Positions 1-64,000 of a DNA stretch of 64,000 nt are shown here, piece by piece. The notes under the pieces were generated by a model. It worked only from the letters and a program-made list of their open reading frames with translations. It was not told where the DNA came from and made no database searches. The DNA is from Caryophanales bacterium (GTDB lineage Bacteria > Bacillota > Bacilli > CAJFEE01): NCBI GenBank assembly GCA_029256085.1, contig JAQSYP010000001.1, positions 434,001 to 498,000 on the forward strand. Reading direction: 5' to 3'. The translations under genes were made by a program, and so were the position numbers. Within the stretch, counting starts at the first letter, position 1, and every line of letters starts with the position of its first letter.

Positions 1-1
1 T

Positions 2-376
2 GGCCATATTCCACTAAATGAAGCTATGAAAAGAATCGCAAATCAGGTTGATAAACCAATAGCTCTTATTTTTAATTCTTTTGCAATTAAACTCGAAAGT
101 AATGATGAAGTTGATGTCACCAGATGTTGGGAAAGCTCTTTAAAAGAAATTTGGCCCTTTACCGCATTAAAAAAACAAGATTATGAGATATTAAAAAGTT
201 TTGGAAATAATATTGGATTGCATGATTTAATTACTGAGCAAAAAAATATATCACTCACTTTATCACATTTAGAACGAGAAGAAAGTGAAGCACATTCAAT
301 CCAACAGCAAAACGAAAGAATGTTTAAGGTGCTTGGGTTTTTACTAGGTTTATTAATTATACTTTTACTATTTTAG
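2..376 (+). CDS. spoIIIAB: Stage III sporulation protein AB (5' truncated by window edge)
   Basis: The reading frame is open from the first bases of the window; the visible 124 codons are the C-terminal part of SpoIIIAB, which is about 170 residues in B. subtilis. The start lies outside. Family knowledge: SpoIIIAB is a mother-cell membrane protein of the SpoIIIA-SpoIIQ channel that links the mother cell and forespore. Visible are a helical, charged region and one C-terminal hydrophobic segment (GFLLGLLIILLLF), which fits a type II secretion GspF-like fold. The identification rests mainly on its position directly before spoIIIAC. The ATG at 26 is internal and not the real start. Confidence 0.88.
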   Translation, partial: GHIPLNEAMKRIANQVDKPIALIFNSFAIKLESNDEVDVTRCWESSLKEIWPFTALKKQDYEILKSFGNNIGLHDLITEQKNISLTLSHLEREESEAHSIQQQNERMFKVLGFLLGLLIILLLF

Positions 377-389
377 GGGGAATTAAAAA

Positions 390-593
390 ATGAGCGTAGA
401 TTCTAGCCTAATATTCCAAATTGCTGGAATAGGGATCATTATTGCATTTATAACAACTATTCTAAAGCAGTTGGGTAAAGAAGAATATGCACATTGGGCG
501 ACGTTAGTTGGCTTTCTCTATGTACTTTATTTAGTAACAACCATTGTAAGTAATCTATTTCAGAGGATAAAAGCAGTGTTCCTTTTTCAATAA
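390..593 (+). CDS. spoIIIAC: Stage III sporulation protein AC
   Basis: This 67-residue membrane protein is almost exactly the family length. It has two hydrophobic segments (about residues 8-25 and 37-58) separated by a short polar loop containing KQLGKEEYAHW. SpoIIIAC is a small integral membrane component of the SpoIIIA complex in the mother-cell membrane around the forespore. The ribosome site AGGGGG sits 8-13 bases before the ATG. The gene follows spoIIIAB by 13 bases in an operon whose promoter (sigma E dependent in B. subtilis) must lie upstream of the window. Confidence 0.95.
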   Translation: MSVDSSLIFQIAGIGIIIAFITTILKQLGKEEYAHWATLVGFLYVLYLVTTIVSNLFQRIKAVFLFQ

Positions 594-604
594 GTTAGGG
601 GGAG

Positions 605-1000
605 ATTCCAATAGAGATATTACAGGTTGTTGGATTAGGGTTAGTTACAACATTCTTAGCTCTAATTGTAAAACAACATAAATCGAATTTAGCCTTTTTT
701 TTAGTAGTTTTTACAAGTACGATAATTTTTCTGTTTTTAGTGGATCAAATAGGCGAGATATTTTCAATGGTTGAGAGAATTGCCGTGAATTCAAACATTA
801 ATCTAATGTATTTAGAAACTATATTAAAAATTATCGGCATTGCCTATATAGCAGAGTTTGGAGCTCAGATAACAAAAGATGCAGATCAGGGAGCATTAGC
901 TTCGAAAATTGAATTAGCAGGAAAAATTATCATATTATCATTAGCTATCCCGATTTTAACAGTAGTTATAGAAACTGTGCTAAATCTAATGCCTAAGTAG
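605..1000 (+). CDS. spoIIIAD: Stage III sporulation protein AD, non-canonical start codon
   Basis: The protein is about 131 residues with three to four membrane segments, and LKIIGIAYIAEFGAQ and ASKIELAGKI are characteristic SpoIIIAD stretches. The frame opens after a TAG at 596-598 and has no ATG, GTG or TTG until GTG at 740, which would delete the first 45 conserved residues. The true start is therefore ATT at 605 (giving the N-terminus M-P-I-E-I-L-Q-V-V-G, as I recall the B. cereus-type protein) or ATA at 611, which lies a better distance (6 bases) from GGAG at 601-604. It belongs to the SpoIIIA channel operon. The CDS is certain; the exact start is not. Confidence 0.85.
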   Translation: MPIEILQVVGLGLVTTFLALIVKQHKSNLAFFLVVFTSTIIFLFLVDQIGEIFSMVERIAVNSNINLMYLETILKIIGIAYIAEFGAQITKDADQGALASKIELAGKIIILSLAIPILTVVIETVLNLMPK

Positions 1001-1011
1001 GGAGGTAATTT

Positions 1012-2184
1012 ATGAAAAAGACAATAAGTCTTGTAATATATACATTCTTTTTTTTATTTTTGCTTCCCAATTTAGTACAAGCCACAACAGAGCAGAAACC
1101 GACTGATATATCTTCACAAGTTGATAATATGAATTTTACAGAAGTACAAGAATATTGGAATGATATTTTATATAAATATGGATCTTATATACCTGAAAAT
1201 CAAAAAGGAACTTTCCAAGATTTTGTAAAAGGTGGAAATCCACTAGATGTAAAAGATTATCTAATAGGTTTTATTAAGTACATAACTCATGAAATTGTTT
1301 TAAACTTTAGACTCTTAGGAATGTTAATCCTACTATCAATTTTAAGTACATTTCTACAAACACTCCAGAATTCATTTGAAAAAACAACTGTTACAAAAGT
1401 TGCAAATTTTATCGTTTTTGTAGTCTTAGTAATAATTGCGTTAAATAGCTTTGATATTGCAATGAAGTTAACACTAGATGCCGTTCAAACAATGATACAT
1501 TTTGTCACCGCTATACTTCCAATATTTATAGCGTTAATTGCAGCAACGGGTGGAATTATATCTGCAAGTTTTTTTCACCCGCTAATACTTTTCATTATGA
1601 ACACATCAGGTATTTTAATTAAAACAATAATACTTCCTCTACTATTTGTATCTACATTACTTAGTCTCGTTAGTTTGTTATCCGAAAATTACAAGGTTAC
1701 TAATCTTGCCGCCCTTTTAAGAAACACAAGTATAGCGTTACTAGGTGCATTTTTAACAATTTTCTTAGCCGTCGTATCTGTTCAAGGAAGTGCAACAGCA
1801 ATTTCCGATGGAATAGCTGTAAGAACGGCAAAGTTTGTAACAGGGAATTTTATACCAGTAATTGGTAGGGTTTTCACTGAGGCAGCAGAGACAGTTGCAG
1901 GGGCAACGATGGTTCTAAAGAACACAGTTGGTATAGCTGGTGTAATTGTAATGCTTATCATTGTTATATTTCCAGCTTTAAAGATCTTAGCAATTGCACT
2001 TACATATAAAATAGCAGCAGCGATTCTACAACCAATTGGCGCAGGTCAGATTACAAAATGTATTGATATTATTGGAAAAAGCATTTTATATTTATTCGCT
2101 AGTTTAGGAATCGTTTCAATAATGTTCTTCTTGACACTGACAGTAATGATTGCAGCAAGTAATCTACCACTTATGGTTAGGTGA
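1012..2184 (+). CDS. spoIIIAE: Stage III sporulation protein AE
   Basis: This 390-residue polytopic protein carries a cleavable-looking signal peptide (KKTISLVIYTFFFLFLLP...VQA) followed by a soluble segment of about 70 residues and then seven or more membrane helices. It is the largest membrane subunit of the SpoIIIA complex and is needed for forespore sigma G activity after engulfment. Length and topology match the B. subtilis protein (about 399 residues). GGAGG lies before the ATG, and the gene follows spoIIIAD by 11 bases. Confidence 0.95.
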   Translation: MKKTISLVIYTFFFLFLLPNLVQATTEQKPTDISSQVDNMNFTEVQEYWNDILYKYGSYIPENQKGTFQDFVKGGNPLDVKDYLIGFIKYITHEIVLNFRLLGMLILLSILSTFLQTLQNSFEKTTVTKVANFIVFVVLVIIALNSFDIAMKLTLDAVQTMIHFVTAILPIFIALIAATGGIISASFFHPLILFIMNTSGILIKTIILPLLFVSTLLSLVSLLSENYKVTNLAALLRNTSIALLGAFLTIFLAVVSVQGSATAISDGIAVRTAKFVTGNFIPVIGRVFTEAAETVAGATMVLKNTVGIAGVIVMLIIVIFPALKILAIALTYKIAAAILQPIGAGQITKCIDIIGKSILYLFASLGIVSIMFFLTLTVMIAASNLPLMVR

Positions 2185-2194
2185 GTGATATAAA

Positions 2195-2815
2195 ATGGAC
2201 ATGTTTATGGATTGGATTACGAATATCATAGTTTTTATTCTTATTGCAACTGTAATAGACCTGATTCTTCCGTCTTCAAGCTTTAATAAATACGTCAAGT
2301 TTGTAACTAGTTTACTACTATTATTAATGATAATTTCCCCGGTATTAAAGATTTTTAATTCGGATATTGAAACAGCGATAGAGAACATGATCTTTAACGA
2401 TAGAAAAAATTCGAGTGAAAGTTTACTAGATGAAAAGAAAATAGAAATACTAGAGTCACAACGTGCATATATTTTAGAACAGATGGCTGTCCAACTTGAA
2501 AGACAAGTAGCTAAGGACGTTAAGGAAAAGTATGGTGTTGAAATTTCTGGTATTTCTTTAGAGTCAAATGATAAAGAACTAAAAGACTACAATTCAATTT
2601 CAAAAGTTTCGGTAACTTACAAGGAAAGTACTTCAAATGGCACTAAAGACATAGTTGAAGAGGTATCACCAGTTTCAATAAATGTCTCTAAACCAATTAC
2701 TGTCTCAGAAAACCACCAGACTAACAATAAAGAAATTGCTACTTATCTATCAAAGAGTTGGGGAATTTCAAAAGTAAAAATTAGTATTAAGGAGGAGGGA
2801 GGAGTAAATCCGTAA
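2195..2815 (+). CDS. spoIIIAF: Stage III sporulation protein AF
   Basis: The 206-residue protein has two N-terminal membrane helices (about residues 7-24 and 36-52) followed by a soluble domain rich in charged residues, as in SpoIIIAF, which is thought to form a ring-building-motif-like domain in the intermembrane space. Its TAA stop shares one base with the ATG of spoIIIAG (TAATG at 2813-2817), so the two genes are translationally coupled. A long purine-rich ribosome site (GGAGGAGGGAGG) lies inside the end of this gene and serves spoIIIAG. Confidence 0.92.
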   Translation: MDMFMDWITNIIVFILIATVIDLILPSSSFNKYVKFVTSLLLLLMIISPVLKIFNSDIETAIENMIFNDRKNSSESLLDEKKIEILESQRAYILEQMAVQLERQVAKDVKEKYGVEISGISLESNDKELKDYNSISKVSVTYKESTSNGTKDIVEEVSPVSINVSKPITVSENHQTNNKEIATYLSKSWGISKVKISIKEEGGVNP

Positions 2816-3450
2816 TGGACAAAGAAAAAAATTTTTTAGAAAAACTAAAAAACATTATTAAAAAAGAAGACACAGATAGCCCACCTAAAAATAACAGTTT
2901 TTATACATGGACATTAGTAATTTTAATGTTTGGTGTAATGGCTATGCTTTTCTCTTCTCAGACGGAATCAGTACTAGATGTATCTAAAGATGTAACAAGT
3001 ACTGAAGTCGGAGTTCTAAAGTCAAGTAAAAGTGACGAATTTCTAGAAGCCATAAGTGAATACGAAGAAGCTTATGAACACGAGTTAAAGGAACTATTGC
3101 AAAGTTCAGTAGGTATATCTGAATTAACTGTCATGGTTAACCTTGATACTTCGGAAGTCAGCATTTATGAGAAAAATGTCAACTCACAAATCCAACAAAC
3201 AACAGAAAATGATAAGCAGGGTGGAAAAAGGGAGATTGATCAACAAAATCGCAATGAACAAGTTGTAATAACTCGAAATGGTAGTGAGGAAAAACCTTTA
3301 ATACAAAAAAAGGTTAAGCCGACAGTTAGAGGAGTATTAATTGTAGCTAAAGGTGCAGAAAAAATAGCTGTAAAAAAGAATATAGTAGATGCTGTAACTC
3401 GCGTACTTGACGTTCCAAGTCATAGAGTATCAGTTCTACCTCAAAAATAG
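2815..3450 (+). CDS. spoIIIAG: Stage III sporulation protein AG
   Basis: This 211-residue protein has one N-terminal membrane anchor (about residues 28-46) and a soluble intermembrane domain. SpoIIIAG forms a large ring in the channel, with a ring-building motif interrupted by a beta-rich insertion; the motif region is visible as GISELTVMVNLDTSE and the later VRGVLIVAKGAE...VTRVLDVPSHRVSVLP. It is slightly shorter than the B. subtilis protein (229). Its start overlaps the spoIIIAF stop by one base. Confidence 0.93.
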   Translation: MDKEKNFLEKLKNIIKKEDTDSPPKNNSFYTWTLVILMFGVMAMLFSSQTESVLDVSKDVTSTEVGVLKSSKSDEFLEAISEYEEAYEHELKELLQSSVGISELTVMVNLDTSEVSIYEKNVNSQIQQTTENDKQGGKREIDQQNRNEQVVITRNGSEEKPLIQKKVKPTVRGVLIVAKGAEKIAVKKNIVDAVTRVLDVPSHRVSVLPQK

Positions 3451-3462
3451 GAGGATATAAAA

Positions 3463-4002
3463 ATGTTAAAAAAACAAACGATGTGGTTATTAACGATGTT
3501 GAGTCTGGTAATTGTTCTATCAGTTTATTACATTACAACTCCGGAGCTTCAAGATTCTAAAATTTCAATGATTGAGACTAAGAAAGCGATTAAAGACAAC
3601 AAAACTGCAAGTAAAAATGATGACAAAGCAGTAACAGTAAATACAAATACAAATGAAGAATTTACAGCATTAAGAATGGAACTTGAAGATCAAAGAGCTG
3701 AACTACGTGAAGATTTACAATCTGTAGTTGCATCAGCAAATGTATCTGCTGAAGAAAAAAATAAGGCTCTTGACGATTTAAATAGAATTGCGCAAGTTAG
3801 TGAAAAGGAATCAGTATTAGAAACTATGTTAAAAGCTGAGAAGTCGATTTCTGATGCTTTTGTAAGTGCTGAAGGTGACAAAGCCAGAATTACAATTACT
3901 GCTAAAGAAGCTAATCGCTCTCTAGCTAATAAAGTTGTACAAATGGCTAAAAGTGAACTTGGAGCAAGACTAGTTGCTGTAACAATTGAGCCTACAAAAT
4001 AA
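3463..4002 (+). CDS. spoIIIAH: Stage III sporulation protein AH
   Basis: SpoIIIAH is the mother-cell partner that binds SpoIIQ of the forespore across the intermembrane space. The N-terminal membrane helix (about residues 7-24) is followed by a polar linker and a C-terminal YscJ/FliF-like domain (about 60-179) containing NKALDDLNRIAQVSEKE and ITAKEANRSLANKVVQMAKSEL. At 179 residues it is shorter than the B. subtilis protein (218), mainly in the linker. It is the last gene of the operon; the next gene is 0.7 kb away. Confidence 0.93.
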   Translation: MLKKQTMWLLTMLSLVIVLSVYYITTPELQDSKISMIETKKAIKDNKTASKNDDKAVTVNTNTNEEFTALRMELEDQRAELREDLQSVVASANVSAEEKNKALDDLNRIAQVSEKESVLETMLKAEKSISDAFVSAEGDKARITITAKEANRSLANKVVQMAKSELGARLVAVTIEPTK

Positions 4003-4240
4003 AGGTTGATGTTAGGGATCTGCTCGTTTTCCGTGGGGGAAAAGTCCTGGAATTTTAAATCGTTTATTGATTTTTCCACTGAGTCTTGCAGATTCCTAAA
4101 ACATCGATTTTATCGATTTTTATAAAGGAATAATAATTTTCAACAAACTGTTAAACTGGGAAACCAGTTTCTTTTTTTGTTAGAGATTTAAAAAGCTTAA
4201 AAATATAAGTAAAGAAACTTAACTATTAATTAATTTTACT
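4003..4240. other. Non-coding stretch after spoIIIA with a decayed repeat
   Basis: No gene is seen. Bases 4019-4098 look like a decayed member of the interspersed palindromic repeats of this window: ATCTGCTCGTTTTCCGTGGG at the left and GAGTCTTGCAGATTCC at the right, whose outer parts (GGATCTGC and GCAGATTCC) are inverted copies of each other. A terminator-like hairpin follows at 4153-4178. Confidence 0.5.
4153..4178 (+). terminator. Intrinsic terminator downstream of spoIIIAH
   Basis: AAACTGG, a four-base loop and CCAGTTT form a 7-bp stem followed by C and seven T. Confidence 0.6.
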
Positions 4241-4380
4241 TTTGTTGATTTTCGCTTTCGGCGCTCGCTTTCCGCGGGCACGGCCTCAACTAATTTTTGC
4301 AAGTTCCACTTGCAAAAATGGATTTTCGGCTCGTGCTGTTCCCGCTGGAGTCGAGCACCTACGCTCTAATCAACAAAGAT
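4241..4380 (+). repeat. Interspersed quasi-palindromic repeat, family 1, copy 1
   Basis: The core reads GCTCGCTTTCCGCGGGCACG at the left and GTGCTGTTCCCGCTGGAGTC at the right, around an apical perfect hairpin ATTTTTGCAAG / CTTGCAAAAAT. The outer arms TTTGTTGATT (4241-4250) and AATCAACAAA (4368-4377) are perfect inverted copies specific to this locus. Other full copies are at 17.6, 24.4, 32.9, 48.5, 53.9 and 63.2 kb, and a half copy at 7.0 kb. It lies in the gap between spoIIIAH and accB. Confidence 0.85.
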
Positions 4381-4583
4381 ATAAAAACCATCCAGCCTAT
4401 TAATACTTAAATTTTAAAAATAACAAAATAAAATAGTAGTCAAATAGTTTTCAATAGACGCAAATGTTATTCAAAATAAAAGTTAAATATAATAGATAGA
4501 TGCTACTAGTATCATAAATTTGCCTGTGGCCGTGCCGGTCCAAAGCGTACACCTATGCTAAAGTCGTCTAAGTACTTTAAAAG

Positions 4584-4608
4584 ACTTGGGTTTTTGCCAA
4601 GTTTTTTT
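4584..4608 (+). terminator. Terminator-like hairpin before accB
   Basis: ACTTGG and CCAAGT pair around a short T-rich loop and are followed by a run of seven T. The stretch resembles the first hairpin of the three-hairpin composite repeat seen at 33.0, 48.6 and 63.3 kb, so it may be a fragment of that element. The bases between 4381 and 4583 contain no gene. Confidence 0.5.
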
Positions 4609-4707
4609 ATTAAACCTTGCCAAAGGACCACCCTAAAATGTTATACTGTACTTAGTATAAAGGTTTATTACTTGGTACTAAAAAACATACTCTAAGGAGT
4701 GTTAAAA

Positions 4708-5175
4708 ATGAAATTTGAAGAAATTAAAGAATTAGTAAAACTTATAAACGAATCGAATATTAATGAAATGAAATTTGAAAAAGATGGTACTGTGCTTAGT
4801 CTGAAAAAAGCAGCAGAGGTTCAACACCAAGCTCTTCCTGTAAGTCAGCAACCAGTAATCGAAAGACAAGTTGCACCTGTTGTTGCAGCCCAAGCTCCAA
4901 TAATTGAAGCAGAACCGAAACAGTCAATTGAGGAAAATACATACGTAATTAAGGCACCGATGGTTGGAACTTTTTATCGTTCTCCGTCTCCAGAACAACC
5001 ATCATATGTGGATCTAGGGTCAAAGATTCAACCAAACACAACTGTTTGTTTGTTAGAGGCAATGAAGCTTTTTAATGAAATAGAAGCAGAAGTATCAGGA
5101 GAAATAATTGAAATCCACGTTCAAGCGGGACAACTTGTAGAATTTGGACAACCATTATTTACAGTGAAATTATAG
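4708..5175 (+). CDS. accB: Biotin carboxyl carrier protein of acetyl-CoA carboxylase
   Basis: AccB carries the biotin that shuttles CO2 in the first step of fatty acid synthesis. The protein is 155 residues: an N-terminal region, an Ala/Pro/Gln-rich linker (about 40-75) and a C-terminal biotinyl domain with the attachment motif EAMKLFNEIEAE (lysine near residue 120). The ATG at 4708 is chosen because AAGGAGTG lies at 4694-4701; the upstream in-frame GTG at 4699 sits inside that ribosome site. A possible promoter is TTGCCA (4617) with TATACT (4642), although its 19-base spacer is long. accC follows at once. Confidence 0.96.
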   Translation: MKFEEIKELVKLINESNINEMKFEKDGTVLSLKKAAEVQHQALPVSQQPVIERQVAPVVAAQAPIIEAEPKQSIEENTYVIKAPMVGTFYRSPSPEQPSYVDLGSKIQPNTTVCLLEAMKLFNEIEAEVSGEIIEIHVQAGQLVEFGQPLFTVKL

Positions 5176-5184
5176 GTGATAGTT

Positions 5185-6540
5185 ATGATAAAAAAAGTAT
5201 TAATAGCTAACCGTGGGGAAATTGCTGTTAGGATAATCAGAGCTTGTAGAGAAATGAATATCAGAACTGTAGCCATTTATTCAGAGGCAGATAAGAATTC
5301 TTTTCATGTTCAACTAGCAGACGAAGCCTATTGTGTCGGACCTACTTCTTCTAAAGAAAGTTACTTAAATATGAGTAATATTCTAACAATTGCAACTGCA
5401 ACAGGTTGCGATGCAATCCATCCGGGATATGGCTTTTTATCAGAGAATGCTACGTTTGCTGAACTTTGTGAACAGTGTAATATAACTTTTATTGGACCAT
5501 CATCAAGGTCAATAAGTTTAATGGGAATAAAAGATATTGCAAGACAGACAATGAAAGAAGCAGGTGTACCTATCGTTCCTGGTACTGAAGGAATTGTTGA
5601 AACAATTGAAGATGGCAAGCACATTGCAGAAGAAATTGGATATCCTATAATAATAAAAGCAACAGCTGGTGGCGGTGGTAAGGGCATCAGGGTTGCAAGA
5701 AACGAAGAAGAGTTAGTTAAGGGAATCAAGATTACTCAACAAGAAGCCCAAACTGCTTTCGGAAATCCAGGTGTTTATCTAGAAAAATTCATTGAAGAAT
5801 TTAGACACGTGGAAGTTCAAATTTTAGCAGATTCGTTTGGAAATACTATTCATCTTGGTGAACGTGACTGCACTGTTCAAAGAAGAATGCAAAAGCTAAT
5901 CGAGGAGTCACCTTCTCCAGCGATTACGGAAGAATTACGCAAACAAATTGGCGATGCAGCTGTTAAGGCAGCACAAGCAGTTGAATATCGTGGTGCAGGG
6001 ACTGTAGAATTTATTTTTGATTATCAAAATAAAAAATTCTACTTCATGGAGATGAATACAAGAATCCAAGTTGAACACCCTGTTACAGAAATGGTTACGG
6101 GAATAGATTTAATTAAAGAACAATTAAAAATTGCAAGTGGTATGACTTTATCTTATACGCAGGATTGTATACAATTAAATGGGTGGGCAATTGAATGTAG
6201 AATAAATGCTGAGAACCCATACAAGAATTTTATGCCTTCACCTGGTACAATAAATGCTTATTTACCTCCAGGAGGCTTTGGCGTAAGAATCGATTCAGCG
6301 ATATATCAAGGATACTCTATACCACCTTACTATGACTCAATGGTTGCGAAATTAATTGTACATGGTAATAGTAGAGAAGAGGCCATAGATAAAATGGTCC
6401 GCTGTTTAGATGAGTTTGTTCTTGAGGGCGTTCATTCAACGATTCCATTTCATCTTAAGGTATTAAGAAATGAGGATTTTAAATCAGGGAATTTTAATAC
6501 TAAATTCTTAGAAACTACTGATGTCATGAAAAATGAATAA
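5185..6540 (+). CDS. accC: Acetyl-CoA carboxylase, biotin carboxylase subunit
   Basis: AccC carboxylates the biotin on AccB using ATP and bicarbonate. The 451 residues show the N-terminal domain (KKVLIANRGEIAVRIIRACRE), the ATP-grasp glycine-rich loop (KATAGGGGKGIRVA, about 160-173) and the catalytic region EMNTRIQVEHPVTEMVTG. Length matches the family. ATG 5185 follows AGGTGATAG, which overlaps the accB stop; the GTG at 5176 is inside the ribosome site. The end overlaps the ribosome site of the Asp23-family gene. Confidence 0.97.
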   Translation: MIKKVLIANRGEIAVRIIRACREMNIRTVAIYSEADKNSFHVQLADEAYCVGPTSSKESYLNMSNILTIATATGCDAIHPGYGFLSENATFAELCEQCNITFIGPSSRSISLMGIKDIARQTMKEAGVPIVPGTEGIVETIEDGKHIAEEIGYPIIIKATAGGGGKGIRVARNEEELVKGIKITQQEAQTAFGNPGVYLEKFIEEFRHVEVQILADSFGNTIHLGERDCTVQRRMQKLIEESPSPAITEELRKQIGDAAVKAAQAVEYRGAGTVEFIFDYQNKKFYFMEMNTRIQVEHPVTEMVTGIDLIKEQLKIASGMTLSYTQDCIQLNGWAIECRINAENPYKNFMPSPGTINAYLPPGGFGVRIDSAIYQGYSIPPYYDSMVAKLIVHGNSREEAIDKMVRCLDEFVLEGVHSTIPFHLKVLRNEDFKSGNFNTKFLETTDVMKNE

Positions 6541-6553
6541 AGGAGAATGCCTT

Positions 6554-6943
6554 ATGTCTGAAAATTTTGTTCTTGAAATTAATGAAGAAAAATCTAGCCT
6601 TGGTAAAATTGAAATAGCTCCAGAAGTTATGGAAGTTATTGCAGGTATAGCAACAACTGAAGTAGATGGAGTTGCTGGGATGCGTGGTAATTTTGCTGCA
6701 GGTGTTGTTGAAATACTTGGACGCAAAAACCATGGAAAAGGTGTTAAGGTTATCGATGTTAATAACGATAAGATTAAAATCGATATATACGTTAAAGTTA
6801 AGTACGGTTTCTCTTTGCCTACTGTAGCTGAGCAAATACAAAATAATGTACGTCAGGCTATTAACACAATGACTGGTGTTAGTGTTGAAGAAGTTAATGT
6901 TCACATTGAAGGAATTCAATTTGAACAACAAAAAGCAGAATAA
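6554..6943 (+). CDS. yqhY: Asp23/Gls24 family envelope stress protein (YqhY type)
   Basis: This 129-residue protein has the Asp23 (DUF322) signature GKIEIAPEVMEVIAGIATTEVDGVAGMRG at its N-terminus and a conserved second half (VDVNNDKIKIDIYVKVKYGFSLP...VRQAINTMTGVSVEEVNVHIEGI). In B. subtilis yqhY lies directly after accBC and affects acetyl-CoA carboxylase homeostasis; the same order here supports the call. The ATG at 6554 has AAAGGAGA 9-14 bases upstream, whereas the ATG at 6533 lies inside the end of accC. Confidence 0.92.
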   Translation: MSENFVLEINEEKSSLGKIEIAPEVMEVIAGIATTEVDGVAGMRGNFAAGVVEILGRKNHGKGVKVIDVNNDKIKIDIYVKVKYGFSLPTVAEQIQNNVRQAINTMTGVSVEEVNVHIEGIQFEQQKAE

Positions 6944-6950
6944 ATTATAA

Positions 6951-6979
6951 AAGGGGCCTTAAAGGCTTCTTTTATTTTA
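6951..6979 (+). terminator. Intrinsic terminator of accB-accC-yqhY
   Basis: AAGGGGCCT and AGGCTTCTT form a 9-bp stem (two G-U pairs) with a three-base loop, followed by TTTTATTTT. Confidence 0.7.
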
Positions 6980-6982
6980 CAC

Positions 6983-7070
6983 CAGGAAAGTATAAAATTC
7001 TAAATAATTACACTCGCAGAAACTGCTCGCTTTCCGCGGGCACGGCCTCAACTAATTTTTGCAAGTTTTT
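6983..7070 (+). repeat. Half copy of interspersed repeat family 1
   Basis: Only the left half (GCTCGCTTTCCGCGGGCACG ... AATTTTTGCAAG) is present and it ends abruptly in a T-rich stretch. The preceding bases from 6985 (GGAAAGTATAAAATTCTAA ... TTACACTCGCAGAAACT) are nearly identical to those before the full copy at 32.85 kb, so this is a truncated relative of that copy. Confidence 0.75.
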
Positions 7071-7225
7071 TTAAAAGTAAACCTAACAAATATCTACATA
7101 TTTCTTGGATTAAGACTAATTTTATTTAACGTGCTATTTACTTTCATGTTAATATACTTTTGTAGGTTGAAAAAATTGGTCAAAATAGAATTAAAATATA
7201 GTTTTACATATAAAGGAGATTATTT

Positions 7226-7606
7226 ATGAATAGAAGGATATCTCGAGAAAGAGCTATTCAAGCGTTATATTCGCTAGAAATAAACGATATGGAAGTAAAC
7301 GAACTTATAGAAGATATACTTATGGAAAATGAAGAGCCGTCAGACTTTCTAATTGAGTTAGTTACTGGGGTTGTTAATAACCTTGAAAGTATTGACGAAT
7401 TATTAATTAATAATCTCGCTAATTGGAAGCTAGATAGAATAGGTAAAGTAGAGAGAGCTATCTTAAGACTTGCAGTTTATGAAATGAAATATATGAACGA
7501 CATGCCAGTTAACGTTACTTTAAATGAAGCAATTGAGTTAGCAAAAACATACTGTGATGAATCATCTAGTAAATTTATAAATGGGGTTCTATCAAAAATA
7601 ATGTAG
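7226..7606 (+). CDS. nusB: Transcription antitermination factor NusB
   Basis: NusB binds boxA RNA with NusE in rRNA antitermination complexes. The 126-residue all-helical protein begins RRISRERAIQALYSLEIND and contains WKLDRIGKVERAILRLAVYEM and NEAIELAKTYCDESSSKFINGVLSKI, all typical of NusB. AAAGGAGAT precedes the ATG. It starts a run of same-strand genes (nusB-folD-xseA-xseB-ispA) with short gaps. Confidence 0.97.
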   Translation: MNRRISRERAIQALYSLEINDMEVNELIEDILMENEEPSDFLIELVTGVVNNLESIDELLINNLANWKLDRIGKVERAILRLAVYEMKYMNDMPVNVTLNEAIELAKTYCDESSSKFINGVLSKIM

Positions 7607-7624
7607 TTTAAGGGGAGATGCGTC

Positions 7625-8494
7625 ATGACAGTTGTTCTTTCTGGAAAAGACGTTGCAAGTAAAATTCGTTCAGAATTAAAGCAACATATAGAGGAATTTG
7701 TTAAAGAAAATAAGTTTGCACCTGGGTTAGCAGTTATTCTAATTGGTAATGATCCAGCAAGTTCATCATATGTCCGTGGAAAAACAAGGGCATGTGAAGA
7801 AGTAGGCATCTATTCAAGGCTCATAAACCTTGAAGTAACTGTTAGTGAAGAAGAACTTCTTAAACATATTTCTGATTTGAATAGTGATACGGATATACAT
7901 GGTATTTTAGTACAGTTACCATTACCAAGTCACATTAATGAGAAGAACATAATCATGGCTATTGATCCATATAAAGATGTTGATGGTTTTCATCCTATTA
8001 ATATTGGTAAAATGATGTTAGGGGAAGAGTGCTTTTTACCATGTACTCCATTTGGTATTATCAAGATGTTAGAGTACGCTAATATTGATATGAATGGAAA
8101 ACACGCTGTAGTTATCGGAAGAAGTAATATTGTCGGTAAGCCTATAGGACAACTTTTATTAAATAAAAATGCTACAGTTACATATTGTCATTCTCGTACA
8201 GTAAATATAAAAGAGATAACAAAGCTCGCGGATATACTTATTGTTGCAGTCGGCAAGGAACACTTTGTTGATGAAACGTTTGTAAAAGAAGGAGCAGTAG
8301 TTATTGATGTCGGTGTAAATAGAAACAGTGAAGGAAGGCTTGTTGGCGATGTAGATTTCAATGCTATAAAACCAAAAGTTGATCTTATCACTCCTGTTCC
8401 TGGTGGAGTAGGGCCAATGACTATTACAATGTTACTTAACAATACTTTACAAGCGGCAAGAAATCATAATAAATATGCTGCAATAAAAAACTAA
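7625..8494 (+). CDS. folD: Bifunctional methylenetetrahydrofolate dehydrogenase/cyclohydrolase
   Basis: FolD interconverts 5,10-methylene-THF and 10-formyl-THF using NADP. The 289-residue protein has the substrate-site motif SYVRGKTRACEEVGI (the Lys is catalytic in the family), the GILVQLPLP loop, the DVDGFHP stretch, and the Rossmann motif VVIGRSNIVGKPIGQLLL, then PVPGGVGPMTITML near the C-terminus. Length is standard. It follows nusB by 18 bases. Confidence 0.97.
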   Translation: MTVVLSGKDVASKIRSELKQHIEEFVKENKFAPGLAVILIGNDPASSSYVRGKTRACEEVGIYSRLINLEVTVSEEELLKHISDLNSDTDIHGILVQLPLPSHINEKNIIMAIDPYKDVDGFHPINIGKMMLGEECFLPCTPFGIIKMLEYANIDMNGKHAVVIGRSNIVGKPIGQLLLNKNATVTYCHSRTVNIKEITKLADILIVAVGKEHFVDETFVKEGAVVIDVGVNRNSEGRLVGDVDFNAIKPKVDLITPVPGGVGPMTITMLLNNTLQAARNHNKYAAIKN

Positions 8495-8530
8495 TATCTT
8501 CACTACCTCTATTACATTGGGGGCTATAAT

Positions 8531-9880
8531 ATGGAAGAAAAGTACATATCAATAGGTTCTTTAACTAAATATATTAAAAAAAAGTTTGATATTGATCCAT
8601 ATCTACAGAAAATATGGGTAAAAGGTGAAATATCAAATATTACCATTCACCGAAGTGGGCATTTATACTTCACTTTAAAAGATGAACAAGCCCGTATAGC
8701 TGCTGTTATGTTTAATAGTAGTTATAAAAATATTGACTTTAAACCTGAAGAAGGTATGAAAGTTCTAATTGAAGGTTCAATTGCAATTTTTGAAAAAACC
8801 GGATCTTATCAACTATATGTTAAATCGATGGATCAAGACGGTAAAGGAAATCTATTTCTTGAGTTTCAAAAAATTAAGGACAAGCTTGAAAAAGAAGGCT
8901 TGTTTGATTTACATAAAAAGAAGGCAATTCCCAAATTTCCAAGAAACATTGGTGTAATTACTTCACCTACTGGAGCAGCCATACAAGATATAATTACTAC
9001 TATAAAAAGGCGCTATCCGATTGCAAACATTACTATATTTCCTGCAATTGTCCAAGGTGAGAATGCTACTAAATCAATCGTTAAAGCTTTAAAAAATGCA
9101 GATGCCAGATCGGACATAGATGTCATTATTCTTGGAAGAGGTGGTGGCTCAATTGAAGAACTTTGGGCTTTTAATGAGGAAAATGTTGCCCGAGCAATTT
9201 ATATATGCCAAATACCAATAATTAGCGCTGTTGGGCATGAAACAGATTTTACAATAGCCGATTTTGTTGCAGATTTTAGAGCACCTACACCTACTGGAGC
9301 AGCAGAAATTGCAACACCAAATATAAATGACATTATTTCATTTTTACATAATTCGGATTTACGATTGAAACATGCAATTACTAGATATATTAAGATAAAT
9401 AAAGAAAAATTAGAAAGAATTAGAAACTCTTATATTTTTCAAAATCCTCAAAGGCTTTATGAACAGAAAATCTTAAGTTTAGATATTCTTAATGACAAGC
9501 TTACAGACCGTTTTAATCTAATTGTTGAACGTAAAAATAATGAATATACAAAAATTTTACAAGGGTTGAAGAAGCAAAGGCTCATTGAGTTATTAAGTTC
9601 TGAAAAAAGTAAACATCAAACACTAATTGAAAGACAAAATAGAGCAATTGATAAGGTTGTTAAAATAAAAAGTTTAAGCTTTCAAAACTTGATAGGTAAG
9701 TTAGATGCACTTAGTCCAATTAAAGTAATGGAACGTGGATACGGTATTATCGCAAGTGAAAATGGCGACGTAATTACTTCAACAAACAAAATACAAATTG
9801 GTGAATCAATAAATTTGACGATGCATGACGGTAGTATTGATTGCACAGTAAATAATATTCTTAAAAAAGGGGAGCAATAA
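8531..9880 (+). CDS. xseA: Exodeoxyribonuclease VII large subunit
   Basis: XseA is the catalytic subunit of exonuclease VII, which degrades single-stranded DNA in both directions. The 449-residue protein has the N-terminal OB fold (YISIGSLTKYIKKKFDIDPYLQKIWVKGEISN), the catalytic region (GVITSPTGAAIQDIITTIKRRYP; DVIILGRGGGSIEELWAFNEE; SAVGHETDFTIADFVAD) and a C-terminal coiled-coil region that binds XseB. Its stop is followed after one base by the TTG start of xseB. Confidence 0.96.
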   Translation: MEEKYISIGSLTKYIKKKFDIDPYLQKIWVKGEISNITIHRSGHLYFTLKDEQARIAAVMFNSSYKNIDFKPEEGMKVLIEGSIAIFEKTGSYQLYVKSMDQDGKGNLFLEFQKIKDKLEKEGLFDLHKKKAIPKFPRNIGVITSPTGAAIQDIITTIKRRYPIANITIFPAIVQGENATKSIVKALKNADARSDIDVIILGRGGGSIEELWAFNEENVARAIYICQIPIISAVGHETDFTIADFVADFRAPTPTGAAEIATPNINDIISFLHNSDLRLKHAITRYIKINKEKLERIRNSYIFQNPQRLYEQKILSLDILNDKLTDRFNLIVERKNNEYTKILQGLKKQRLIELLSSEKSKHQTLIERQNRAIDKVVKIKSLSFQNLIGKLDALSPIKVMERGYGIIASENGDVITSTNKIQIGESINLTMHDGSIDCTVNNILKKGEQ

Positions 9881-9881
9881 T

Positions 9882-10112
9882 TTGACTAAAGATAAAATAA
9901 CCTTTGAACAATCTTTATTAAACTTAGAAAGCATAGTTCAAAAGCTTGAAAAAGGTGAAGTACCCTTAGAAGAAGCAATTGAATACTACAAGGAAGGTTT
10001 AAAATATTCTAAACTATGTCATGATAAGTTGAAACAAGCTGAGAAACAAATAGTTCAGTTTGTTAATGATGAAGGCCAGTTAGAGCCCTTCAATGCATCA
10101 GAGGGGGAATAA
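9882..10112 (+). CDS. xseB: Exodeoxyribonuclease VII small subunit
   Basis: The 76-residue protein shows the XseB pattern FEQSLLNLESIVQKLEKGEVPLEEAIEYYKEG, two helices that wrap the coiled coil of XseA. Initiation is at TTG 9882, with AAAAAAGGGGAG supplied by the end of xseA, so expression is coupled. The acidic tail (DEGQLEPFNASEGE) is typical. Confidence 0.95.
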   Translation: MTKDKITFEQSLLNLESIVQKLEKGEVPLEEAIEYYKEGLKYSKLCHDKLKQAEKQIVQFVNDEGQLEPFNASEGE

Positions 10113-10115
10113 ATA

Positions 10116-10997
10116 TTGAGTAATTTTGAGAATTTCTTTAATTCAAATAAAAAAGCTTTAGACGATCATATGTTATCATTAGTTAATAAGCTTAATTGTC
10201 CGGAACAATTAAAAGAATCTATTCAATATTCTTTAAGTGCAGGTGGTAAAAGGATTAGACCAATTCTTACAATGGCAACTTTAGATGCCCTTAGAAAAAA
10301 CACTTCACTTGGCCTTGATATTGGTTCAGCAATTGAAATGATACATACATATTCTTTAATCCATGATGATTTACCAAGTATGGATAATGATGACTATAGA
10401 AGAGGCAAGTTAACAAACCATAAAGTCTACGGTGAAGATATGGCAATACTTGCAGGTGATTCACTTCTAACTTATGCGTTTGAGCTAGTTGCAAACTCAC
10501 CACAATACTCGAGTGAAATAAAAGTAAAGTTAATTTCTGAATTAGCTAAAGCTGCAGGTCCTGAAGGGATGGTAGCAGGACAAGTTTTAGATATGCAAGG
10601 AGAAGGTAAAAATTTATCACTTAATGATTTAGAACATATACATATTAACAAAACGGGTAAAATGCTTATGATTTCAGTAATCTCGGCGGGTATTATAGCA
10701 GGAAGTAGTGAGATTGAAATTGAGCGACTAAGAAAGTTTGCCCTTTTAATAGGATTAGCATTTCAAATCCAAGATGATATCTTGGACTATGTAGGTGACG
10801 AAGCCAAAATAGGTAAAAGAGTTGGAAGTGACTTAGAAAATAATAAAAGCACTTACGTATCAATATTCTCACTAGAAAAGGCTAAGGAACTCCTAAATAA
10901 GACGTATGAGGAAGCTATTGAGCAATTAAAAGAGTTAAATCTAGAATCAAGCTACCTTGTAAATTTATGTGAGCTCATAGTAAATAGAGATTATTAA
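10116..10997 (+). CDS. ispA: Farnesyl diphosphate synthase (polyprenyl synthetase family)
   Basis: The enzyme condenses IPP with DMAPP and GPP to make farnesyl diphosphate. The 293 residues contain GGKRIRP, the first aspartate-rich motif DDLPSMDND and the second DDILDYVGDEAKIGKRVGSD. The two residues between the first-motif aspartates and the preceding aromatics fit a short-chain (C15) synthase. Initiation is at TTG 10116 after GAGGGGG, three bases after the xseB stop. It precedes dxs in the same direction, consistent with MEP pathway linkage. Confidence 0.94.
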   Translation: MSNFENFFNSNKKALDDHMLSLVNKLNCPEQLKESIQYSLSAGGKRIRPILTMATLDALRKNTSLGLDIGSAIEMIHTYSLIHDDLPSMDNDDYRRGKLTNHKVYGEDMAILAGDSLLTYAFELVANSPQYSSEIKVKLISELAKAAGPEGMVAGQVLDMQGEGKNLSLNDLEHIHINKTGKMLMISVISAGIIAGSSEIEIERLRKFALLIGLAFQIQDDILDYVGDEAKIGKRVGSDLENNKSTYVSIFSLEKAKELLNKTYEEAIEQLKELNLESSYLVNLCELIVNRDY

Positions 10998-11156
10998 AGA
11001 ACAATGACTTGAGATAAAGTAAAATTTGCTATAAGATTAAATATTGGATAATATTGTATAAAATCACTATATTTCCTTATCCAAAAATTAAAACGGAATT
11101 AATTGGTAATAATAAACAATTAGAGTAACGATTTTCACTGAAAGTGAGTGTTTCAA

Positions 11157-13046
11157 TTGGATTTAACAACAATTGGAGATCCTAGATTTCTAAAAAAATT
11201 AACAAACGAAGAATTAGAGGTACTAGCTAAAGAAATACGTGCCTTTTTAATAAATAAAGTTTCCAAAACGGGTGGTCATATTGCGCCAAACCTTGGTGTT
11301 GTAGAATTAACTATTGCTCTACATAAGGTATTTGACTCTCCACAAGATAAGTTTATTTGGGATGTAGGTCATCAGGCATACGTTCATAAAATACTTACTG
11401 GTAGAGCAAGTCAATTTGATACGCTGAGACAGTATAAAGGGTTAAGTGGCTTCCCAAAAATGGGCGAAAGTGAACATGACGTTTGGGAAACAGGTCATAG
11501 CTCGACTTCTCTTTCTGCTGCAATGGGAATGGCCAGTGCAAGAGACATAAAAGGATCGAAAGAATTTATCGTCCCGATAATTGGTGACGGAGCACTTACT
11601 GGCGGAATGGCATTAGAAGCATTAAACCATATTGGACACGCAAAAACAGAGATGATTGTTATCCTTAATGATAATGAAATGTCTATAGCACCAAATGTTG
11701 GTGCTGTTAATAATATACTCGGAAAATTAAGAACTAATAGTGAATATAGATGGGTAAAAGATGAGCTTGACTATCTACTTAAGAGAATTCCTGCAGTAGG
11801 TGGTAAACTTGCTTTAACTGCTGAAAGAATTAAGGATAGTTTAAAATACTTATTTTTAAATGGGGTATTTTTTGAAGAACTTGGATTTACGTATTTTGGA
11901 CCGGTAGATGGTCATAATTATACAGATCTATTTGAAACACTTGAATACGCTAAAAAATCAAAGGGACCTGTTTTGGTTCATGTTATTACCAAAAAAGGTA
12001 AAGGCTTTAAACCAGCTGAAGAAGATGCAATTGGAACTTGGCATGGTACTGGGCCATATAAGACCGAGTGCGGAACTTTTGTTAAGGAAAAGGCATCTGG
12101 ACCTGCTTGGAGTTCACTTATAAGTGAAACAGTTAGAAAAATTGCCCATGAAGATTCGCGAGTATGTGCTATAACACCAGCGATGTCTGTTGGTTCTAAG
12201 CTTGAATCATTTGCAAAGGATTTTCCAAAAAGATTTTTTGACGTAGGTATTGCTGAGGAGCATGCAGCTACAATGGCAGCAGGGCTTGCTACCCAAGGAT
12301 TAAAACCATTTTTAGCTATATACTCTACTTTTTTACAAAGAGCATACGATCAAGTTCTTCATGATATCGCGAGACAAAATTTAAATGTGTTCATTGGAAT
12401 AGATAGGGCTGGTCTCGTAGGTGCAGATGGTGAAACTCATCAAGGAATATACGATATATCATTTTTAAGACACATACCTAATTTAGTAATAATGATGCCT
12501 AAAGATGAAAACGAAGGCCAACACATGGTTTATACTGCAATAAAGTATGATGATGGTCCAATCGCCTTAAGATTCCCTAGAGGTAACGGTATTGGGGTAC
12601 CTCTTGATAAAGAATATAAAGAGATACCTATCGGAACCTGGGAAGTTATTCGTGAAGGTAAAGATGGAGTTATACTTACTTTTGGGCCAACAATCCAAAT
12701 GGCGCTAGATGCAGCAGAAATTCTAAAAGATAAAGGATTAGAAATTCGAGTTGTTAATGCTCGCTTCATAAAGCCATTAGATTATTTTATGTTAAGTTCA
12801 ATAATGGATGATAACTTACCTATCTTAACTATTGAAGAAGGAATTCTTCAAGGTGGGTTTGGTAGTTTCATTCTAGAATTTGCTTGTGATAATAGGTATG
12901 ATGCTTCAAATATTGACCGATTAGGTATTCCTGATAGATTTATTGAACATGGTGATGTTGATTCGTTACTAGATGAAATCGGATTAACTACTGAACAAGC
13001 TGTTATTAAAATGGAATCATTAATAAATAAAGTGAAAAAGGTTTAA
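11157..13046 (+). CDS. dxs: 1-deoxy-D-xylulose-5-phosphate synthase
   Basis: Dxs condenses pyruvate and glyceraldehyde-3-phosphate with thiamine diphosphate, the first step of the MEP isoprenoid pathway. The 629-residue protein has the N-terminal TPP domain ([33 protein letters not shown]; the GDG...N motif [18 protein letters not shown] ... [10 protein letters not shown]), the central pyrimidine domain ([15 protein letters not shown]) and the C-terminal domain. TTG 11157 gives the usual N-terminus [15 protein letters not shown]; the GTG nine bases upstream lies in the ribosome site AAAGTGAG. tlyA follows after one base. Confidence 0.96.
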
Positions 13047-13047
13047 T

Positions 13048-13866
13048 ATGTCGAAGGTTAAAGAACGCGTAGATATTTTACTAGTAGACAGAGGCCTATG
13101 TGAATCAAGAGAAAAAGCTAAGAGATCTATTATGGCTGGTTTAGTATACTCTGACACAGTAAGAATTGATAAGCCTGGAGAGAAACTTCCAATAGATGCA
13201 AATCTCGAAGTTAAGGGTAAGGAATGTCCCTATGTTGGAAGAGGCGGATATAAACTTGAAAAAGCACTTAGCTATTTTAATATAACCGTTAGAGATAAGA
13301 TAGTAGCAGACATTGGATCATCTACAGGTGGATTTACTGATTGTGCTTTACAAAATGGAGCAGCAAAGAGCTATGCAATTGACGTTGGCTATAACCAACT
13401 TGCATGGAAATTAAGAAATGATCCTAGGGTAGTTGTAATGGAAAGGACAAATTTCCGCCACGCAACTATTGATATGTTTAATCAAGGGCAACCTGATTTT
13501 GCTTGTATTGATGTGTCCTTTATTTCATTAAGATTAATATTACCTGCATTAAAGGATATAATAGCGTCAAACGGTCAAGTAGTGGCACTCGTTAAACCAC
13601 AATTCGAGGCAGGTAAAGAATTAGTCGGGAATAAAGGTATCGTTCGAGATAAAAAGGTCCATAAACTTGTACTAGATGACATTATTGATTTTTCATTAAA
13701 GACAGGCTTCACTGTTATAGACTTAACGTATAGTCCAATCACCGGTGGAGATGGAAATATCGAATTTCTTTTATATTTAAAGTGGTTACCAGCAGAAAAA
13801 AATGTCTTTGATTTCTCATTAATAGATAGAACAATCGAAGAAGCACATAATAACCTTAAAGGGTAG
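13048..13866 (+). CDS. yqxC: TlyA family rRNA 2'-O-methyltransferase / putative hemolysin (YqxC)
   Basis: The 272-residue protein combines an N-terminal S4 RNA-binding domain (ERVDILLVDRGLCESREKAKRSIMAGLVY) with an FtsJ-like Rossmann methyltransferase domain carrying the SAM motif DIGSSTGGFTDCALQNGA and the conserved GRGGYKLEKAL. Mycobacterial TlyA methylates 16S and 23S rRNA; the Bacillus member is usually called a putative rRNA methyltransferase, and its targets are not shown by sequence. It lies between dxs and ahrC as in B. subtilis. Confidence 0.93.
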   Translation: MSKVKERVDILLVDRGLCESREKAKRSIMAGLVYSDTVRIDKPGEKLPIDANLEVKGKECPYVGRGGYKLEKALSYFNITVRDKIVADIGSSTGGFTDCALQNGAAKSYAIDVGYNQLAWKLRNDPRVVVMERTNFRHATIDMFNQGQPDFACIDVSFISLRLILPALKDIIASNGQVVALVKPQFEAGKELVGNKGIVRDKKVHKLVLDDIIDFSLKTGFTVIDLTYSPITGGDGNIEFLLYLKWLPAEKNVFDFSLIDRTIEEAHNNLKG

Positions 13867-13888
13867 CATGAAAATGTTACTCTTTTTA
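13858..13888 (+). terminator. Intrinsic terminator overlapping the yqxC stop
   Basis: AAAGGGTAGCAT and ATGTTACTCTTT pair (with G-U pairs) around a four-base loop and are followed by a T-rich run. The left arm includes the stop codon region. Confidence 0.65.
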
Positions 13889-14004
13889 TTTTTCAAAAGT
13901 CGAATATTTTTAATAATTATTATAATAAAAGGGTTTCAAAGTTTTACATTAGCTAGTATATTTATTAGTATATATGTATACATATCAATTTCAGGGGGCC
14001 AATT

Positions 14005-14454
14005 ATGAGCAAGATACAACGACATATGAAAATAAAGGAGATTATAACTACATATGAAGTTGAAACACAAGATGATTTAGTTGATTTACTATGTAGTTCT
14101 GGTTATAACGTTACCCAAGCAACTGTTTCGAGAGATATTAAAGAACTACAATTAGTTAAAGTTCCTTTAACAGATGGGAAATACAAATATAGTTTACCAG
14201 TAGATCATCGCTATAACCCTAATGACAAGTTAAAAAGACTAATGCTTGATGCTTTTATAAAATTAGATTTTGCTGCCCATTTTATAATTTTAAAAGCGAT
14301 GCCTGGAAATGCAAATGCATTTGGGGTATTAATAGATCATTTAGAGTGGACAGAAATATTAGGCACTATTTGTGGTGATGATACTTGCCTAATAATTTGT
14401 CGATCTGAAAGTGACACGAAAAATGTTGCAGACCGCCTTTTATCTTTACTGTAA
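14005..14454 (+). CDS. ahrC: Arginine repressor/activator AhrC (ArgR family)
   Basis: AhrC represses arginine biosynthesis genes and activates catabolic genes with arginine as corepressor. The 149 residues show an N-terminal winged helix ([42 protein letters not shown]) and a C-terminal hexamerisation/arginine-binding domain with [17 protein letters not shown] and [15 protein letters not shown] (the GT-GDDT arginine site). AGGGGGCC precedes the ATG. Upstream, TATGTATACATA (about 13972-13983) is a perfect 12-bp palindrome that could overlap the promoter; it is not a clear ARG box. Confidence 0.96.
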
Positions 14455-14473
14455 TTAGGAAGGAGATAACATT

Positions 14474-16192
14474 TTGTTAGCTCATTTATCTATAAGGAAT
14501 TTTGTTATAATTGAAGAATTAAATTTTGATTTTAATGATGGATTAACAGTTTTAACAGGAGAGACTGGAGCAGGTAAATCAATAATTATTGATGCAATAA
14601 GTCTTCTTGTAGGTAGTAGAGCTTCAAGTGAATTTGTTAGAACTGGTTCAGATAAAGCAATAATTGAGGGAATATTTTTCTTAAGTGGACAAGCAAGAAA
14701 TGTTATTGACCTATTAGATGAACATGATATTAAAGTTGAAGAAGACACAATAATACTTAGACGTGAAATACTAATTAACGGGAAAAGCATTTGTAGAATA
14801 AATGGTAAACTTGTAACCCTATCGTTTCTAAGGCAAGTTGGTAATTTTCTTTTAGACATGCATGGACAGCATGATACTCAAATGTTACTCGAGGGATCAA
14901 ATTATTTATCTCTAATTGACTCACTTGGTAATATTGATTTAACAAATTATAAAAAATTATTTTCAGAATTTAAAATGAAATATAAGCAGTTAAAAGATCT
15001 AGAAATAAATGATAAAGAAATATCACATAGAATTGATTTACTTCAATTTCAAGTTCAGGAAATAGCTGAAGCCAGCCTAGTAATAGGCGAAGAGGAAGAC
15101 CTAACTGAACAAAAAAATTATTATAATAATTTTGAGAAGATCAATAAATTTTTAAGTGAGGCTGAACATTCTTTAAAGAAAGAAAACGGTGCACTTGAAT
15201 GCTTAGTAAATGCACAGTCTGCTCTAGAAAGTGCAACAAAATACGATTCGAATTTAGCTAATAATTTAGAGACATTTAATAATAGCTATTATATTATCGA
15301 GGAAATCACAACTTCAATATCAAAGCATTTAAGCAGCTTAGAGCTTGATACAAACAAACTCAATGAAATTGAAGAAAGATTAAATATAATATTTAAGCTT
15401 AAAAGAAAGTATGGTAATACAATTGCTGATGTACTTTCCTTTTATAGTAAAATTAGTGAAGAGTTAGAAAGCCTACAGAACCGCGAAGTGTACTATGATA
15501 AATTGGTAAATGAAATTTTACTATTAGAAAAGAATCTAAACGTAGAGGCAATGAGGATATCTGAGCTAAGAAGGAAAAATGCTGAAGTCATTGTGAGTAA
15601 AATTCATGATGAACTTAAAGAACTATATATGGAAAAAGCAACTTTTGAGATAAATGTCCTAACAGATGCAAAAGAGTATAAAATTGGAGATAATAATATA
15701 AAAACTTTCCACTATTATGAAACTGGCGTAGATACGATTGAATTTCTTATAAGCACAAATCCAGGGGAGCAAGTGAAACCACTTAATAAAATTGCTTCTG
15801 GAGGAGAACTTTCACGTATTATGTTAGCTTTTAAATCATTATTTACAACACAAATGGGCATCACTTCTATAATATTTGATGAAGTAGATACTGGTGTTAG
15901 TGGCCGTGTTGCACAGGCAATGGCAAATAAGATTTATGCAATATCAAAGTTTTCACAAGTTTTATGTATTACTCATTTAGCTCAAGTAGCAGCAATGGCT
16001 GATAATCATTTATATATCTCTAAGGTTCAAACCGAGGATAAAACGATTACTTCAATTACTAAATTAACAAAAGATGAACGGATTAACGAACTCTCGCGAA
16101 TGATTTCTGGTAATGATATTACACAAGCTACAATAGAGCATGTATCACAAATGATCTTGTCATGTGAACATTATAAGAAAAAAATACATTAA
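14474..16192 (+). CDS. recN: DNA repair protein RecN
   Basis: RecN is an SMC-like ATPase that acts early in double-strand break repair. The 572-residue protein has Walker A GETGAGKSIIIDAI (about residue 31), a central coiled coil (about 150-390), the signature LNKIASGGELSRIMLA and Walker B SIIFDEVDTGVSG. Initiation is at TTG 14474 after AGGAAGGAGATAAC. It follows ahrC by 19 bases, the same order as in B. subtilis. Confidence 0.97.
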   Translation: MLAHLSIRNFVIIEELNFDFNDGLTVLTGETGAGKSIIIDAISLLVGSRASSEFVRTGSDKAIIEGIFFLSGQARNVIDLLDEHDIKVEEDTIILRREILINGKSICRINGKLVTLSFLRQVGNFLLDMHGQHDTQMLLEGSNYLSLIDSLGNIDLTNYKKLFSEFKMKYKQLKDLEINDKEISHRIDLLQFQVQEIAEASLVIGEEEDLTEQKNYYNNFEKINKFLSEAEHSLKKENGALECLVNAQSALESATKYDSNLANNLETFNNSYYIIEEITTSISKHLSSLELDTNKLNEIEERLNIIFKLKRKYGNTIADVLSFYSKISEELESLQNREVYYDKLVNEILLLEKNLNVEAMRISELRRKNAEVIVSKIHDELKELYMEKATFEINVLTDAKEYKIGDNNIKTFHYYETGVDTIEFLISTNPGEQVKPLNKIASGGELSRIMLAFKSLFTTQMGITSIIFDEVDTGVSGRVAQAMANKIYAISKFSQVLCITHLAQVAAMADNHLYISKVQTEDKTITSITKLTKDERINELSRMISGNDITQATIEHVSQMILSCEHYKKKIH

Positions 16193-16202
16193 AAAAATTT
16201 GT

Positions 16203-16236
16203 AAAGCTATCCAAAAAAGGATAGCTTTTTATTTTA
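16203..16236 (+). terminator. Intrinsic terminator of recN
   Basis: AAAGCTATCC and GGATAGCTTT form a perfect 10-bp stem around A6, followed by TTTTATTTT. Confidence 0.85.
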
Positions 16237-16326
16237 TTAGTTGTCATATTTCTAATGTTTTTAAGGGATTATATAACTATACTACAAATAAAAAGAGTGG
16301 GTTAGGAGCGAGGAGAGTGTAAAAAG

Positions 16327-17595
16327 ATGAAAGTAATTTCAATTAAACAATTTGTTGGTGTAATTCTCCTTGTTACTATATTAATGTTATGTAGTAGTGT
16401 AGGTACCTTCAAACATAATCCTGACTTTATAGGAGATAAGTCAAACAGTAATAACTCATTAGTTAGTGCAATACCAGTAAGCAATAATCTTTACATAAGT
16501 AATGGTAAAGATGAGTCAGTTCAGGCAACTAACGGTTCGAAAGATTCACAACTCTTATTAAAAATTGCGGGCGTTCCAGTAAAGAAAGGTAGTATAAAGG
16601 TACTTAATAATTTTAAAGTAATTCCTGGTGGGCAATCAATAGGTATTAAGATGAACTCTAAAGGATTACTAATTGTTGGTTTTCACGAAATTGTGACACA
16701 ATCAGGTAAAATATCTCCTGGTGAGAAGGCCGGATTGAAAAAGGGTGACATTATTACTCATATTAATAACTCAAAAGTTGAAAATATGGAGGACTTAACA
16801 CCCTTTATAGTTAGTGCAGGAAATGACGGAAAACCACTTAACTTAAATCTCATTAGAGATGGTAAGAAAATAACGAGTAGGCTAATACCAGTAAAAGATT
16901 CAAATGAAGATAGCTATCGCATCGGATTGTATATTAGGGATCGGGCTGCGGGGATTGGTACATTAACTTTTATACATCCTGAATCGATGAAATATGGCGC
17001 TTTAGGTCATGTGATTTCAGATATGGATACTAGGAAACCAATCGTAGTTGAAGACGGTTTTATTGTTAGATCATCGGTTACCTCGATAAATAAAGGATTA
17101 AATGGTAATCCTGGTGAAAAATTAGCAAGATTTTCAAATGAAACAAACGCTCTAGGAAATGTTGAAATAAATAGTCCATTTGGGGTGTTCGGTTCATTGT
17201 CTGACAGTTTTGATAGAAATGAATATAACAAAGCAATACCAATTACGTTATCACATCAAGTAAAGGTAGGAAAAGCAAAGATTCTTACAGTAGTTGATGA
17301 TGAAAAAATTGAGGAATTTGATGTTGAGATCATAAGTACTGTTCCTCAAAAATTCCCTGCAACAAAAGGTATAGTTCTGAAAATAACAGACCCAAGGCTT
17401 CTAAAGAAAACTGGGGGTATAATCCAAGGGATGAGTGGCAGTCCAATTATTCAGAACGGCAAACTAATTGGAGCAGTAACACACGTTTTTGTTAATGATC
17501 CTACATCAGGTTACGGTGTTCATATAGAATGGATGCTAAACGAGGCAGGAATAAATATATATGATTCAAAAGGTGTACAAGAGAAAGCTAGCTAA
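16327..17595 (+). CDS. spoIVB: SpoIVB serine peptidase
   Basis: SpoIVB is secreted from the forespore into the intermembrane space, where it cleaves SpoIVFA and so triggers pro-sigma K processing. The 422-residue protein has an N-terminal membrane segment, a PDZ domain ([26 protein letters not shown], about 130-160) and a C-terminal S55 peptidase domain with [26 protein letters not shown] (catalytic His) and [11 protein letters not shown] (catalytic Ser near residue 372). Length matches B. subtilis (about 425). It stands between recN and spo0A as expected. Confidence 0.96.
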
Positions 17596-17612
17596 AAGCT
17601 TTCTCTTTTTTT
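17581..17612 (+). terminator. Intrinsic terminator overlapping the spoIVB stop
   Basis: GAGAAAGCT and AGCTTTCTC form a perfect 9-bp stem whose loop contains the TAA stop codon of spoIVB, followed by seven T. The left arm is coding. Confidence 0.85.
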
Positions 17613-17630
17613 GCTAGATGAAACACATTT

Positions 17631-17770
17631 TTGTTGATTTGTGCTTTCGACGCTCGCTTTCCGCGGGCACGGCCTCAACTAATTTTTGCAAGTAACCTTG
17701 CAAAAATGGATTTTCGGCTCGTGCTGTTCCCGCTGGAGTCGATCACCTTCGCTAAAATCAACCAAGATAT
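17631..17770 (+). repeat. Interspersed quasi-palindromic repeat, family 1, copy 2
   Basis: Same core as at 4.3 kb, with apical hairpin ATTTTTGCAAG / CTTGCAAAAAT. Outer arms are TTGTTGATTT on the left and AAATCAACCAA on the right, inverted copies with one extra base. It fills the gap between spoIVB and the spo0A regulatory region. Bases 17800-17869 beyond it hold a further fragment with CGTGCCCGG. Confidence 0.85.
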
Positions 17771-17869
17771 AGAAAAAATTTTTCAGTCCATTTATACTTT
17801 AATTTTTAGACAAACAAAACAGAGTATCCGAAAAGTTTTCAGTAGTAGCGTGCCCGGCTTCCATGACTG

Positions 17870-17888
17870 TTTTTTTTTTTTTTTTTTT
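17870..17888. repeat. 19-base poly-T tract upstream of spo0A
   Basis: Nineteen consecutive T residues lie about 215 bases before the spo0A start and just before the first 0A-box-like site. Runs of this length are prone to length change and to sequencing error. Confidence 0.9.
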
Positions 17889-17901
17889 GAAAAAAATAAA
17901 T

Positions 17902-18066
17902 TTCGACATTTATGATGCGTATTTTGCGTTATAATGATTAAGATGGCACTTCTTGGAAATTACAATATGATCCGTGTCGAATTTTGTAAACATAATGAGA
18001 TTTTTGTTTAATTTATTATGAGGAAAATTTGGTACAATAAAAGGGATTATTAAAGGCATTGTCGAA
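17902..18066 (+). promoter_or_regulatory. spo0A regulatory region with three 0A-box-like sites
   Basis: Three TGTCGAA cores are present: 17902-17908 (reverse strand), 17975-17981 and 18059-18066 (TTGTCGAA). The known Spo0A box is TTTTGTCRAA, so these are good candidate autoregulatory sites, as in B. subtilis spo0A. A TATAAT at 17930-17935 could be a vegetative -10 without a clear -35. AGGAAAATT at 18021-18029 resembles a sigma H -35 element. Confidence 0.6.
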
Positions 18067-18103
18067 AAATTTATAGAGACAAAATGCTAGGGGAGGACTT
18101 AAA

Positions 18104-18895
18104 TTGGGTAAAATTAAGGTATGCTTGGCGGATGATAACCGCGAATTACTATCAATGTTATCGGATTTTATAAACATGCAAGGGGATATGGAGGTAATTG
18201 GAACCGCTACTAATGGTCAGGAAGCTCTTCAATTAGTTCAAGAGAAAAAGCCTGAGGTATTAGTTTTAGATATAATTATGCCACACCTAGATGGTTTAGC
18301 AGTTCTAGAAAAGTTACATATGCTAAATTCAGATAGTTTTCCATATGTAATTATGCTTACTTCTTTTGGTCAGGAAGCTATTACAAAGAAAGCTGTTGAT
18401 TTAGGGGCAAGTTATTTTATCTTAAAGCCATTTGATATGGAAAACCTAACTAATCATATCCGTCAAGTTTCAGGGAAAGTTACTAGTGGAGTATTGAAAA
18501 GGCCATTTAGTCCTTTTAAGTCAATACAAGAAAACAAACCTGTAAACTTAGAGTCAAGTATAACTACGATAATTCATGAGATAGGTGTTCCAGCACACAT
18601 TAAAGGTTACTTATATTTAAGAGAAGCTATTTCAATGGTATATAACGATATTGAATTACTTGGATCAATTACTAAAGTATTATATCCAGATATCGCAAAA
18701 AAATATAACACTACTGCATCTCGTGTTGAGCGTGCAATTCGCCATGCGATTGAAGTAGCATGGAGCCGTGGTAACATCGAGTCAATTTCATCATTATTCG
18801 GCTACACTGTTTCAATGACAAAGGCGAAACCAACGAATTCAGAATTCATTGCGATGGTTGCTGATAAATTAAGACTTGAGCATAAGGCGTCTTAA
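18104..18895 (+). CDS. spo0A: Stage 0 sporulation master regulator Spo0A
   Basis: Spo0A is the phosphorelay response regulator that commits the cell to sporulation. The 263-residue protein has a receiver domain with acidic pocket ADDN (residues 9-12), phosphoacceptor Asp near 56 ([13 protein letters not shown]) and Lys in ILKPFD, a linker, and the C-terminal DNA-binding domain with [21 protein letters not shown]. Initiation is at TTG 18104 after GGGGAGGA. The sequence is highly conserved and shows no sign of damage. Confidence 0.99.
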
Positions 18896-18945
18896 AAAAC
18901 AATATTTTTGAACAAGTTAAATTTTAAAAATTAAATATTTATGAA

Positions 18946-18979
18946 AAAGTCTTTCTTGAGAGTTGGAGAAAGATTTTTT
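18946..18979 (+). terminator. Intrinsic terminator of spo0A
   Basis: AAGTCTTTCT pairs with AGAAAGATTT (one G-U pair) across a ten-base loop, followed by six T. Confidence 0.7.
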
Positions 18980-19086
18980 CGTTTACTTTAGTGTTTTTCT
19001 ATAAATGCGTCTCTCTTTAAACTACACTCCTAACTTATAGAAATAATTCTGCTTTACATAAACTAATTATTTGAAAGAGGGAAAAA

Positions 19087-19971
19087 ATGAATATCTTAAA
19101 AAACAGAACCATCAAGGTAGTAGATGTTGGTGCCAGTGGAGGTATTGATATTAGATGGAATTCCATCATAGAACACACTATACCAATACTATTTGAACCA
19201 GACCCAAGAGAATTTAACAATTTAAAAGAGAAATTGCCAGAAAATTATATTGTTTTTAATACCGCTCTATCTGATATTCCTGGATTAATTGAGTTTCATT
19301 TATGTAAAAAACAACAAGTTTCTTCAGTATATAAGCCTAATTATGAGCTAATAAGTAAATTTCCTGCTTCGGAAAGATTTGATGTATTAAAGACAATACA
19401 AGTCCAAGCAGATACACTGGATAATAAATTAGATAGTGTTGGTATTTCAGATGTTGATTTTATAAAGATTGACACTCAAGGTTATGAACTATCGATATTA
19501 CAAGGTGCTAGAAACACTTTAAAATGTGTTATTGGTATTGAGGTAGAAGTTGAGTTTATAGAAATATATGAAAATCAACCTCTATTTGAAGAAGTAAATG
19601 GTTATATTACTGATCTAGGTTTTGAGATGATGGATTTGAAAAGGTATTTCTGGAGAAGAAATGGGAAAGTAAATTACGGATCAAATAAGGGACAACTTAT
19701 TTTTGGTGATGCGTTATACTTTAGGACTCCTGAATCTGTTTGTTCTCTCCCGAATATTGATGAAGATAAAGTGGTTCGTACGGCTATGGTGTATAAATCA
19801 TATGGATACTTTGATTTGATTGAGGAACTTATAAATATTGCTAAAGATAAAAGATTACTTACATTAGAAAATTACAACAAGTTGTATAATTTATGCTTAG
19901 AACACGAAGACAGTGAATTCCCAATTTTGGGAAAAGGCCGAATCCAATCTGATGAAAGTATCGGAAATTAG
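19087..19971 (+). CDS. FkbM family SAM-dependent methyltransferase
   Basis: The 294-residue protein shows the FkbM pattern: SAM motif VVDVGASGGIDIRW (residues 11-24), EPDPREFNNLKEKL (acidic ribose-binding position), the DTLDNKL motif, and FIKIDTQGYELSILQGA. Members methylate sugars, lipids or natural products; the substrate is not predictable here. Its own ribosome site (GAAAGAGGG) and a strong terminator make it a single-gene unit. It stands between spo0A and the GDPD gene where B. subtilis has other genes, which suggests an accessory insertion. Confidence 0.85.
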   Translation: MNILKNRTIKVVDVGASGGIDIRWNSIIEHTIPILFEPDPREFNNLKEKLPENYIVFNTALSDIPGLIEFHLCKKQQVSSVYKPNYELISKFPASERFDVLKTIQVQADTLDNKLDSVGISDVDFIKIDTQGYELSILQGARNTLKCVIGIEVEVEFIEIYENQPLFEEVNGYITDLGFEMMDLKRYFWRRNGKVNYGSNKGQLIFGDALYFRTPESVCSLPNIDEDKVVRTAMVYKSYGYFDLIEELINIAKDKRLLTLENYNKLYNLCLEHEDSEFPILGKGRIQSDESIGN

Positions 19972-19986
19972 ATTTGTATTGAAATT

Positions 19987-20033
19987 AAAAAAACATCAAT
20001 TTTAACGTCGAATCGTTAAAATTGATGTTTTTT
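19987..20033. terminator. Strong bidirectional terminator between convergent genes
   Basis: AAACATCAATTTTAACG and CGTTAAAATTGATGTTT form a perfect stem of 17 bp or more with a short loop, A-rich before and T-rich after. It serves both the FkbM gene and the convergent GNAT gene. Confidence 0.9.
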
Positions 20034-20042
20034 AAATAGTAA

Positions 20043-20801
20043 TTAAGAAAAGTACTTATAAAAAACTTCATTGTACGCTTTAACAGTACAATTATTTCTC
20101 AGGAAAACTTTTTGCATTTTAGTGTTAGCTAAATGAGTTGCACCAATATAATATCTTGCTCCCATTTCTTTAAGAAATTGTAATGATTGATAATGGAGAT
20201 CTGAAGCGAAATTTCTACCCCTCGCTTCAGGGAACAATCCGAAATAAAAAATCCTACCTTCATCAATCGTACCAGGCTCGATATGTGGAATTGTGATACC
20301 AATTGGAGTTCTTTCAATATAAAAAACTCTACAAGAATTACGCCATTTTTCACCTAATTCTGATTCAACGGATAATAAATGCTGATCCATTGTTAGTGAA
20401 GATTTAGCATTAGCTGAATCTTTCATACACATTTCCCAGTAAACTTTAAAATCACCTTCCGTAAGCTCAGCATCATTCAATGATTTCCAGTTATATTTTT
20501 TATTTTGAACTTCAATAGTATTTAAATTTTTTATATACTCAACTTTAGAAGCGTAGTGTTCAAAACCATTTATCATTAAAATATTAGATATATAATTGAA
20601 ATTATCAGAACGTTTATTCAATAAAACACTAGTCCGTTCTAAGGATAATTTTTCACATAAACTTAAATATTCCGTTAAATTTTTAGCTAAATCGTTTGAA
20701 TGAAAAGAATCTATTTGCTCCAAGGAAATAGAGTTGGGTAAACCGTCAATGACCTTGAATTGATTTTTAAATAAAACATTAATTAACTCAATAGTATTCA
20801 A
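20043..20801 (-). CDS. GNAT family N-acetyltransferase
   Basis: The 252-residue protein has a weakly conserved N-terminal half and a C-terminal GNAT domain. The acetyl-CoA loop is PEARGRNFASDLHYQSLQFL (about residues 192-211), the preceding beta strand is EGRIFYFGLF, and the last part GARYYIGATHLANTKMQKVFLRNNC resembles GNAT motif B. The substrate is unknown. Initiation is probably at TTG 20801 with AAAGGGG upstream. It is convergent with the FkbM gene and shares its terminator. Confidence 0.75.
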   Translation of the reverse strand: MNTIELINVLFKNQFKVIDGLPNSISLEQIDSFHSNDLAKNLTEYLSLCEKLSLERTSVLLNKRSDNFNYISNILMINGFEHYASKVEYIKNLNTIEVQNKKYNWKSLNDAELTEGDFKVYWEMCMKDSANAKSSLTMDQHLLSVESELGEKWRNSCRVFYIERTPIGITIPHIEPGTIDEGRIFYFGLFPEARGRNFASDLHYQSLQFLKEMGARYYIGATHLANTKMQKVFLRNNCTVKAYNEVFYKYFS

Positions 20802-20869
20802 AAGTATTTCCCCTTTAACTTTTAAACAGTTATGATTTCGATGATTGGGTTAAAACTATTAATGATACA

Positions 20870-21022
20870 TTACTTTTCTTCACTTGTGTTTTCAAACTTT
20901 TCTAATTCAACTAGTTTTTGGATTAGAATATGCTTCGGCATATGCATAATCTGTTCTAGAGGCATTTTTAACATTTTAGATAGTCTTAATGCTGTTTCAG
21001 CAGAAATTTGTAATGGTTGCAA
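20870..21022 (-). CDS. YycC family small protein
   Basis: The likely start is TTG at 21022, which has AAAGGTGA upstream and gives a 50-residue product beginning MQPLQISAETALRLSKMLKM and including PLEQIMHMPKHILIQKLVELE. This matches the YycC family of Bacillus (about 50 residues, function unknown) as I recall it. The frame is open 66 bases further upstream, but that part has no ribosome site. Confidence 0.75.
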   Translation of the reverse strand: MQPLQISAETALRLSKMLKMPLEQIMHMPKHILIQKLVELEKFENTSEEK

Positions 21023-21054
21023 TGAAATCACCTTTCTTTTGGAGGTTTTTAATA

Positions 21055-21762
21055 ATGAAAATATTTGGACATCGTGGCGCTTCCTCAATTTATCCGGAAA
21101 ACACTCTTATTGCATTTGAAGAGTGTGTTAGACTTGGTGTCGACGGGATAGAACTAGATGTTAATTTATCTAAAGATAATCAGTTGATTGTAATTCATGA
21201 TGAAACTCTTGACCGGACTACTACTGGTAAGGGTCTAATTAAAGATATGACACTTGCAGAAATTAAAAAATATAAAGTGATTGATTCTAAAACTAACCAA
21301 CTTTATAGTATCCCAACTCTTAGGGAAGTTTTCGAATTGTTCAAAGATAATAATCTTCTAATTAATATCGAATTAAAGAACAATATTATTAATTACCAGT
21401 TTCTTGAAGAATTGACTATACAATTAATTAGAGAATTTAATTTTGAAAGCAGAGTTATAATTTCTTCTTTCTCAGCTGAATCGCTTTTTAAATGTAATAA
21501 ACTAGCGTCAGATTTAAGTTATGGATATCTTTATGGTAAAAAGTTTAAAACTACTCTTGAATTACTGAAAGAGAATAATATTAAGGCAATACATCCATCA
21601 ATTAAACACTTAACAAACGAACTTATAGAATTATACAAGTCCAATGGTTTTCTAATTAGACCATATACTGTAAATGAGTTACCAGTTTTAAAAACTTTGA
21701 AAGACTTGAAGATAGACAGTGCGATAACCGACTGTCCACAATTAGTAAGATTAATAAATTAG
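21055..21762 (+). CDS. Glycerophosphodiester phosphodiesterase (GDPD family, YqiK type)
   Basis: GDPD enzymes hydrolyse glycerophosphodiesters to glycerol-3-phosphate and an alcohol. The 235 residues show the hallmark start MKIFGHRGASSIYPENTLIAF with catalytic HRG...ENT, GVDGIELDVNLSKDNQLIVIHDETLDRTTTGKG (metal ligands E, D and catalytic H), and NIELKN. There is no signal peptide, so a cytoplasmic enzyme is expected. ATG 21055 follows TTTTGGAGG. In B. subtilis yqiK also follows spo0A at a short distance. Confidence 0.93.
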   Translation: MKIFGHRGASSIYPENTLIAFEECVRLGVDGIELDVNLSKDNQLIVIHDETLDRTTTGKGLIKDMTLAEIKKYKVIDSKTNQLYSIPTLREVFELFKDNNLLINIELKNNIINYQFLEELTIQLIREFNFESRVIISSFSAESLFKCNKLASDLSYGYLYGKKFKTTLELLKENNIKAIHPSIKHLTNELIELYKSNGFLIRPYTVNELPVLKTLKDLKIDSAITDCPQLVRLIN

Positions 21763-21788
21763 CTAAAAAGTTAGTAAGTTACATAAAA

Positions 21789-22028
21789 TTAATGTGACTT
21801 ACTTATTTTTTTGCGGAATTTTTTCTTTTTCTCATCTCTTCTTTGGATAAATCCAGCTATAAATAGTGAACCACTAAGTAAAAAAACTGTACCTATTAAA
21901 GCCTGAATACCAACACCAAGCTCAATAAAATATCCAGTATTAAATAAAGAATCTCTCAGTAATTTAACTCCTACAGTTGCTATAATCATTGGTATTACAA
22001 TTACAATAAATGCAACAAATCTACGCAC
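21789..22028 (-). CDS. yqzF: DUF2627 family membrane protein (YqzF type)
   Basis: This 79-residue protein has two hydrophobic helices (about residues 4-22 and 35-58) and a basic C-terminus (RRDEKKKKFRKK). VKLLRDSLFN and GSLFIAGFIQRRDEKK match the Bacillus DUF2627 protein YqzF as I recall it, which also lies before ptb/bcd. Initiation is at GTG 22028 with AAGAGGTGG upstream. Function is unknown. Confidence 0.75.
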   Translation of the reverse strand: MRRFVAFIVIVIPMIIATVGVKLLRDSLFNTGYFIELGVGIQALIGTVFLLSGSLFIAGFIQRRDEKKKKFRKKISKSH

Positions 22029-22213
22029 ACTTCCACCTCTTAATTAATTGAATTTTTAGACTTCTTTGGTTTGGCGATATATTATTTGCAGTAAATAGTC
22101 ATAAAAGTGTAACATTTATGTATCGACTGTTTTAATACACATAAAGCTATTATAAGTTCTTTAAAGAAATAAATAAAATAATTATATTTTTGATTCTGAA
22201 AGGTTGAAGTTGA

Positions 22214-23113
22214 ATGACTAAACTCACACAACTTATAGATTCCGCATCAAGACAACAAAAAAAATATACAGTATCAGTAGCTGCAGCAGATGATTGTCTA
22301 ATATTAGATACAGTTGTTAAAGCAATAGAATTGGATCTTTGCTCGTTTTTATTATATGGAAATGAAGAGTATATTAGGAATTATTTTAATGAATGTAATT
22401 TCACAATAAACGATAATGTAAAAATTCGAAATGCAACTAATAATGATAGAGCGATCGATCTCGCTGTACAATCAATTGTAAAAAGAGAAGCTGATTTACT
22501 TATGAAAGGTAATGTAGATACAGCTGCTATTCTTAAAGTTGCACTAAATAAAGAAAATGGCCTGAAAAATGGAAGCCTCTTATCTCATGTGGCACTATTT
22601 GATGTACCGTCATTAGGTAAATCAATTTTACTGACTGACGCGGCACTCAGCATTACACCGTCTTTAAAAGATAAAATTGAAATTATTAATAATTCAGTCG
22701 CAGTCGCCCATAAAATCGGTATTAAAGAACCTAAGGTAGCTTTACTTTCCGCTATTGAGAAGGTAAATCCTGCGATCGAAGCGACCATGGATGCTGCTGT
22801 TTTAACGCAAATGAATAGGAGAGGACAAATTGTTGGTTGTATTGTCGATGGTCCTCTAGCTTTGGATAATGCGGTATCTAGTAGTTCAGTTGAGCAAAAA
22901 CATATAGAAAGCCCTGTTGCTGGTGATGCAGATATCTTAATTGTCCCTAATATCGAAGTAGGAAATGCACTATATAAATCTTTAGTTTATTTTGCAAATG
23001 CAAGTTTAGGCTCGGTTGTTGTAGGAGCTAAAATCCCAATTATTTTAACATCTAGAGCTGACTCTAGTGAGAATAAATTAAATTCAATTGCTTTAGCCTT
23101 AAATGTAGTTTAG
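22214..23113 (+). CDS. ptb: Phosphate butyryltransferase
   Basis: Ptb converts butyryl-CoA or branched acyl-CoA to acyl phosphate, which Buk then uses to make ATP. The 299-residue protein belongs to the phosphate acetyl/butyryltransferase family (LMKGNVDTAAILKVALNKENGLKNGSLLSHVALFDVP; the conserved IVDGPLALDNAVS and SPVAGDADILIVPNIEVGNALYKSLVYFA). It is the first gene of the branched-chain keto acid cluster. The sigma-54 activator gene bkdR found next to it in B. subtilis is absent, and no sigma-54 type -24/-12 pair with correct spacing is visible upstream. Confidence 0.93.
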   Translation: MTKLTQLIDSASRQQKKYTVSVAAADDCLILDTVVKAIELDLCSFLLYGNEEYIRNYFNECNFTINDNVKIRNATNNDRAIDLAVQSIVKREADLLMKGNVDTAAILKVALNKENGLKNGSLLSHVALFDVPSLGKSILLTDAALSITPSLKDKIEIINNSVAVAHKIGIKEPKVALLSAIEKVNPAIEATMDAAVLTQMNRRGQIVGCIVDGPLALDNAVSSSSVEQKHIESPVAGDADILIVPNIEVGNALYKSLVYFANASLGSVVVGAKIPIILTSRADSSENKLNSIALALNVV

Positions 23114-23156
23114 ATAGTTAGAGAGAGAGTAGAGAGATTTACAAGGGGGAGTCACA

Positions 23157-24254
23157 ATGGAGTTATTTGAAAATTTGCAAATGTACAATCATGAACAGTT
23201 AGTTTTTTGTCAAGATGAGGCCTCTGGTCTAAAGGCAATTATTTCTATTCATGATACTACTCTTGGACCAGCCTTAGGTGGTGCGAGAATGTGGTCTTAT
23301 CAGACAGAAGAAGCAGCAATTGAAGATGCATTAAGGTTATCAAGGGGAATGACTTATAAAAATGCTGCTGCTGGTTTAAATCTAGGTGGAGGAAAGACTG
23401 TAATTATTGGTGATGCTCGTAAAGACAAAAATGAAGCGATGTTTCGTGCTCTAGGTAGATTTATCCAAGGGTTAAATGGTAGGTATATAACTGCAGAGGA
23501 TGTAGGGACTACTTGCGCAGATATGGATTTAATTTATCAAGAGACAAAGTTTGTAACAGGAACATCTCCTGGATTCGGATCGTCAGGAAATCCGTCACCG
23601 GCTACGGCGTATGGAGTTTATCGCGGAATAAAGGCTGCAGCTAAAGAAGCATACGGGTATGATAACTTAGAGGGAAAAGTTATTGCAGTTCAAGGTGTTG
23701 GTAATGTTGCATTTAATCTGTTACGACACTTACATGCAGAAGGGGCTAAGCTTATTGTTACCGATATTCATAAGGAATCAGTTTTAAGAGCAGTCCAAGA
23801 ATTTGATGCTCTAGCAATTGAACCGAATGATATCTATGATGTTGATTGCGATATTTATTCGCCGTGTGCATTAGGTGCAACTATAAACGATGATACAATA
23901 TATAAATTGAAAGCTAAAATTATAGCTGGTGCAGCAAATAATCAACTTAAAGATAATAAACATGGTGATTTATTACATGAACTTGGAATTATCTATGCTC
24001 CTGATTATGTTATCAATGCAGGTGGCGTAATTAACGTTGCTGACGAGCTTAATGGATATAACCAAGAAAGAGCATATAAAAAGATTGAATCAATTTATGA
24101 TAATATTGAAAAGGTATTCAGTATATCTAAACGTGATAATATCCCAACATATAAAGCTGCGGATAGATTAGCAGAAGAAAGAATCAGTACTATAAGTAAA
24201 TCAAGAAGTCAGTTCTTAATTAGCGAACGTAACATTTTAAGTAATAGAGTTTAA
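23157..24254 (+). CDS. bcd: Branched-chain amino acid (leucine) dehydrogenase
   Basis: Bcd deaminates Leu, Ile and Val to 2-keto acids with NAD. The 365 residues contain [46 protein letters not shown] (catalytic Lys in GGGKTV), the dinucleotide-binding motif [16 protein letters not shown] and the conserved [18 protein letters not shown]. The gene follows ptb by 43 bases and AAGGGGGAG precedes the ATG. A terminator lies directly after it. Confidence 0.97.
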
Positions 24255-24263
24255 CAATTTTTA

Positions 24264-24293
24264 AAAGATGGAGATCACTACTCCATCTTTCTT
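24264..24293 (+). terminator. Intrinsic terminator after bcd
   Basis: AAAGATGGAG and CTCCATCTTT form a perfect 10-bp stem with a seven-base loop, followed by CTT. It separates ptb-bcd from buk-lpdV, which are one operon in B. subtilis. Confidence 0.75.
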
Positions 24294-24372
24294 GCATATA
24301 AAGAATTTATAAGTTGAAAGACTGATTTAAAGTTGGTTTGAGCGTATTCCGACTTATATCTAGAAGTAAGCA

Positions 24373-24482
24373 TAAACGCTCGACTCCAGCGGGAACAGCA
24401 CGAGCCGAAAATCCATTTTTGCAAGTTTAACTTGCAAAAATTAGTTGAGGCCGTGCCCGCGGAAAGCGAGCGTATATGCGAA
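24373..24482 (-). repeat. Interspersed quasi-palindromic repeat, family 1, copy 3 (reverse)
   Basis: The family 1 core is in reverse orientation (CTCCAGCGGGAACAGCACGA ... GTGCCCGCGGAAAGCGAGCG). The locus-specific outer arms GCATAAACGCTCG and CGAGCGTATATGC are inverted copies with one mismatch. It is inserted between bcd and buk. Confidence 0.85.
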
Positions 24483-24504
24483 AGTCTGCCAAATTTATTT
24501 TACT

Positions 24505-24590
24505 ATGGATTAAAAAATTTACACTTTGGATCAAAAAACTTATTTTCGGATTAAAAAACTTATATTTCGGATTAAAAAATATTTTTTTTG
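24505..24590 (+). repeat. Tandem array, four units of about 21 bp
   Basis: Four degenerate units of the type GGATTAAAAAACTTATATTTC lie end to end, directly upstream of buk. They are not a CRISPR array, because the units abut without spacers. Confidence 0.75.
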
Positions 24591-24609
24591 CTTAAAGAGG
24601 GGCAGCTAC

Positions 24610-25683
24610 ATGGATAAAACATTTATACTCACTATAAATCCTGGTAGTACTTCAACTAAGATTGGACTTTTTAAATTAGACAAGCTTATTTGGGAAGAAA
24701 CTATTAGGCATTCTACTGAAGAATTATCAATATTTAGCACTATACTTGAACAACTTGATTTTAGAAAAAGAGCAATTCTAAGTTCTTTAGACAATAATAA
24801 CTTTCAACTTAACAATCTTATAGCTGTATGTGGCCGAGGTGGTTTGCTAAAGCCTATTTCAGGTGGTACTTATGAAGTTAATGATGCTATGCTTGTAGAC
24901 TTAAAGAGTTGTAAATATGGCGCTCATGCATCTAATTTAGGAGCAATTTTGGCATTTGATATTGCATCAGAACTTAATATAAAAAGTTTTATCGTAGATC
25001 CTGTTGTTGTAGATGAATTAGCTGAAGTTGCCACATATTCAGGAATTCCTTCTATAAAACGGAAGAGCATCTTTCATGCACTAAACCAAAAGGCAGTCGC
25101 GAGAAAATATGCAAACGAAACTAATACAATTTATGAAAACCTTAATTTAATTGTTGCACATTTAGGTGGAGGAATTACTGTAGGGGCTCATAAATTAGGT
25201 AAAGTTGTTGATGTAAATAACGGATTAGATGGTGAGGGTCCTTTTTCGCCTGAACGTGCTGGAACAATACCGGCTGGTGACTTAGTTGAGCTATGTTTTT
25301 CTAATGATTATACCAAAGATGAAATAAAAAAAATGCTGACAGGTAATGGTGGACTTGTTGCATACTTTAATTCAAATAATACTCAAGTTATAGAGGACCT
25401 ATCAACGAAGGGGAATGACGTAGCTTTAGTTGTTTTACAAGCAATGTGTTATCAAATATCTAAATCAATTGCATCATGTGCAGTACCATTATCTGGAAAA
25501 GTTGACGCAATAATCTTGACAGGTGGTATTTCACATTCTAAATTTATAACATCTGAAATTATTAAACATGTAGATTGGATTAGCACCGTTAAAATATATC
25601 CTGGTGAAGAGGAATTAGAATCTCTGGCACAAGGAGTAATTCGTGTATTAAACGGTGTTGAAACAATAAAGACATATTCCTAG
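24610..25683 (+). CDS. buk: Butyrate kinase
   Basis: Buk forms ATP and a (branched-chain) fatty acid from the acyl phosphate made by Ptb. The 357-residue protein starts MDKTFILTINPGSTSTKIGLF, typical of acetokinase-family enzymes, and contains FHALNQKAVARKYA, LIVAHLGGGITVGAH and VDVNNGLDGEGPFSPERAG. The start at 24610 is preferred over an in-frame upstream codon (24526), because the added 28 residues are encoded by the tandem array and GAGGGGCAG precedes 24610. Confidence 0.95.
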   Translation: MDKTFILTINPGSTSTKIGLFKLDKLIWEETIRHSTEELSIFSTILEQLDFRKRAILSSLDNNNFQLNNLIAVCGRGGLLKPISGGTYEVNDAMLVDLKSCKYGAHASNLGAILAFDIASELNIKSFIVDPVVVDELAEVATYSGIPSIKRKSIFHALNQKAVARKYANETNTIYENLNLIVAHLGGGITVGAHKLGKVVDVNNGLDGEGPFSPERAGTIPAGDLVELCFSNDYTKDEIKKMLTGNGGLVAYFNSNNTQVIEDLSTKGNDVALVVLQAMCYQISKSIASCAVPLSGKVDAIILTGGISHSKFITSEIIKHVDWISTVKIYPGEEELESLAQGVIRVLNGVETIKTYS

Positions 25684-25706
25684 TAATAAATAAGGGAGAG
25701 GTTATT

Positions 25707-27116
25707 GTGGCTGAATTATTTGATATTGTAATAATAGGTGGAGGCACGGGAGGATATGTAGCTGCACTAAGAGCTTCTCAACTTGGTCATTCTGTAGCAC
25801 TTATTGAAAAAAATGAAGTTGGAGGAACATGCCTTCATAAAGGATGCATCCCAACTAAAGCTTTACTTAGAAGTGCTGAAATATATCGTGAAGTAAAAAA
25901 AGGCAATGAATTTGGAATTGAAATTAATGGTTATTCATTAAATTATGGTAAAACAGTTGCAAGAAAAAATAAAGTCGTATCACAGTTACAAAAAGGTGTT
26001 GAATTCTTATTAAAAAAAGGAAAAATCAACGTCATTAGAGGTTCAGCATCTATTGGGGAAAAAATAGGTGATAAGTACACAGTACATATTGCTTCAACTA
26101 ACGAAGAAAAACATGTTTTGTGTAAAAAAATAATAATAGCTACTGGATCGGTTCCAAGATCGCTACCGGGAATTAATTTTGATAGTCAAAATATATTAAG
26201 CTCTGACGACATGTTATCACTTTCTGTACTGCCTAAGTCGATTATAATTGTTGGTGGCGGTGTTATTGGAGTAGAATTCGCCTCATTACTTCATGACTTT
26301 GACGTAGAAGTTGCAATCATTGAAGCAGCGGAGCGTATCGCGCCATTAGAGGACAAAGACATATCTATGGAGCTACAAAGAATCTTTAAGAAAAAAGGCA
26401 TTAAATTTTATACTAATGCAAAACTTTTAGTTGATAAAGTTATAAGTAATGATGAGACAGTAAGCATTGAGTTTGATTATAATGGATCATTAAAAGAAAT
26501 TACGGCAGAAAAGCTTCTAATGTCGGTTGGTCGAACACCAAACACTTCTAATCTAGGTCTTGAAAATACATTAGTAGAAATTGAACGCGGTTTTATTAAG
26601 GTGGATAATAACTATCAAACTAATAATCCTGATATTTATGCTATAGGAGACGTTATAGGTGGACTTCAACTAGCCCATGTTGCCTCACATGAAGGAGTGG
26701 TGGCAGTAGAACATATTTCTGGGATTGCTAGTCATGGGATTAAAGAGGAGCATGTGCCGAAGTGTATATATAGTCATCCAGAAATCGCATCAGTCGGATT
26801 GACGGAACAGGAATGTATATCAAAAGGAATTAATTATAAGAATAGTAAATTTAGTTTCAGAGCAATTGGTAAAGCATTAGTACACGGAGATGTTGATGGT
26901 TTTGTTAAAGTCATAATTGATGTGGAATCGGGAGCACTACTAGGTGTTCATATGATTGGGCCTCATGTAACTGACTTAATCTCTGAAGCTGCTCTTGCAA
27001 CAGTGCTCGAAGCTACAGCAATGCAGATAGGCAATACGATTCATCCACACCCATCACTTTCTGAAGCCTTTATGGAGGCTGGGCTTGCTGTGCACGGTCG
27101 AGCATTTCATATGTAA
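25707..27116 (+). CDS. lpdV: Dihydrolipoyl dehydrogenase (branched-chain keto acid dehydrogenase E3)
   Basis: E3 reoxidises the lipoyl groups of 2-oxo acid dehydrogenase complexes using FAD and NAD. The 469 residues show the FAD motif DIVIIGGGTGGYVAALRA, the redox disulfide GGTCLHKGCIPTKALLRSAE, the NAD motif IIIVGGGVIGVEFASLL, and the C-terminal catalytic HPHPSLSEAFMEA. Position after buk matches LpdV of the B. subtilis bkd operon, but the E1 alpha, E1 beta and E2 genes that should follow are missing here. Confidence 0.94.
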   Translation: MAELFDIVIIGGGTGGYVAALRASQLGHSVALIEKNEVGGTCLHKGCIPTKALLRSAEIYREVKKGNEFGIEINGYSLNYGKTVARKNKVVSQLQKGVEFLLKKGKINVIRGSASIGEKIGDKYTVHIASTNEEKHVLCKKIIIATGSVPRSLPGINFDSQNILSSDDMLSLSVLPKSIIIVGGGVIGVEFASLLHDFDVEVAIIEAAERIAPLEDKDISMELQRIFKKKGIKFYTNAKLLVDKVISNDETVSIEFDYNGSLKEITAEKLLMSVGRTPNTSNLGLENTLVEIERGFIKVDNNYQTNNPDIYAIGDVIGGLQLAHVASHEGVVAVEHISGIASHGIKEEHVPKCIYSHPEIASVGLTEQECISKGINYKNSKFSFRAIGKALVHGDVDGFVKVIIDVESGALLGVHMIGPHVTDLISEAALATVLEATAMQIGNTIHPHPSLSEAFMEAGLAVHGRAFHM

Positions 27117-27128
27117 ATTTAATTCTGT

Positions 27129-27158
27129 ACTACTACAACTTTTTGTAGTAGTTTTTTT
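27129..27158 (+). terminator. Intrinsic terminator of buk-lpdV
   Basis: ACTACTACAA and TTGTAGTAGT form a perfect 10-bp stem with a short loop, followed by seven T. Confidence 0.85.
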
Positions 27159-27204
27159 ATTTGCTCATACAAATGTATTAGGCATTTGTTTGGGAGGATA
27201 AAAA

Positions 27205-28797
27205 ATGGATTTTACTAATTTAAGCACTAGGTGTAATAACTTAATTTCTTTTCAAGATAATCTAATTAATTCTGTAAACAGCAAGAACGCAATGATTAAT
27301 TTACATCCCGTCTCAAAATTAAATAAATCTATTAAGGATGTTTCTGGAGAATACTGTAACTACGATGGGGAGATAGTAGAAAGTTATAGTGAACTTACAA
27401 AACTACTTGAAGATTATAAGAACTATAAAAATATTATTATTAATGGTGGTTATGAAAGTAATCATTACTACGATTGGTTATGTAGATACTATAGTAGTAA
27501 TAAATTAAAAGTAAACGTAGCTGTATTAACTGACCCCATTTCAGTAGCACTTGAATGGAGAGAGATTCCATATTCACTTTCAAGAGCATTGACCTCACTA
27601 TCAAGCTTGCTCTCTAAGGTAAAAATTAAAGGTGACAACACGAAAATTATTAAACTAGATGCATCACTCATTTATGATAGTGGTGGCGATGTGGCTACGG
27701 AAATATGTTATATTCTATCATTAGCAAACCAATATATCACGCTTTTAAGAGATAAGGGTCACTTAGTGAATGACATCTTTAATAGTTTTTGCATCCTAAT
27801 AAATTCTGACGAAAAAAGTTTATATAAGATCGAATTATTTCTTGAGTGTTGGAAGAAACTAGAGTACTTTTGGGGGATTAATACTGATACTAATCCACTT
27901 ATTATATTGAAAATGGTTAAAGATAGGATGAAAAGTGAATTTAATAATGAGCGAGAAATAATTGATTGTAGAACTATATCTAAACTAATAAAAAATAATA
28001 TTTACATAAATATTAATGGGCAAAAGCTCAAATGTACGTGTGAGTATAACCACTCAGGGTTAGATCAGAAAAGATTAAACGTAAATAATATTTTTAATCA
28101 ATTTTTAAGTTGGGAAGAAAAAGGAGGTCTTCTTAACATAATAAGAAACGACTTTCTCGCAAATAAAGTTAAGTATACGAGAAATCGGAATATAAAGGAT
28201 GTTTTAAATCAAGATTTGCAAGTTACTCAAAAAGCTATTTCAAATGTAGTCTTAAAGGAAGTGGGGTTTGAGTACTTTTATAATAAATTAACAACCTTGA
28301 TTAGCGAAAAAAATGAATTTATTTACCCTGAAGAAGATATTTATGAGTATTTGAACACTAATATTTATAGAAGACTCTCAAGATTTAGCTTCTTCCATAG
28401 CTTTGATGAGTTTACATTGGATTATTATACAAAAGTTAGGGAAAAATATAATGTTGCTATTATTTATGATGAAAAAGATCCACTAAGTCATCATCAAAGT
28501 TTAATTTTATCAAGGATACAAAAACTGTGCCAAATAGATATAAAGATTTGCAGTATTAATTCGGTAGATTTAAAAGGTTTTAATTACATTTTTGTTTGTA
28601 GTGGCAATAATGAAGTAGATAGCCTAATTGATAATATTTTAGAACTTAACGTACAAGCCCCAATATATTTATACGGGCGCATTGACGATCACGAGGTCTT
28701 TGGAAAAATTGCTAAATATTTTACTGGATATATTTCTGATGATGCTGAAATTGAGGAGTTAGTTGCAGTTTTAAGACTAATTTTTAATATTTATTAA
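27205..28797 (+). CDS. Diverged methylmalonyl-CoA mutase small-subunit-like protein
   Basis: This intact 530-residue frame resembles MutA (over 600 residues) in several ordered blocks: YDSGGDVATEICYILSLANQ at about 157-176 (like the conserved H-aGa-a-qELa-ala block), LFLECWKKLEYFWGI near 211-225 (like fRa-R-LW), FLSWEEKGGLLNIIRNDF followed by KYTRNRNIKDVLNQD near 299-334, and a C-terminal cobalamin-domain-like fold from about 440. The middle block with TS, the DP-N-LR-T pattern and the GGADSI stretch is not recognisable, which explains the shortening. No mutB follows. It starts after TGGGAGG with ATG 27205. Inference: a relic or repurposed MutA; catalytic activity is unlikely. Confidence 0.6.
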   Translation: MDFTNLSTRCNNLISFQDNLINSVNSKNAMINLHPVSKLNKSIKDVSGEYCNYDGEIVESYSELTKLLEDYKNYKNIIINGGYESNHYYDWLCRYYSSNKLKVNVAVLTDPISVALEWREIPYSLSRALTSLSSLLSKVKIKGDNTKIIKLDASLIYDSGGDVATEICYILSLANQYITLLRDKGHLVNDIFNSFCILINSDEKSLYKIELFLECWKKLEYFWGINTDTNPLIILKMVKDRMKSEFNNEREIIDCRTISKLIKNNIYININGQKLKCTCEYNHSGLDQKRLNVNNIFNQFLSWEEKGGLLNIIRNDFLANKVKYTRNRNIKDVLNQDLQVTQKAISNVVLKEVGFEYFYNKLTTLISEKNEFIYPEEDIYEYLNTNIYRRLSRFSFFHSFDEFTLDYYTKVREKYNVAIIYDEKDPLSHHQSLILSRIQKLCQIDIKICSINSVDLKGFNYIFVCSGNNEVDSLIDNILELNVQAPIYLYGRIDDHEVFGKIAKYFTGYISDDAEIEELVAVLRLIFNIY

Positions 28798-28811
28798 TAA
28801 ATCCATATTAT

Positions 28812-28840
28812 TTGTTTATATTATTTAAGGTTGGTATGAT
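28812..28840 (+). promoter_or_regulatory. Sigma A-type promoter of brxB
   Basis: TTGTTT (28812-28817) and TATGAT (28835-28840) are separated by 17 bases and lie about 30 bases before the start codon. Confidence 0.5.
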
Positions 28841-28870
28841 ATTTATATATTAAATCTGGAGGCATGCATA

Positions 28871-29308
28871 ATGAATATTGATTATAATTTCTATATGAAC
28901 GATATTATAGAAACGGCTCGTAGAGAAATTGTAGATTCAGGTTTCAAAGAACTTAGAACTGTTGAAGAAGTAGACAATGAACTATCCCAAAAGGGTACAA
29001 CATTAGTTTTTATTAATTCAGTTTGTGGATGTGCGGGTGGAACTGCTAGACCAGCTGCTGGGGCATCTTTACACTTTGATTATAGACCAGATAATTTAGT
29101 TACCGTTTTTGCAGGTCAAGATAAGGAAGCTACAGCAAGAGCAAGGGAATACTTTGAAGGCTTTAAACCATCGTCTCCATCATTTGCCATACTTAAGGAT
29201 GGAAAGATATTAGGAATGGTTGAGAGAAATGACATCGAAGGATTTTCTACTGTTGAAGTTGTGAATAAATTACAATCACTTTTTGAAAAGTATTGTGATG
29301 AAATTTAA
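28871..29308 (+). CDS. brxB: Bacilliredoxin BrxB-like (YqiW/YphP family)
   Basis: Bacilliredoxins remove bacillithiol from S-bacillithiolated proteins under oxidative stress. The 145-residue protein has the C-G-C active site in [20 protein letters not shown] (about residues 50-69), followed by [19 protein letters not shown] and [14 protein letters not shown], matching YqiW/YphP in length and sequence. It lies next to the bkd region, as in B. subtilis. Confidence 0.93.
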
Positions 29309-29317
29309 TACATTCTC

Positions 29318-29351
29318 AAGAGCTTCGTATTATTTTTAATACGGAGCTTTT
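29318..29351 (+). terminator. Intrinsic terminator of brxB
   Basis: AGAGCTTCGTATT and AATACGGAGCTTTT pair over 12-13 bp (one G-U pair) with a short loop and a final T run. Confidence 0.75.
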
Positions 29352-29372
29352 CTGTGTAGATTAGGGGGAAAT

Positions 29373-29825
29373 ATGTATATTAATTCAGTAATAAATCAGT
29401 TGAAAATTGCAGTAGATTCTACAGTAATCATGTTTGAAAGAATAGAAGAAAGTAAATTACTTACAAAACCATTAAAGGGCGCTACTTCTGAACTATGTGA
29501 GCATATTTCATTATTAATTGCAGCAGATATTAATATTTTAAATGGTAAAACAGAAACGGAAATGAAAGACTTTTATAATGAAAACAGTGGTAGAAGTTTA
29601 GAAGAAATGAAAGTACAATTACTTACAAGTTTTAAAAATTTAGTGGAAATCTATAGTAACTATACTTCTCAAGAATTATTTGAAATTAAGAAGGCATACT
29701 GGGGAGTTTCTTATAGTAGGTATGAATGGTTATTAGAAATATTAGTTCATTTTTACCATCACCGTGCACAACTACACATGTTAATTAGGGAACAGATTGA
29801 TGGTGGTTTTTCTTTATTTGAATAA
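29373..29825 (+). CDS. DinB family protein
   Basis: The 150-residue helical protein looks like the DinB/YfiT four-helix fold: a first helix with INQLKIAVDSTVIMFERI, a His in SELCEHISLLIAADIN, and the closing helix ILVHFYHHRAQLHMLIRE, where the HHRAQ motif carries metal-ligand histidines typical of the family. Many members are thiol transferases using bacillithiol; placement next to the bacilliredoxin gene is suggestive but not proof. TTAGGGGG precedes the ATG. Confidence 0.75.
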   Translation: MYINSVINQLKIAVDSTVIMFERIEESKLLTKPLKGATSELCEHISLLIAADINILNGKTETEMKDFYNENSGRSLEEMKVQLLTSFKNLVEIYSNYTSQELFEIKKAYWGVSYSRYEWLLEILVHFYHHRAQLHMLIREQIDGGFSLFE

Positions 29826-29880
29826 AACTAGTGGGCTATTCATAAAATTAATTGCCTTTTGGGGGTAGTTAATGTAGCAT

Positions 29881-29906
29881 ATGACTATAAATACAAATTT
29901 AGTCAT
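29881..29906. promoter_or_regulatory. Palindromic candidate operator upstream of the TetR gene
   Basis: ATGACTA (29881-29887) and TAGTCAT (29900-29906) are perfect inverted arms around a 12-base AT-rich centre, 23 bases before the TetR start codon. This is the usual place for an autoregulatory TetR-family operator; there is no direct proof. Confidence 0.4.
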
Positions 29907-29928
29907 GCGTTTTTAATGGAGGTAAAAA

Positions 29929-30519
29929 ATGGCTGTTGCTTTTACTGAAAGAGAGAAAGAAATTATTAAAGATAAACTCAGGGTTTCAGCAATTGAGTGT
30001 TTAAAAATGTACGGTGTAAGAAAAACAACTGTTGATCAATTGACTAAAATGAGTGGTATATCGAAGGGTGCTTTTTATTTGTTTTATCCGTCTAAGGAAG
30101 TATTATTTTTTGATGTGTTAGAAAAATTTCAGGAGGATATCTTTAGTCAATTAATAAACAACTTGAATTCGGATGGTAAAACAAAGCGACAATCATTTAT
30201 TGATGGTGTGTATTATTTATTTGAGAATGTTAGTAACTCATTTATGTTTAAAATTTTTGAGAATAATGAAATGGAATATTTAATTAGGAAACTACCAGTG
30301 GAATTAATAACAGAACATCATTCATTTGATGATATTTTAGTTGTGAAATTATTCGAGTCTCTAGGAGTAAGTAACAGCGATGATATTGAACTTGCATCAG
30401 CTACATTAAGGGCAATTTTCATGACTTCCTTTCATAAACAAGAGATCGGACCACTTTATATGGACGCAATAAAGCTTTTAATTACTGGTGTCGCCGATCA
30501 ATTAATAAAGGAGAATTGA
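29929..30519 (+). CDS. TetR/AcrR family transcriptional regulator
   Basis: The 196-residue protein has an N-terminal helix-turn-helix of TetR type (ECLKMYGVRKTTVDQLTKMSGISKGAFYLFYPSKEVLFFDVL, about residues 24-64) and a divergent helical ligand domain. It overlaps nothing but ends one base before the ABC ATPase start, so it is the first gene of a four-gene operon and probably controls that exporter. ATGGAGG precedes the ATG. Confidence 0.9.
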   Translation: MAVAFTEREKEIIKDKLRVSAIECLKMYGVRKTTVDQLTKMSGISKGAFYLFYPSKEVLFFDVLEKFQEDIFSQLINNLNSDGKTKRQSFIDGVYYLFENVSNSFMFKIFENNEMEYLIRKLPVELITEHHSFDDILVVKLFESLGVSNSDDIELASATLRAIFMTSFHKQEIGPLYMDAIKLLITGVADQLIKEN

Positions 30520-30520
30520 G

Positions 30521-31372
30521 ATGATTGAAATTAATAATCTGTCTTTTAGTTATTCTGACACTAAGTCATTTATAAAAGATATGAACTTTAGTGTTTCTAA
30601 AGGTGAAATCTTTGGGTTTTTAGGTCCTTCAGGTGCAGGGAAAAGTACACTTCAAAAAATATTAACTGGTATCCTAACATCGTATGACGGTAGTGTAAAA
30701 ATTAATAATTTGGAAGTTAAACACCATGACAATTCCTTTTATGAAGATATTGGGATTGATTTTGAATTTCCAAGTCTTTATGCAAAGTTTACTGCAATTG
30801 AGAATTTGAATTTTTTTGGATCTTTATATACTAAAGAACTTATAGAACCTATGATGCTACTAAGAATGGTTGGACTGGAAAATGATGCCAATAAGAGAGT
30901 TTCAGATTTTTCAAAAGGAATGAAGTCTAGACTAAATTTTGTGAAGGCATTAATCCATCAACCTGAGATTTTATTCCTTGATGAGCCAACATCTGGCCTT
31001 GATCCTGTTAATGCTAGGGTTATGAAAAATATAATATTAGATCAAAAAGCTAGTGGAAAAACAATCATCTTAACAACTCATAATATGCATGATGCTGCAG
31101 AACTTTGTGACAGGGTCGCATTTATAGTGGAGGGTGAGATAAAAGCTATCGACACACCTCATAACTTAATAATGAGTAGAGGTGGAACTAAGCTTAAGTA
31201 TAGTTATTTAGAAGGTACTAAAGAAATTCAAAGAACTACAAGTCTATTTGAAACAGCTAGCGATCCTATTTTAAAAAGGATTATAAACGATAATAAGCTT
31301 ACTAGTATTCATTCAAGTGAACCTACTTTAGAAGATATCTTCATTGAAGTCACTGGTAGGTGCTTACAATGA
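30521..31372 (+). CDS. ABC transporter ATP-binding protein (exporter type)
   Basis: This 283-residue ATPase has Walker A GPSGAGKST (about 35-43), a divergent signature VSDFSKGMKSRLNF (SKGMK in place of SGGQ), Walker B ILFLDEPTSGLDP and the switch histidine in LTTHNMHDA. The degenerate signature and the C-terminal domain of about 70 residues are common in drug or antibiotic ABC-2 exporters. Its stop overlaps the ATG of the first permease (ATGA at 31369-31372). Confidence 0.92.
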   Translation: MIEINNLSFSYSDTKSFIKDMNFSVSKGEIFGFLGPSGAGKSTLQKILTGILTSYDGSVKINNLEVKHHDNSFYEDIGIDFEFPSLYAKFTAIENLNFFGSLYTKELIEPMMLLRMVGLENDANKRVSDFSKGMKSRLNFVKALIHQPEILFLDEPTSGLDPVNARVMKNIILDQKASGKTIILTTHNMHDAAELCDRVAFIVEGEIKAIDTPHNLIMSRGGTKLKYSYLEGTKEIQRTTSLFETASDPILKRIINDNKLTSIHSSEPTLEDIFIEVTGRCLQ

Positions 31373-32061
31373 GAATGCTAAACTCTATTAGAAATGATAT
31401 GAAGTTTCAACAGAAATATGGATTCTATATTGTGTATATGATTATTACTTTAAGTTATATAGGTATTTTGTTATTTTTACCGAATTCAATTAGAGATGTA
31501 GTTAAGGGAATAATATTATTTTCTGATCCTGCTGCTTTAGGAATGTTTTTTATGGGAGCTATTATTTTATTTGAAAAGAGCGAAAGAGTACTCGATTCAA
31601 TATTTGTCTCTCCTATAAAGGTTGATGAGTATATACTTTCCAAGGTGTTTTCTTTATCGTTAATTTCTACTACCGTTGGTTTGGCAGTGGTTCTAGCTAC
31701 TAAATTTACTACCGGTAATCTTGTATCACTTATAATTGGTTTAATGTTAGGTTCCATTTTTTTCTCATTAATCGGTTTAATTGTAGCTGTTAGAGTAAAC
31801 TCATTAAACCGTTTCATGTTAGGGATTATACCCCTAGGTACAATTATTTCATTTCCACCATTTCTGTTATTTTTTGATATCAATAATTTTATATTAGAAA
31901 TATTTCCAAGTGTAATTATAATGAAATTGATTTTAGCGGGTGTTGGAATTGTAGAAATAAATTACGTATATTCTGTTGTGCTCATAGGATGGATTTTTAT
32001 TTTCTGGTTGTGGGCAAGACGGAATGTAATTAAAATGATTAAATCATTGAGTGGTATATAG
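31369..32061 (+). CDS. ABC-2 type permease, first subunit
   Basis: The 230-residue protein has six hydrophobic segments, consistent with a half-size ABC-2 permease. The start at 31369 is chosen because it couples to the ATPase stop (ATGA) and has AGGTG upstream. LFEKSERVLDSIFVSPIKVDEYILSKVFSL resembles the first cytoplasmic loop of fluoroquinolone/antibiotic export permeases. The substrate is unknown. It pairs with the next gene as a heteromeric channel. Confidence 0.85.
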   Translation: MRMLNSIRNDMKFQQKYGFYIVYMIITLSYIGILLFLPNSIRDVVKGIILFSDPAALGMFFMGAIILFEKSERVLDSIFVSPIKVDEYILSKVFSLSLISTTVGLAVVLATKFTTGNLVSLIIGLMLGSIFFSLIGLIVAVRVNSLNRFMLGIIPLGTIISFPPFLLFFDINNFILEIFPSVIIMKLILAGVGIVEINYVYSVVLIGWIFIFWLWARRNVIKMIKSLSGI

Positions 32062-32063
32062 AT

Positions 32064-32789
32064 ATGAGGGCGTATGTTGCTTCTTTAAAGTTCGGATATA
32101 GACAAATTACTAGAGACAATATGCTACTTTTAATGATATTTGGCCCTATATTATGTGGAGTTATTTTTAAATATGGTATTCCAATTTTAGAAGAATATAT
32201 AAGTGAACGATATGGTTTAGGTAAAGTGTTAGTTCCTTATTATCTACTTTTTGATACGTTACTGTCATATATTGCACTAAATCTTATTTGTACCGTTTCG
32301 AGTTTTATTATACTTGAAGAACACGATGACGATGTTGCGGCGTATCTTTTTGTAACTCCAATTGGATATAGCGGCTATATTTTTACTCGTATTATTACTC
32401 CAATTATTATTGCCTTTTTCTTGTCACTAGTTGTGATGTTATTTTTTAACTTGTCAGAACTAAGCTTTCCGCTAATCTTAAGTTTAATATTTTTATCTAT
32501 GTTATATAGTGCAGCCGTAACGTTATTCACTGTATCAAAAGCAAAAAATAAAGTGGAAGGTCTTGCATTAACAAAACTTTCTGGAGTAGTGTTTGTTGGG
32601 TTACTTGTACCTTTCTTTGTTAATACAAATATTCAGTTTCTTTTTGGAGTTCTGCCATCATTTTGGCTGGCTAAAGCGTCTGTTTCTTATGGTACCAGCT
32701 TCTTCATACCATCAATTTTATTAGGTGCAATTTGTTCCGCGTTTTGGATTTTAATCTTTTATAATAAATTCAAAAATAAACTATTTTAA
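32064..32789 (+). CDS. ABC-2 type permease, second subunit
   Basis: The 241-residue protein has about six membrane segments and the loop EEHDDDVAAYLFVTPIGYSGYIFTRII, in a position equivalent to the first permease loop. It begins two bases after the first permease stop. Together the operon TetR-ATPase-permease-permease resembles regulated small-molecule exporters of the fluoroquinolone exporter type; this functional class is an inference from architecture. Confidence 0.85.
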   Translation: MRAYVASLKFGYRQITRDNMLLLMIFGPILCGVIFKYGIPILEEYISERYGLGKVLVPYYLLFDTLLSYIALNLICTVSSFIILEEHDDDVAAYLFVTPIGYSGYIFTRIITPIIIAFFLSLVVMLFFNLSELSFPLILSLIFLSMLYSAAVTLFTVSKAKNKVEGLALTKLSGVVFVGLLVPFFVNTNIQFLFGVLPSFWLAKASVSYGTSFFIPSILLGAICSAFWILIFYNKFKNKLF

Positions 32790-32805
32790 ACTATACAGAA
32801 CTAAA

Positions 32806-32838
32806 GATCAGCAATGATAATTACATTGCTGATTTTTT
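32806..32838 (+). terminator. Intrinsic terminator of the TetR-ABC operon
   Basis: ATCAGCAATG and CATTGCTGAT form a perfect 10-bp stem with a seven-base loop, followed by T6. Confidence 0.9.
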
Positions 32839-32845
32839 AGTATAT

Positions 32846-33000
32846 GAGGAAAGTATAAAATTCTAATAATTACACTCGCAGAAACTACTCGCTTTCCGCG
32901 GGCACGGCCTCAACTAATTTTTGCTAGTTTCACTATTAAAAATGGATTTTCGGCTCGTGCTGTTCCCGCTGGAGTCTCGCAGTTTCCAGCTTCGTGTAAT
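32846..33000 (+). repeat. Interspersed quasi-palindromic repeat, family 1, copy 4
   Basis: Family 1 core with an altered apical part (ATTTTTGCTAG ... CTATTAAAAAT). Outer inverted parts are GAAACT on the left and AGTTTC on the right, with TTACAC at the far left against GTGTAA at the far right. The leader GGAAAGTATAAAATTCTAA is shared with the half copy at 7.0 kb. Confidence 0.85.
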
Positions 33001-33020
33001 AAAGTAATATTTTCTTTTTA

Positions 33021-33156
33021 AAGGACTTGGCAATGCCAAGTTTATTTTACTATAACCGGAAAGTATAAACTTCTGCGTAGTTCATACTTTCCTAACGCAT
33101 TAGTGCAACTACGGCTCTGCCGTCGCCCTTAAGGCTCGGCAATCCCCGAGTTTTTC
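33021..33156 (+). repeat. Three-hairpin composite repeat, family 2, copy 1
   Basis: There are three consecutive hairpins: CTTGGCA/TGCCAAG, GGAAAGTAT/ATACTTTCC, and a GC-rich part ending CTCGG/CCGAG plus T5. Between the second and third lies the conserved TGCAACTACGGCTCTGCC. Near-identical copies follow family 1 repeats at 48.6 and 63.3 kb. The end looks like an intrinsic terminator. Confidence 0.8.
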
Positions 33157-33219
33157 TGTGAAAATAAAAAATTGTTGGGCTAAAAGTAGAGGACACTTAA
33201 AAAATCGTCAAACATATTA

Positions 33220-33368
33220 TTGATGTTCAAGAATCTGTGGGAAAAGTATACTTTTTCCCTAGGGGATAGCTGACCAAGCAAGACCCCGCAACGAGTTTGC
33301 GAGTGAGGAGGCTTGCGAAACGCATGCGTTTCGCAGCACCAGGAAAGCGAGCAGATTCAGAACATCAA
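33220..33368. repeat. 149-bp palindromic element with long terminal inverted repeats
   Basis: The ends TTGATGTTCAAGAATCTG (33220-33237) and CAGATTCAGAACATCAA (33352-33368) are inverted copies with one bulge. Inside is a perfect 22-bp palindrome at 33314-33335 (TGCGAAACGCA and its reverse complement). No coding capacity is seen. The right end recurs alone near 44995-45020. Between 33369 and 33503 nothing is recognised except the upstream region of the next gene. Confidence 0.7.
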
Positions 33369-33503
33369 AAAACTAGAAGTAAACCATTTTCATCATGGTT
33401 TGTGATTTATAAATCATGTGTGTTTCTTTACATGATTTTTTAAATGTATTTAATAATAATAATGACATATAATTAATGATTTTAAATCGAAAGAGGTTAC
33501 GAT

Positions 33504-34010
33504 ATGCTTAATAATTTAATACTTTCTATGTTAATATCTTTTTCCTCTGTATGGCCGATTGCGAATTCATATTTTCGAGATGAATTTATTATTATTAATA
33601 AAAAAACTAATGGATTAGTGTTTATTGATGATGGGAAAATTGTTTTTACTAAGACTGTAGCAACTGGAAAAACCTCAGATCTCACACCTGAGGGGGAATT
33701 TTTAGTCACAGTAAAGGCGGTAAATCCCTATGATCGTCGTAGGAATATTGCAGGTGGGGACGTTCTTAATCCTCTAGGGAGTAGATGGATTGGTTTCGAC
33801 GCTCTCAACACCGATGGTCGAATTTATGGAATTCATGGTACTAATGTTCCTTGGTCAATTGGGAGTTATGCGTCTAACGGTTGTATTAGAATGCATAATA
33901 GCGAAGTAGAGGAACTTTATAATATGGTACCAGTCGGCACTAAAGTTATAATCGTAAACACAGATTTGAGTTTTGAAGAAATTGCACAGTATAAAAATTT
34001 AATAAAATAA
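33504..34010 (+). CDS. L,D-transpeptidase (YkuD domain), exported
   Basis: The 168-residue protein starts with a short hydrophobic export signal (LNNLILSMLISFSSVWPIANS) followed by a YkuD catalytic domain. The active-site motif is HGTNVPWSIGSYASNGCIRMHNSEVEELY with catalytic Cys in S-N-G-C-I-R. Family members form 3-3 peptidoglycan cross-links or attach proteins to the wall; no LysM domain is present. GAAAGAGG precedes the ATG. Confidence 0.92.
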   Translation: MLNNLILSMLISFSSVWPIANSYFRDEFIIINKKTNGLVFIDDGKIVFTKTVATGKTSDLTPEGEFLVTVKAVNPYDRRRNIAGGDVLNPLGSRWIGFDALNTDGRIYGIHGTNVPWSIGSYASNGCIRMHNSEVEELYNMVPVGTKVIIVNTDLSFEEIAQYKNLIK

Positions 34011-34043
34011 AAAAAACAAGCGCAAACTTATACGCTTGTTTTT
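34011..34043. terminator. Bidirectional terminator between the L,D-transpeptidase gene and prli42
   Basis: AAAACAAGCG and CGCTTGTTTT form a perfect 10-bp stem, with A-rich sequence before and T-rich sequence after. It serves both convergent genes, and the stop codon of the reverse-strand gene lies in the right arm. Confidence 0.85.
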
Positions 34044-34143
34044 ATTGTAGTACTAAAGATAATCCAGTAAATAATGTTGTTAATAATATTGAGAAAATCA
34101 TTAAATATATAGCTATCTTTTGTTTTGATTTTTTGCGGGCCAT
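34042..34143 (-). CDS. prli42: Stressosome-associated membrane miniprotein Prli42
   Basis: The 33-residue product reads as a basic N-terminus (MARKKSKQKI) and one membrane helix (AIYLMIFSILLTTLFTGLSL). This fits Prli42, a miniprotein first described in Listeria that tethers the stressosome to the membrane, conserved in Firmicutes. A strong ribosome site AAAGGGGGA lies seven bases before the ATG. It is just upstream of and divergent from the epimerase-like and M20 peptidase genes, which I recall as its usual Bacillus neighbourhood. Confidence 0.75.
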   Translation of the reverse strand: MARKKSKQKIAIYLMIFSILLTTLFTGLSLVLQ

Positions 34144-34321
34144 GATTAATCCCCCTTTTTATAGTTAATACTACATCTATATAATTGTGTTTCCATACTT
34201 ATTGTAATACCTTAAATTGTTTAGTACAAGCAGTTTTTTGCGAACAAATTTTAACAAATTCGGTATATTTTATTAACATTATTAATAATATGGAAGATAC
34301 ATTAAACAAAAGGTGAGGTAT

Positions 34322-34582
34322 ATGGGAAAAAGTACTAGTAAAGTTTCTATTTACGTTGATTCGATAGGCGAAGCAAGCTTATATCTTACAAGAACTTATG
34401 GTGCACAACTGATCAAGTTGGAGAGGCTAGTTGATGAGTGTGTTTTAGTCGGACTTGTGAAACTTAACAACCTTGAAATAGAGCTTTTACAATCAACAAA
34501 TAATAGTTCAAGTGTTTCTAATATTTTCGGAGAAGATTTGTCTGATTTATACAGTATTAATCTAAAAAAAATATCTTCATAA
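34322..34582 (+). CDS. Half-length methylmalonyl-CoA epimerase-like (VOC fold) protein
   Basis: The 86-residue product aligns by eye with the N-terminal half of methylmalonyl-CoA epimerase: VSIYVDSIGEASLYLTRTYG corresponds to the HIGIAV-S-EEA-PFY...LG region, and VGLVKLNNLEIELLQST to VAFL-vG--kiELLEP. The first metal-ligand histidine is replaced by serine, and the entire second VOC module is absent. The start is ATG 34322 with AGGTGAGG upstream. In B. subtilis the epimerase gene yqjC and carboxylase gene yqjD precede yqjE; here only this half gene precedes the yqjE homologue. Enzymatic function is doubtful. Confidence 0.6.
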   Translation: MGKSTSKVSIYVDSIGEASLYLTRTYGAQLIKLERLVDECVLVGLVKLNNLEIELLQSTNNSSSVSNIFGEDLSDLYSINLKKISS

Positions 34583-34583
34583 A

Positions 34584-34613
34584 AATAGGAGCTCAAAATA
34601 GCTCCTATTATTT
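34584..34613 (+). terminator. Intrinsic terminator after the epimerase-like gene
   Basis: AATAGGAGCT and AGCTCCTATT form a perfect 10-bp stem around a six-base loop, followed by ATTT. Confidence 0.8.
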
Positions 34614-34728
34614 ATTGACACTGAAAACCAAATATATAGAAAAATAATTAACTGATTTAGTATAATGTGTATTAAATGGTAAAATTATGAAATAACCATC
34701 TTAAACCTTTCTAATTGGAGGAACAAAA

Positions 34729-35847
34729 GTGATTAATGAAAAGCGAATTGTAGACCAATTTTTACATTTAGTTCAGATAGATTCTGAGTCACGAAATGAG
34801 ACCGAAATTGCCAAATACTTAAAAGATGTATTTATTGGACTTGGTCTAACAGTTTTAGAGGACGATTCAAAGGAAGTTACAAATTTTGGCGCAGGAAATT
34901 TAATTTGTACACTAAAGGCAAATAAAAATGGCGTTGATCCAATTTACTTTACTTGTCACATGGACACTGTTGTACCTGGTAAAAATGTTAAACCTTCTAT
35001 TAAAGACGGCGTGATTGTTACAGACGGAACGACAATTCTAGGTGCAGACGATAAAGCTGGAATTGCTGCAATGATTGAAGCTATTACAGTTTTAAAGGAA
35101 AATAATATTGAACATGGCGATGTACAATTTGTAATTACTGTTGGTGAGGAATCAGGTCTTGTAGGCTCAAAAGCTATGGATCCAAAGCTTCTTAAGGCGA
35201 AATATGGATTTGCGCTAGATAGTGATGGACCTGTAGGTGATATTATTGTTGCTGCTCCTACGCAAGCTCGAATTGAAGCAACTGTATTTGGTAAAACCGC
35301 ACATGCAGGTGTTGCACCAGAAAAAGGGATTTCAGCAATAACTGTTGCTGCCAAAGCAATTTCACGTATGCCTCTTGGTAGAATTGATGAGGAAACAACT
35401 GCTAATATTGGCCGCTTTGAAGGTGGTTCACAAACAAATATTGTATGTGATAAAGTTACTATTCTAGCTGAGGCTAGATCATTAATTCATGACAAAATGG
35501 AACAGCAAGTTTTAAAAATGAAAGAGGCTTTTGAATCAGCTACAAATGAGTTTGGTGGTTCTGTTGATTTCAAGCACAAAGTCATGTATCCAGGCTTTAA
35601 ATTCTCCGATGGTGATCATGTTGTTGAAATTGCGAAAAAGGCTATTGCTAAAATTAATAGACCACATCGCTTATTAAAAAGTGGTGGGGGAAGTGATGCT
35701 AACGTTTTTGTTGGTCATGGCATTCCTACTGTGAATTTAGCTGTTGGATATGAAGAAATACATACTACTAACGAGAAAATGCCAATAAGTGAGTTAGTAA
35801 AAACGGCTGAACTTGTTACGGAAATTATTAAAACGGTTTGTGAGTAG
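34729..35847 (+). CDS. yqjE: M20/M25 family metallopeptidase (tripeptidase-like, YqjE)
   Basis: The 372-residue cytoplasmic peptidase resembles peptidase T. Visible are the zinc ligands TCHMDTVVPG, GADDKAGIAAM and VGEESGLVGSKAM, the dimerisation domain (about 180-290) and the C-terminal SGGGSDANVFVGHGIPTVNLAVGYEEIHTTNEKMPI with the last His ligand. Initiation is at GTG 34729 after TTGGAGGA. It is followed closely by the RNase Z gene. Confidence 0.93.
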   Translation: MINEKRIVDQFLHLVQIDSESRNETEIAKYLKDVFIGLGLTVLEDDSKEVTNFGAGNLICTLKANKNGVDPIYFTCHMDTVVPGKNVKPSIKDGVIVTDGTTILGADDKAGIAAMIEAITVLKENNIEHGDVQFVITVGEESGLVGSKAMDPKLLKAKYGFALDSDGPVGDIIVAAPTQARIEATVFGKTAHAGVAPEKGISAITVAAKAISRMPLGRIDEETTANIGRFEGGSQTNIVCDKVTILAEARSLIHDKMEQQVLKMKEAFESATNEFGGSVDFKHKVMYPGFKFSDGDHVVEIAKKAIAKINRPHRLLKSGGGSDANVFVGHGIPTVNLAVGYEEIHTTNEKMPISELVKTAELVTEIIKTVCE

Positions 35848-35867
35848 AAACTGAATGAGGTAATCAA

Positions 35868-36791
35868 ATGGAATTAATTTTTTTAGGTACTGGTGCTGGG
35901 GTTCCATCTAAAGGAAGAAACGTATCATCATTTGCCTTGCAAATGTTTAATAAAAACAACTCAACGTGGCTATTTGATTGCGGGGAAGCAACTCAGCATC
36001 GGATACTTTATACAAATATAAAACCAAGAAAAATTGATAAAATATTTATTTCACATTTACACGGTGACCATATTTTTGGAATACCAGGACTACTCGGAAG
36101 TAGATCTTTTCAAGATGGTACGACACCTTTATCAATTTATGGGCCAAAGGGTATTAAGGAATTTGTGAGCGTTTCACTTCAAACTAGTGAAACAAAACTT
36201 AAATATGATCTAATTATTGAAGAATTTGATAATGATGGAAAAATCTTTGAAGATGATAACTATACTGTGTACGTTAAAAAATTATTACATGGTGTTAGTT
36301 CGTTTGGGTTTCGGGTTGAAGAAAAGGATATTCCAGGTGAACTTCTTGTTAATGAATTAAAACAGATTGGGATTAAACCAGGACCACTTTATAGTAAAAT
36401 AAAAAATGGTGAAACAATTACGTTAGATAACGGAGAAGTAATAGACGGTAAAAACTTTGTTGGTCCAAACAAAAAAGGTAGAGTTATTACATATATTGGT
36501 GATACAAAGGTCTGTGAACAAATTGTTGAGCTTGCAAGGGATTGTGATGTGCTTATTCATGAATGCACTTTTTCGGCTGCTGATGAAAAACAAGCATCAG
36601 AATACTATCATTGCACTTCAACCCAAGCAGCAACTTCTGCAAAATTATCAAATGCAAAGGTTCTTTTGCTAACACATATTAGTTCACGATACCAAGGTGA
36701 GATGTGTAATCAATTAGTTAATGAAGCAAGGGAAATCTTTGAGGAATCCTTTATAGCTAGTGATTTTTTTAGTTTTACGATAAACAGGTAG
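35868..36791 (+). CDS. rnz: Ribonuclease Z
   Basis: RNase Z matures tRNA 3' ends. The 307-residue protein is a full-length short-form enzyme with [21 protein letters not shown], the zinc motif [18 protein letters not shown] (about 61-78), a central exosite-containing region, and [29 protein letters not shown] plus [10 protein letters not shown]. It lies 20 bases after the peptidase gene. Confidence 0.97.
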
Positions 36792-36816
36792 ATTCTAGAC
36801 GGAGAGTGAGCAAAGG

Positions 36817-37779
36817 TTGTCAAATGTAATTGAGGTATTACCTAATATTTTTCAAATTACCTTACCAGTACCTTTTTCAATTGGCGTTGTTCACGTGTAT
36901 TTAGTTAAAGGTGAAGATTTAACTTTAATCGACTGTGGTGTCAAAGATGATAAGTCTCTTGAAATTTTAGAAACAAGTTTGAATACTTTAAATTTAAAAA
37001 TTTCCGATATTAGTAGAGTATTTATAACACACCACCACCCAGACCACTGTGGCGGATTAGCATACTTTAATCCTGATACAGAGATTGTCGGCCATAAATT
37101 TAACGAACCTTGGATTACACAAGAGACATCATTCCTTGAGAATGCGCGTACTAATTTTATTGACGAAGTTACTAGAATAGGGGTTCCTATTGAATATATT
37201 GGTGATGATGACTATATCACTGATGATTTAAATTTTTCGTCAAAGTCCCAGTTGACTAGAATAGTTAGCGATGGTGATTTTGTTAGTGATTTTAAAGTAC
37301 ACTATACACCAGGCCATGCCTCTAGCCATATTGTACTTCTTAGGGAAACTGATGGGGTCTTATTTGGTGGCGACATACTTCTTAGTAACGTTGCAGTTAC
37401 CCCATTTATTGAACTCGATAAAGATGGTGGTCGTTACAAGTCTTCTATTTTATATTATGAATCATTAAATAAGCTTTCAGAGCTTCCTATTAAGACGATT
37501 CTTCCAAGTCATGGTGATATTATTACTAATCACAACCAACTTATAAATGTTAGAATCAAGCAATTCCAGAAACGTGTGAAAAGGGCTCTAGACATTATTA
37601 AAACTGAAGGTAGTTTAACTCCATTCGAATTAAGCTTAAAGTTATTTAATGAGGCTACTGTTAAAAAACAGTTTAGTGTTACTGTATCCGAGGCATTAGG
37701 ACATATCGATTATCTTGAAAATCAAGGATTAATTTCTATGAATCTAGTTAATAATAAATATTATGTTGTTGCTAACTAA
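36817..37779 (+). CDS. yqjP: MBL-fold metallohydrolase (YqjP type)
   Basis: The 320-residue protein has the beta-lactamase-fold motif FITHHHPDHCGGLAYF (about 69-84), YTPGHASSHIVLL and LFGGDILLSN, and a C-terminal winged-helix extension (ALDIIKTEGSLTPFELSLKLF) found in this subfamily. The substrate is unknown; related enzymes are thioesterases or glyoxalase II-like. Initiation is at TTG 36817. It corresponds to yqjP before yqjQ in B. subtilis. Confidence 0.88.
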   Translation: MSNVIEVLPNIFQITLPVPFSIGVVHVYLVKGEDLTLIDCGVKDDKSLEILETSLNTLNLKISDISRVFITHHHPDHCGGLAYFNPDTEIVGHKFNEPWITQETSFLENARTNFIDEVTRIGVPIEYIGDDDYITDDLNFSSKSQLTRIVSDGDFVSDFKVHYTPGHASSHIVLLRETDGVLFGGDILLSNVAVTPFIELDKDGGRYKSSILYYESLNKLSELPIKTILPSHGDIITNHNQLINVRIKQFQKRVKRALDIIKTEGSLTPFELSLKLFNEATVKKQFSVTVSEALGHIDYLENQGLISMNLVNNKYYVVAN

Positions 37780-37783
37780 ATAA

Positions 37784-37826
37784 AAATAATACTCTTCCTT
37801 TAATTTAAGGAAGAGTATTATTTTTT
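37784..37826 (+). terminator. Intrinsic terminator after yqjP
   Basis: AATACTCTTCCTT and AAGGAAGAGTATT form a perfect stem of about 15 bp followed by T6. Confidence 0.9.
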
Positions 37827-37999
37827 AGCTGGAGTTTGCTAAACACCATTAGACGAATCATTTTTGGAAGATAATGACAATTAGTTAAATCAAATGTAAA
37901 CTAATGTTTATATAATAAAAGAAATTAAAGTCGTATCGGATTAGTAATAATATCTTAAGTCGATAATATGTTTATACATAATAATTGGAGTTGTTTAGT

Positions 38000-38779
38000 T
38001 TGAGTAAATGCATTTTAATTACTGGTGCCTCGAGTGGGATAGGAAAAAGCCTAGCATTTGAAGCTGCTAGTAGAGGTTACAAACCAATCCTAGTTGCAAG
38101 AAGCTTTGAAAAATTACAATTAATATCATGTGAAATAAATTCGCAATTTGGTGTTTCAGCAGCATGCTATCATCTAGACGTTTCAGACGTTGAAGCTGTC
38201 TCTGAAATCTTTAAAATTATTGTAAAGGATCATGAAAGGGTTGACGTTTTAATTAATAATGCGGGGTACGGCATTTTTGAGTATCTTAAAGAGTCTTCGT
38301 TAACTGATATAAAAGGTATGATTGATGTTAATGTTGTTGGTCTTATCGCTTGTTCAAAAGAAATTATTTCTCATTTTATTAAGAACGGCAAAGGTCATAT
38401 TATCAATGTAGCGTCTATTGCCGGAAAACTTGCTACTCCGAAAGCAAGTGTTTATGCTGCAACTAAACATGCGGTTCTTGGATTCACTAATGCATTAAGG
38501 CTGGAACTTAAAGACAAAAATATTTTTGTCACAGCAGTTAACCCAGGCCCGATCAGAACTAATTTCTTTAGTATTGCAGATAAAGAAGGTATGTATGCTA
38601 AAAGTATGGAACGATTGATGCTTGACCCAGATGACGTTGCAAAAGCAATCATTAATAGCATTGAGAAACCAACAAGAGAACTAAATCTCCCGTTCTGGAT
38701 GGGATGGGGCGCTAAATTATACCAGTTGTCGCCAGCACTTTTTGAGAAATTAGCTGGCAGAAGCTTAAAAAGAAAGTAG
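38000..38779 (+). CDS. yqjQ: Short-chain dehydrogenase/reductase (YqjQ type)
   Basis: The 259-residue classical SDR has the cofactor motif ITGASSGIGKSLAFEAASRG, the structural NNAGYG, the catalytic Ser in NVASIAGK and the Tyr-X3-Lys YAATKHA, then NPGPIRTNF. The start at TTG 38000 is chosen because TTGGAG at 37985-37990 is the ribosome site; the first in-frame TTG at 37985 lies inside it. The substrate is unknown. Confidence 0.92.
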   Translation: MSKCILITGASSGIGKSLAFEAASRGYKPILVARSFEKLQLISCEINSQFGVSAACYHLDVSDVEAVSEIFKIIVKDHERVDVLINNAGYGIFEYLKESSLTDIKGMIDVNVVGLIACSKEIISHFIKNGKGHIINVASIAGKLATPKASVYAATKHAVLGFTNALRLELKDKNIFVTAVNPGPIRTNFFSIADKEGMYAKSMERLMLDPDDVAKAIINSIEKPTRELNLPFWMGWGAKLYQLSPALFEKLAGRSLKRK

Positions 38780-38783
38780 TTAA

Positions 38784-38810
38784 CACCGATTTCAAATCGG
38801 TGTTTTTTAC
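38784..38810. terminator. Terminator between yqjQ and the convergent membrane-protein gene
   Basis: AACACCGATTT and AAATCGGTGTT form a perfect stem with T6; the structure also covers the end of the reverse-strand gene. Confidence 0.85.
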
Positions 38811-39226
38811 ATAGTCTTATATCTTTTTAACTGCCTAATAACATCATCTAAATCTTTTTCAAATAAATAGTATGGTATTTCGATTGTCTCCTCACTAGAA
38901 ATAATATGAAGTACAGGGAAAATAGTTTTTACATTTCGATTAATATTTTTGTAGCCAATACTTTTTATATCATTTATAACAATACTCTTGTTTTCAAAGA
39001 AATTTGTATAACTAAACGTTTCACCATCAATAATAATTTTGTTTGAATACATGTAAATAATTATTAACAAAGCTATTAAGTACAATAAACCAGCACTTAA
39101 TAATACCTCTTTACTTATATAACCACTATTACGTTGAAAATTTTGAATTAATCCACTCGTTATTATCCCTATAAGTATTGTCGAAATTGTATTTGTAAAA
39201 ATTCCATACGCTCTCTTAATATACAT
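38807..39226 (-). CDS. Hypothetical membrane protein with PH-like C-terminal domain
   Basis: The 139-residue product has two membrane helices (about residues 11-28 and 42-58) followed by a beta-rich soluble part (NKIIIDGETFSYTNFFENKSIVINDIKSIGYKN). This layout resembles small bacterial PH-domain (YdbT/DUF5673-like) membrane proteins, but the assignment is by appearance only. GGGAGTGG precedes the ATG. No function is proposed. Confidence 0.7.
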   Translation of the reverse strand: MYIKRAYGIFTNTISTILIGIITSGLIQNFQRNSGYISKEVLLSAGLLYLIALLIIIYMYSNKIIIDGETFSYTNFFENKSIVINDIKSIGYKNINRNVKTIFPVLHIISSEETIEIPYYLFEKDLDDVIRQLKRYKTM

Positions 39227-39245
39227 AAATTACCACTCCCTCATG

Positions 39246-39299
39246 TTGAAATCGAACGCATATTCGTATAAAATATTCATATAATAAGAACAAGTGTTC
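39246..39299 (+). promoter_or_regulatory. Two LexA (SOS) boxes at the uvrX-like promoter
   Basis: CGAACGCATATTCG (39253-39266) matches the Bacillus SOS box CGAAC-N4-GTTCG with one change, and GAACAAGTGTTC (39288-39299) matches its core exactly. TTGAAA (39246) and TATAAA (39267) flank the first box, and TATAAT lies at 39280-39285, so LexA would cover the promoter. Confidence 0.75.
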
Positions 39300-39369
39300 T
39301 TTTGGCGATGCGGTTTTTATATAGTTATTCAAAAAAGTAAAAATTGCTAATTAGGTTAGGTGGTAAAAA

Positions 39370-40629
39370 GTGATAGATTATACGACTATGCCGCAGCAAA
39401 AAATTTTATGCATAGATATGAAAAGCTTTTACGCAAGTTGTTCTGCCGTAATGCTTGGCTTAAATCCTCTAGAGTGCTATCTAGCAGTTGTAGGTGATGT
39501 TAATCATGAGGGCAGCATTGTTCTTGCAGCTTCTCCACAATTAAAAAAGGAATATGGAATTAAAACAGGCTCAAGAAAGTTTGAGATTCCCTTGGATGAT
39601 AAAATCATTGTTGTTAATCCAAAGATGAGAACGTATTTAACAATTTCAACAGAAATAACTAGGCTTTTTCAAAGGTATGTCCCACCGAATTCTATTCACG
39701 TTTACAGCGTTGATGAAAGCTTTATTCGTGTTGATGGTTGTGAAAATATTTGGGGAGATGCTATGGAAATAGCTAGGAAAATAAAACTGGAGTTAGAGCA
39801 AACGTTTGGACTCCCTTGTTCAATTGGAATTGGTCCGAATATGCTCTTGTCAAAACTATGTTTAGATTTAGAAGCAAAAAAAGTGGGGATAAGTGAATGG
39901 ACGTATGAAGATATTTCTAAAAAACTATGGCCAGTGTCTCCTCTAAAAGAGATGTGGGGGATCGGTTCCCAAACGCAAAAATCTTTAAATAGGATGGGTA
40001 TTTTTACAGTTGGAGAACTTGCCAATTATTCGTTAGATAAACTCGAAAAAAAGTTCGGGATCATGGGTAGTCAGCTGTATTTCCATGCCTGGGGTATTGA
40101 TTTATCCGAGTTAGGAGAGCCAGTGTGGCATAGTCAAATTAGCTTCGGAAAAAGTCAAATATTAATGCGTGACTACAAAGAGCGAGACGAAATAGAAACT
40201 GTTATCCTAGAAATGAGTGAAGAAGTCGCGAGGCGTGCTAGGACGGCAAAAAAGGCAGGAAGAACGATTAGCTTCGGTGTCGCATATAGCCGTGATGAAG
40301 GTGGTGGAGGATTCTATCGTTCATACACATTAGATGATCCTACGAACATAACTAAAGAAATATACGAAGTATGTTTGAAGCTTTTTAATACGTTTTATGA
40401 AAATAAAATTGTTAGACAAATTCAAATGGCACTTTCAAATATTGTTGATGATGAAGCAATGCAATTAAACTTATTTGCACCTACTAGAAATAAGGAAAGA
40501 AAATTAGGATATGTAGTTGATAATATTCGCAAGCGATATGGTTCAAGGGCACTACTTAGGGCAGTATCATATACCGATGCGGGAACAGCTGTTCATAGAA
40601 GTAAGCTCGTTGGTGGTCATAAAGAATAG
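39370..40629 (+). CDS. yqjW: Y-family DNA polymerase, UvrX/YqjW type
   Basis: Translesion polymerases of this branch act in damage-induced mutagenesis. The 419 residues show the catalytic carboxylates in CIDMKSFYASCSAV (about 15-28) and YSVDESFIRVDG, the IGIGPNMLLSKL motif, helix-hairpin-helix region MWGIGSQTQKSLNRMGIFTVGELANYSLDKL, and the little-finger domain. The long first loop (LGLNPLECYLAVVGD) is typical of the YqjW/UvrX subgroup. Initiation is at GTG 39370 after AGGTGG. SOS boxes lie upstream and a YolD gene follows, as in B. subtilis. Confidence 0.95.
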   Translation: MIDYTTMPQQKILCIDMKSFYASCSAVMLGLNPLECYLAVVGDVNHEGSIVLAASPQLKKEYGIKTGSRKFEIPLDDKIIVVNPKMRTYLTISTEITRLFQRYVPPNSIHVYSVDESFIRVDGCENIWGDAMEIARKIKLELEQTFGLPCSIGIGPNMLLSKLCLDLEAKKVGISEWTYEDISKKLWPVSPLKEMWGIGSQTQKSLNRMGIFTVGELANYSLDKLEKKFGIMGSQLYFHAWGIDLSELGEPVWHSQISFGKSQILMRDYKERDEIETVILEMSEEVARRARTAKKAGRTISFGVAYSRDEGGGGFYRSYTLDDPTNITKEIYEVCLKLFNTFYENKIVRQIQMALSNIVDDEAMQLNLFAPTRNKERKLGYVVDNIRKRYGSRALLRAVSYTDAGTAVHRSKLVGGHKE

Positions 40630-40638
40630 GAGAATATA

Positions 40639-40977
40639 ATGAAGATAAAGGATCGAGGCGTTATCAAATGGACATCATTAATGCTTCCTGAACATGTAAA
40701 GATGCTAAGGGATTGGAAATTAGAACAACATTGGGAACTGGAAAAAATGTTAGATGAGCATAAAAATGATGAACTAGATGAGATTCTAAAGCAGAGCTTT
40801 GAATCAGGAGACAAATTGAAAATAACGTATTATGACAAGATTAATTTTAAACACGAAGTTATAATAGGTAATATTAGTGGTGTCGATATATTAGCTGGAA
40901 TTATATGGTTAGAAAATTCAGATGGAAAAACTGTAAAAGTAAGCTCAAAAGCAGTTGTTGATATTAAATTAATTTAA
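40639..40977 (+). CDS. YolD-like family protein
   Basis: The 112-residue protein begins IKDRGVIKWTSLMLPEHVKMLRDW, the YolD signature, and ends with a small beta-rich part (GNISGVDILAGIIWLENSDGKTVKVSSKAVVDIKLI). YolD-like proteins accompany YqjW/UvrX polymerases and are thought to act like UmuD-type partners; the biochemical role is unproven. It follows the polymerase gene by nine bases, and the same SOS promoter would serve both. Confidence 0.9.
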   Translation: MKIKDRGVIKWTSLMLPEHVKMLRDWKLEQHWELEKMLDEHKNDELDEILKQSFESGDKLKITYYDKINFKHEVIIGNISGVDILAGIIWLENSDGKTVKVSSKAVVDIKLI

Positions 40978-41006
40978 AAATCCCTCAGGGCTCTGAGGGA
41001 TTATTT
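40977..41006. terminator. Bidirectional terminator between yolD and the CDGSH gene
   Basis: AATCCCTCAG and CTGAGGGATT form a perfect 10-bp stem with a four-base loop, A-rich on one side and TATTT on the other. Confidence 0.85.
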
Positions 41007-41198
41007 AGAACGTACCTTTGATTCATATACACCTTTATGGGAACCATCACAAAATGGTGCATTTTTAGTTAATCCACAACGACAAAGAAAACATTTTTCC
41101 TTAATTTCAAGCAGATTACCTTCACCATCTAATACTTCTACCTTTCCAGTAATAAGTAACGGACCATTATCACGTGAAGTAATTTTAACATTTTCCAT
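41001..41198 (-). CDS. CDGSH-type iron-sulfur protein
   Basis: The 65-residue product carries the C-x-C-x-n-C-D-G-S-H cluster motif: CFLCRCGLTKNAPFCDGSHKG (about residues 37-57), giving the three Cys and one His that bind a 2Fe-2S cluster. An N-terminal beta segment (ENVKITSRDNGPLLITGKVEVLDGEGN) is usual for stand-alone bacterial members. GGGGGGAATGA precedes the ATG. Its role is probably electron transfer or cluster donation; the partner is unknown. Confidence 0.9.
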   Translation of the reverse strand: MENVKITSRDNGPLLITGKVEVLDGEGNLLEIKEKCFLCRCGLTKNAPFCDGSHKGVYESKVRSK

Positions 41199-41213
41199 TA
41201 ACTCATTCCCCCC

Positions 41214-42119
41214 TTAGGAAATAGAATTTGATTTCAGAAAATCATCAATAGCAGCTTCATAGCTAGAGCGATTTTCATTAAGTGCACAAGCGTGCTTACC
41301 GTATTCAGCTATGTAAAGGACTTTATTATCACGTTTCTTTTCATAAAGGTTCTTTGAATGAAAGCTAAGTGTATAATCGTCGTTGCAACAATGAATTAGT
41401 AATATTGGGTTATTAATATTTTTAATAGCAGAAACCGGTGAAACACTACTTAGCCAATATTTATCCCGAAAAAAAACAAAAAGCTTTGATAAATGGAAAA
41501 AAGGAAACACAGGAAGATTATAGATTTTTTTAAGTTGATATTTTAATTGTATTTCAAGATCAACAAAAGCAGAATCACAAATATAGAAATTACAACGATC
41601 ATCAAGTTCTCCAGCATAAAGGATAATTGTCGCAGCCCCCATGGATTCGCCGTGAATTCCTAAAATAATATCATCACCAAACTTACCATACACCCAATCA
41701 ACAATGCTTTTTAAATCAAACTTTTCATAATAACCATAGCTTGTAGTTGTACCACCAGACTTTCCATGACGACGATGCTCATAGAGTAGCACGTTAAATC
41801 CTCTTTTTAAGAACAATTCTGCATACTTATAAGAGTTAAGACTATTAACCGTAACACCATGACTAAGAATTATGAATTTATTTTTATTTTCATAAGGCTT
41901 AAAAAAAGTACATGATAATTTGTAACCAAATCTAGAATTAATATAAAATTGTTCACAATCTAAACTATTAAAAAATGATTTATCAAACTTATGTCCTAAA
42001 ACTTCTCTATTATATATAAAATCATCACTTTTCTTTTGAATAAACATGATTCGTGAGCTAAAATAATAACCAATAGCAGAGAGAATACAAGTAATAAAGA
42101 CTACTATATATAAGTACAT
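41214..42119 (-). CDS. yqkD: Alpha/beta hydrolase with N-terminal membrane anchor (YqkD type)
   Basis: The 301-residue protein has an N-terminal membrane helix (YLYIVVFITCILSAIGYYF) and an alpha/beta hydrolase domain: oxyanion region ILSHGVTVN, nucleophile elbow GIHGESMGA (Ser), the acid region LLIHCCNDDYT and the catalytic His in YGKHAC. The start at 42119 has AGGGGTGAA upstream. YqkD with neighbouring yqkE occurs in the same order in B. subtilis. Substrate unknown. Confidence 0.88.
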   Translation of the reverse strand: MYLYIVVFITCILSAIGYYFSSRIMFIQKKSDDFIYNREVLGHKFDKSFFNSLDCEQFYINSRFGYKLSCTFFKPYENKNKFIILSHGVTVNSLNSYKYAELFLKRGFNVLLYEHRRHGKSGGTTTSYGYYEKFDLKSIVDWVYGKFGDDIILGIHGESMGAATIILYAGELDDRCNFYICDSAFVDLEIQLKYQLKKIYNLPVFPFFHLSKLFVFFRDKYWLSSVSPVSAIKNINNPILLIHCCNDDYTLSFHSKNLYEKKRDNKVLYIAEYGKHACALNENRSSYEAAIDDFLKSNSIS

Positions 42120-42155
42120 ATAATTCACCCCTAAATAAAATAATTGGAGGCCAAA

Positions 42156-42404
42156 ATGAAAAATAAAAGGCAAACAGCTAATATTAATTATACAGAAAAA
42201 GATAAGGCTACACTAAAAGAAATTATGCCAAAAAATTTATTGGAGCAACTTAAAAGTAAAAAGAATGAATTATTAAAGGCAGAAGAAGTAAGAATACAAG
42301 AAGAGAAGAAAAGGAAGCAGGAAGAAATCAAAGAACAAGAAAAAAATAAGACATTTGAAGAACTATTAAATGAGAGTAATATAGAATGGAAAAAATATAA
42401 ATAA
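42156..42404 (+). CDS. yqkE: Small charged coiled-coil protein, YqkE/DUF3886-like
   Basis: The 82-residue product is almost entirely charged helix (KSKKNELLKAEEVRIQEEKKRKQEE...). It ends FEELLNESNIEWKKYK, which matches DUF3886 proteins such as YqkE as I recall them. The start at ATG 42156 follows TTGGAGG; the in-frame TTG at 42144 is inside the ribosome site. It is divergent from yqkD. Function is unknown. Confidence 0.75.
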   Translation: MKNKRQTANINYTEKDKATLKEIMPKNLLEQLKSKKNELLKAEEVRIQEEKKRKQEEIKEQEKNKTFEELLNESNIEWKKYK

Positions 42405-42418
42405 GGAGACTTGATTAA

Positions 42419-42958
42419 ATGGATAAAAAAGCCCTATTAATAATAGATATGAGCAATGACTTTGTGCATGAAGATGGAACATTAACTGCAGGTGCTCCAG
42501 CCCAAAAAATTGTACAGTCAATATTAAATTCAGCAAATGAATTTATAAGTAATGAAGATCACGTTTTCATTTGTATGGATGAACACATAGAAGATGATGA
42601 GCACTTCAAATTATGGCCAGCACATAATATTAAAGGAACATGGGGTCAACAATTATATGGTGACTTACAAGAATGGTACGAAGCAAATCAAAATAATCCA
42701 CTAGTTCATTTCATACCTAAACCAGAATATGATGCGTTTCACGAAACTAATTTAACAAATCAACTTCGTGAGGTTGGTGTAAACACAGTTTGTCTTACAG
42801 GGGTATGCACAGATATTTGTGTGTTTTTAACAGCGTACGGTGCTTACAAAGAGAGATTTAAACTCGTAGTTTATAAAGACCAAACCGCAACTTTTACCGA
42901 GAACCATGAAAGCTTTTTAGAGCAAATGAAAACTGTGTTTTTAGCAGAGATTGTGTGA
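42419..42958 (+). CDS. Isochorismatase-family hydrolase, probable nicotinamidase
   Basis: The 179-residue protein has the cysteine hydrolase triad: Asp in LLIIDMSNDFVHEDG, Lys in HFIPKPEYDAF and Cys in LTGVCTDICVFLTA. MDEHIEDDEHFKLWPAHNIKGTWGQQLYGDL contains the D-x-H and H region that binds metal in nicotinamidases and resembles B. subtilis PncA. Nicotinamidase makes nicotinate for NAD salvage; this specificity is an inference. It lies just upstream of the ADP-ribose pyrophosphatase gene, also linked to NAD turnover. Confidence 0.8.
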   Translation: MDKKALLIIDMSNDFVHEDGTLTAGAPAQKIVQSILNSANEFISNEDHVFICMDEHIEDDEHFKLWPAHNIKGTWGQQLYGDLQEWYEANQNNPLVHFIPKPEYDAFHETNLTNQLREVGVNTVCLTGVCTDICVFLTAYGAYKERFKLVVYKDQTATFTENHESFLEQMKTVFLAEIV

Positions 42959-42965
42959 GGTAGCT

Positions 42966-43508
42966 ATGTACAAATATGAAGAAAAAACACTAAATCGTGA
43001 AGAAATATTTACTGGCAAAGTAATTAAAGTATTTAAAGATGAGGTCGAATTGCCAGACGGGAAAACTAGTACACGAGAAATAGTTAAGCATCCTGGTGCA
43101 GTCGCTGTAATTGCTCAAAATGATCAAGGTAAAATAATTCTCGTTGAACAATATAGAAAAGCATTAGAAAGACCACTTTTAGAGGTGCCTGCAGGGAAAA
43201 TTGAAGTCGGTGAATTACCTGAATTAACAGCTAAAAGAGAATTAGAAGAGGAAACGGGCTATGAGTGTGGATCTCTAGAATTAATGTATTCATTTTACAC
43301 ATCTCCTGGATTTGCAGATGAACTAATATACCTTTATGAGGCAAAGTACTGTAGGAAATTAGAGGATAGTGCAGGTCTTGATGAGGATGAGTTTGTGGAT
43401 ATTATTGAAGTTTCATTACAAGAAGCTGAGGTATTAATTAAAGAAGGTAGAATTAAGGATGCAAAAACAATAATCGCTATTCAATATTTAAAATCTAAAC
43501 TCTGTTAA
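42966..43508 (+). CDS. nudF: ADP-ribose pyrophosphatase (Nudix family)
   Basis: NudF hydrolyses ADP-ribose to AMP and ribose-5-phosphate. The 180 residues carry a perfect Nudix box, GKIEVGELPELTAKRELEEETGY (about 75-97), preceded by VIAQNDQGKIILVEQYRKALERPLLEVPA, the ADP-ribose pyrophosphatase signature. The start at ATG 42966 follows GAGGTAG; the TTG at 42951 overlaps the previous gene. It corresponds to B. subtilis yqkG. Confidence 0.95.
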   Translation: MYKYEEKTLNREEIFTGKVIKVFKDEVELPDGKTSTREIVKHPGAVAVIAQNDQGKIILVEQYRKALERPLLEVPAGKIEVGELPELTAKRELEEETGYECGSLELMYSFYTSPGFADELIYLYEAKYCRKLEDSAGLDEDEFVDIIEVSLQEAEVLIKEGRIKDAKTIIAIQYLKSKLC

Positions 43509-43512
43509 TTCA

Positions 43513-43542
43513 AACTACCAATTAATTTTGGTAGTTTTTATT
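43513..43542 (+). terminator. Intrinsic terminator after nudF
   Basis: AAACTACCAA and TTGGTAGTTT form a 10-bp stem with a six-base loop, followed by TTATT. Confidence 0.85.
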
Positions 43543-43596
43543 CTATTTTTCATATACGCCTCATAGAATCTATTAAATCTAGATGGAGGTATGGAC

Positions 43597-44247
43597 ATGA
43601 ACAGAAAAAGTAGATTTAGTAAGCTAATAAGTGAGCATTTTAGAGAAAATGTTCAACTCTATATATTTATAGTTATATTACTTTTTGTAGGAATAATTTT
43701 TGGTGCAATCATTGTTAATAGTTTAGGGTTTGTGCAGAAAGAAGAACTTTTCTTTTATTTAGAAAGATTTTTTGGACAAGTCACAAATGATAAAATAGCA
43801 AACAGTAAAGAAATGTTTTTAGTAACATACTTTAACTATCTTAAAACAATAGGATTTATGTGGGTTTTAGGAATATCAATAATAGGAATGCCAATCATAA
43901 TTATATTTTTGTTCCTAAAAGGTATAATGGTAGGATTTACAGTTGGTTTCCTAGTAAATCAATTTGGGATTGAAGGATTTTTAATTTCTTTAAGTACAAT
44001 AATGCCGCAAAATTTAATTGTATTGCCTGCATTTATTTTAATAACAGTTTTAGGGACTAATATATCTTTACAAATGCTAAGAAATCAATTTACAGTTAGA
44101 AAACAAGGGAACTTTGGACAAAATCTACTGAAGTATGTATTCTCATTTATCTTAGTTGCAATTATTTTAACAATTCCTGCTGTCTACGAGGCATTTGTAT
44201 CTCCAGTCCTTATGAAACAAGTACTTTTGAATCAGCAACTAAAGTAA
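43597..44247 (+). CDS. spoIIM: Stage II sporulation protein M
   Basis: SpoIIM acts with SpoIID and SpoIIP in septal peptidoglycan removal during engulfment. The 216-residue protein has five hydrophobic helices, and LVTYFNYLKTIGFMWVLGISIIGMPIIIIFLFLKGIMVGFTVGFLVNQFG is the typical core. The ATG at 43597 is chosen because GGAGGT abuts the earlier ATG (43591) and is correctly spaced for 43597. It lies upstream of fur, as in B. subtilis. Confidence 0.95.
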   Translation: MNRKSRFSKLISEHFRENVQLYIFIVILLFVGIIFGAIIVNSLGFVQKEELFFYLERFFGQVTNDKIANSKEMFLVTYFNYLKTIGFMWVLGISIIGMPIIIIFLFLKGIMVGFTVGFLVNQFGIEGFLISLSTIMPQNLIVLPAFILITVLGTNISLQMLRNQFTVRKQGNFGQNLLKYVFSFILVAIILTIPAVYEAFVSPVLMKQVLLNQQLK

Positions 44248-44263
44248 TTTAGTGTTTATTTAT

Positions 44264-44300
44264 AATCATTACAATTTTAAAATTGTAATGATTTTTATTT
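44264..44300 (+). terminator. Intrinsic terminator after spoIIM
   Basis: AATCATTACAATTTT and its exact inverted copy form a 30-base palindrome followed by T-rich sequence. Confidence 0.8.
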
Positions 44301-44355
44301 TGCTAATTGAGAATGATTTGATATAATTAAGAATGTAAATGAGAGGGGGATTACC

Positions 44356-44796
44356 TTGGATACAAAATTAGATTACATTAAGAAACAGCTACATACGTCT
44401 GGATATAAGCTTACTCCTCAACGTGAGGCAACTGTAAAGGTATTATTAGAGAACGAACAAGACCATCTAAGTGCTGAAGATGTTTACCTCCTCGTAAAAG
44501 AAAAGTCTCCTGAAATAGGACTTGCTACAGTGTATCGTACGTTAGAATTGTTAACTGAACTTAAGGTAGTTGATAAAATTAATTTTGGAGATGGTGTGTC
44601 CAGATACGACCTTAGAAAAGAAGGCGATAATCATTTTCACCATCACTTAGTATGTATTCAGTGTGGATCGGTTCAAGAAATAGAAGAAGATTTATTAGAT
44701 GATGTAGAAGCAATTGTTGAAGATAAATTCAAATTTAAAGTAAAAGATCATAGACTAACATTTCATGGCGTATGTAATATATGTCAAGATAAATAA
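44356..44796 (+). CDS. fur: Ferric uptake regulator Fur
   Basis: Fur represses iron-uptake genes with Fe2+. The 146-residue protein has the winged helix (GYKLTPQREATVKVLLENEQDHLSAEDVYLLVKEKSPEIGLATVYRTLELLTEL), the metal region NHFHHHLVCIQCGSVQEIEED and a second C-x-x-C at the C-terminus (CNICQDK) for structural zinc. Initiation is at TTG 44356 after GAGAGGGGG. Upstream, TGAGAATGATTTGAT (44308-44322) weakly resembles a Fur/PerR box next to a TATAAT at 44322. Confidence 0.93.
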   Translation: MDTKLDYIKKQLHTSGYKLTPQREATVKVLLENEQDHLSAEDVYLLVKEKSPEIGLATVYRTLELLTELKVVDKINFGDGVSRYDLRKEGDNHFHHHLVCIQCGSVQEIEEDLLDDVEAIVEDKFKFKVKDHRLTFHGVCNICQDK

Positions 44797-44822
44797 CACC
44801 TTGGATTCCAAGGTGTTTTTAT
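44795..44822 (+). terminator. Intrinsic terminator of fur
   Basis: AACACCTTGG and CCAAGGTGTT form a perfect 10-bp stem with a three-base loop and T5. Confidence 0.9.
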
Positions 44823-44849
44823 TATGTTCAGCAAGCTTTCGACACGGTT

Positions 44850-44960
44850 TGACATGAGCGTACGGAAATTTAAATTTCACGTACGAAAATATTTAATATG
44901 CGTACGGAAAAATTGAAGGACGGTACAGAAATATACAACTTCCGTACGAAAGTTAAAGTA
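44850..44960. repeat. Tandem array of about 21-bp units with CGTACGG core
   Basis: Five degenerate units begin with CGTACGG, CGTACGA, CGTACGG, CGGTACA and CGTACGA at intervals of 20-22 bases (about 44858-44950). Each starts with a 6-bp palindrome CGTACG and is followed by AT-rich sequence. A fragment of the 33.2-kb element (GCGAGCAGATTCAGAACATC, from 44999) follows; the rest to 45169 holds no gene. Confidence 0.7.
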
Positions 44961-45169
44961 AAAGCTTGTATAGAAAAAAGCTTCCCTCTAGGAGAGCGAG
45001 CAGATTCAGAACATCAATAATAGTGTTTTCCGACTTGTTCAGTGGCCTCAATCAAATCCGTGAACTCACTCTTATTGGAAAAATCTATATATTGACCATT
45101 ATCGCTAAATTTCTTATTCTAAATGTGAGACATTGGAAGGTATAAGGTTAAGTGAGAGGGGAAACGAGA

Positions 45170-45352
45170 TTGAAAACGAATCTTATTTCAAAATTAAATG
45201 AAGAAGAAAAAATGTTATTATTAGAAGCACTTTTTAATCAAGGATATGCTAAAGAAATCGTAGGCAGTGAACTATCTGATATAGAAAAAAGTGACTTTGC
45301 TGCAGGTGAAGAAAAATACCGTAGCTTATCAAAATTATTTGACAGACTGTAA
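45170..45352 (+). CDS. Small hypothetical protein
   Basis: The 60-residue acidic helical product (MKTNLISKLNEEEKMLLLEALFNQGYAKE...) is not recognised. TTG 45170 is preferred because GAGGGG lies eight bases upstream; an earlier in-frame GTG (45152) is inside that region. There is no membrane segment or motif. It sits at the junction between the fur block and the ykuL block. Confidence 0.5.
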   Translation: MKTNLISKLNEEEKMLLLEALFNQGYAKEIVGSELSDIEKSDFAAGEEKYRSLSKLFDRL

Positions 45353-45585
45353 AACAGATACCAATCAAATAAACTAGGAATAGAGCATATAAATGCTATC
45401 AACTCGTTGAAAAATAGTGCCAATATATTAAAAAATTAGGCCGTTTTATTTTTTTGACATCGTGAGGGCATAAGCGTGCTCTATTTTTAATTCACAATAG
45501 TAATAACAATTATTCGTATTAACAATAATAATCATGTTACAATTAATATTGAATTTGTCATTGTTTTTAAGGGAGGATGATATCT
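45353..45585. other. Non-coding gap before darB
   Basis: No gene or clear terminator is seen. The last 100 bases are AT-rich with several ATAATAAT runs and should hold the darB promoter, which I could not place. Confidence 0.4.
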
Positions 45586-46050
45586 ATGAGTAAGCAACTT
45601 AGAAGCATGATGGAGGAAATACTAATTAGTGATATTTTAATTCCTGCTGATAAAGTGGCACATGTTCAGATAGGAAATAGTATTGAACATGCACTTTTAG
45701 TACTTACTAAATCGGGATATTCAATGGTGCCTGTTCTAGATTTGGAATATAAACTACATGGACTAATAAGTTCAGCAATGGTTTTAGACTCGATTTTTGG
45801 ACTTGAGAGAGTTGAATTTGAACGACTTTCAAGTATAAAGGTTGAAGATGTTATGAATAAAGACATTCCTAGACTGAATTTAGACTCACAATTTCAAAAT
45901 GGGCTATTAACTGTAATTGACAATGCATTCGTATGTGTTGAAAATTCAGAAGGCACTTTTGAGGGTATTCTAACAAGAAGAGAAATACTTAAAAAAATAA
46001 ATAAAGAAGTTAGAACATATATATACCAAAGTGATATTAATTTTATTTAA
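45586..46050 (+). CDS. darB: CBS-domain cyclic-di-AMP-binding protein DarB/CbpB (YkuL)
   Basis: The 154-residue protein consists of two CBS motifs (LISDILIPADKVAHVQIGNSIEHALLVLTKSGYSMVPVLD and VEDVMNKDIPRLNLDSQFQNGLLTVIDNAFVCVENSEGTFEGILTRREILKKINK). In B. subtilis and Listeria this protein binds c-di-AMP and, when free, activates the (p)ppGpp synthetase Rel and pyruvate carboxylase. ATG 45586 is chosen since GGGAGG abuts the earlier ATG at 45577. Function here is by family. Confidence 0.9.
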   Translation: MSKQLRSMMEEILISDILIPADKVAHVQIGNSIEHALLVLTKSGYSMVPVLDLEYKLHGLISSAMVLDSIFGLERVEFERLSSIKVEDVMNKDIPRLNLDSQFQNGLLTVIDNAFVCVENSEGTFEGILTRREILKKINKEVRTYIYQSDINFI

Positions 46051-46055
46051 TTAGA

Positions 46056-46082
46056 AATAGCTAACGATAATCGTTAGCTATT
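46056..46082. promoter_or_regulatory. Perfect palindrome between darB and the MFS gene
   Basis: AATAGCTAACGAT and ATCGTTAGCTATT are exact inverted copies around one base, lying six bases after darB and 21 bases before the next start. It is not followed by a proper T run, so it could be an operator for the exporter as well as a weak terminator. Confidence 0.45.
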
Positions 46083-46102
46083 GTTATATGGTAGGTGGAA
46101 AA

Positions 46103-47554
46103 ATGTCTAACAGATTTGATAAAAGGACATATGTTTTAATAGCTGTAATTATAGCAATGTTCATATCTGCAATAGAGGCAACAATTGTTTCAACAGCTCT
46201 ACCCCTGATAATTAGCGAAATTGGAGGATTTAAACATTATACATGGGTGTTTTCAGGGTATTTACTGGTCAGTGCAGCAACAATCCTAATATACGGTAAA
46301 CTAGCTGATACATACGGAAGAAAACCTTTGATGTTAGTTGGTTTAGTTCTATTCTTAATAGGATCAATATTTTGTGGTCTAGCAAATAATATGCAGCAAT
46401 TGATTGTAGCGCGACTAATTCAAGGCGCTGGTGGTGGAGCAATAATGACTTTAGCTTCAACCATTATCGGAGACATATATACAAAAGCTGAACGTGCGTC
46501 AATTCAAGGATATTTATCGAGTGTATGGGCTATATCTGCGATACTTGGACCAGCTTTAGGTTCATTTTTTGTTTCATATGGTAGATGGGAACTAGTTTTT
46601 TGGGTAAATATCCCTTTAATTATTTTAGTTTTCCTGATTTTTACAATTTTATATAAAGAAAACTTTACACGTATAAATACAGCAAATATACCCTACAGAT
46701 CAATTGTATCTTTTACAATTTTTATAGGGGTTTTCCTATTGTTTATAATAGATACAAGTTTATTAATTAATTTCCTTTCTGTAAAATCGCTGTCATTAGT
46801 TAGTATTATGATTGTAAGCATTTTAACATTTTATTTTTCAGAAAGTGCATCGGAAAACAGACTTTTTCCACTTGATAATTTGAGAGATAAGCTTATTTTA
46901 AATATAAATTTAATTACATTTCTGATGGGAATAATACTGTTCGGAATTACCACATTTTTACCTACATACTTGAAGCTAAGTATTAACGCGTCTCCATATG
47001 AGGCTGGACTCGCATTAACGACGGTTTCAATAGGATGGCCATTAGCTTCAATAATATCTGCTAAATACATAAGAAATGATAATGAAAAATCAGCAGCAAT
47101 CTTAGGTGGAATCGCCTTAGTAATTGGGACACTTACATTTCTATTTTTACCGACCGGTTCTCCAGTAATTGTTTCATGCATTGGTTCTTTTTTCACTGGC
47201 ATCGGAATGGGCTTTTTATCTAATGTATTTATTGTAACTATCCAATCATCATGTGATATTAATAGTAGGGCATCACTAACTGCAATGAACTCTTTCATAA
47301 GAATGTTAGGTAATACTATTGGTGCAGCAGTTGTTGGTGGTATATCAAATATATTTTTACAAAAAGCTCTTTCCAATAAAATGGATATAAATAAAATTAC
47401 CGTCTTGTTAAAGAATAACAATATGGGAAATAAAGAACATGAACAATTAATAGGAGTAGTTAACAATTTAGGTACATTACAATTTTCCTTTCTTTTTTTA
47501 GTTGCAATTGTATGTTTTATATTAGTTCGTAAAAATTTTAATTTTTGTAAATAA
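46103..47554 (+). CDS. MFS drug efflux transporter, DHA2 (14-helix) family
   Basis: The 483-residue membrane protein has motif A ([16 protein letters not shown], about 61-76), the DHA motif in [22 protein letters not shown] and the motif C-like region [20 protein letters not shown], with about 14 hydrophobic segments. This is the proton-coupled multidrug exporter family; the substrate is unknown. ATG 46103 follows GTAGGTGG. In B. subtilis the ykuL-ykuQ interval contains ccpC and flavodoxin genes, so this gene is a local replacement. Confidence 0.9.
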
Positions 47555-47634
47555 TTAGTATATTTTTCTTGTCACTAACTTTTAAGTTTGTTAAATTAAA
47601 GTACAAGTACTTATTTATTGGAGGATGTTACATA

Positions 47635-48339
47635 ATGTTAAGTAATGCAGAAGAGATTATTAAGTTTATACAGCAAAGTGAAAAGAAAACTCCTGTTAAG
47701 GTATATTTAAAGGGTTCTTTAAAAGAGATTAAATTCCCTGAAACAATACAAACATTTCTAAATGATGAAACTGGTGTTATTTTCGGTGATTGGAGAGACA
47801 TCGAAGGCTTATTAAAAGATAATACAAATATCACAGAATATGTAGTTGAGAATGATAGAAGAAACTCAGCAATCCCACTATTAGATATGAAAAATATTAA
47901 GGCGAGAATTGAACCGGGTGCGATAATTCGTGATCATGTAACAATTGGAGATAATGCTGTAATTATGATGGGTGCTTCGATTAATATCGGAGCAGTTATT
48001 GGCGAAGGTACAATGATTGATATGAATGTAGTACTGGGCGGAAGGGCAACTGTTGGAAAAAACTGCCATATTGGTGCAGGATCAGTACTAGCGGGTGTTA
48101 TTGAGCCACCATCTGCACAACCAGTTATAGTAGAAGATGATGTTGTAATTGGAGCAAATGCTGTTGTGCTTGAAGGTGTAAAAGTTGGTAAAGGGGCAGT
48201 AGTTGCGGCTGGTGCAATTGTAATTGATGATGTTCCTCCATATACTGTTGTAGCAGGAGTACCAGCTCGAGTTATTAAGGAAATTGACGAAAAAACTAAA
48301 GGTAAAACTGAAATTAGACAAGAATTAAGACAACTATAA
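47635..48339 (+). CDS. dapH: Tetrahydrodipicolinate N-acetyltransferase
   Basis: DapH acetylates tetrahydrodipicolinate in the acetylated branch of diaminopimelate/lysine synthesis. The 234-residue protein has an N-terminal domain ([14 protein letters not shown]...) and a left-handed beta helix ([60 protein letters not shown]). ATG 47635 follows TTGGAGGATG; the longer upstream frame lacks a ribosome site. Its partner dapL lies downstream, separated by repeats. Confidence 0.97.
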
Positions 48340-48347
48340 AACCATTT

Positions 48348-48376
48348 AAAAACGTGGAACTAATTCCACGTTTTTA
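48348..48376 (+). terminator. Intrinsic terminator of dapH
   Basis: AAAAACGTGGAA and TTCCACGTTTTT form a perfect 12-bp stem with a short loop. It separates dapH from dapL. Confidence 0.85.
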
Positions 48377-48454
48377 ATATAGGGTTTGTTAATAAACATA
48401 AGAATTTTTAAGTTGAAACGTTGATTTGCTGGAGGTAGAAATGTAAAAGAGTAT

Positions 48455-48562
48455 GCGCTCGACTCTAGCGGGAACAGCACGAGCCGAAAATCCATTTTTG
48501 TAAGTGAAACTTGCAAAAAAAGCCTGAGGCCGTGCCCGCGGAAAGCGAGCGCATATACGAAG
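48455..48562 (-). repeat. Interspersed quasi-palindromic repeat, family 1, copy 5 (reverse)
   Basis: Family 1 core in reverse orientation. The outer arms GTATGCGCTCG and CGAGCGCATATAC are self-complementary with a two-base bulge. It lies between dapH and dapL. Confidence 0.85.
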
Positions 48563-48576
48563 GTGAAAATTCTTTT

Positions 48577-48710
48577 AAGGACTTGGAATAGCCAAGTTTA
48601 TTTTAGCTATAAGGAAAGTATAAACTTCTTCGTAGTTCATACTTTCCTAACGCATAAGTGCAACTACGGCTCTGCCATCGCCCTTAAGGCTCGGTAGTCG
48701 CCGAGTTTTC
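48577..48710 (+). repeat. Three-hairpin composite repeat, family 2, copy 2
   Basis: Nearly identical to the copy at 33.0 kb, including CTTGG/CCAAG, GGAAAGTAT/ATACTTTCC and the CTCGG/CCGAG hairpin with a T-rich end. It starts about 15 bases after the family 1 copy and lies upstream of dapL. Confidence 0.8.
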
Positions 48711-48771
48711 TTTAAGTACATAGCATAGTTTCATAAAATTAGTAAGTAAAAACTATATTAAGGTGATATAT

Positions 48772-49878
48772 ATGGATTTTATAAAAATTAGAAGAGAATT
48801 ACATCAAATTCCAGAAATAGGGTTTAAAGAATTTAAAACACAGGAATATTTATTAAAGATTATAAAAAGATTTAATAATACCAATTTAGAGCTGAAAACT
48901 TGGAAAACAGGGATCCTAGTTAAAGTTAAAGGTAGAAATTCAAGTAAAATTATTGCATACAGAACAGATATAGACGCTTTACCTATAACTGAACTTACGG
49001 AATTAGAGTATAAATCAAATCACGATGGCTATATGCATGCATGTGGACACGACTTACATATGGCAATTGCATTAGGAATTCTACATCGAATAACTGAAAA
49101 TCCATTAAAAGATGATGTGCTTTTTATTTTTCAGCCTGCTGAAGAAGGACCAGGTGGTGCTAAACCATTACTTGAAAGTGAAGAATTAAAGGAGTGGTGG
49201 CCAGATGAAGTGTTTGCACTTCACGTAGCTCCAGAGTATCCTGTGGGAACTATAGCAACAAAAACAGGTGTTTTATTTGCGCATACATCTGAATTATTTA
49301 TTGATATATTAGGAAAAGGTGGTCATGCTGCATTTCCACATAATACAAGAGATATGGTCGTTGCGAGCGCACAACTAGTGAATTTAATCCAAACAATTAT
49401 TTCAAGAAATATTAACCCGCTAGATGCTGCGGTTATTACTTTTGGTAAATTGCATGCAGGTACTGCAAATAATATCATATCAGAAACCGCAAGACTTGAA
49501 GGTACAATTAGAACCTTTACAGAAGAATCGATGAATGTAATTAAGCAAAGAGTAGTAGAGGTAGTAAATGGGATTGAACAAGTCTATAATTGCAAGGCTA
49601 CAATAAATTTTGGCTCAGCATATTATGGTGTTTTCAATCATGATATCCAAACAAATAATTTCATAAAATTTCTGAGAGATGAACAAACTAATTTCGTTGA
49701 AGCAAATTCAGCAATGACTGGGGAAGATTTTGGATTTATGTTAAAGGAAATTCCAGGTTTTATGTTTTGGCTAGGAGTTGAATCGGATTATGGGTTACAT
49801 AATGCGAGATTAAATCCTAATGAAAAGGCAATTCCTTTTGCGATTAATTTAATAGAAAAATACCTTAGAAGTAAGTAA
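48772..49878 (+). CDS. dapL: N-acetyldiaminopimelate deacetylase
   Basis: DapL removes the acetyl group from N-acetyl-L,L-diaminopimelate. The 368 residues belong to the M20 amidohydrolase group: RRELHQIPEIGFKEFKTQ, the metal motif HACGHDLHMA, IFQPAEEGPGGAKPL, and the dimerisation region with GKGGHAAFPHNTRDM. ATG 48772 follows AAGGTGAT; the GTG nine bases upstream overlaps that site. The symbol dapL follows B. subtilis (ykuR) use; it is not the LL-DAP aminotransferase of the same name. Confidence 0.93.
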   Translation: MDFIKIRRELHQIPEIGFKEFKTQEYLLKIIKRFNNTNLELKTWKTGILVKVKGRNSSKIIAYRTDIDALPITELTELEYKSNHDGYMHACGHDLHMAIALGILHRITENPLKDDVLFIFQPAEEGPGGAKPLLESEELKEWWPDEVFALHVAPEYPVGTIATKTGVLFAHTSELFIDILGKGGHAAFPHNTRDMVVASAQLVNLIQTIISRNINPLDAAVITFGKLHAGTANNIISETARLEGTIRTFTEESMNVIKQRVVEVVNGIEQVYNCKATINFGSAYYGVFNHDIQTNNFIKFLRDEQTNFVEANSAMTGEDFGFMLKEIPGFMFWLGVESDYGLHNARLNPNEKAIPFAINLIEKYLRSK

Positions 49879-49889
49879 TAATTACTTAA

Positions 49890-49940
49890 TTATAATTATT
49901 ACAAATAAGTATTGACTATTAAATAATAATCGTTTAATAT
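49890..49940 (+). promoter_or_regulatory. Promoter of the peroxiredoxin gene with a PerR-box-like site
   Basis: TTGACT (49912-49917) and TAATAT (49935-49940) are 17 bases apart, a good sigma A promoter. Just upstream TTATAATTATTACAA (49890-49904) matches the PerR box TTATAAT-N-ATTATAA with one change. The region is very AT-rich, so chance is possible. Confidence 0.5.
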
Positions 49941-49992
49941 TTAAGTTGTAATATTAAATATAATTAAATTTTACATACGGAGGTAATTTATA

Positions 49993-50544
49993 ATGGCAGA
50001 ACGTTTAGTAGGTAAAGAAGCACCAAAGTTTGGTATGGAGGCAGTTATGCCTAATGGTTCTTTTGGTAAAGTAAGTTTAGAAGAAAATATGAAAAATGGT
50101 AAATGGACAGTTTTATTTTTCTACCCAATGGACTTTACATTTGTTTGTCCTACTGAAATCATCGCATTATCTGATCGCGTTGAAGATTTTAAAAATTTAA
50201 ATGCTGAAGTAATTGGAGCATCGACTGACTCAGTATTTACACATAAGGCATGGATTGATACAGATATCAATAAAGGTGGTATCGGTAAAATAAACTATCC
50301 TTTAGCTTCAGATATGAACCATGCAGTTTCAAGATCTTATGGTTGTTTAATCGAAGAAGAAGGTATTACTTTAAGAGGACTTTATATAATTAATCCTGAA
50401 GGAGAATTACAATATTCAGTAGTTTTCCACAATAACGTAGGTCGTGATGTTGAAGAAACACTACGTGTGCTTCAAGCATTACAAACTGGTGGACTTTGTC
50501 CAGCAAACTGGAGACCGGGGCAAAAAACCCTAGTTAATGCTTAA
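49993..50544 (+). CDS. ykuU: 2-Cys peroxiredoxin (AhpC/YkuU type)
   Basis: The enzyme reduces hydrogen peroxide and organic peroxides. The 183-residue protein has the peroxidatic Cys in FYPMDFTFVCPTEI (about residue 52), the conserved STDSVFTHKAW, and the resolving Cys in GLCPANWRPG (about residue 170), so it is a typical 2-Cys enzyme. The C-terminus is shorter than eukaryotic forms. GGAGG precedes the ATG. It follows dapL as in B. subtilis (ykuR...ykuU). Confidence 0.95.
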   Translation: MAERLVGKEAPKFGMEAVMPNGSFGKVSLEENMKNGKWTVLFFYPMDFTFVCPTEIIALSDRVEDFKNLNAEVIGASTDSVFTHKAWIDTDINKGGIGKINYPLASDMNHAVSRSYGCLIEEEGITLRGLYIINPEGELQYSVVFHNNVGRDVEETLRVLQALQTGGLCPANWRPGQKTLVNA

Positions 50545-50563
50545 GTAAAAATCTAATACACAT

Positions 50564-50600
50564 AAATGCACGTAGATATTATTCTGCGTGCATTTCTTTT
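50564..50600 (+). terminator. Intrinsic terminator of ykuU
   Basis: AAATGCACGTAGA and TCTGCGTGCATTT form a 13-bp stem (one G-U pair), followed by CTTTT. Confidence 0.85.
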
Positions 50601-50694
50601 ATATAATAATCTGCTTGCTTTTTTCTTTGTAAATTAGTAACTTTAATATATTAAGATGAAATTAGATACTATTTATACTTGGAGGGCATTAACC

Positions 50695-51354
50695 TTGGTA
50701 AAAAAGGAATTTGCTGTCATAGGTCTTGGCAGATTTGGTGGCAGTATTTGTAGAGCACTTTCAAAAGAAGGAATGGAAGTTCTTGTTATTGATAATGACG
50801 AGGAAAAAATAAATGAATATGCTTCAATAGCTTCACATGCTGTGGTTGCTGATTCAACAGATGAAAATGTGTTGAAAAGTTTAGGGATTAGAAACTTCGA
50901 TCATGTAATTGTAGCTATAGGTGACAACCTTAAAGCTAGTATTTTAACAACTATTATCCTAAAAGAACTAGGTGTTGAATACATAACTGTAAAAGCACAA
51001 AACGATTACCATGAAAAAATATTAAAGAAAATCGGTGCAGATAATGTAGTTCATCCAGAACGTGAAATGGGTGAGCGAATTGCATACAAGATGATGACAA
51101 AAAATGTTGTTGATTACCTTGAATTAAGCGATGAATATAGTTTGTATGAATTTACTGCAACTGAAAAAATTGCAAACAAATCAATCATAGAATTAAATAT
51201 ACGTGCTAAGTATGGAATTAATATAGTTGCTATTAAGCGAGGTAACGATATGAATATTACACCTCAGGCAACTGAAGCTATTCATGAAGGTGATATACTA
51301 ATAGTAATTGGCCATGACGATGATATAGAAAGATTCCAACAAAAGCTACTTTAA
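50695..51354 (+). CDS. ktrC: Potassium uptake regulatory subunit KtrC (RCK domain)
   Basis: KtrC gates the KtrD potassium channel protein. The 219-residue protein has an RCK-N Rossmann domain (FAVIGLGRFGGSICRALSKEGMEVLVIDNDEEKINEYAS) that binds ATP/ADP, and an RCK-C domain (about 135-219), which binds c-di-AMP in this family. TTG 50695 gives the conserved N-terminus and has GGAGGG eight bases upstream; the in-frame ATG at 50656 has no ribosome site. No ktrD-like gene is in the window, as also in B. subtilis. Confidence 0.93.
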   Translation: MVKKEFAVIGLGRFGGSICRALSKEGMEVLVIDNDEEKINEYASIASHAVVADSTDENVLKSLGIRNFDHVIVAIGDNLKASILTTIILKELGVEYITVKAQNDYHEKILKKIGADNVVHPEREMGERIAYKMMTKNVVDYLELSDEYSLYEFTATEKIANKSIIELNIRAKYGINIVAIKRGNDMNITPQATEAIHEGDILIVIGHDDDIERFQQKLL

Positions 51355-51361
51355 AAAAATT

Positions 51362-51387
51362 ATGTCCCTGAAAAGGGGCATTTTTTT
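51362..51387 (+). terminator. Intrinsic terminator of ktrC
   Basis: ATGTCCCT and AGGGGCAT pair over 8 bp (one G-U pair) with a four-base loop, followed by seven T. Confidence 0.8.
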
Positions 51388-51480
51388 GGCTATATTGAAA
51401 TAATTATATTAAAAATTGGTAAGAACAACCATATAAGTGTTAAAGTAAAATTAAGAACCATAGTAAAAGGGGTGAATTAT

Positions 51481-52743
51481 TTGGACAAGAAATTAAGATA
51501 TGAACTTGAAACTTTAACTAAAGAAGAATTAATATCAGAGGAACAGTTTGCAAACATCATTGATTATTATCAAAAACGAAATAATAAGTCTCACGATTGG
51601 TATTTATCAACGTTACCTTGGCTTGCAGCAATATTATTAATTTTGGGTCTATTCTCATTTGTAGCAGCGAACTGGTCTGCAATGGAGAACTTTGCTAAAT
51701 TATCGTTACTAATAGGTTCACTAATAATTAGTACTGAATTAGCAAGATATTTAGAAAACAAGGGTAAGCAATTATTTAGTAATGTTCTATTTGTTATATC
51801 AGCTACAATTTTTGGGAGTTCCTTAATTTTGACGGCACAAATGTATCATTTAGTTTCTTACAGTGCTACGGTATTTTTTATCTGGGCGATTGGTATTTTT
51901 ATTTATTATTTAATACTAAATAATAATATTTTCTTTATTTATAGTATCCTAATTTCGGTAATAGGATTGTTTTATAGTAATACGCAGAACTACGATTTCC
52001 CTTATATTTTCATCTTAGTTTTATCAGCATTATTTGCCTTCTACGCATTTAAGGTGAAAGACTTAATTATAAATTATTTAACAGTAATATTCGTTATATT
52101 AAGTTGGTCTATATTTTTCCCATCAACAATTTATAATAATAATGGAAATTTTTTAAGCAATTTGTTCAGTATTGTAATCCCATGCTTAGTTCCAACGTTA
52201 TTATTGTCAATAGGACTGTATCTAAAGAATAAACATGAAAGTTACAAATCTTTAGTTAATATACCGCTATTAATAGCATTAGTTTTTTGGAGTATTCAAA
52301 GTATAGATGCTTATAGAGGTATGGAATATAACTTTGAGGCAATTATCACACATTATATAGCACTAATTATTATTGTTATTGTGACGATTTCTTTAATAGG
52401 ATTAAAAGAGCTTAGAACTAATCTAGAAAAATTTATATTGTTTATTCCATTATTTTATTTCATACCGGACACTCAAACAGCAGAGTTCGTTCCTTTGCTA
52501 GTATTACTAACTTATTCAATTAGCCTTTTAGTTAAAGGGTATAAAAGTCTACGTCAGAATACATTTAAAAATGGTACAATTATATTCTTATTGACAGTTG
52601 TTTTATTTTATTTCCAGGTTAGTTACACATTCCTTTCAAAATCTTTATTTTTCTTTAGTTTATCTATTATAGTTCTGATTGTTTATGCAACTCTTCAATG
52701 GTTAATGAAAGAAGGAAGGGGTGCACACAATGAAAAGAAATAA
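51481..52743 (+). CDS. DUF2157 membrane protein
   Basis: The 420-residue protein has a short N-terminal soluble helix region (LDKKLRYELETLTKEELISEEQFANIIDYY), typical of DUF2157, and then about 11 to 12 membrane helices beginning WYLSTLPWLAAILLILGLFSFVAANW. TTG 51481 is chosen because AAAGGGG is correctly spaced. It overlaps the next gene, whose GDYXXLXY protein is a known partner of DUF2157 proteins; the function of the pair is not established. Confidence 0.82.
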   Translation: MDKKLRYELETLTKEELISEEQFANIIDYYQKRNNKSHDWYLSTLPWLAAILLILGLFSFVAANWSAMENFAKLSLLIGSLIISTELARYLENKGKQLFSNVLFVISATIFGSSLILTAQMYHLVSYSATVFFIWAIGIFIYYLILNNNIFFIYSILISVIGLFYSNTQNYDFPYIFILVLSALFAFYAFKVKDLIINYLTVIFVILSWSIFFPSTIYNNNGNFLSNLFSIVIPCLVPTLLLSIGLYLKNKHESYKSLVNIPLLIALVFWSIQSIDAYRGMEYNFEAIITHYIALIIIVIVTISLIGLKELRTNLEKFILFIPLFYFIPDTQTAEFVPLLVLLTYSISLLVKGYKSLRQNTFKNGTIIFLLTVVLFYFQVSYTFLSKSLFFFSLSIIVLIVYATLQWLMKEGRGAHNEKK

Positions 52744-53230
52744 ACTATGGTTGTTACTAATAGCACAAATTATTATTATTCTAACTATAGCAAACATTAA
52801 TGTTATAACCGAAAAGTATGGTCGGGATGTACTATTAAAAACTGTCCCATATGATCCTAAAGATGTATTTTATGGGGATTATGTAACACTGAATTACGAA
52901 ATAAATATGGTTGATGTAGATAAATTAGCATTTTCCTCTGAGGATCACTTCAGTGGCAAAGTGTTTGTGCTTTTAGAAAAAAATATGAAGACAAAATATT
53001 GGGAAGTAAAGAAAGTCTATAAGAAAAAACCGGAAGTGTATAGTAATCAAGTTGTACTTAAAGGTAAAATTCTATATTATGATGTAAACCAATGCAGAAT
53101 TGCATATGGACTTGAAACTTATTATATCGAAGAGGGAACAGGGGAGAAATTCAATGAATTAGGTTCTCTTGACGTGATAGTAAAAGTTAGCCAATTTTCA
53201 CAAAAGATATCAAGACTTGTTAATAAATAA
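52730..53230 (+). CDS. GDYXXLXY domain membrane-anchored protein
   Basis: The 166-residue protein has one N-terminal membrane helix (LWLLLIAQIIIILTIANINVI) and an exported domain bearing the name-giving motif GDYVTLNY (about residues 46-53) within DPKDVFYGDYVTLNYEIN. ATG 52730 overlaps the DUF2157 gene by 14 bases and has AGGAAGGGG upstream. Such proteins usually accompany DUF2157 proteins; the role is unknown. Confidence 0.88.
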   Translation: MKRNKLWLLLIAQIIIILTIANINVITEKYGRDVLLKTVPYDPKDVFYGDYVTLNYEINMVDVDKLAFSSEDHFSGKVFVLLEKNMKTKYWEVKKVYKKKPEVYSNQVVLKGKILYYDVNQCRIAYGLETYYIEEGTGEKFNELGSLDVIVKVSQFSQKISRLVNK

Positions 53231-53249
53231 AAATATAATAAACTTTTTT

Positions 53250-53277
53250 AAAACCCTTTTCTATAAGGGTTTTTTTA
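53250..53277 (+). terminator. Intrinsic terminator of the DUF2157/GDYXXLXY pair
   Basis: AAAACCCTT and AAGGGTTTT form a 9-bp stem with a short loop, followed by further T residues. Confidence 0.85.
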
Positions 53278-53310
53278 TATTGTTTTAGTAAAAGATAACT
53301 CTTGTAGGAT

Positions 53311-53326
53311 ATGTGCTCAAGCACAT
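53311..53326. promoter_or_regulatory. Short palindrome upstream of the cupin gene
   Basis: ATGTGCT and AGCACAT are exact inverted copies around CA, 57 bases before the start codon; possible operator. Confidence 0.3.
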
Positions 53327-53383
53327 TAAGTGCAAAATATTAAAAACTATATAATAATTAACACTATACAGGAGGTAGAAAAC

Positions 53384-53725
53384 ATGGAAAAAGTTAATAT
53401 TAGTGAATTCTTAGAATTTAGTGAAGAAAGGTTTACGAAAAGGATTGTTTTTAAGAAAAATGAGAGTGTAACCTTTATTTTAAATTTCAATGCTGGACAA
53501 AGCTTACCTAAACATAAACACCCTGGAACTGATCTGTATCTTTATGTATTAGAAGGTAGTGGGCTCTTAAATATTGATGGTCAAGATAATCAAATTAATA
53601 AGGGTGATATTATCCATTGTGATGGAGAGGAAGAATTTTCATTCCAAAATAATAGTACAGAGCAAGTAAGCTTATACGTTACTTTAACAAAAATCCCAAG
53701 TGAATTGTATTCACAAAACATTTAA
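53384..53725 (+). CDS. Cupin domain protein
   Basis: The 113-residue single-domain cupin has motif 1 in FNAGQSLPKHKHPGTDLYLYVLEGSG (His ligands in H-x-H) and motif 2 in INKGDIIHCDGEEEFSFQNNST. Small cupins of this type often bind metal and a small ligand; no specific role can be given. ATG 53384 follows CAGGAGGTAG, and an upstream open extension lacks a ribosome site. Confidence 0.85.
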   Translation: MEKVNISEFLEFSEERFTKRIVFKKNESVTFILNFNAGQSLPKHKHPGTDLYLYVLEGSGLLNIDGQDNQINKGDIIHCDGEEEFSFQNNSTEQVSLYVTLTKIPSELYSQNI

Positions 53726-53729
53726 TAAT

Positions 53730-53769
53730 AAAAAGCTTGTTGAGTAATTTATTCTCAACAAGCTTTTTT
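53730..53769. terminator. Intrinsic terminator after the cupin gene
   Basis: AAAAGCTTGTTGAG and CTCAACAAGCTTTT form a perfect 14-bp stem with a nine-base loop, flanked by A and T runs. Confidence 0.9.
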
Positions 53770-53879
53770 AAAAGTTAAAGTATATAATTTAGATTCTAAA
53801 TGTACACTTGCAGAATCGGCTCGCTTTCTTCAATGAGGCAAATGCAAGTATTTGCCGCAGATCCTTATAAGATAAGTAT

Positions 53880-53990
53880 AGGCGCTCGACTCCTGCGGGA
53901 ACAGCACGAGCCGAAAATCCATTTTTGCAAGTAAAACTTGCAAAAATTAGTTGAGGCCGTGCCCGCGGAAAGCGAGCGGCTATGCTAAAA
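53880..53990 (-). repeat. Interspersed quasi-palindromic repeat, family 1, copy 6 (reverse)
   Basis: Family 1 core in reverse orientation. Outer arms AGTATAGGCGCTCG and CGAGCGGCTATGCT pair with one mismatch and one wobble. A degraded forward half copy with GGCTCGCTTTC and an internal GGCAAATGC...GCATTTGCC-like inverted pair lies at 53800-53870. It stands between the convergent cupin and rnjA genes. Confidence 0.8.
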
Positions 53991-54017
53991 TCGTCTAAAT
54001 TGAAGAAGATTGAGTTT

Positions 54018-55685
54018 TTAGATTTCCATAATTATTGGAAGAATCATTGGCTTACGCTTTGTTTTCTCATAAAGAAATGGAGCGAGTGTATCCGTAATCT
54101 CATTTTTAATTTCTGACCATTGGTTAGTTTTTTGATTTAGAAGTTGCTGAATATGTTTTTCGATCATACTCTGAGCCTCATTAATCAAGTCAGAACTTTC
54201 TCTCATATATACGAACCCTCTAGAAATAATATCAGGACCAGCAACCATTTTGAATTCTTTCATGTTGATTGATACAACAACTATAACTAAACCTTCCTCA
54301 GAGAGGATTCTTCTATCTCTTAGAACTATGTTGCCAATATCACCAATTCCTTTACCATCGATATAGACTGACCCCGATGGTACTTTTCCAATAACTCCAG
54401 CTTCTGTATCGCTAAATCCTAATACCTCACCGTTATCTAAAATGTAGCAGTTTTCTTCAGGAATCCCACATTCTACAGCGATTTTGGCATGCATTTTTTG
54501 CATTCTATATTCACCATGAACTGGCATGAAGTATTTAGGTTTTATTAATCTTAACATTAATTTTTGTTCTTGCTGTCCACCGTGACCACTTGTATGAATA
54601 TCATTTAAGGAACCGTGAATAACATCAGCTCCTGCTCTAAACAGTAAATTAATAGTTCTACTTACAGACAGAGTGTTTCCTGGAATAGGAGATGATGAGA
54701 ATACAACCGTATCACCAGGAATTATTTGAATATGACGATGACTTCCATTTGCAATCCTTGAAAGTGCAGCCATTGGCTCACCTTGACTGCCTGTACATAG
54801 AATAACTACCTCATTAGCTGGTAATTTATTTATTGCATTATGCTCAATAAAAGTGTTTTTTGAACATCTAATATATCCAAGTTCATAACCGATTTCAATT
54901 GCAGCTTCCATGCTTCTTCCAAAAACTGCAACTTTTCTATTATTTTGTACTGCTGCTTCTACTATTTGTTGAAGTCTGTGGATATTAGATGCAAATGTCG
55001 CAAAGATTATTCTTCCATCAACATTTCTAACTATATCTTGGATACTTTCACCAACGATTCTCTCAGACATTGTGAAGTTAGGTACTTCACTATTTGTACT
55101 ATCAGAGAGTAAACAAAGAACTCCTTCTTTACCTATTTCAGCCATTCGAGTTAAATCTGCTGGTTCACCAACGGGAGTAAAATCAAACTTAAAATCTCCT
55201 GTATGAACAATGTTACCTTGAGGAGTGTTAATAACTATTCCATAAGAATCTGGAATACTATGTGTTGTTCTAAAGAATGATACCTTTAAGTATTCAAAAC
55301 TAATTATGTCATCTTCTTTAAATTCAATAAGTTTAGTACGTCTTGATAGTCCATGTTCATCAAGTTTATTTTTTATTAAAGCTAATGCTAACTTCCCTGC
55401 GTATATAGGAATATTTACTTGCTTTAATAAGTATGGTATCCCTCCAATATGGTCCTCATGACCGTGTGTTATAAAGATACCTTTAATTCTTTCTTCATTC
55501 TTTACTAAGTATGTATAATCAGGAATTACGTAGTCTATCCCTAATAGCTCGTCCTCAGGAAATTTAATACCAGCATCAATAATAATGATTTCGTCTTCAT
55601 GCTGTACTGCATACGTATTCTTTCCAATTTCGCCTAAACCGCCGAGTGCAAATACAGCTGTTTGATTATTTTTTAAAAATTTCAT
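54018..55685 (-). CDS. rnjA: Ribonuclease J1
   Basis: RNase J1 is the 5'-3' exo- and endonuclease central to RNA decay in Bacillus. The 555-residue protein shows the MBL motif [17 protein letters not shown] (about 71-87), GDFKFD, the beta-CASP region ([67 protein letters not shown]) and the C-terminal domain. Its ATG overlaps the rpoY stop by four bases, the conserved B. subtilis arrangement (ykzG-ykqC). Confidence 0.98.
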
Positions 55686-55900
55686 AGTTGATCTAACTCC
55701 ATTAACTTAAAATTTGGGCTTGTTTTTTCATATTCTAAATAAGCACCATTAACTTCTTCAATTTGTTCAATGTTATAACTATATTTTGCGATAGCTCTTC
55801 GTACTTCAACTAACGAGCTTGCTTTTACATAAAGAGTCTTTGTCATCTCTCTTACAGCTACTTCATTTGTTTTCTCTTGGTAGTAAACTTTAAAGTACAT
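55682..55900 (-). CDS. rpoY: RNA polymerase epsilon subunit
   Basis: The 72-residue protein ([58 protein letters not shown]) matches the epsilon subunit RpoY/YkzG in length and sequence. It binds core RNA polymerase on the outside in Firmicutes. AGGAGGAG precedes the ATG. It is the first gene of the rpoY-rnjA pair. Confidence 0.95.
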
Positions 55901-56013
55901 TTAAAATTCTCCTCCTATTATTTTAGATAAATTTATAAATAAACGGTAACATTTATATTTTTAATATGATAATAAATACAATGACTTAATCTATATTACT
56001 AAAACTGGGAAAT

Positions 56014-56085
56014 TTATGCAATTCTCTTACGTCCTACTAGTGTGTTTAGCTGTTGTTTCAACTTATCCCGAAGTCTTTTTAACAT
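56014..56085 (-). CDS. Possible 23-residue cationic peptide gene
   Basis: ATG 56085 on the reverse strand opens a 23-codon frame giving MLKRLRDKLKQQLNTLVGRK followed by three residues. GGAG lies nine bases upstream, overlapping a second ATG three codons earlier. The peptide would be strongly basic and amphipathic. It stands in the otherwise empty interval upstream of rpoY. I do not recognise the family; chance is possible. Confidence 0.35.
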   Translation of the reverse strand: MLKRLRDKLKQQLNTLVGRKRIA

Positions 56086-56226
56086 AATTTTCATCTCCAA
56101 TTATTTTTCTTGAGGCAAAGTAATTATTAATCCTTTATAATAGTACTATTAGTAGTATATGGAATTTGTATAAACTCTTACATAGAATTTGTTGGAATGT
56201 TTTCTTTATATAAAGGGAGGCAAAGA

Positions 56227-57120
56227 ATGAACCGGTCATATTTATCTTTATTGTTATTATCTTTAATTTGGGGAACCTCTTTTCTGTTTATAAAAATATT
56301 AAATGTAGAGCTCAAGCCCGGTGGAGTTGTTTTCTGGAGATGTTTATTTGGTGCTATTACATTATTTATTTTTGTATTAGTGCAAAGAGTAAAAATAAAT
56401 TGGTTATCACTCCCATGGGGAATGATTTTTATAGTATCACTTTTTAATAATGTAATTCCATGGTTATGTATTTCTTATGCAGAATTAAGTATAGATTCAA
56501 GTGTAGCTTCTGTATTGAACGCATTAACACCAATTTCTACAATATTAATTGGAGTTTTCTTTAGAGAGAAAATTACAGGTAAACATTGGTTAGGAATCCT
56601 TGTTGGTTACTGTGGTATTTTATTTTTAGTAAATATTAATATTTTCTCGTTAACGTTTAGTAATTCTATAAATTCGTTATTAGTAATAATAGGAACAATT
56701 TGTTATGGATTTGCATCACAACTTACGAGAAGATATTTAACGCATTTAAATACAACTGTTCTAGCATTTTCAACAATGCTATTAGCATCTGCTGTTAGTT
56801 TTATTGTAATGATGGAAACTTTCCCAGCAGGGGCAAGTAGTGTATTAACATTACCTGTCTTTTCTTCATTACTAGCTTTAGGGTGTCTTGGTTCAGGAAT
56901 TGCTTATATTTTTTACTATTATATGATTCAAACAGAGGGAGCAACTTTTGCATCATTAGTAACATATATCGTTCCTGCAGCAGCGATTTTTTGGGGGTAT
57001 ATTGTACTAAATGAGACTATTACTATCAACATGATAATAGGTTTGACATTTATCCTGTCTGGTGTATTTTTAATTGTAAGTAAGCCTAAGATAGTTAAAG
57101 TTAAAGCTCTAAATGAATAA
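56227..57120 (+). CDS. EamA/DMT superfamily transporter
   Basis: The 297-residue protein has ten hydrophobic helices in two EamA repeats: LLLSLIWGTSFLFIKI...PGGVVFWRCLFGAITLF in the first and SLLVIIGTICYGFASQLTRRYL...SLVTYIVPAAAIFWGYIVLNETI in the second. Members export amino acids or metabolites; the substrate is not predictable. ATG 56227 follows AAAGGGAGG. The HAD gene starts 15 bases after it. Confidence 0.9.
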   Translation: MNRSYLSLLLLSLIWGTSFLFIKILNVELKPGGVVFWRCLFGAITLFIFVLVQRVKINWLSLPWGMIFIVSLFNNVIPWLCISYAELSIDSSVASVLNALTPISTILIGVFFREKITGKHWLGILVGYCGILFLVNINIFSLTFSNSINSLLVIIGTICYGFASQLTRRYLTHLNTTVLAFSTMLLASAVSFIVMMETFPAGASSVLTLPVFSSLLALGCLGSGIAYIFYYYMIQTEGATFASLVTYIVPAAAIFWGYIVLNETITINMIIGLTFILSGVFLIVSKPKIVKVKALNE

Positions 57121-57135
57121 TCATCGGAGGATAAA

Positions 57136-57909
57136 ATGGCAAATCCTATAGTATTTTTTGATCTTGATGGTACACTACTGAATGATAATAAGGAAATTCC
57201 AAAGTCTGCAATTACTGCTATCAAAAAATTAAAAGAAAAAGGTGTTTTTGTTGCATTTGCAACTGGTAGAGCCCCTTATATGTTTCATGAAATCAGAAAT
57301 GAGCTTGAGATAGACTCTTTTGTAAGTTTTAATGGGCAATATGTTGTTCATAAGAATGAAGTTATATTTAAAAATCCATTGAATTCAGAAGAGCTCGATA
57401 AAATTTCTTTATTTGCACTAGAGTCAGGTATTCCAGTTGCATTTATGACTCATGAACAAACAAAAGCTAATATGGAATACCATCCACATATGGAGGAAAG
57501 TTTAAGTTCGCTTAAGCATTATCTTCCACCTTTTGACCCAGAATTCCATTTAAATAATGAAATTTTTCAAAGTCTACTCTTTGTTTCTAAAGATAACGAG
57601 CATCTTTTTATAAATAATTATAAAGATTTCAATTTTATTAGATGGCATGATTATTCTGTAGATATTGTTCCAAGTGGTGGTTCAAAAGCTATGGGTATTG
57701 AGAAAATTATTGAAAACCTTGACGCATCAATAGATGAAGTTTTTGCATTCGGAGATGGCTTAAATGATATTGAAATGTTAAAGACAGTAGGTACAGGTAT
57801 TGCTATGGGCAATGCACATGATAGTTTAAAAAGTATTGCAAAGCATGTAACCAATCATGTAAATGAAGATGGAATATATAATGGTTTGAAATATTTTAAT
57901 TTAATATAG
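57136..57909 (+). CDS. ykrA: HAD superfamily (Cof-type) phosphatase, YkrA type
   Basis: The 257-residue protein has motif I FFDLDGTLLNDNKEIP, motif II FATGR, the conserved Lys in GGSKAMGIEKII and motif IV FAFGDGLNDIEMLKTVGTGIAMGNA, plus a C2 cap (about 85-185). Cof-type HAD enzymes dephosphorylate sugar phosphates, cofactors or similar. Position between rnjA/rpoY and def matches B. subtilis ykrA. Confidence 0.9.
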   Translation: MANPIVFFDLDGTLLNDNKEIPKSAITAIKKLKEKGVFVAFATGRAPYMFHEIRNELEIDSFVSFNGQYVVHKNEVIFKNPLNSEELDKISLFALESGIPVAFMTHEQTKANMEYHPHMEESLSSLKHYLPPFDPEFHLNNEIFQSLLFVSKDNEHLFINNYKDFNFIRWHDYSVDIVPSGGSKAMGIEKIIENLDASIDEVFAFGDGLNDIEMLKTVGTGIAMGNAHDSLKSIAKHVTNHVNEDGIYNGLKYFNLI

Positions 57910-57918
57910 ATAACTTAC

Positions 57919-57957
57919 AAAAATCTATTGAATGCGAAGCATTCGTTAGATTTTTTT
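57919..57957 (+). terminator. Intrinsic terminator of ykrA
   Basis: AAAATCTA ... GAATGC and GCATTC ... TAGATTTT form a stem with small internal bulges and a three-base loop, followed by seven T. Confidence 0.85.
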
Positions 57958-58083
57958 ATGTCTTCTCAATAATCAATACCCATTTTTTGGCGGCATATGT
58001 AAATTTCAACAGGATAAAATAAATACAGTGAATTAAAACACGTATGCTTAAAGTTACCATGAAACGTGGAGTGAAATATAAAA

Positions 58084-59769
58084 ATGTTTAAATATAGTCT
58101 ACAAAATAATGAGACTAAGCATCTATGGATAGCATCATTTCTATTAGCTTTATATGTTTCTCCATTGTTCATATTAGGGGAAAATGCCCATTTAAGAATA
58201 CACGATAACTTAGATTCAAACATTGCTTGGTATAAAACTTTGAAAAATAGTGGGCAGCTATTTGGAAACATCGATGCAGTTATACCTCAAGTTATTAACG
58301 GATTGCCAAGAAACGCATACGGTACAGAGTTTAGTGGAATTCAGTGGTTACATGCAACTTTTCCTTCGATGGTTGCTTATGCGATAAGTCAGACTGTTAC
58401 TAGAGTGGTTGCGTTCATAGGGATGTATATACTTTTGAAAACCCATTTTATAGTTTCTAAAGACCACTATTTAATTAGAGTTTGGGTGTCATTAACTTTT
58501 GCACTCACACCTTTTTGGCCATCGGGAATGCTAAGTACCTTAGGAATGCCATTAGCATTATGGGGATTTTTAAATATTCGATCGAGAAATAGTACCTGGC
58601 GTGAATGGATAGTCCTAATCTTATTGCCGTTCTATTCAAGTTTTGTTTTAGGATTCTTTTTCTTCTTAGTAGCCATGGGATTACTGTGGTTAACAGATTT
58701 AATTTCTAAAAAGAGGTTTAACTGGCTCTTTTTAAGTAGCATTATTCTTATGACGTTTACATATTTGCTTATTGAATATCGTTTAGTGTATTCTCTAGTC
58801 TTTCCTGAGGCACCAACGAGTAGAAATGAATTTGAGAGCTCCTATTTAAGTCTATGGCGTACAATTCGTTTAGCCTTTAAAAATTATATTAGAGGACATA
58901 CTCATGTAGAAACATTACACGCACTAGTAATAATTCCTATATCTTTTATTGCGTTATGGGCGATAAGAGGCAAAAAAAAGGAAGGAATAGAAAAAAGATA
59001 TCCAATGTTATTCATTTTAAATATTACATTATCAGTTTGGTATGCCTTCTGGTTTTTTAAAGGTTGGGGTCCATTAAAAGATAAGATACATTTACTTAAT
59101 ACTTTTAACTTTGCAAGATTCCACTTCCTAAGACCTTTAGTAATATACTTAATTTTTGCTATAGGATGCTACATAATTTGGAATAAGGGTAAAGGCTGGC
59201 AGAAATTTATAAAAATTTGTTTTGGTATTCAAGTAGTAATTATGTTCATTGCTAACGAAGAAATCGTTAATCGAGGGTTACGTTATCCTTCTTTTAAACA
59301 ATTTTACGCAACTACACAATTTCAAGATATAGATCAATTTATAGGTTTGCCAAAAAGTAGTTACAGAGTTGTAAGTATTGGTCTTCATCCGGCTATAGCA
59401 CAATATAATGGTTTTTATACTTTAGACACTTACAATAATTTCTACCCACTAACTTATAAACATCAATTTAGAATGATTATTGCCCCTGAATTAAAGAAAA
59501 ACCGTGTATTAAGAAAGTATTTCGATAAGTGGGGTGGAAGATGCTATATTTTTGTAGATGAATTAGGTAAGAAACCTAGAGTTCAGAAAAATAAAAACAA
59601 AGTAATTAAAAATCTTGATATAAATACTGAGGCATTAAAGGAAATGGGTGGAAGGTACATATTTTCAGCAGTGCCTATATTAAATGCTAAAAGTAATAAT
59701 CTAATCTTATTAAAAGAATTTGAGGACAGTACATCTGCGTGGAGAGTTTATCTTTACGAAGTAAAATAA
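58084..59769 (+). CDS. Polytopic membrane protein, DUF6044/YkoS-like (probable GT-C glycosyltransferase)
   Basis: The 561-residue protein has about ten or more membrane helices and a C-terminal soluble part of about 140 residues. Its first external loop contains LRIHDNLDSNIAWYK, an acidic motif in the place where GT-C enzymes carry their catalytic Asp. It resembles B. subtilis YkoS, which is paired with glycosyltransferase YkoT. By analogy with YfhO/CsbB, it would transfer a lipid-linked sugar to a cell-surface polymer. It starts the operon with the following GT2 and GtrA genes. Confidence 0.75.
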   Translation: MFKYSLQNNETKHLWIASFLLALYVSPLFILGENAHLRIHDNLDSNIAWYKTLKNSGQLFGNIDAVIPQVINGLPRNAYGTEFSGIQWLHATFPSMVAYAISQTVTRVVAFIGMYILLKTHFIVSKDHYLIRVWVSLTFALTPFWPSGMLSTLGMPLALWGFLNIRSRNSTWREWIVLILLPFYSSFVLGFFFFLVAMGLLWLTDLISKKRFNWLFLSSIILMTFTYLLIEYRLVYSLVFPEAPTSRNEFESSYLSLWRTIRLAFKNYIRGHTHVETLHALVIIPISFIALWAIRGKKKEGIEKRYPMLFILNITLSVWYAFWFFKGWGPLKDKIHLLNTFNFARFHFLRPLVIYLIFAIGCYIIWNKGKGWQKFIKICFGIQVVIMFIANEEIVNRGLRYPSFKQFYATTQFQDIDQFIGLPKSSYRVVSIGLHPAIAQYNGFYTLDTYNNFYPLTYKHQFRMIIAPELKKNRVLRKYFDKWGGRCYIFVDELGKKPRVQKNKNKVIKNLDINTEALKEMGGRYIFSAVPILNAKSNNLILLKEFEDSTSAWRVYLYEVK

Positions 59770-59791
59770 TAAGTTAAAGGAGATGTTTCTA

Positions 59792-60799
59792 TTGAATAAA
59801 CCTATTTTGACTATTGTTGTGCCATGTTTTAATGAAGAAGAGGTGTTCTTAGAAACTTCTTCTCAGCTAACTAGTATTCTAAATGGGTTAATTAATGATA
59901 ATTTAATCTCTGATGAAAGTAAATTGCTTTTTGTAGATGATGGTAGTAGGGACAATACGTGGCAATTAATTCAGAATGAAAGTTTGGCTAATAAATTTGT
60001 AAGAGGGCTAAAGTTAGCAAAAAATGTTGGGCATCAAAACGCACTGATTGCAGGTTTAGAAACAGCAAGTAAAGTTTCTGATTGTGTAATTTCTATAGAC
60101 GCCGATCTTCAAGACGATATTACAGTTATTAAAACATTCGTCGAAAGGTATTGGGATGGATTTGATATTGTTTACGGAGTAAGGGATAGTCGAGACACTG
60201 ATACTTATTTTAAAAGGACTACTGCACTAGGCTTTTACAATTTTATGGAAAAAATAGGGATAAAGTTAGTACCTAATCATGCTGATTTTAGACTAATGAG
60301 TAGACGAGCTCTTAATGAGTTATTTAAATACAAGGAGAGTAATTTATTTTTACGCGGATTGGTACCACTTGTTGGGTTTCCAAGCACTAAAGTTTATTAC
60401 GATCGAAAGGAAAGAATAGCAGGAGAATCAAAATATCCAATTAAAAAGATGGTTGGATTTGCCTTTGACGGAATAACATCTTTCAGCATTGCTCCGATAA
60501 GATTTGTTACATTACTTGGATTCTTATCCGTCATATTCAGTGCTATTGCTGGTGGTGCTGCTGTTATTCAAAATATATTTGGCCATACTGAGTCAGGGTG
60601 GACATCGTTAATGATTTCAATCTTTTTTATTGGTGGAATTCAGCTTTTAGGTATCGGTATTATTGGGGAATATATTGGGAAAATTTATAAAGAAGTTAAA
60701 AGGCGTCCGAGATATGCAATTGAAACAGATATTTTTTCAATACAAGGTACTGATAATTTTGATATTAGTAACTTGGATTACAATAGAGTAAAGCAATGA
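59792..60799 (+). CDS. Polyprenyl-phosphate glycosyltransferase (GT2, GtrB/YkoT type)
   Basis: The 335-residue protein has a GT2 domain (ILTIVVPCFNEEEVFLETS; FVDDGSRDNTW; CVISIDADLQDDITVI with the D-x-D; RIAGESKYPIKKM) and two C-terminal membrane helices. Family members charge undecaprenyl phosphate with a sugar on the inner face. TTG 59792 is chosen because AAAGGAG abuts the earlier ATG at 59783. It overlaps the GtrA gene by four bases. Confidence 0.92.
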   Translation: MNKPILTIVVPCFNEEEVFLETSSQLTSILNGLINDNLISDESKLLFVDDGSRDNTWQLIQNESLANKFVRGLKLAKNVGHQNALIAGLETASKVSDCVISIDADLQDDITVIKTFVERYWDGFDIVYGVRDSRDTDTYFKRTTALGFYNFMEKIGIKLVPNHADFRLMSRRALNELFKYKESNLFLRGLVPLVGFPSTKVYYDRKERIAGESKYPIKKMVGFAFDGITSFSIAPIRFVTLLGFLSVIFSAIAGGAAVIQNIFGHTESGWTSLMISIFFIGGIQLLGIGIIGEYIGKIYKEVKRRPRYAIETDIFSIQGTDNFDISNLDYNRVKQ

Positions 60800-61209
60800 G
60801 TTACACATTTTTTAGGTTTCTATTGGTTGGTATTATAAACACTATGGTCGGATTGTCATCTATTTATATTTTCTTGCATGTTGGTGGTTTTACATATTGG
60901 GCATCAACTTTCCTTGGAAACTCAATCGGAGCATGTGTAAGTTTTTTTCTTAATAGAAATTTCACTTTTAGAAGTAATCGTAATATATTTAGCAGCATAA
61001 CAAGGTTTATAATTGTAATTTTAATTTGCTATATTACTTCATATACTCTTGGCAAGAATCTTGTTTTGTGGTCACTTAGAGATAATTTTTATATTTCTTC
61101 AGAATTTAAAACTGATTTAGCAATTCTTATTAGTACAGGACTATATACAATTTTAAACTACTTATGTCAAAAAATATTCGTATTTCCTCATGAGGATAGT
61201 TTATGTTGA
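60796..61209 (+). CDS. GtrA family flippase
   Basis: The 137-residue protein has four membrane helices and the GtrA pattern FFRFLLVGIINTMVGLSSIYIFLH ... NSIGACVSFFLNRNFTFRSN ... FVFP. GtrA proteins flip polyprenyl-phosphate sugars to the outer face. The start overlaps the GT2 stop (ATGA), so the three genes are co-translated and form a complete flip-and-transfer set. Confidence 0.93.
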   Translation: MSYTFFRFLLVGIINTMVGLSSIYIFLHVGGFTYWASTFLGNSIGACVSFFLNRNFTFRSNRNIFSSITRFIIVILICYITSYTLGKNLVLWSLRDNFYISSEFKTDLAILISTGLYTILNYLCQKIFVFPHEDSLC

Positions 61210-61228
61210 GTGCACTTTACATAGAAAT

Positions 61229-61271
61229 AAAAAACTGACTAATTATCTTATATCAATTAGTCAGTTTTTTA
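61229..61271. terminator. Bidirectional terminator between gtrA-like gene and def
   Basis: AAAAAACTGACTAATT and AATTAGTCAGTTTTTT form a perfect 16-bp stem around ten bases. Confidence 0.9.
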
Positions 61272-61272
61272 T

Positions 61273-61827
61273 TTATCGCTCTAACGGTACTGCACCCTCA
61301 GGGGCTGTTAAAGGATCTTTTTTATTGATTCTATCATAAAACATTATTCCATTTAGATGGTCAATCTCGTGCTGAAAAACAATTGATGCTAGACCTTTAA
61401 GCCTTACATCTACTAATTCACCATCAACGTTGTAGCCTTTTACTCGGATTTTTGTGTATCTAGGAACGATTCCTGGAACATCTCTGTCAACTGATAAGCA
61501 TCCTTCTCCAGTTTTTAAATATGTTAATTCGACCGAGTGGCTAACAATCTTGGGATTAAAGAGTGCGTAGCTATGTAGAATATCTTGATCGTCAGTTACG
61601 TGGACAGCTATCATACGTTTCGTAACACCAATTTGTGGGGCTGCTAAACCAATTCCTGCACGTAGTCCTAATTTTTTTGAGATTGTAGGGTCTTGACTAT
61701 TAATAACAAATTCGAGTAATGACGAAAGTGTTTGTTTATCTTCAGTAGATGGTGGCAGTATTACTTCCTCACATACTACTCGCAATAAAGGATTATCGTC
61801 TCTGATTATATTTTTCATTGTAAGCAT
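61273..61827 (-). CDS. def: Peptide deformylase
   Basis: Def removes the formyl group from nascent proteins. The 184 residues carry all three motifs: GIGLAAPQIG (about 57-66), EGCLSVD and HEIDHLNG (metal ligands Cys, His, His). The insertion after the first motif and the length fit type 2 deformylase of Gram-positives (DefB). The start at 61827 has TTGGAGG ten bases upstream; an in-frame ATG 27 bases earlier precedes that site. Confidence 0.96.
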   Translation of the reverse strand: MLTMKNIIRDDNPLLRVVCEEVILPPSTEDKQTLSSLLEFVINSQDPTISKKLGLRAGIGLAAPQIGVTKRMIAVHVTDDQDILHSYALFNPKIVSHSVELTYLKTGEGCLSVDRDVPGIVPRYTKIRVKGYNVDGELVDVRLKGLASIVFQHEIDHLNGIMFYDRINKKDPLTAPEGAVPLER

Positions 61828-61905
61828 TATGATAAAACCTCCAAGAAAGTTCATTTATTTAATATACTAACATTACTAAACAAAAAAATCGATGCAGTAA
61901 ATTAG

Positions 61906-61938
61906 AAAAAGAAGAGGTGTTAACCTCTTCCTAAAAAA
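61906..61938 (-). terminator. Intrinsic terminator of the yjcZ-like gene
   Basis: Read on the reverse strand, GGAAGAGGT and ACCTCTTC form a stem with a short loop, followed by TTTTTCT. Confidence 0.75.
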
Positions 61939-61958
61939 TACACGTTATAAAAGACATA

Positions 61959-62090
61959 TTATCTTACAATTGCAGCGCCAACGATGATTAATAAGATAAA
62001 TAAAACTACTATTAATGCAAAGTAATTTCCGCCGAAACCAGTACCACATTGATTATAACCTTGAACAGGATAGTTATAGCAGCCGTACAT
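61959..62090 (-). CDS. YjcZ family sporulation protein
   Basis: The 43-residue product begins [20 protein letters not shown] and continues with one long hydrophobic helix ([20 protein letters not shown]). A Tyr/Gly/Cys-rich head and an [14 protein letters not shown] tail are the hallmark of the YjcZ family of small spore proteins. AAAGGAGG lies upstream of the ATG. It has its own terminator. Confidence 0.88.
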
Positions 62091-62215
62091 AATATTACCT
62101 CCTTTATTAATTACCACTAAAACCGTGGATAATACAGAATATGTAATAATCGGCTTACTGTGTAGGTAAACACCCAGAAATTTGAAGAAAGGTTTCCTTT
62201 AGTTGAAAATAACAC

Positions 62216-62653
62216 CTATTTATTAAACATAATTCTTCCATTAGAGAACTCAACTTGAGTCTTTAACTTTTTCCCAATAAATTTAACTAATTCGATTGCT
62301 TTTGTAACATCACCTTGTGTTGAATTGTCGTTAGTAACAAATTGTATAACTTTCGATAATTCTTTTTGTGGCTCATTACCGACTATTATTTCAGTTTCCT
62401 TTTCTGCTATTCCGACAATAATCATCTTATATCCAGGCTTATCCGAATATAAATAAAACCAGCTTTCACCTAATTCATTATCTTTTATCATGTATGGAAA
62501 TGAAGATTTTTCATAGTCCCAATCTAATTGCTTACCAGTCAACTTATTAACATCTATATATTCTTTTAATAAATTTTTCACATCCTGTAAATTATCTATT
62601 TTACTATTGGTAGAGTTTTCATTATTGATAAAAATAAATGCTGATTTTGACAT
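62216..62653 (-). CDS. Hypothetical protein, possibly DUF1885
   Basis: The 145-residue soluble protein (KSAFIFINNENSTNSKIDNLQDVKNLLKEYIDVNKLTGKQLDWDYEKSSFPYMI...) may belong to the DUF1885 family of Bacillus, whose members have this length and N-terminal pattern as far as I remember. No catalytic motif is visible. TTTAGGAGTTG precedes the ATG. No function is proposed. Confidence 0.55.
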   Translation of the reverse strand: MSKSAFIFINNENSTNSKIDNLQDVKNLLKEYIDVNKLTGKQLDWDYEKSSFPYMIKDNELGESWFYLYSDKPGYKMIIVGIAEKETEIIVGNEPQKELSKVIQFVTNDNSTQGDVTKAIELVKFIGKKLKTQVEFSNGRIMFNK

Positions 62654-62842
62654 ACTTTCAACTCCTAAATAAAGTTATAATTAATATACGTAATAATAGT
62701 TTACAAATTTAACATATGCTAAACAACTAAATTGCATTTACTAACAACGCAAAAAGTCGTATATTAAAATAAAGAATTTCAAACTGGTGATAACATTACT
62801 TAATAAATATAGTCTTCAATTTATTCAAAGAGAGGTGCTAAT

Positions 62843-63139
62843 ATGTATCAAAAATTATATGAAGAGCAAGAAAACTCAAAAGTTAGATTTATCGGTTTCA
62901 CTACTGATAATATACGCTATGATTTTGGAATTATTTATACAAGCATGTTTTTTGGAAAGCCTTTAGTTGTATGTATGCAAACTGGAAGATCATCATTAAT
63001 GGATCAAAATGATGTAGACAATGCTGAATTACTAAAGGAATTATTTCAATTAAAGAATCTAGAAGAAGCAAATGAATTAAGTGAAATCTTAAGGGATTTT
63101 GTTCCAGCCCTAGAGTTTTCTCAAGAGTTTGTTGATTAA
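62843..63139 (+). CDS. DUF3055 family protein
   Basis: The 98-residue product has VRFIGFTTDNIRYDFGIIYTSMFFGKPLVVCMQTGRSSLMDQNDV, matching the DUF3055 (SAV0927-type) family of Firmicutes, which is also near 95 residues. It has no known function. AGAGAGGTG precedes the ATG, and a compact terminator follows. Confidence 0.85.
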   Translation: MYQKLYEEQENSKVRFIGFTTDNIRYDFGIIYTSMFFGKPLVVCMQTGRSSLMDQNDVDNAELLKELFQLKNLEEANELSEILRDFVPALEFSQEFVD

Positions 63140-63160
63140 AGAGCGAAAGTGCTCTTTTTT
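63138..63160 (+). terminator. Intrinsic terminator of the DUF3055 gene
   Basis: AAAGAGC and GCTCTTT form a 7-bp stem around six bases, followed by further T. Confidence 0.8.
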
Positions 63161-63189
63161 AAAAGTATAAAAATGTATTATTAAACATT

Positions 63190-63306
63190 TTCCAAAACTG
63201 CTCGCTTTCCGCGGGCACGGCCTAAACTAATTTTTGCAAGTTTCACTTGCAAAAATGGATTTTCGGCTCGTGCTGTTCCCGCTGGAGTCGAGCAGTTTTT
63301 CCATCG
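63190..63306 (+). repeat. Interspersed quasi-palindromic repeat, family 1, copy 7
   Basis: Family 1 core in forward orientation with perfect apical hairpin ATTTTTGCAAG / CTTGCAAAAAT and perfect outer arms AAAACTGCTCG / CGAGCAGTTTT. Confidence 0.85.
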
Positions 63307-63329
63307 GGTGATAATCCTCTATTTATTAA

Positions 63330-63465
63330 AAGGACTTGGCAGAGCCAAGTTTATTTTAGCTAATAAGAAAAGTATAAACTTTTGACTAGTTTATACTTTC
63401 CTAACGCATAAGGGCAACTACGGCTCTGCTGTCGCCCTTAAGGCTCGGCAATCGCCGAGTTTTCT
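63330..63465 (+). repeat. Three-hairpin composite repeat, family 2, copy 3
   Basis: Matches the copies at 33.0 and 48.6 kb, with CTTGGCA / GCCAAG, a second hairpin ending ATACTTTCC and the final CTCGGCA..TCGCCGAG hairpin plus TTTTC. It starts about 25 bases after family 1 copy 7. Bases 63466-63566 are the upstream region of the next gene. Confidence 0.8.
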
Positions 63466-63566
63466 TTATTTGCAATTTTTGATAAAGATAAAATTAAACA
63501 AATTCAAATCTGTATGATAATATTGAGTTATACTGACAATCTTTTACACTAGAAAGGAATATTATC

Positions 63567-64000
63567 GTGGGAAAAATCTCGTTTAAACTAGGCATGATAT
63601 TCTTTGTATTTATGCTTTTAATACAAATGACTTTATTTTTCTTTTTATATTATGGATTGGTAGAAACCTTAATTGAGGACGAGCTAAAAGATTTAAGAGC
63701 CAGGGGAAATTCTCACAGGGATTTATTAGAACAAAACATTAATCATTTTACCCTTAATTATATTACTTTACTCGAAGCTAAGGCTGAAACGATTGTTGTT
63801 GTTACTGATATGAGAGGCGAAATCATTGCTGCTTCTGATCCAGTTAAAGAAGGTATTGTAGATATATTGAAAAAACATAGAACAGTACAAGATCGAGAAG
63901 GCATTATAATTGAGAATTCTTGGGAAGATTCACCGTATATTTCAACGATCTCTCCTATTATTAAGAATAAGCAAATTACTGGGTTCGTATATATGTTCTT
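63567..64000 (+). CDS. Membrane sensor protein, probable histidine kinase (3' truncated)
   Basis: The frame opens at GTG 63567 with AGAAAGGAA upstream and runs off the window after 144 codons. It encodes an N-terminal membrane helix (FKLGMIFFVFMLLIQMTLFFFLYYG) and an extracytoplasmic domain with AETIVVVTDMRGEIIAASDPVKEGI, a PAS/Cache-like strand pattern seen in two-component sensor kinases. The kinase core would lie beyond the edge, so the class is inferred; a chemoreceptor or diguanylate cyclase is possible. Confidence 0.6.
   Translation, partial: MGKISFKLGMIFFVFMLLIQMTLFFFLYYGLVETLIEDELKDLRARGNSHRDLLEQNINHFTLNYITLLEAKAETIVVVTDMRGEIIAASDPVKEGIVDILKKHRTVQDREGIIIENSWEDSPYISTISPIIKNKQITGFVYMF

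Follow-up and report, generated by a model that had tools for sequence, protein, structure and literature searches.

An orphan MutA orthologue in the mutA slot of a Caryophanales bacterium, probably re-used as a stand-alone non-catalytic protein

Enzyme subunits without catalytic activity tend to disappear along with their partners. The window analysed here, a stretch of 64,000 nucleotides from a Caryophanales bacterium, holds an uninterrupted frame that resembles MutA, the small, non-catalytic subunit of methylmalonyl-CoA mutase, and no mutB follows it. This raises the question of what the gene, here called P0001, has become and what keeps it in frame. The gene and its surroundings comprise the following features.

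22214-27116, plus strand: ptb-bcd-buk-lpdV, upstream half of the branched-chain cluster, still in place (profile matches, synteny).
27129-27161, plus strand: intrinsic-terminator-like hairpin 3' of lpdV, between the bcd-buk-lpdV transcript and P0001 (fold z=-4.0).
27191-27198, plus strand: ribosome-binding site of P0001, GGGAGG (from the sequence; GGAGG 7 nt 5' of the ATG).
27205-28797, plus strand: orphan MutA-derived gene P0001 (open frame, PF01642, MutA HMM, AF2 model).
28871-29308, plus strand: brxB (bacilliredoxin), downstream anchor of the mutA-mutB-meaB slot (TIGR04191; after meaB in relatives).

In relatives the gene order is ptb-bcd-buk-lpdV-bkdAA-bkdAB-bkdB-mutA-mutB-meaB-brxB. The window has lpdV, P0001 and brxB in succession, with bkdAA-bkdAB-bkdB gone on one side and mutB and meaB on the other, and P0001 sits in the mutA slot, between lpdV/bkdB and brxB. 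We gathered 80 named Bacilli loci by a search on bcd, among which there is no congener of the genome carrying P0001; all 79 that extend past bcd contained bkdAA-bkdAB-bkdB, with mutA next in 31. Additionally, mutB directly followed mutA in each of the named Bacilli loci with a full-length MutA that were used in the alignment (28/28). After P0001 the next gene is brxB, which starts 74 bp downstream, in agreement with a sequence-only reading of this DNA that had reported no mutB behind the frame. In the one sister-family genome examined everything between spo0A and brxB was lost, the P0001 gene included, and the gene is thus dispensable in the family. Further upstream in the window, a gene for an FkbM-family methyltransferase (19087-19971) lies between spo0A and glpQ, and the interval from glpQ to ptb (21763-22213) has too little room for the regulator bkdR; it holds a small minus-strand frame that by eye resembles a YqzF/DUF2627 protein.

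The P0001 frame runs through 530 codons (530 aa) with zero internal stops, and together with its Shine-Dalgarno-like GGAGG this agrees with the earlier description of a frame without stops and with a good ribosome site. The same reading had made P0001 the end of the branched-chain cluster, which holds for the adjacency to lpdV but probably not for a common transcript. The hairpin at 27129-27152 with its T run has an MFE of -12.4 kcal/mol against a shuffle mean of -4.4 (z -4.0), and because of this terminator-like structure P0001 is probably transcribed separately from the branched-chain cluster, probably from a promoter of its own. No convincing sigma-70 promoter was found for P0001, promoter-like sites being no commoner than in shuffles. 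An Rfam scan at gathering scores detected no RNA, and thus no recognised cobalamin riboswitch.

Based on a Pfam search, P0001 matches MM_CoA_mutase (PF01642) alone (residues 101-198, E=5.1e-6), with 25.7 bits against a superfamily cut-off of 22.1, which is passed; the match spans 98 of the 512 profile positions. The MutA equivalog TIGR00642 gave 20.5 bits and its cut-off of 617 was not passed, but this cut-off is uninformative for Bacilli, being passed by 0 of 399 Bacilli genomes, normal mutAB carriers included. With a MutA HMM from 19 relatives, three collinear blocks were recovered (residues 51-200, 298-334 and 454-497), and the blocks that had been picked out from the sequence alone do align with MutA in order. 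An HMM from 50 sequences scored P0001 at 36.9 bits, compared to 7.1 for the best reported shuffle (2000 made, 1087 with a reported score) and 7.0 for the best other ORF of the window; as these controls score far lower, chance similarity was rejected. The alignment of P0001 to the MutA profile by hhalign had a probability of 95% in local mode (residues 16-234 to MutA columns 104-312) and 97% in global mode, at an identity to MutA of 11-16%. In contrast, a MutB HMM built here did not match P0001; a MutB remnant was rejected on this ground and because MutA chains came out best in the fold search described below. P0001 is MutA by descent and the positional MutA orthologue, which bears out and sharpens the MutA-like label of the sequence-only reading, and the profile search that it had proposed as a check gave a significant MutA match with the MutB HMM silent. 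Among the 399 Bacilli genomes the one carrying P0001 stands alone in having so weak a sole mutase-family match; for the sole match that comes next in weakness the E is ~1e-22. No close relative of P0001 was found in 60 relatives searched, where a single marginal match (E 9e-4) lay in a frame with stops and was judged to be chance, nor in the genome contig collection. The MutA alignment had no matches in the viral contig collection, and the literature searched gave no account of an orphan MutA.

An AF2 model of P0001 had a pLDDT of 66 and a pTM of 0.61; the alignment behind it included 28 named Bacilli MutAs, which biases the model towards MutA. When this model was searched with Foldseek, MutA chains took the first seven places among the PDB matches (E 1.7e-13 to 3.5e-12), with MutB and IcmF ranking lower, so that the structure prediction also proposed earlier, here from a MutA alignment, points to MutA as well. 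Without an alignment the pLDDT was 39, yet the order of helices and strands was similar. Viral structures matched by the model were mostly receiver-type Rossmann domains. The layout of the protein is as follows.

27250-27906, plus strand: first half of the MutA TIM barrel, residues 16-234 (hhalign 95%; pLDDT ~63-95 over residues 61-240; codon signal 0.22 over 101-234).
27907-28092, plus strand: collapsed central region, residues 235-296 (gap pattern; pLDDT ~30 over 241-290; codon signal 0.05).
28093-28209, plus strand: FLSWEEKGG block, residues 297-335, equivalent to MutA WxLFxxIExxGG (HMM domain 2, profile 395-431; pLDDT 77-93 over 291-330).
28381-28794, plus strand: C-terminal Rossmann-like (B12-domain-like) domain, residues 393-530 (weak hhalign; pLDDT 66-85 over 401-530; codon signal).

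The C-terminal domain is of the B12-type Rossmann kind without the DxHxxG motif, as in MutA, according to sequence, a weak profile match (hhalign, residues 458-526 to MutA columns 589-662) and the model, and the cobalamin-domain-like C-terminus described before was thereby recovered. P0001 shares with MutA (TIGR00642/PF01642; Propionibacterium 1REQ chain B, M. tuberculosis 6OXD chain B) the chromosomal slot, the block order, the first half-barrel, the GG-helix, the C-terminal Rossmann domain and the lack of a B12 motif, but differs in having no MutB partner, no N-terminal arm and no SRIARN/DPAGGSYYVE region. It is also shorter, with 530 aa compared to 614-693 aa in named relatives and ~549-567 aa in the shortest intact MutAs of other relatives. 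The catalytic mutases MutB and IcmF share the superfamily fold with the model (Foldseek E 9e-10 to ~1e-3), whereas P0001 lacks a MutB HMM match, a B12 motif and a complete barrel.

The N-terminal arm and the second barrel half are lost. In the centre, residues 235-296 provide 62 aa where MutA has ~93 columns, a length that seems insufficient for the second barrel half; SRIARN and DPAGGSYYVE are deleted or unrecognisable there, and the pLDDT is <50. This gap in the alignments bears out the earlier remark that the central substrate-domain block is missing. At the other end, the N-terminal arm, which in MutA wraps the large subunit, is absent, the hhalign match starting at MutA column 104 (74 in global mode). 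P0001 keeps 22 of the 126 MutA positions that are conserved to at least 85%, against a permutation null with mean 4.8 and maximum 15, a comparison that gives an aligned sequence an advantage over permuted ones. Among the other positions 34 are deleted, including SRIARN, DPAGGSYYVE and parts of the N-terminal arm. MutAs with a MutB partner keep 95-126 of these positions, while in P0001 104 of the 126 are changed or deleted. Even the fast-diverging MutAs of Priestia aryabhattai (L079) and P. koreensis (L140), which like P0001 sit in the mutA slot, keep 95-97 and have mutB next to them. P0001 is, in short, a MutA by descent without the features that define a working one, namely the partner, the whole barrel and the arm.

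Whether such a frame is decaying or retained was addressed by calculation. At this base composition 530 random codons would all be open with a probability of 10^-22. Under neutral drift one stop is expected in P0001 per ~0.01 substitutions per site, the probability of no stop being 0.36 at d=0.01, 0.13 at 0.02, 0.045 at 0.03 and 3e-5 at 0.1, whereas a neutral route to the present identity with MutA would need ~1 substitution per site. The frame has therefore been protected by selection through almost all of its divergence. The sequence-only reading had left a choice between a new role and very slow decay; the second was rejected, as a stop would have appeared with ~95% probability by 0.03 neutral substitutions per site, and a new structural or regulatory role is suggested by the retained frame and a patchy codon constraint. 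It had also held that P0001 is not a fresh pseudogene; by the stop-codon calculation P0001 is not an old one. Residues 101-234 (0.22), 393-530 (0.19) and 401-530 (0.24) had an in-frame codon signal in the normal to low-normal range, compared to 0.30 +/- 0.09 in other genes of the window, whereas hardly any was seen in residues 1-100 (0.02) and 235-296 (0.05). GC by codon position was significant in the C-terminal domain only (p=2e-4). Constraint in P0001 looks concentrated in two modules, which are those with MutA similarity or a confident model. Elsewhere in the window, several segments of a 561-aa frame at 58084-59769 had an in-frame codon signal that was unusually weak. When own-to-others distances were divided by those among the others, MutA had a ratio of 2.45, lpdV of 2.35, buk of 2.93 and bcd of 1.59; MutA is generally a fast family, and on these saturated MutA distances the acceleration of P0001 is not above that of lpdV or buk, so that we do not claim a special acceleration after the loss of the partner.

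The main rival is a gene that died recently, MutA having been kept in frame with MutB until a recent deletion of mutB and no stops having been gathered yet. At d=0.01 to 0.02 a recent loss would be invisible, early decay would also account for the low codon signal of the N-terminal and central parts, and the whole segment is missing from the sister-family genome. However, the protein has already lost its arm and part of the barrel, and the 104 conserved positions changed or deleted stand against at least 95 kept in partnered MutAs; such remodelling is not expected with MutB present, and it proceeded without any stop arising. We consider a recent death rather unlikely.

The genome (2.63 Mb, 17 contigs) is rated 100% complete, and a genome-wide PF01642 search returned no protein besides P0001, thus no mutB and no icmF. 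A mutB hidden elsewhere was rejected on the same search, which likewise revealed no complete mutAB pair, in line with the orphan status proposed at the outset. That P0001 still serves as partner subunit of an unrecognised B12-dependent mutase or other enzyme is very unlikely: two other proteins with B12-binding domains are encoded in the genome, but both are radical-SAM types, no other PF01642 protein exists and genome-wide MeaB matches were all below the family cut-off. One B12-binding/radical SAM protein (L159:2378-4144) belongs to the TIGR04190 family, well above cut-off. Most improbable, and largely refuted, is an unrelated TIM-barrel/Rossmann protein or an inserted foreign mutase paralogue, which the low identity to MutA would allow but which the three collinear MutA blocks, the exclusion of chance by shuffles, the exact mutA slot and the MutA chains as best fold matches contradict.

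Our preferred explanation is that P0001 is a MutA orthologue that persisted after the loss of its catalytic partner and was probably re-used as a stand-alone non-catalytic protein, a case that rests on one genome. The lineage deleted mutB, meaB and the BKD complex and kept the MutA-derived gene in its slot, with its own ribosome-binding site behind the terminator and as the only mutase relative in the genome. The protein lost the N-terminal arm and the second barrel half, whereas its first half-barrel, its GG-helix block and its C-terminal Rossmann domain were kept, the calculation above indicating selection on the reading frame during practically all of this divergence. With MutB missing, the barrel incomplete and the B12 motif absent, P0001 would work neither as a mutase nor as a normal MutA partner. 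Its product may be kept as a binding or scaffold protein, with the function residing in the two modules that are still coding-like (residues ~16-234 and 393-530). Among specific roles the most plausible, which we regard as doubtful, would be the binding of a CoA thioester or of a protein partner from the remaining branched-chain acid pathway.

That pathway would consist of Bcd, then a ferredoxin-dependent VOR, then Ptb-Buk. The ptb, bcd, buk and lpdV genes are intact although BKD E1 alpha and E2 were not found in the genome. The genome-wide search for a 2-oxoacid dehydrogenase E2 found none, and that for E1 alpha no real one, the single weak match being a 632-aa frame at 11148-13046 that we take, from gene order, to be DXS. 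The genome encodes four POR_N-type oxidoreductases, one of them VorB above cut-off (L156:2681-3745), which makes it probable that branched-chain 2-oxoacids are oxidised with ferredoxin before Ptb-Buk and that this VorB-type enzyme replaces BKD. The lpdV gene (25707-27116) encodes the only close dihydrolipoyl dehydrogenase of this genome without an E2; GcvH is present (L160), and lpdV may serve the glycine cleavage system, which would explain its retention.

With the non-catalytic half alone kept, in place and in frame, it could be asked directly what such a subunit is able to do by itself. We see about an even chance that it survived the loss of its partner, shed the partner-binding arm and half of the barrel, and now acts on its own, under selection for a new function in branched-chain acid metabolism of the ferredoxin-linked kind. 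That ptb, bcd, buk and lpdV persist without BKD, and with a VOR-type oxidoreductase encoded elsewhere, gives a clear example of an aerobic-type pathway that was apparently re-fitted for ferredoxin-linked metabolism.
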